23,201 bases of DNA from Saccoglossus kowalevskii (lineage: Eukaryota; Hemichordata; Enteropneusta; Harrimaniidae). The notes beneath the pieces are model-generated. The model was not told the origin of the DNA. It ran no database searches and saw only the letters and a program-made list of their open reading frames with translations. The position numbers were made by a program, and so were the translations under genes. Shown piece after piece: positions 1 through 23,201 of this stretch (position 1 is its first letter; every line of letters starts with the position of its first letter). The stretch is from positions 354,699 through 377,899 of the forward strand of contig NW_003120926.1 in NCBI RefSeq assembly GCF_000003605.2, in the 5' to 3' direction.

Positions 1-145
1 CTTTTTAGCTAAGCATGTTATTCATGTTATTTTAGCTAATTTAGCTAATCTGTAATTTCGCTAATTCAAGATGTAGCTAATTTCAAAGAAAGTGTATTCT
101 CACAATTAGATTGTTGGCACTTCAGTGAAATTGCGATTCTGTTAA
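1..145 (+). repeat. Dispersed repeat with TTTAGCTAA motif, copy A
   Basis: This stretch is rich in TTAGCTAATTTAGCTAAT and continues with a segment around TATTCTCACAAT. The same order of motifs recurs on the same strand at 11252-11400, with many point differences. The copy may begin left of the window. No coding potential is visible. The class is unknown; it behaves as an old interspersed repeat. Confidence 0.55.
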
Positions 146-824
146 TTCTTACATTTTGGTAAAATGGTACATAGCTATTTCAACTTTACAGTACCTTACT
201 ATGTATTCCCTTTATACAATGTATCAAATGTAGGACACTGAAGGAAATATCTACATGCAAGTCTGTATATGCAATTTTTGGGTCACCACTTGATCTCACA
301 TAGTACATGAAAGACACAAACTAGTGTGCCCTCTAACTGGACTGATTTTGCAAGGATTCTAAGTCAAAATAGAACCCCTCCCCCCCAAAAAAACAAGTTG
401 AGTCATTTTGTTGACCACTGGGTTAGTAAGTTTTCCAAAAAAAAAAACAATGTATGTGACTCTATAGGTGAATTAAGGCTCCTAATTTCTTTCATATTTA
501 CTCTTATTTTGTTCAGAAAATATGAATTTTGTTTTTACCAAATTACAAGATTTTTTCAAGATAACTATATCAATGTACAATTTGTTAAGCATCACAGCAA
601 ATCTTCATGCGTTATTTACACATCTTAAAAGCCTACAAGGCATGTACAAACGTACATTGGCTCAAACTCAACTTCTGCCATAAAAACCAAATGGTTTGAT
701 TTTGAGTTGTATTTTTGTACAGCTCAATGTAAAAATTACAGATTTTCAGAGAGAAATACGGCGTTGAGATACCCTTAATTCGTCAAAAATGTCAACAGAA
801 CTAGAAATACTTGGCTTCAGGAAA

Positions 825-1008
825 TACCGTAAAATCTGTATTAGAAACCGCATCTCTAATAGAAATCGCACCTATTCTTTTTGAACAATTGAGAAGCAAA
901 CATTCACCATTTCTCATATGTGTAGATGCTCTAATAGAAGCCGCATCGACTCTGTTGCATTGTACAATTTTAATAGAAGACGCAGCTTCTAATACAGATT
1001 GTACAGTA
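825..1008 (+). mobile_element. MITE family 1, copy 1 (184 bp)
   Basis: The element starts TACCGTAAAATCTGTATTAG and ends with the near-complement TTCTAATACAGATTGTACAGTA, cut here as CTAATACAGATTGTACAGTA. These form terminal inverted repeats of about 22 bp. The outermost TA on both sides could be a TA target duplication, as made by Tc1/mariner-type transposases. Motifs of the form TAATAGAAG recur inside. It is non-coding, and the overlapping ORFs on both strands are by-products of its palindromic layout. Other copies are at 2718-2901 and 6373-6561. Confidence 0.8.
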
Positions 1009-1289
1009 CCTCTCATATACTGGGAAGTGTATAACCAATCAAACAGTTTAATAAATACTTGTAATATTGTGTTTTACCTTATGAGCAGCTCCTCTATGTT
1101 GCGCTAATTTCCTAGTTTCTTTACATACACCTGTACTTGACAGGTGACCCACACGTACCTGTAGATGAAAAACCAGAATAGTTAGGTTAACAAAATTGGT
1201 TTCTTGTCCTGTAATATTAAAAACAAGTAATGTGATGACATAGTCCTTGTTGGTTCAATATACAGAAAACAAAACTGAAATGAGTCAGC

Positions 1290-1720
1290 TATGTCAGAGA
1301 TACAGTTCTGGAACCACATTGATTAAAACGACCGCCAATTGGCCATTTATAATCTTAAAAACAAAATGATGTGCATTAAGGTCGCATAATGTCCAGTGTA
1401 TATATCTACAAAGTTTGAACAAAATCCAACCATAAACAACCAAGATCAGGTTCTGGAATGAAAGGAATGCTTGATTTGGTGAATTTTTAGCATTTAATGG
1501 CTGTCATTCAGCTATCTTGAATCCTATCATAAATAAATGCATGTGCCTATGTATCCCAAGATATATGGTGTGTGAGCTAAGTTCGAATGTGATTGGCCAA
1601 GGCACATCCAAGATACAGATTCAAATGACCAGACAGATGGACAGACTGACTGACACACACACACAGATGTCAATCCATAAGACCCACTTTTTACTACATC
1701 CAAATGGGGACTAACAAAGC
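1290..1720 (+). repeat. Probable old dispersed repeat with GACA/AC tract
   Basis: This segment has the look of an invertebrate interspersed repeat. It has unique-looking AT-rich sequence, then CCAGACAGATGGACAGACTG followed by an (AC)n run near 1650-1665, then ATCCATAAGACCCACTTTTT. I saw no second copy in the window, so the call rests on texture only. The 65-codon ORF across it is not convincing. Confidence 0.3.
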
Positions 1721-1975
1721 ATTTTTTATCAAATTTTTTTCTTTCATCTTCACAAATTGTCGTAGAAACAAGAATGAAAAGACATGCAAAATTACTAATT
1801 TTTGTTTTGTTTTAGCCCTAATATTTTCAGTTCACTAATGCCGTCACTAAGCATTATGCAATGTGATTATTTTATTCATGAACATTTTCCATTCAGACAA
1901 ACTAATAAGTAACTAAAATAGTGTCAGGTGTTATGTATTTATAGTTGCTATGGTAATGAAATAATTTAGAAAAAC

Positions 1976-2310
1976 CAGACAAATCCTTAACACAACAAAT
2001 ATTAAATAAAAATTAAAAATAAAACAATTATATAAAAAGTGTACACATTAAAAAAGAAATAATTGAAGAATAATTTACTAAGTATGGAAAAAAAATTAAC
2101 CCCAAAACAAATAAATATTAATTAAACAAATAAATAATAAAACAATAATTATTAAATTAAATAACTAAATAAAAAAAATAATTTAACACAAAAACAAATA
2201 AACTAACTAAAACAAACAAATAAATTAAAGCCAACAGATACATAAATAATTATACTGCAGAAACAAATGAATAAACAAATGAAATAAATAATTAAATGAA
2301 TAAATAACAT
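1976..2310 (+). repeat. A-rich AAAT/AAAC low-complexity tract
   Basis: About 330 bases consist almost only of AAATA, AAACAA and ATTAAA words, with very few G or C residues. The tract is strongly strand-asymmetric: A on the plus strand, T on the DCAF8 sense strand. It lies in the DCAF8 intron and has no coding content. Confidence 0.85.
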
Positions 2311-2717
2311 TCACGCTTGTTGTAAGTGATGTTATATGTTATTACTGGTATGTGAAAGCATATTTACTGCATGGGTAAGCTGGGAGTATTCAGACAGTCA
2401 CAGTAATATGTCAGAACCCAAACGTATATCAAAGATGATGGTACACATGTTGTAAATAATATGACCTGCTGACACCACAATTACCAACATTATTATAGTA
2501 CATTGTATATGTATACAAAGAATTGAACCTCTGGTAAAGGCAAAGCCACAGCAGTGTGTCTTTCAGTTGTTATACCCTACACTGCCTGTTATCAACGCTA
2601 CATTCTCGTTTGTTGATCAGTTCACTAGAAAGGCATCTGTTGTATACTAAATCAACTCACATTTATTTTGATCATAGAAACACCTCTGTTATAAACTGTT
2701 ATAAGCACATGAACTAC

Positions 2718-2901
2718 TACTGTAAATTATGTATTAGAAGCCAAGGTTTCTATTAAAATGGTACAATACAACAGAGAGGATGTGTCTTCTATTAGAGCAT
2801 CTACACATATGAGAAATGGTGAATTTTTGTGTCTCAATTGTTCAAAAAGAATGGGGGCAGCTTCTATTAGGGATGCGGCTTCTAATACAGATTTTACGGT
2901 A
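2718..2901 (-). mobile_element. MITE family 1, copy 2 (184 bp, inverted)
   Basis: This is the same element as 825-1008 in the opposite orientation. Its reverse complement starts TACCGTAAAATCTGTATTAG and passes through the shared core CACCATTTCTCATATGTGTA. The other end is more diverged (TACTGTAAATTATGTATTAG on the plus strand). Equal length and alignment from end to end show two insertions of one element. Confidence 0.8.
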
Positions 2902-2918
2902 ATAGAGTAAATATGACA

Positions 2919-3120
2919 TACTGTAAAATACCTAATTTTCGGTTGTAATTTATTTTCACTATTTTAGCTGAAGGGATGATTCCATTAAAATAAAATCCAG
3001 CGAATATACTCTTTTTCTATATTTCACATTCAAATCGTCAAAAATCAGTGTAAATGAACATGTACATAACACCCAAAACGTCTTTTCAGCGAAAATTAAT
3101 TTTTTTGTCAGTCCAGGGTA
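2919..3120 (+). mobile_element. MITE family 2, copy 1 (3' end worn)
   Basis: It begins TACTGTAAAATACCTAATTT and shares with 3401-3610 the internal words GCTGAAGGGATGATTCCAT, AAAATCCAGCGAATATA and TCTATATTTCACATT... in the same order. The right-hand inverted repeat has decayed. It lies 17 bp after family 1 copy 2, so the two elements are clustered in the intron. Confidence 0.7.
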
Positions 3121-3400
3121 TTGAATTGAAATAAAGAACTTTGCACAGCCCATTATTGCATCATAACATTGCCCACATCCCCAGCCTTGCCCTTTTATCA
3201 CCCAATAATAGGCACTGTGTCATATGGTTTACCTTAAATAACTGACTCAACCTAATAGGTCAAATGAAATGCAGGAAAAACATCACTGCAGACGAAGTTT
3301 CTTATCACGTGTTTGACATTAAGGACGTGCCAGAAATGGATTATTAATGAAATGAGCAACTGTAGTCTACCCTACTAATTAGTAGCAACTCAATCTATAC

Positions 3401-3610
3401 TACTGTAGAATACTTTATTTTCGCTTGGAATTTATTTTTGCTATTTTCGCTGAAGGGATGATTCCATGAAAATAAAATCCAGCGAATATATTTTTTCCTA
3501 TATTTCACATTAATCTCATCAAAAATCAGTGAAAATAAATTCCAAGCAAAACGCCCCAAAATCCTTTTCAGCGAAATTTAATTCCAGCGAAAATAAAGTA
3601 TTCCACAGTA
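3401..3610 (+). mobile_element. MITE family 2, copy 2 (best preserved, 210 bp)
   Basis: The left end TACTGTAGAATACTTTATTT is answered at the right end by its complement AAATAAAGTATTCCACAGTA, so terminal inverted repeats are clear, and CCAGCGAAAATAAA extends the pairing inwards. The internal word CAGCGAAA recurs in both orientations, so the element can fold into a long hairpin. There is no ORF. The flanking TA fits a TA target site. Copies are also at 2919-3120 and, inverted, at 13162-13344. Confidence 0.8.
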
Positions 3611-3814
3611 ATTACATGTTATTAAATAAGAAAAGTGTTGGCTGATATATCCACCGTTTCTGATGTATAATGGGAAAGAAATATATCTATCAGTTTATAT
3701 ATTTTCAAGATAAAAAGGATATTCATTGAAATAAGCAAAATGTAGTTATCTACACAAAATGAATGATACTAGTCTGATGGAGGAGTGAATCCGACAGCGA
3801 CCCATCCAAAGTAT

Positions 3815-4205
3815 CTACCATGTGAAATTTCAAAACAATTAGGCTGTTGGTTTTCAAAAACAACTCAGAAATAGTTTGTTTATTTTTTTATTGAAAATTA
3901 CAAAAATGTTTACTAAGATTAGGAAAATATATATTAAGTTATCATTAAAAAATCAACAAATTTTATAGAGGTCCAGCCAAGGTATACAATATCAAAGCAA
4001 GTCAGAAACCTCCTTTTTACCAAAAATAAGAGAAATATTCACTACAATTAGAAAATCATCACAAAATCAACAAATCTGAGAAAGGTTCCCCTAAAGTGAC
4101 TACATTTAAAATAATGAAGCAATTAGGCAAGCCATTTTTACAAAAATAAAAGAATTGATGTAATCATCACAAAAAAAAAACAAATCAGAGGAAAGACCAT
4201 CTAAG
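3815..4205 (+). repeat. Degenerate tandem repeat, about three units
   Basis: The series CAATTAGGC, CAAAAATA, ATTAGAAAAT, ATCACAAAATCAACAAAT and AGAGG recurs roughly every 110-150 bases, starting near 3825, 3990 and 4110, with much divergence. I read this as about three old tandem units ending just before the last DCAF8 exon in the window. Copy boundaries are approximate. Confidence 0.5.
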
Positions 4206-4362
4206 TTGACATTTTTCAAGAATATGTTGAAAATGCCAAGGTTCATTCAGCAATTGACCCCACTTGTCCTTGATGACAGCTAAAATAAACAATTCTTCCA
4301 TAAAAGCACCCGAGAACTGCTTTGACTAATACACATGTTTCCGTAATGTACAAATTACTTAC

Positions 4363-4422
4363 CTGTCCGTCTCTGGCACAACTGACAATGGTGGTATCTC
4401 CGCTGTATGGCATAAACTTAGC
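4363..4422 (-). CDS. DCAF8: DCAF8 20-codon exon
   Basis: A 60-bp exon lies between TGTTACAG and CAG|GTAAGT, phase 0 at both ends. It encodes AKFMPYSGDTTIVSCARDGQ, which matches the start of WD repeat 2 in DCAF8 (vertebrate pattern AKFLPNSGD...CARDGQ). Identification depends on the match and on exact joining to exon 2. It is too short for ORF finders to call alone. Confidence 0.92.
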
Positions 4423-7400
4423 CTGTAACAATAAAACAACATAGTATTGTTACTAAGAATTTAAATTCACACCAGCACACAAGCCATAGACAATCCAGAG
4501 TTAATCATAATTAAAAAAAAAAAAATTCTTTTATGCTCAACCTAGTAGCTGAGGAGGGAAGGGAGGACTCTGCTACAATTCGGTGCCCAACCTTAAAAAT
4601 GGATTTGAATTTCATGCAGGACATTTTGATAAAATGTAAATTAACTACCCTTTCAAGTATCGGTAAGTAGTGTTACGAAATTATATTCCAAACAATGGTC
4701 ACAAGTACATATATGTACATGTATGAACCAAATGATTTGTTGAATACGATAAAAAACAGGGTGTTCACCACAATGAATGACTTAACTTGGAAAACCCTCA
4801 AGAGAATATGTCAAAGATGTTTTACAATAGATTTTGATATTTTTACAAGGATTTCTTTTAGATGTATATAATATATTTACATTCCCAACAAAATCTGTGA
4901 ATTTGGTGTGATTGAAATTCCTACAAAAGAAGCTTTTAAGTACTTTAGAAAGTGCAAATGCAGTATTCCAAAACAAAGAAATGCACTTTCACAAACAGTG
5001 CCACCTAGAGTCAACTGAATTAAATAATGCTTCCCTGAAAACAGGGAACTGGTGGTGAAAAGGATAGCCTGAACTGAAAGTTCCCCAAAAATTTGGCAAG
5101 ATAGCCAATCCAAATCAGTTTTGATCCCAAAAGCAAGTTCACCTAAAGCATCTAAATCACTGTGTTCTCCCACAAGGAGTTTACAAGGCCCTGTTATCTG
5201 AAATTGGCGCCCTGTTTAAAATGTCAGTACCCTGCTATATTTCCTTTGGACCCTGGTCCCAGACACAATGCTTTACAATACAGATCATCACAAACTGTTA
5301 TTAAAGATGGGCTGCGGTGGTATGTGCAACTTCACACATGTAACAGAGAAATGATGGGTAACTGGTTGACAAATTGACAAACAATTTGTCTCTTTTTGGA
5401 CTATCATTAATAGTAAAAACAACTGATGTAGCTGTGATGATGTGTAGCTGATTTCAGATGAAAAATAATTACTTGATACATTTATAATAGCACTTTAAAT
5501 TTCTCATTTCTGAAAACTGTTCCGTATTAAATATTTAATATCAGCTTACATTTCTGTTACCAAGACTACTAACTACTAATAATTTTACCTAACTTTTATA
5601 CTTCAGTTAGCCAAACTTATAATACAGATTAAAAGTTCAAGGCTGAAACAATAATAGCGGGAGTATTCCAACATCTACATCTATGCCAATGATCCATGTT
5701 ACAATTTTAGTGATTCCCTCCCATTGATAGACACCCTGCAAAATATCATGTCAAAGGTCAAGTGCCACGCCCACTCCACCTGCCCCTTGGAGTTTAATTT
5801 CCAAACCATGGAGAGCCCTGAATATTAGACTTTGAAAACATGTTTTCTGGAGTCTATGCATCAAGTAATAAAGAAATAAATGATCAGTTTTTTATGGGCA
5901 TTTCTTGGCATCAGTTGACAACATTATGAGGTGACTCCACACTGCGACAAAAAAACTCCAGGATTCAAAAATGTTTTGTGGTGCTTTTTGCTACAAACTG
6001 CTGGTATTGATGCAGAGTTTTGATATGAAACTGGTACGTAAATAAATATTATTTCATACAATGTCTAACAATGACGATACTTATGGTAACAACAGGGATA
6101 CAAATTGATCTGTGATTCAGATATTCTCTAAAAGTTACTAACAACCTATACATCATCTGAAAGCTTAGATATAGACGAATGCCGTTCCAATGTTTTTCCA
6201 ATAAATTACCTGAAGGCCAATTTTGCAGGAATTGCACAGGATGTTCCTAACAATGTTGACTAGATGTGCGCATCTCAGTTTTTCTGTATCAGCTTTTGTA
6301 TTCTAGCTTTGATCAAATAACGACAGACATGTTACTGACGACATATTATCAGTAGCGTGTCTAGTTATTTGGTACCATAAAATCTGTATTAGAAGCCACA
6401 TCCCTAATAGAAGTTGCACCCTTTCTTTTTGAACAATTATTTAAGAACCAAAAATTTATCATTTCTCATATGTGTAGATGGCTCTAATAGAAGCCGCATC
6501 CCCTCTGTTGCATTCTACCATTTCAATAGAAGTCACAGCTTCTAATACAGATTTTACAGTACTAGTCCAAAAAAAACTCAATAGCAAAATCGATCGTAAG
6601 ATCATCCCTTAGACAAATGGTGGTACGGCGTATGCACTACCTTATTCATCTATAAACCAAGATTTCAGATGATGTATATAATAGCAGGTTCAGTAACCAT
6701 CAGTATTAATGTCAGAATCACAATTTTAAACACATCCCCCCCCCATTGCCACCTGCATTACACATACCCCTAACCTACATACCCTAAACCCTAACACTGA
6801 TTCCGTCTCCAGAAATACTCAATGCGAAAAACAAAAATGTTGCTCAACTTATATTTTAAGCAGCATTTCAAGTCATGTTACTTTATCACTACCGTATTTG
6901 CTCCATTAGAAGTGCATTTCAAGCAGACGTGCATTTGAACTAAAAATTGCATTTAACATATAATAGATCAATAAAACTTGACCTGTCAGTTATGCTATTA
7001 ATCAATAGAGCAAATATGGTATTAGACTTGCATAATGCTTGCCCACATTATTTGAAAACAATGTTCTGAATGCCCCACAAATATTTTCTCTCATAATAAA
7101 TTATTACCGTGTACGTTTTGATGCAACTCACCTGAAACACATTACTTTTATGACCACTTTGGTAGACTAAATTGGGTTTACCATGAGCCCAGTCCCAAAG
7201 TACGATCTCCAAATCATCGCTGCCGCTTGCAAGTAAATTCCCGGCCGGGTTAAAGTGTAAAGTATTCACACATCCTTGGTGATAGTCTAACGTGTTTTGA
7301 CGTTTAAAACGTTGGACGAAGGATGCGCTGCCAATCGCATTTGAGCTGTAGCTGTACATGTTCTTTTTATTTCCTAGTTCTCGGTCACGTATGTACGACC

Positions 7401-8028
7401 ATGCATACCAGTTGCACGGAAGCGGTTTCTGCTCGATTATGTCCTCTGGCTCAGATTCAATGTCACTGCCACCACTTCGCGTCTCACTGTGCCGGTCATC
7501 GTCTGCATCACTCTCGTCATCACTGTCTAATTCACTCGTTTTAACTTTATTAAGGATTTCTGCTTTTGGGCCGTCATCTTGATTTGATGCTCCTGTTTCC
7601 TCGTTTTCCACTGGCTCATCTATATCACCCATTTCAAGATCTTTGAATGTGTTTTCAGTTCTGTGTTTTGTTTTGTATTTATGTGATGTGCCCCCTTCAT
7701 CACTGCTACTACTAGAGGAGGGAGATATTTCGAAAGTGCCACCAGCCTTGGACGAGACAACATCTGCCGATGTGTCTTCCACTGGCTTGGAGGGTGCGTC
7801 TCCCTTCCCCCCATCTTCATCACAAACATTCTGTAGTTTGATGTCATTTGATTTAATCCCCTCTGAATTTAGTTCAGTGTTGTTGTCATGACAACTTGTT
7901 GATGCATCTCCTGCTGATTTATCATTTTTGACTAAACCATCGTTTTTGCAAATCTCAACTTCCATGTGGTTATTGTCAGTGTGGTTTTCAGAGTTCTTGA
8001 CCGTGGATTCTCCTTCAGTGTCTGCCAT
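4363..8028 (-). CDS. DCAF8: DDB1- and CUL4-associated factor 8 (5' part)
   Basis: DCAF8 is a WD40 substrate receptor of CUL4-DDB1 ubiquitin ligases. Coding exons seen are 8028-7132 (299 codons) and 4422-4363 (20 codons), joined in phase 0 across CAG|GTGAGT...ACAG. Residues 1-200 are acidic and Ser/Asp/Glu-rich, with a serine run near 104-109, as expected of the disordered N-terminus. From about 205 the family signature begins: FVQRFKRQ, then GCVNTLHFN, LASGSDDLEIVLWDW (WD repeat 1) and GHKSNVFQ. Exon 3 continues AKFMPYSGDTTIVSCARDGQ, matching the known order in vertebrate DCAF8. The remaining WD repeats and the C-terminus are outside the window. The ATG at 8028 lies 44 bases inside its exon. 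Family identity is close to certain. Confidence 0.93.
6373..6561 (+). mobile_element. MITE family 1, copy 3 (189 bp)
   Basis: The ends are TACCATAAAATCTGTATTAG and CTAATACAGATTTTACAGTA, nearly perfect inverted repeats. The core shares CATTTCTCATATGTGTAGATG and GAAGCCGCATCC with the other two copies, the first word being 21 bases when read on. A few extra bases in the middle explain the 5-bp length difference. It lies in the DCAF8 intron. Confidence 0.8.
6890..7021 (+). mobile_element. MITE family 3, copy 1 (132 bp)
   Basis: The left end TACCGTATTTGCTCCATTAG and right end CAATAGAGCAAATATGGTA pair as inverted repeats with one or two mismatches. The TIR differs from family 1 but shares the word ATTAGAAG followed by YGCAT, so families 1 and 3 may be related. 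Weaker copies are at 11484-11631 and 16418-16568. Confidence 0.65.
7132..8028 (-). CDS. DCAF8: DCAF8 first coding exon
   Basis: The exon begins at a probable acceptor, TTTCAG, with 8072 as the first exon base. It carries 44 bases of leader, then ATGGCAGAC at 8028, and ends at CAG|GTGAGT (7132/7131). All 299 codons are open. The acidic region has stretches such as SDDESDADDD at 168-177. The WD repeat starts near 247. ORFs in other frames across this exon on either strand are shadows. Confidence 0.92.
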
Positions 8029-8585
8029 AGTTGGTGTAAGTGCTCACGACATTGAATTGTTTGTCATGAAACCTGAAACGATAATATAGAAGAAACAAAA
8101 ATGACGATACATAAACTTGCTTTGATTTCTGTAACTCGGTCACGTCAGGGGGCAATGACACCGGTCGACGAACTTTCCAAATATGAAATCAGCTGCCAAT
8201 GCCAAAACAACCCGATGGAACTTAACTTTTTTTAAACAAATCACAAATATCTTCAGAAAAACTGTCTATGCCTCGTCAAACTAAGAGTTCTCGTCTTATT
8301 ATCTGGAGTTTATGGTCCCCATATGGCCCATATTTCAATGTCTGTACACTTAATACACAAATGCATAAACTACTCAATTTTTCCTCGTCTGGCTGTACGC
8401 CATTTTGAATAACAATTTTAAAGAACCGAGCTAAAATAACAACGACTGTTTTCACGTTAAAACAGTTTTGTGATGAAAACAACAAAAGGCGGTGCATGTG
8501 GAGATATAACGCACCCATTCGCGACGGTAATTCAGGACAGATAAGCGCGCGATGTGAATTTTAAAGCGGCGTTTTTGTCACCTAC

Positions 8586-8650
8586 CTGGCTCACATCGCC
8601 ACAGCAGAGACATCCATTTTGTTTATGTCGCATAATTTATGCTACCGCCA
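8586..8650 (-). other. DCAF8: DCAF8 non-coding first exon with 8-codon upstream ORF
   Basis: A strong donor, GCCAG|GTAGGT, ends an exon at 8586; the next acceptor is at 8073. The exon contains AACAAAATGGATG, a YY1-like CAAAATGG context common at the start of house-keeping genes. Its ATG at 8617 opens MDVSAVAM and stops at TGA (8593-8591), so the leader probably carries a minimal upstream ORF. The transcription start is not visible in sequence; 8650 is an estimate. Confidence 0.5.
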
Positions 8651-8710
8651 TGCAAATCCTTTTCTTTGTTTCGCGTTGCGTCATGTCAATAATGTCGTCA
8701 TTAAAAACGA
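8640..8710 (-). promoter_or_regulatory. Probable DCAF8 promoter with CRE/ATF-like and octamer motifs
   Basis: Just upstream of the non-coding exon lie TTGCGTCAT at 8676-8684 (minus strand ATGACGCAA, an ATF/C-EBP composite-like word), GTCGTCAT at 8694-8701, and an exact octamer ATGCAAAT at 8650-8657. CpG is locally frequent (GCGCGCG near 8545, CGCGTTGCG at 8672-8680), unlike the rest of the window. No TATA box was seen. The motifs are read by eye, so function is inference. Confidence 0.4.
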
Positions 8711-9076
8711 CGTACTGTACACGTAAACTACGTTGAAAAATATTTAATTTTTTTAAATTACAAAATAATAAAGCCTTTAAGTATAATACAAAACGTATTT
8801 TATTGATAAAATTCTTACCGTGCAGTTGTTTACTTTTGTTGACGTTGATGGCGCAACGCAAACAGTTCTACCAGCCTGTGGTGCTCGCAATAAAATTTGA
8901 TTTTGTGTAGTGATGTTTTAACAAAAAAATTTAGACATATATTTTTACCATTTTAGCATGACGTCTCATTTTTTCATTACGAAGTTATCAATGATGTTAG
9001 ACGTTCTTTTGAATGCAACGAGTATTCATAGAATTAAAGAGTCTGTATTAGATACTTCAGTTTCACAGCAGCCGGC

Positions 9077-9493
9077 GTGAGGTTAGCATTCGAAGAATCG
9101 GATAAGCATTGGATTAGCATCGAATTCAAAATATACACACAAAAAAGCATTTTCAGTCATTTTCGCACATTCAGCCTGAGAGATAAACTAGAATTACGAA
9201 GACACGTAGGGATTGACAATAAAGATAACAGAATTCGCCATTTTTGTGATTGCAATTCAGTTGGACACATGTTACATTACTTTAAAAAATGTAGGCACTA
9301 TTGCACTATCAAAGAAAAAAATAGGTTGAAATTTCTCGCATTTTTATTTATTTATTTGCCAGAGATGGACAAACTTTCCGATGAGAAGTTATTTATTTTT
9401 GCGCTATTTTGTTATTTATGTCTTTGGACTTTGCATAAGCTTTGGTTTGTGCATGTTCCAAATAAAATATTCTATCATATCCTAAATCGGTAA
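9077..9493 (+). pseudogene. Possible 5'-truncated non-LTR retrotransposon ORF2 tail
   Basis: A stretch of 138 codons is open but has no ATG at its start (position 9077 is GTG). It contains FCDCNSVGHMLHYFKKC, that is C-x-C-x7-H-x4-C, followed by a tyrosine and basic residues. Many LINE ORF2 proteins end in such a Cys/His cluster, often followed by a hydrophobic helix like the FIFALFCYLCLW seen here. An AATAAA follows near 9519. No reverse transcriptase domain lies upstream, as expected of a 5'-truncated copy. The match is weak and from memory of the pattern only; a chance ORF is the alternative. Confidence 0.35.
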
Positions 9494-9627
9494 AAGTATT
9501 TTTTGTGGTCGTCCGGAAATAAAACAAATATGGCAAGGTTGGTTATCCCTCCTAAAAAGACGCCGCCACTTCTGGTCTGACATATGTCCAATGTAACTGT
9601 ACATTCTGGGCCAATTTTACAGAAACT

Positions 9628-9636
9628 GGCGCGAAA
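9628..9636 (-). promoter_or_regulatory. E2F-type site upstream of PSMD9
   Basis: GGCGCGAAA, read on the other strand as TTTCGCGCC, is an exact match to the E2F consensus TTTSGCGC. It lies 97 bp before the PSMD9 start codon, in the likely core promoter or leader. No TATA box is visible. Function is inferred from the consensus only. Confidence 0.4.
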
Positions 9637-9732
9637 GCACAGTCCCTCTATGACCGTGACGAAGTATCATTTTGCTTGCTCTACTCGCGTCAAAACACTG
9701 CCCTCAAAGTCTAATCTGAGAAGTGATTCAAG

Positions 9733-12700
9733 ATGTCTGCCTCCATCAAAGAACGTTTAAAAGAGCTCGTTGACAAAAAAGATGCAATTGAGAAAGAAAT
9801 CAAGGAACTTTACGAAGTACTTGACTCGGTAAGGTATTTAAAACGTTGTTCTCAGTATTTGTTAGTGTATATGATATCTGGTGACGTGTTTGACAAAGTC
9901 GGGCGTTCTCCTGAATCTTGCCAATTCATTGTTATGATTCTTAGTACCCGCCCGCTGTATGTATTGTTTATATCTGACGACACGTACTTGAGAACACGAG
10001 TATGGTGCCGAAAGTGTGAAATCCTTATATATTTAAATTCACTTTAAATCGTGGGTATATAAATAGAAATAGATTGTATTTGTTTGTCAATATTGCGTTT
10101 TTATTTGATATGCTCAAATTTCACCAAAATATTGACGACTAAATTCACAACAGGCTGTCATGAGTGAAAAGTTTATAAAAATACAAGGATATATTCAATT
10201 TATATTCATTTTGATTTAAAACATCAACATTGATGATTGAAATCCACCTTAGGCTGACCATGAACGTTTTTTTTAAAAAATACGTGGAAACATGTATATC
10301 TAATATTGACAAATTAAAACCCACATGGACGAATGAATATTCATGAGACACATTACACAGAAATTAATAATATTTCAACTTTGGATCTATGCAGCAGGCG
10401 TAAGAATACGTGTTTACCAATAAATTGTGTTACATCTTCTTGACTTTAAAGGGTGGCAGTTGTCGTGCTGCTTCCTGTTCGATATGGGTCTCATAGGGAC
10501 GTATACAACATGTGTATAATACATACTAGCAGTTTGTTTGCATTAAATTCGAGTACAAGCTGTGCTTGCTATCACTACCCTTTAATTTAATTTAAATCTT
10601 CAATATTGATTCATTTGATTTAACACTTTCTATAATTTAAAAATTAAATTGAAGAGCGACCAAAGCTCTTTAGATAAAATTTTTTTTATAAATATTCAAA
10701 AATTACACAATTCAGAAAGAAACAAGACATTTGTATTAGCTGACGTAATAACATTGGAACATTTCAAGTAACTTTATTTAATATGCACTGCCCTCGTTTA
10801 TTGACTCTTTGGATTCAACTGCCATTGACACTTGTATAAATGGAATGGGTTATTTTCTGGCTTATCGGCGGTATCGAATCGTTTTCTAACAACCAGAAAA
10901 CAGTTTATCTGTGAATGTTTACTCAGAGTCATTTTGAGCACTGGTGATATCTTCAATTTTTTTCCAACATAGCGCTATAGTTACTCTAAGCTGAGTTTCT
11001 GTGTCAATAAAACACAATAGAGTATTACTGATACTCTATTATTATCAGACTGTTTACATAGTACCGGTAGTGTTAATGTATAATAATGTGATTTTCTCAG
11101 CAACAAGGTGTTGGTATGGATGGTGCACTGATAGACAGTGATGGCTACCCAAGAAATGACATTGATATCTATTCTGTCCGGACAGCGAGACATAACATAA
11201 TATGTAAGTAAACGGAAACTGCAACTGACGGGTACTGTGAAATATACATGTCTTTTTAGCTAACATGTTATTTCAGTCAATTAGCTAATTTAGCTAATTC
11301 ATGATGTCACTAATTTGAAATCAAATATCTATTCTCACAATGGGATCGCTGGCATTCATGCATTCAGTAAAATTTACTAAAATCCATGTGAACACTTGAA
11401 ATTACAATGCTTCATTGGCAATTGCATGAATCACAGTAAAATGTTCAAAATATTATAATAATTGAAATAAATCTCATTGAAAATAACCATATTTGTTCCA
11501 TTAGTAGTGCATGAGCTGACGTAAATTATAGAGCTGTTTCTATGTTCATAAGTCATATTTTAATAATTCGGTATGCGCTAAATCTTATTTTAATTTTTTC
11601 AGAAGATGCGCTTCAAATAAGAGCAAGTACAATGTTCCTTACAGTATATTTGTCACACAGGGAGACTACTCTTCATACAAGTACATGCATACTGTAAAAC
11701 ACATTGAAATATCTACATACTATTTTATGATATTTACATTTAAAGGCTAGTGCCATGTTTAAATCTTGTATGAACAAATAATGTATCCGGGATACATATC
11801 AAAATTGACGCAGCGTGATGGTCACCATTCCTTAACCTTTTTTCAATTTTCACAAATATATTTTGCAAAATTGTGATTTAGGCCTGTAGCTAATAAAAAA
11901 TCATGTCCATTTAGTCCAAAATGATCAAAAATATTATAGAAAAAAAACAAAAAATAGGCAAAATGTTGAACCAAAATTCTGGTTGAAAAAATGATGGTGT
12001 CAAAGGGTTGAATTATGAATGATATATTAAATCTTCATATTGTAATATGAAGTTATTTTGAGGACATCATACAGTTTACATAAAGACAATACAGTGAGTC
12101 TGTCTACTGATGTACTATAGAGGTCAATATGTCCATGTGACATCAATAGCGCCACCTGGTGTCCAAAAATGAAAAAAATAACCATTAACACCAGAGGGCA
12201 GTATGAAGCAAGTCAGGGCACTACTGTTGAGAGTAAACAAGTGCATTATGCTTCCTTTTAGGTCTTCAAAATGATCATAAAGAATTGATGAAGCAGATAG
12301 AGAAAGGTCTCCATGCGTTACATGGCTTAGAAAAAGTAAACCAAGTTGCAGAAACTGGGAAGAAACCCACAGAGAAAGTGGATAGAAAACCTTTTGCTAA
12401 AATCGATATTGTTACACCTGAATCACCTGCCTCCATCGGGGTAAGCGGTGTTACAATCTCTTGCGTCAATTCTCTGTTTGGTATAAATTTGTGTAATTAA
12501 TATATTTGTTTTAATTTTGTGTAAAGATCGTACAATTTGGAAAGAAGTTGCTTTTGATGTACAGTGGACCTATTCATATTGTATGGTTTCATATTCTATT
12601 TCTGATAGATGAAATATAGCCAGGGCTTGAATTTATGTATTTTATAACAATATCATCATTTCATCTCATCTCATTCTCATTCTCAGGGTCTTGAGGTTGG

Positions 12701-12798
12701 TGATCAAGTCATCAAGTTTGGTTCAGTAACCGTGGAAAACTTCCATAGTCTTCAAAACATAGGGCAGGTTGTACAACACAGTCAGGGGGTAGGTATAC

Positions 12799-12847
<49 letters not shown>

Positions 12848-13962
12848 TGCATGTCTACAGTTCAAGCTATCTCAAATAACATTTTGTTCCTGATTACCTT
12901 TCTCAGTGTCTTGTTGTTTATTGGAAAGACTTCTATCAGCTTATCATTAATGTACAATAAGCCGCTTTTTCTCTCATCAATTTGGGGTTCACTTAATGGT
13001 AGAAGACATCACAAATAGTTGACTTAAATTCTGTGACCTCAGCACAAAGTTTTTTTTTTTTTAAATTTGTACCTGATATATTCATGTTTTGAATTTTTTT
13101 TTCATGTTCAGTGATATTTTTGATGCCACCCACCACTCAAATGTGTATATGTAGGTACACATACTAGAAAATACTTTATTTTCACTGAAAAGAAATATTG
13201 GCTGTTTTGTATAAATTTATTTTCACCAATTTTTGATGAGTTAAATGTGTTATACTGGTAGGTATTTTCATTGGACGGATTCACCCTTTCAGCAAAAACA
13301 GCAAAAATAAATTCCAAATGAAAATAAATTACTTTAGAGCAGTGTTGGAACCATATCAACCAATTCAACACAAGCTTTTGATAACCTCTGCCAGTCTATT
13401 AGTTCTTGACCTAACACTAACAGGTTAAACTTTCATTTTCTCACAATCAGAAACCAGTGAGTCTGACAGTGATAAGAAATGGAGAAGTAATCCATTTAGC
13501 AGTGAAACCACAAACATGGAGTGGAAGAGGTCTCCTTGGGTAGGTTTGAATAATAGATGAAATCTCTTGTTGCTTTGTTATTGAGTCTATATGCCTGTAC
13601 CTGGATGACTACTGTAAAAGTAATCACTATTCACACACACATACAAAATGACCTTGTAATAAAATTTGTTTTAAAACTATAGCCCGCCTCCACTTTTTTA
13701 ACAAAACCAAAACTGTTTCACAGTCTACCTAACTAACACTACAAAAATATAACCTTATTTAGGAGGTAAACATAAGTAGCTGACCTAACGCAGGTTTCCT
13801 TGTTCAAAGCGTTAATTACTATGCAAATTAGCTGCAACGCCGAGAGAACTCTGATATGCACTGTATCTTGATATTTTAAATTTATTTCAGATTTTTGACA
13901 TTGTTAATAAGATGCCATCATGTCTGCTTTCATTCTTCAGGTGTAACATAGTCCCACTCTAA
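9733..13962 (+). CDS. PSMD9: 26S proteasome non-ATPase regulatory subunit 9 (p27 chaperone)
   Basis: PSMD9 is an assembly chaperone of the proteasome base ATPase ring. Six exons join in frame: 9733-9828, 11101-11203, 12262-12440, 12687-12788, 13451-13539 and 13941-13962, giving 591 bp including the stop, 196 residues. All introns are GT-AG. Residues 1-32 form a coiled coil ([20 protein letters not shown]). Residues 47-72 hold the conserved [20 protein letters not shown] then CLQNDH. A PDZ domain fills about 110-190, with [20 protein letters not shown], then LTVIRNG and GRGLLGCNIVPL at the end. Human PSMD9 has 223 residues; the difference is a shorter N-terminus and linker. The ATG at 9733 starts the conserved coiled coil. 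No defect is seen. Confidence 0.96.
9829..11100 (+). other. PSMD9 intron 1, no feature seen
   Basis: This 1.27-kb intron starts TCG|GTAAGG and ends TTTTCTCAG. It is AT-rich. ORFs running on from exon 1 or on the minus strand are unsupported. I recognise no repeat family or RNA gene in it. Confidence 0.7.
11252..11400 (+). repeat. Dispersed repeat with TTTAGCTAA motif, copy B
   Basis: CTTTTTAGCTAACATGTTAT, TTAGCTAATTTAGCTAATTC, GATGT and ATTCTCACAAT follow one another exactly as in the left-end copy at 1-145. Identity fades after about 11400. It lies in PSMD9 intron 2. Confidence 0.55.
11484..11631 (+). mobile_element. MITE family 3-like, copy 2
   Basis: The left end TAACCATATTTGTTCCATTAG and the right end CAAATAAGAGCAAGTACA resemble the inverted ends of 6890-7021 (left end cut here at 20: AACCATATTTGTTCCATTAG is the matching part). 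The centre is diverged. Boundaries are approximate. Confidence 0.45.
12800..12844 (+). repeat. (TAA)n microsatellite
   Basis: About 15 uninterrupted TAA units begin 11 bp after the 5' splice site of PSMD9 intron 4 (GGG|GTAGGTATAC). Its length is likely to vary between individuals. The donor itself is intact. Confidence 0.95.
13162..13344 (-). mobile_element. MITE family 2, copy 3 (inverted)
   Basis: Read on the minus strand this follows 3401-3610. On the plus strand AAATACTTTATTTTCACTG, TTTTGATGAGTTAAATGTG, CACCCTTTCAGC and AAAATAAATTCCAA occur in the order expected of the reverse complement of copy 2. The ends are partly worn (TACTAGAAAATACTTTATTT, ATTACTTTAGAGCAGTG). It lies in PSMD9 intron 4. 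Confidence 0.65.
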
Positions 13963-14113
13963 CGATGATGTGTGCACATAAAGTGATGAGTCATCAAAGT
14001 ATGTGCTCAAGATAAGCGCGTCATCAAGTTTCAGAACACCAAATCGTGTGCACAGTGGATGCCAGGTCACCAATCCATGCGTATAAAAGATTTTCATTCA
14101 GTCAATGCAGATC

Positions 14114-14119
14114 AATAAA
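14114..14119 (+). terminator. PSMD9 polyadenylation signal
   Basis: AATAAA lies 152 bp after the PSMD9 stop codon, with a T-rich stretch (TTTATTTCTTTCTTTTATTT) starting about 9 bases after it. This is the first AATAAA downstream of the gene and gives a 3' UTR of about 170 bp. Confidence 0.6.
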
Positions 14120-14880
14120 CCTAAGTTTATTTCTTTCTTTTATTTCCACGACAAAGTTACTGAAAGCATGTAATTAAAGTGGAATATTAATACAAATGTA
14201 TAAATTGAAATTGAGTTATTTTACTTGAGTTTTGATAATGTTGAATATTTTCTTGTATTATAGTTTGCATTGTTACTCATTGCCACATTATGTGTAAATG
14301 TTTGATAACTCACCAGATAACTGGGAAGCAGGGAAAATAGCAGATAAATTGTGTGAGCAAGAAAACAACCCTGTTTTCTCACAGAAACTGACTTAGGGCG
14401 CTATAACTCAAAATTTGTCTATTGGCAAACTTTTATTTGAACATTTATTGGTCAAAAATCAACCATACAAATATTGCCATTGAGCAGATAAAATTCAGCG
14501 TTATACAGAAAATCAAACATAAATACAGGACAAACAAAGGTCGTAGCGTCAAAACATTGCATGGGTTTCAACAAATGACAAAATATTTTGTTATATTATT
14601 TCCTCATTTAATAATGTGCTATACACATTTGATGAAGTTTATTTTTGATGAAGGTTGAAGCCACTAATACCACTTCATATATATTGAAAGATAACTTCTT
14701 TGAATTACACACGGCAAGTTTCAAGTGACCTATATCACAACTGTGGAAAGAAAGACTGTATACGCAATCCTAAGATTCTACACATCTAGAACTGCATGAT
14801 TCCACTCGACGAATTTGCATATGCATTCTATGTAAGGAACGACTTTAACCAACCAAACCCTGATAGAACTTCTCTAATCA

Positions 14881-16329
14881 CAGTGTCCAACATAGATGTT
14901 TCCCTGGTATACTCGTCAAAAGGAATAGTTCCGCATCTGGTTCATTGATTCTGCTACATTGCTTTTCAACTTTTATTTTTACCTCATGAGTAAGCTTGTT
15001 GGTGAAGGATTGGGAGATGTTCTTCACCTTCACTGCATGTGCTATTTGGAGTAAGTCATTAACCTGTTTTTCATTGTTTCCTGTATGATTAGTTATAACA
15101 TCGAATGCTATTATACAATTGCCACATCGATAAATTAGATCTACAATATGATGTGATATATCCCATAGAAATTATTCAAAGTCTGATCATCTTAAGTGGT
15201 TCTTTCTGGTGAATAGGAGGAAACCATCTATCGTTCTTTCTTCAAAAACTGATAATACGAAAGGATAAACGCCATCTATATGTTTAGAACCAAAAAAAAA
15301 ATCTATGTCAACACCACGACAAAATGCAATACTGAGATAGCCATGCCTTTTTAATACAATTTATTACAGTTAATTTCGTTCTGACATGGCTTTGTCTCTT
15401 CTTTGTCTCCTCTTTGTCTCATAATCCCTTATGTCTTAGAGTAGTATCGTATTGATTTTAAACGTGCCTGTCCTACCTAATAATACAAGTAATTGATTTT
15501 AAATACCGGTAAACAAAACATATACATCTTATAATGATTTGGGGCATTACTCTGAGATAGTCTTCCAAGGTGTGATGCTTTTGCATTAAATTACATATGT
15601 ATTCTACATATATCGTGGCAGTAAGTAAGTGCATGTAGGAAATGGAACATTGACATTCACAATTGATACATGATAGAACTTTGTATTGCCAAAACAGTAT
15701 CGGTATGTTTTTGAGTGCATACGAGTTAGACTTTGATTATTCATAGATATCTTGATAAACGTTGTGTACATGTAAATTTTGTTTACTATGTTACTACAAA
15801 GAAACTATCATTAGCATTTGAGTCGTGACTGCTATATACTACCTTGGATGGAACATTAAAAATGCGTCGACTTCTAACTTGTATCACAAACTCAATGGAA
15901 AGGCTAAATTAATAGTAACTGGCCGAATTTCATTCACAAACAACCTTTGGAACACCTTGGTTAAGGACTGCAGGTGCTTGTGTTCACCCAGGTATATGGA
16001 TGACGCCAATAAATTGTCATGATGCCATTTCGACAGGAAGATGGTCACACAGCCCTGTCATGTCGCCACAAACTGGAATATGGTCTTTGTGGCAAAATGC
16101 ATTATATATCGCACTCGAACAGACAAATGTTATCCATTGATAATATTTGCAAAAACTAATTTGGCTGTTTGAAAAGGGTCGATGGTCTGGGCATATTGAC
16201 AGCACATCCCCATAATTATAAGTACATCGAGGGGCGTAATACAATGACAATTTGCGATTCACATGTTATTTGTATTTCATTTAAAAGCTGCGAAACTGAT
16301 GTAAAGGATAAACATGATATCAAATTCAT
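14881..16329 (-). pseudogene. Decayed coding relic, family not recognised
   Basis: On the minus strand several protein-like open stretches follow each other, broken by stops and shifts. From 16329 to 16219 there is an open stretch ending before TAA. From 16207 to 15887, in another frame, TAA at 16132 and TGA at 16060 interrupt text including HKHLQSLTKVFQRLF and IRPVTINLAFPLSL. From 15345 to 14881, in a third frame, RTIDGFLLFTRKNHLR is followed by TGA (15189) and TAA (15174), then 97 open codons with NEKQVNDLLQIAHAVKVK and DAELFLLTSIPGKHLCWTL. A further IREVLSGFGWLKSFLT follows in a shifted frame. It lacks start codons, so it is easily missed. The mixture of helix-like text and few lesions suggests an old pseudogene or transposon protein. 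I could not name the family. Confidence 0.5.
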
Positions 16330-16417
16330 GACCCTACAATATCAGATTTATAAAACATAAATTAAAGAAAGCTTATAAAGAACTCCCGAATTGGAAGCAT
16401 GAAGGACAACTAAGTAA

Positions 16418-16568
16418 TACTGTATTTACTAAATTAGAAGCACATCTTCATTACACATAAAAAGATTTGTGTTTAATGGATGCAAATCATTGAAATGTGT
16501 TTTATTTCGACAATATAGATTTGTCTATGTCTTTAATTGTTTACAGTAATAGAGCAAATTATAGCTAT
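16418..16568 (+). mobile_element. MITE family 3-like, copy 3
   Basis: TACTGTATTTACTAAATTAG followed by AAGCACATCTTC resembles the family 3 left end. AATAGAGCAAATTATAGCTA at the right resembles its inverted partner. The match is weaker than for 6890-7021, and the boundaries are estimates. Confidence 0.4.
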
Positions 16569-16849
16569 GGTTAACAATTATGAATACTTAATGAAATAAT
16601 GACCAAATATGATGAATTAATATTTTGGTTATATATCTTGGCAGACAAAAAAAAATAAAGCATCGGTTACATTTCCCTATCTGCAACAGTACTCAGCACA
16701 TTATAGTTATGCATAGTGAGAAACACACATGAAACTAATAACAAGTAATTAATATGCATGGATCTCAACCCTGAAGTAATCGGAACTGTGGATTATCTAA
16801 ACATACCTAGAGTCATTAAAATGTGGTCTATGGAGCTCCCATACATTGG

Positions 16850-17220
16850 TTAATGTAAGCAAATTAGTAAATTAGTAAACACAAAATTCAACCCCAAATT
16901 GAACAAGTATATGGCTTATCCCTAAGCATTTACATTTACTCTTTAATTTTACATGAGAAATAAATGAAAATGCTTAAAAACGGTTAATAAATATGCAAAT
17001 TAGGCAATTTCAAACAAAAATAATCAGGTCTAAACATTATAGTATTACCAAGTTTCATTGAAATATGTTTAATATTACACGAAAATGTTTAAGATCTGCT
17101 AGCTAGTTAATATGCAAATCAGTGCATTATATGCATTATATTTGATTTTAACCAAAAACTAATCAGGTCTGAGCATTATTCCAGAACATCTATGTACCAA
17201 GTTTCATTAGAATTTTATAA
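16850..17220 (+). repeat. Degenerate tandem repeat, units about 120 bp
   Basis: Two units starting near 16983 and 17106 share, in order, TTAATA(AAT)ATGCAAAT, AATCAGGTCT, GCATTAT or ACATTAT, and ACCAAGTTTCATT. A third, more worn unit may precede them (GGTTAATGTAAGCAAATTAG near 16848). Nothing in it codes. Confidence 0.55.
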
Positions 17221-17643
17221 TAGATAACAGTGAAAAACAATATTATTAAATATTTTTTTTAATTTCATTAGTTCAAATTTCGCCGTGACCTGGGCTTTTG
17301 TCACGTTTACTAACAATTATTAGAATTTCATTTGCACAGAAGCAAAGAATAGTGTGTTTTTGTGCTGTCTTTCAGATATTTATAAAAATGTGTGTCATGC
17401 GTAATCATGCACTGTAGTTGACTATGGCACTGACAGATTTGTTAGTTTTAAAATCTCAAGACATCTCAAGTAAACACAAACATCAAATTCAGTAATTTGT
17501 AGTTGACAACTCCGCCTGGGGTGAGGGACAATATATTGCATTAAAATACAATCGGGGGACCACATTTACTTCCAATCTTAGTATATTCAAATAATTAGAA
17601 GAAAAAAACATAGACAATGTAGTACAAATGGTTTACAGAATCG

Positions 17644-17649
17644 TTTATT
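17644..17649 (-). terminator. Possible polyadenylation signal of the immune gene
   Basis: TTTATT on the plus strand (AATAAA on the minus strand) lies about 420 bp after the stop codon at 18069. It is the first clear hexamer I found downstream. It gives a plausible 3' UTR, but other variants could be used. Confidence 0.4.
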
Positions 17650-18068
17650 TATATTCCACTACATAAAATCGTATGTTCTCGACTGTAATATTGATTCGCC
17701 AAGAATAGGCGTAGCCATGAGTCAGCGCCAGTGAGAACCGGGGGCCAACGATTCAGTCAAAACCCAAGCAGTTAACTAATTCGTAAGCGAGTTTGCAAAT
17801 AGGCTGCCCCAATACTTGCTCTAACACCAAATAAATTTGAATTCAAAATCCTCATGTAACTAGATCTATAACGACATTCCAAGATAACAAACATACAACT
17901 TGACAAAATCTTAATATTGACATTACAAGATATTTAAGAGAATGACATATATGGACAAAAATGCATATAACCAATTAATGATTCTGTCCTTCATATGTAT
18001 ATATCACTGTAAGATATTCATTTAATTTAGATTTTTCACTAAGACTAATAAGAAAATGTGGTAAACAA

Positions 18069-18695
18069 TTAATTATTATGCAGTACATTAACTATTAAAT
18101 TATGTTTATCATCATGTAATGCCTCAGACAAACGCTTCACAACGCATCTCGCGAGATGTAGTCTTGCCAACCCGTGGTTAGGATTTAAAGCTAACACCTG
18201 TCTCAACAACCGTTCCTCTACTTTTGATTTGTTAGTTAATTTAGCATATCCAAAAAGCCAATCTATGTTATCTGGGAACCTTTTTAATGCTTGCTTATAA
18301 CACTGGATGGCATGTTCATAGTGTGTACTGCCGAACCACTGTAGCGCGAAAGCTTCATGAGCCAATCGACATGCATATGCTTTCTCTATTAATTGTGGAA
18401 GAACATCATCTATTTCAATAATGAATCGATGGGCCTTCTCAAAGTCACCACGATAATATGCAATCCATGCTTTATCTGCTAAAAGAACAACCTTGTCACC
18501 CATTGCCCAATCATTGTTTTCTAGCTCCATAATGTTATCATTCGAAGCTTCGTCTATCCAATTCTCAGCTCGTTCTATGTCCTTTGAATTTCCTTTCAGA
18601 TCTGACAAGAAGAGGTATGACTTCAATGCTTTAGAAGGAACTCCCATCTCATTTGGAGTAGTCAGCAAATGATGGTCTATAGATTCCATGTACTT
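18069..18695 (-). CDS. Immune gene last exon: IFIT-like TPR region
   Basis: The exon starts after ATTCATCAATAG (first base 18695) with AAG TAC, and ends in TAA at 18071-18069. It codes 208 residues. TPR-like helix pairs include ADKAWIAYYRGDFEKAHRFI, YEHAIQCYKQALKRFPDN with DWLFGYAKL, and LLRQVLALNPNHGLARLHLA. The last matches the IFIT word LRQAxxLNPxNxY. IFIT proteins usually run to about 450-490 residues, but this one stops after roughly the first half, with no good donor before the stop. An ATG at 18689 could be mistaken for a start; phase agreement with the CHFTW exon argues for splicing instead. Confidence 0.8.
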   Translation of the reverse strand, partial: KYMESIDHHLLTTPNEMGVPSKALKSYLFLSDLKGNSKDIERAENWIDEASNDNIMELENNDWAMGDKVVLLADKAWIAYYRGDFEKAHRFIIEIDDVLPQLIEKAYACRLAHEAFALQWFGSTHYEHAIQCYKQALKRFPDNIDWLFGYAKLTNKSKVEERLLRQVLALNPNHGLARLHLARCVVKRLSEALHDDKHNLIVNVLHNN

Positions 18696-21600
18696 CTATT
18701 GATGAATAAAACAGTTATGTGATAAAAAAAACTTGTGTTCTTGGTACGTTCTAAATGTACGATACTATATATACATTTCTAATAAATATTGTGGGTATTC
18801 TAATAGACCCATTTCCATTACTATGAAACAATCATATTGCTGACATCGGCATCAACTCATGTGACCCTAACCTAAATTCATCATCACTGAATAAATAAAT
18901 TCAATGGGAAGCCAGATTACATAACTCAATATTCTGACAGCGCCGACAACGAACATAATAATGAGCAAACATAGATTGATCACTGTTACACATTTGCAAA
19001 ACACATTTACCTTGAAATCACCTGTACAATTTTCTTCCAGTTTCCAAGTGAAGTGACATGATAATTGTTTCAATTTTTCGAGTATGGATGTTTTTTCTGC
19101 TGAAATAAATAATGAATATAGTCAGTGTTGTACGTTACTGTCAGATATAGTACATCTATTACAACATATATGAGTGGAAAGCCAGATTTAACAATAGAAT
19201 AGCATGTAACAAGCATTCGAGTAAAGATTTATACACACATTTCGTACGGTAGATATAACAGCTTTTTGAAATTTGAAACTTTAGTAGCAATAAATTAAAC
19301 AAAAGTATGTGGGGGAACATACATTGTTAAATGTATTCTTCTACAACCACCTTCACTTTAATACACATATATAGATTTTAAAAAGTCTGGTTTTGTTCAC
19401 ATTAACGCTATGTTTGCTGAACTAACAAAAGTTGTACAGATTCGTGTGGTTGAATATGTGAGGTTCCACTTTCTTTTTTGCGTGAAAAACATTTAGAAGC
19501 TACGAAAATAAAAAAAAAATAATTATACGATTATCACATTTTCCCTTCTGTCAAAACATTATATACATAAGCCATACACATTGTGGTTTCTGATTTGTCA
19601 GACATGATTTGCTCATTAATTCTTCATCGAGTAATAGTATAATAGTATGTCATTTTCATAGTTAGTTATATTTTCATCGACAATAAGTTGTTTGTATTTT
19701 GTAAATTCAAATAGTTACTTCTGTGCAATTATATGATCGCCAATAACGACATATATGGAGCACCAAATATGTCTCAGTCAGGAGTTTACGGGGATATTGT
19801 TATTGTTATTATTTTGTATCGTTGCCAATATCAGTGTATTTGTTGTCATTATGAAGCAGCAAACCGTGAATAGTTTTACTGTCACTGGCACCTCAGTCTG
19901 CATAAAACGTCACTGTTGAAATGTGCTTCACCCGGGCATTCATAATCTCATATGGGAAAATACATTGAGAATAAAATAGTTTTGATCAAATATTAAATGT
20001 AAATCAAATTATTTACATTGTAAGGGAAAGAGTGACTGATGTATGGAGTGTAGTAGCATACTAGTATTATAGTGAATGCCCGAATAAACAGAACACGTGT
20101 ACGCCATTTCGACACCCGGTCGCGTCCTAACACCATGCTATAATGTACATGTACGCACAGTTTCATCCAGAAGGCCACTGCATATCAACTGACTGTGTAG
20201 GGATGTGTGGTACATGTACATAGACGCATCGTTACAGGTTAGATGTTATTGCACCTAATCTGCTTGCGTTAATGGTGTATCATTAGTGATATACCATAAT
20301 GTGACGTCTTTTTCATATACATCTGAGAGAAATTCACATTAGATTGTGATGACAAAAGAGAAAGGATCATGTTACTGCAACATGCTAAGGGTCTCTGAAA
20401 ACATATACTAAATCACAGAAATATCCTGGTGTACAAACAATGGTGCGGGCGGTATAGTGGTTAATACTGACCTGTTTGCTTGCTTGTGTTCAGAGATGAT
20501 GGTTCTATTTCAGCTGACACAGCTGAATCACCTGACAAACCCAATTTATCACCTGATATGTCCACTGTATCACCCAACACGTTAGTTGTATTGTCTGTCA
20601 CAAACACTGTGTTATCTGATGCGTCCACTATATCACCAGTTTCGTCCATTGCATCACCTGAGACGTCAGTTTTATCTACAATCGAGGACTTCTTAATCTG
20701 TGTTGTCTCTGTTAACAGAAAATGAAAAGGCAGTTGTAGATAAACATCGATGATACAATTCAAAGTCGCTGTAAGTAATGTATTGGCCATAAAAGCATTT
20801 ATATATTTTTGTCAGTAATGGTACTGAACTTATAAGACCAAATGTGAGACCAAACCTTTTTCTCTTCTCTTCTCTTTTTTAATAAAAGTGTCATCTAATA
20901 CCTCCATATGTTTCTCATTGAACTCTTTCTGCAATAATGTAAGGTTGTCAGTCTGCATTCTTATAGAGTGTTTCAACCGACTTTCTTCTTGATCCTTAAA
21001 TGAATTGCCATCTGTAGACATCTGTAGACATTCATGTAGTATACTTTCCCTGAATACACATAGTGCTTTTTTACATGGTAGACTTTTGTAATGTAGATTC
21101 AGGTGCTTGATGTTCAAATGAGCTTCCATTATTGATTTACCTTGTCGGTGTGTCCTTGCCATCGAAAATATATTCTCTTCTTTCCTAATTGCTGTAATAG
21201 TGAAATTGATTATTGAATGATTATTACTGAAATGTTCACTTTGTGTGTCATAGTTTTATGATCACTTACATTCTATATAAGTGTTTACTTCGTTCCATAT
21301 ACTTCATGTGTTATCATCAACAAGGAATGCCTTTTTAGTATTGATTAATGCAAACAAAAATCATCATGTCACTGGCATATTCTGGTTCAGTGTAATTTAC
21401 ATACTTCATTTAAACGACATTTCGTTACGTAATATGTAAACTTGCCTTTAAAATACCGTTCACAATGTTCAAGGTGCATTGGATCTACAGAAACAGATAT
21501 TTGTAATTTGATGTCGTCATCTTTCACGATTGCTTTCATTTCATCCGTAACTAAGACAGGGGTTAACAGTTTGTTGAGCTTACCAGAATGTATACCTTCC

Positions 21601-22614
21601 TTTAATACATTCAAGTTTGACAAACCCCAACACCTGACAATGAATTTAACGGTGGACATCTTGATCTCTTTCAATTCTACCTTCAGCTCTTGAAGAACTT
21701 CATTCATCATTTGACGTTTCTCTGAGTCTGATGCATTGCTCTGTTTAATGATCTTCATCTTTTCATGAAAAACCAGTGATACAGCCCTCAGTTGTACATC
21801 GTTCATATTACCTTTATCAATCCCAATTATGAGAGGGAAATCTATAGAAAAAGAGTAACATTGTGAATCACACAACTTCCGAAGGTCTCAACTATTCGAA
21901 TAAATGACATAAAGAAAAATTACCACAACATGGTATTTTATTCCGATAATCAATTCCTTCATCGTCCAAGCTTCTTTTAATTCTCATATTCCTCGATTTC
22001 GTCAACAAGATCTAATCTGCGTGCTTCCTTGAATAATGCAACCAATAAATCCAAGTTGTCATTTTTGATATGTCCAGCGTCTTTTAGGGCTAATATTAGT
22101 TCAGATGAGTGTTTGAATTCTTCAACTTTAGAGCGATCCAATAAGTTATGGCATAGGCATTTCAGCTTATAAAACGTGTCTGTAACAATAGGATGATATT
22201 TTACATTGTGAAACATGTAATACATGTTTCAGTATATTTCAGAAGAGCTAAGGTTAGTGAATGTTACCCTAATCGCTCACCTTCACCAATATCCCTTGCA
22301 AGTCTATTTACAAAACTGTTAAAATGCAAAGTTGCTTTTGCTTTCACTTCGTCAAATGCAAAAGACAGTTGCTAGCTATGTAGCTGATTTGTTTCTTTCA
22401 ACGCGTGTTGAAGAAGTCGTTTCTGGCCTTTGTTGATATTCAATGTACTTATGTCTTCATCTGTCATAAGTTTCAGTGCAGGAAAATTGTCAAATCCATC
22501 ATCTTTAAGACATTCTATGGTTACGTCATTTAAATTGTTATCTTTACCCCATTGTATGATATCAGGGGCGTCTAGGTTGGTTGCTGTAGTACTCGTTTCA
22601 CTGGGAGATGTCAT
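18069..22614 (-). CDS. SAM-DED-TRADD_N-like-IFIT/TPR protein, with two frame lesions
   Basis: Seven coding exons (22614-22281, 22179-21924, 21841-21446, 21191-20856, 20708-20472, 19099-19011, 18695-18069) join with intron phases 1,1,1,1,1,0. The spliced length is 2275 bp, one base more than a multiple of three. The conceptual order is SAM (about 14-77), DED (about 98-180), TRADD N-terminal-like region (about 215-329), a helical/coiled segment (330-440), a seven-residue repeat (about 455-505) and an IFIT-like TPR region (521-757). SAM and DED are oligomerisation modules of death and immune signalling; IFIT proteins bind viral-type RNA. A TAG at 22374-22372 ends the frame after SAM, and an extra base near 21990 breaks it after DED. 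The flanking parts are otherwise clean. So it is a recently damaged gene, a recoded gene, or carries sequence errors. The one-gene model rests on phase agreement, not on transcripts. Confidence 0.72.
19011..19099 (-). CDS. Immune gene exon: IFIT signature CHFTW
   Basis: A small 89-bp exon, phase 1 to 0, ends TTCAAG|GTAAAT. It encodes EKTSILEKLKQLSCHFTWKL then EENCTGDFK. The words LxQLxCHFTW(E/K)L open IFIT-family proteins (interferon-induced proteins with TPRs), which places the IFIT N-terminus here. The acceptor is TTTCAGCAG, a tandem NAGNAG, so use of the second AG would drop one codon without breaking the frame. Confidence 0.75.
19100..20471 (-). other. Largest intron of the immune gene
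   Basis: 1372 bp from CAG|GTCAGT to TTTCAG. It is AT-rich with a mildly CpG-containing patch near 20095-20130. The short ORFs in it, such as 19993-20178, begin at GTG and lack splice context. I see no repeat family from elsewhere in the window except the SINE-like head at its 5' edge. Confidence 0.6.
20442..20517 (+). mobile_element. tRNA-type SINE head, antisense to the exon
   Basis: On the plus strand GGGCGGTATAGTGGTTAATA resembles a tRNA D-arm and box A. About 40 bases later GGTTCTATTTCAGCT resembles box B and T-arm (GGTTCGATTCC), after CAGAGATGAT. This is the layout of many tRNA-derived SINE heads. Nothing SINE-like continues, as the minisatellite starts at 20518. The donor of the exon (minus CAG|GTCAGT, 20472/20471) lies inside it. 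Confidence 0.45.
20472..20708 (-). CDS. Immune gene exon: heptapeptide repeat linker
   Basis: 237 bp from CTGTTAACAG to AACAG|GTCAGT, phase 1 at both ends. After TTQIKKSSIVDKTD come seven 7-residue units (VSGDAMD, ETGDIVD, ASDNTVF, VTDNTTN, VLGDTVD, ISGDKLG, LSGDSAV), then SAEIEPSSLNTSKQTG. The linker is acidic, Thr/Ser-rich and likely disordered. The last part is antisense to a tRNA-type SINE head (see 20442-20517). Confidence 0.7.
20518..20664 (-). repeat. Coding minisatellite, 7 x 21 bp
   Basis: Seven tandem 21-bp units fill codons from GTC (20664) to GTG (20518). The common unit resembles VSGDTVD, with GGTGAT at its centre in five of the seven units. The units differ at many third and some first positions, so the array is not fresh. 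Because the unit is a multiple of three, gain or loss of copies keeps the frame. Confidence 0.85.
20856..21191 (-). CDS. Immune gene exon: helical, coiled-coil-like segment
   Basis: 336 bp from CTATTACAG to AAAAG|GTTTGG. It reads in phase from IRKEENIFSMARTH and is open to the donor. The first part (AHLNIKHLNLHYKSL, CVFRESILHECLQMS) is not recognised. The second (RLKHSIRMQTDNLTLLQKEF, then KKEKRREK) has heptad-like spacing. CTACAGATGT is duplicated in tandem. It has no known domain; it probably acts as a spacer or oligomerising helix between signalling and TPR modules. Confidence 0.65.
21446..21841 (-). CDS. Immune gene exon: TRADD N-terminal-like region
   Basis: 396 bp from TTCTATAG to the non-canonical donor AAAG|GCAAGT. 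The first half is helical and charged (QLRAVSLVFHEKMKIIKQ, MMNEVLQELKVELKEIKM). The second half reads VKFIVRCWGLSNLNVLKEG, HSGKLNKLLTPVLVTDEM, then IKLQISVSVDPMHLEHCERYF. The order strand (VKFIVRCW), helix with a Y/H-S/E-G-x-L word, and strand (LQISV) ending in a helix with ERCxxx-like residues resembles the TRADD N-terminal domain (TRADD itself: QLRFCG..., REGAL, LQLELRAG...EERCL). This is by eye; a profile search would decide. Confidence 0.65.
21924..22179 (-). CDS. Immune gene exon: death effector domain with frameshift
   Basis: Acceptor TTGTTACAG, donor TTGTG|GTAATT. In phase with the previous exon it reads DTFYKLKCLCHNLLDR, then ELILALKDAGHIKNDN and LDLLVALFKEARRLDLVDEI. This is a typical DED core, with the RxDL word of DED helix 6. 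The frame then meets TAA at 21979-21977. From 21987 the +1 frame is open as MRIKRSLDDEGIDYRNKIPCC to the donor and joins exon 3 exactly (G|AT). The exon is 256 bp, one base too many. The run GAGGAATATGAGAAT marks the place. Confidence 0.75.
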
Positions 22615-22655
22615 TGCTTCACGTTAGTGCGCAGTGTTGGAGCCTGGTGTTCAAT
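22281..22655 (-). CDS. Immune gene exon: SAM domain, in-frame TAG, start of DED
   Basis: The exon starts after TTGCTTATAG (first base 22655), has 41 bases of leader and ATG at 22614, and ends GTGAAG|GTGAGC. Codons 14-77 read as a SAM domain: DIIQWGKDNNLNDV, CLKDDGFDNFPALKLMTDEDI, then GQKRLLQHAL. The TAG at codon 81 is followed by CAA CTG and 30 further open codons ending FNSFVNRLARDIGE, the first helix of a DED. No splice site pair within the exon can remove the TAG: the only GT upstream of it is GTTGAA, 30 bases away. As it stands the frame yields an 80-residue SAM-only protein. Confidence 0.75.
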
Positions 22656-22759
22656 CTATAAGCAAAAGCAATCAGTTGTGCGTATAATATGCAAATTATG
22701 GTAAATAGTCATAACGTAATAATATATAGTGCGTGTACAAAATAAATGTTATATACTTT

Positions 22760-22830
22760 ACACTCAACGAGCGAGATTGGAACCCATTACCACGTTATCC
22801 GGTATACACTATTGCCCCCGACCCAAGGCT
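22760..22830 (-). mobile_element. Weak tRNA-like SINE fragment
   Basis: On the minus strand GGGGGCAATAGTGTATAC (box A-like) is followed about 20 bases later by GGGTTCCAATCTCGCTC (box B-like, GGTTCNANTC). The spacing suits a tRNA-derived SINE head. Several consensus bases differ, so it is not a tRNA gene. It lies in the inferred leader intron of the immune gene. Confidence 0.35.
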
Positions 22831-22941
22831 TATGAAATAGCATGTAGTGAGCACGCGCGGTGTTTCCGACCTACATGTGTAATTCAAATCACTTGCATCA
22901 CGAATATGTTCTGCCGTCATATCATGGTCAGAATGACTTAC

Positions 22942-23000
22942 CTATATAAATTTTCGTTCGAAAGTTCACGAGGAAGAATACCACATTTCGTATAGCATAT
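22942..23000 (-). other. Probable non-coding first exon of the immune gene
   Basis: A perfect donor ATAG|GTAAGT at 22942/22941 faces the acceptor TTGCTTATAG at 22656, defining a 286-bp intron in the 5' leader. The exon sequence has one short upstream ORF (ATG TGG TAT, ending TGA after six codons). Its 5' end is not defined; 23000 is an estimate. The rest of the window to 23201 shows no recognisable feature. Confidence 0.45.
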
Positions 23001-23201
23001 TTACTGGAATACAAAACAGCTTTCAATTTCTAATAAATTAATACCAAAAACCCCTCTTCCTTTAACCAACATTTAATTCATAATCATTTATTGCCGAAAT
23101 ATACATATTTATTTTCTTACTGGTTACTATGATACATAAATAGCAACCAATGAATGTAAAGGAGTCCAATAGCCCTGTAGTCAGGGGCGTCGATCATGGG
23201 G

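Follow-up and report, generated by a model that had tools for sequence, protein, structure and literature searches.

Does a single gene of Saccoglossus kowalevskii join adaptor modules of death-receptor signalling to an IFIT-type TPR region? The window analysed here, that is the whole stretch of 23,201 nucleotides (G000:C1348:354699-377899), lies at the very end of the 377,899-base contig C1348. On its minus strand it carries, in this order, a SAM-like domain, a DED, a TRADD-N-like domain, a coil, a linker of 21-nt repeats and an IFIT-like TPR region. An earlier note had read these modules as one continuous gene, with splice sites and phases linking all seven exons. We compared the locus with the remainder of its own genome (572,110,611 bases in 4830 contigs searched), with protein families and solved structures, and with published accounts of related proteins.

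The first two exons are interrupted. Exon 1 (22281-22614, minus strand, as are all exons described below) encodes the SAM-like domain and the first helix of the DED, and its codon 81, which lies between the two, is an in-frame TAG (22374-22372). Beyond this TAG the same frame is open up to a good donor. Exon 2 (21924-22179) encodes the remainder of the DED, the frame of which halts at a TAA (21979-21977) in the second codon past the domain, and an AATAAA is found 35 nt past this TAA (21942-21937). Since exon 2 comprises 256 nt, which is not a multiple of 3, and has phase-1 joins on both sides, it also shifts the frame. Since exons 1 and 2 contain no later ATG in the DED frame, the DED lacks a separate start codon. 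We did not find DED and TRADD-N-like domain within a single open reading frame in the window copy. Splicing around the TAG was considered and rejected: the well-scoring GT sites before it are located within the SAM-like domain, and those AG sites that come after it have no pyrimidine tract as judged by eye. Likewise, a search for an alternative exon 2 donor ahead of the TAA, covering 60 nt from the end of the domain, gave none in the DED frame that scores 6/9. As assembled, neither a joint SAM-DED product nor one that links either domain to the remaining exons can be translated from this copy. The continuous SAM-to-TPR gene is not present in the assembled sequence, where TAG, TAA and frame change break it, and only exons 3-7 join.

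How do related copies solve the same junction? The genome holds 16 DED matches, two of which are the window itself, and six of the other 14 were compared. All six paralogous DED exons (L050, L051, L062, L053, L063 and L036) possess, 16-31 nt past the domain and in frame with the DED, a phase-1 donor (7-8/9), and a donor of this type after the DED is absent in the window. One of them, L050, gets to its donor only via a frame change inside its DED and is therefore also damaged. The two stops could in principle be meant: the TAG would be read through on purpose, and a SAM-DED protein would end at the TAA. An open frame before and after the TAG and the AATAAA shortly past the TAA fit this idea, and the context of the TAG resembles the leaky UAG-CAR-YYA motif except for its last base. 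However, this last base does not match, AATAAA is common in AT-rich DNA, and the paralogs go on into TRADD-N. We regard purposeful read-through as very improbable.

The domain names proposed in the earlier note held to different degrees. The DED is recognised by Pfam (PF01335, E 1.4e-12, above cut-off), and the TPR part is IFIT-like in sequence, as detailed below. The SAM-like exon alone scored below the Pfam cut-off of 23 bits (SAM_1, E 0.073, 13.9 bits). Five sequences, those of the window and of four related segments, combined into one profile found SAM domains in the PDB (best E 1.2e-4; 19 matches up to E 1, some of which are not SAM). The AlphaFold model of this exon comprises five helices.

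Exon 3 (21446-21841, with a GC donor), named TRADD-N-like, has 11 matches in its own genome including itself, ten of which were aligned (one match in C1613 was excluded). Exon 3 itself gave no TRADD match in Pfam. PF20694 weakly matches two of the ten exon-3 relatives (best E 0.064), one family member matches the ACT domain (E 0.007), and hhalign of the exon-3 family against two PF20694 genome matches gave a P of 1.9e-4 and a probability of 47%; all three point weakly towards a TRADD-like N domain. On the other side, several unrelated Pfam families score as high on the exon-3 family, and PF20694, searched over the genome, found seven other places, with exon 3 not among the matches. Foldseek comparison of the exon 3 model (pLDDT 78.7, pTM 0.47) with the PDB returned 122 matches up to E 10, none of them at E <= 0.001. 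The likeness of exon 3 to TRADD-like N domains is weak but consistent at the level of sequence, with no support from Pfam on exon 3 itself or from fold.

Exon 4 (20856-21191) is a coil exon. It is related to the L051 coil exon (match at E 3e-7 in a single comparison; 0 of 1000 shuffles), a kinship that tblastn over the loci missed, and the genome search with exon 4 likewise found only exon 4 itself. Exon 5 (20472-20708) is the linker of 21-nt, that is 7-residue, repeats, and here the earlier description proved correct: identity at lag 21 is 0.46, a value reached by none of 5000 codon shuffles, although Tandem Repeats Finder does not list the linker at default score. Inter-repeat identity is nearly equal by codon position (35/72, 33/71 and 31/71), so that the repeats bear no sign of selection for protein.

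The first four modules recur elsewhere. DED and exon-3 matches occur together at seven other genome places, while three more exon-3 matches have no DED match nearby. In C1613, at 84-94 kb, SAM-like, DED, TRADD-N-like and coil exons follow each other in the same order as in the window. This copy (L050, 1629-8110) has frame changes in three exons, and beyond its coil we observed a second SAM-like exon and then an array of LRRs with several frame changes; the LRRs adjoin the copy, which does not imply that they belong to the same gene. The loci in C4 (L053) and C4178 (L062) share DED, TRADD-N-like domain and coil with the window; unlike the window, they have no SAM match, their DED frame joins the next exon, and their C-terminus is an NHL propeller. 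In C4 and in a second C1613 copy the DED appears to begin without a SAM. A further locus (L063 in C9, 1843-7077) contains a row of DED exons and one TRADD-N-like exon, probably tandem copies. As far as sequence can tell, these arrangements show SAM-like, DED, TRADD-N-like and coil exons to be parts of one unit, with a C-terminal part that varies among copies.

Such a family has been described. According to the accessible text of Kaur et al. 2021 (PMC8195603), marine invertebrates have expanded sets of DED-TRADD-N proteins that belong to the NCOA6 and DEDD2 clades; the pattern is reported from bivalves, brachiopods, cnidarians, sponges, cephalochordates and others. The same text reports fusions to many antiviral domains and to TTC28-like TPRs, and it proposes retrotransposon-aided capture. 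The window shares with this family, as presented there, a DED followed by a TRADD-N-like domain, changing C-termini and several copies per genome (in our case with NHL in two copies and LRRs adjoining one); it differs by its IFIT-like C-terminus, its N-terminal SAM-like domain and its broken state. The words IFIT and SAM are absent from the main text of PMC8195603, a statement that concerns neither its figures nor its source data. The general plan, DED plus TRADD-N plus a changing and often antiviral C-terminal module, is known from this text, and what is new is the IFIT-like tail. We consider it reasonably likely, though far from certain, that the locus is a decaying member of the DED-TRADD-N-coil family with a truncated IFIT-like TPR piece in its C-terminal slot.

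Decay presupposes that the breaks are real. Alternatively, the gene may be intact in the animal, with breaks that are assembly errors or belong to one null haplotype, and the full SAM-DED-TRADD-N-coil-linker-TPR protein would be made. An open frame on either side of the TAG, continuing to a good donor, agrees with this possibility, as do the position of the locus at a contig end and the frame changes in the neighbouring copy L050. Yet two independent breaks occur within about 400 bases, the paralog donor after the DED is missing, and matched segments elsewhere in the genome are nearly stop-free: none of the 55 Death-domain matches and none of the 11 exon-3 matches contains a stop, and 15 of the 16 DED matches are free of stops. 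This low rate, which covers matched segments only and is blind to frame changes, speaks against a generally poor assembly; frame changes do occur, as the C1613 cluster illustrates.

An intact gene is also favoured by the constraint on exon 3. We applied the Nei-Gojobori method to exon 3 in the pairs among window, L051 and L050, since dS is near saturation in more distant pairs, which were excluded; the DED-exon pairs were too short or saturated for dN/dS. The values were dN 0.337 and dS 1.075 for window-L051, dN 0.321 and dS 1.005 for window-L050, and dN 0.180 and dS 0.470 for L051-L050. By difference, the window branch has a dN of 0.239 and a dS of 0.805, a ratio of 0.30. Exon 3 thus appears to have been constrained for most of its history, so that the breaks would be young, or only exons 1 and 2 dead, or the breaks not present in every haplotype. 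The same data count against decay, since a long-dead gene would not keep both this constraint and open exons 3-7. Weighing both sides, we find an intact gene improbable, and continue with decay as the preferred reading.

Joined, exons 3-7 form one open frame of 560 codons without a stop, or of 582 residues if started at ATG 21987, which lies in another frame of exon 2. All six acceptors of the locus are AGs with 10-13 of 16 pyrimidines upstream, and the six donors score 6-8/9 against a donor consensus, a level of at least 6/9 that is reached by 55 of the 310 GT sites between 23000 and 17600. A TRADD-N-coil-linker-TPR protein could be the product of a working, shortened gene that has its own start and no DED. 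The length of the open frame, the constraint on exon 3 and an ATG at 21987, whose phase fits that exon, would suit such a gene. On the other hand, its promoter and transcript are putative, a transcript of seven exons would contain interfering ATGs further upstream, and the donor of exon 4 is weak. We deem this version as improbable as an intact gene. Since the window stops at the contig end, known sequence upstream of the ATG of exon 1 amounts to 587 bases only.

The weak donor leads to the question of whether the IFIT part belongs to the gene at all. Exon 4 of the window is shorter than the coil exons of its paralogs: it ends earlier, in phase 1, at a donor that scores 6/9 (AAG/GTTTGG), whereas the coil exons of four paralogs exit in phase 0 with another donor. 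Because of this difference the IFIT part may lie outside the gene. In that case two neighbours that were never joined would adjoin each other, a broken DED-TRADD-N copy (exons 1-4) and an IFIT-like gene fragment (exons 6 and 7). Besides the phase of the four paralogs, this reading gains from contig C293, where an IFIT-like gene starts with an ATG of its own and seems to stand alone, and from the linker, the opposite strand of which is open too (84 codons), so that openness proves little. Further support comes from C3045: exon 6 together with the intron before it recurs there in decayed form (L064, 1520-1701, minus strand; 71% identical over 190 columns), and neither a DED nor an exon-3 match turned up in the 4 kb examined.

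Against two separate neighbours, exons 4, 5 and 6 agree in phase 1, and exon 6 (19011-19099), an IFIT-type N-terminal helix exon, has no start codon at the position where the C293 gene has one. Only three weak candidates for a stand-alone first exon of the IFIT part are present in the intron; with donors of 7/9 and no support, they were rejected. In C4 and C4178, the NHL acceptors judged best by eye share the entry phase of the exon 6 join. We consider two separate neighbours unlikely, although less so than the intact or the shortened gene, and retain a single decaying copy as the preferred reading. The IFIT-like tail would be a new element of the family, and on the available sequence its attachment to the DED-TRADD-N copy is unproven. 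In a literature search that took in few subscription papers, no TRADD-N-IFIT or DED-TPR/IFIT fusion protein was found, and the accessible part of PMC9334734 contains no IFIT protein of the window kind. The intron between exons 5 and 6 harbours a dispersed repeat (19747-20191, no strand assigned), in which 41 of 46 rows from the DNA search against the genome fall.

We then turn to the IFIT part itself. Exon 7 (18069-18695) encodes 208 codons followed by a TAA and contains TPRs according to Pfam; NCBIfam gave nothing beyond generic TPR families. When exons 6 and 7 were compared with 29 solved-structure sequences, the best nine were IFIT1, 5, 2 and 3 (E 7e-11 to 4.5e-6). As in vertebrate IFITs, there are an N-terminal helix exon and TPRs, and residues 7-213 of the query align with IFIT1; unlike them, the window part stands behind death-adaptor exons and is shortened. 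The match stops at chain position 219 (4hou) or 226 of 479 (5udi), under halfway along IFIT1, and downstream of exon 7 no further match to the C293 protein was detected. The C-terminal part of an IFIT and the full TPR superhelix with its three subdomains are consequently missing. Of the RNA-contact residues of IFIT1, K151 aligns with W in the window protein, R187 falls into a deletion and R255 lies beyond the end, with residues hand-counted on the printed chain in a weak alignment of 44 bits. In the accessible text of PMC12543323, R187 is called essential for RNA binding by IFIT1, and that of PMC13197388 assigns R255 a role in RNA contact. Since the TPR part is cut short and has neither R187 nor R255, RNA sensing by it is doubtful. 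Of the IFIT-type RNA-binding region claimed earlier, the IFIT-like sequence stands, and RNA binding does not follow.

Only two IFIT-like places were found in the genome, the window and C293. The C293 gene (L052, 6964-8834) is full-length and has IFIT5 and IFIT1 as its best PDB matches. The alignment of its protein with IFIT1 extends to chain position 456-463. The two IFIT-like proteins are 31% identical over 193 columns, and in both the N-terminal helix exon is apart from the TPR exon. Unlike the window, C293 presents a full-length TPR frame of 534 codons and keeps, in the HMMER alignment, an Arg in the column of R187. The 7 kb examined upstream of it gave neither a DED nor an exon-3 match, which counts against the join to the IFIT part in the window. 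Liu et al. 2013 (PMC3688568), in its accessible text, recognises no true IFIT in invertebrates and lets IFITs begin with jawed vertebrates. A full-length IFIT-like gene in a non-vertebrate genome bears on this published origin.

What might such proteins do? By analogy with the biology of DEDD2 and TRADD and with the proteins of Kaur et al., the DED of intact relatives, together with SAM where present, would form oligomers and bring in death-fold partners, TRADD-N-like domain and coil would serve as a scaffold, and the C-terminal module would bind the trigger. In the window copy, exons 3-7 may still be able to encode a TRADD-N-coil-linker-TPR protein, provided that exons 4, 5 and 6 are spliced as predicted and the product is translated. 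Without a DED, this protein would presumably act as a scaffold or decoy at best. A more far-reaching possibility is that a non-vertebrate captured an IFIT-type TPR in the C-terminal slot of a DED-TRADD-N gene, giving rise to a TRADD-N-coil-linker-IFIT protein (to which other alleles or individuals would add DED and SAM) and thereby to an IFIT-like sensor wired to death-adaptor modules. We hold this to be a tentative idea and rather unlikely. If exons 4, 5 and 6 are truly joined, an IFIT-type module extends the set of antiviral domains that marine animals are already known to fuse to TRADD-N adaptors. That RNA sensing would be coupled to death signalling, as the earlier note had envisaged, is conjecture. 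As sequenced, the locus mainly represents turnover: the death domain is lost and the rest of the copy is open.

The remainder of the window holds other coding remnants and genes. An AIG1/GIMAP-type GTPase fragment (14881-15171, minus strand; Pfam AIG1, 1.6e-6) lies between the exon 7 locus and a PSMD9/Nas2-like gene (9727-12890, plus strand; Nas2_N and PDZ_6, all below cut-off). At 12799-12848, an ATA triplet repeat of 16.7 copies encodes poly-Asn in the PDZ frame. A WD40 exon at 7051-8043 (minus strand) is presumably DCAF8-like.
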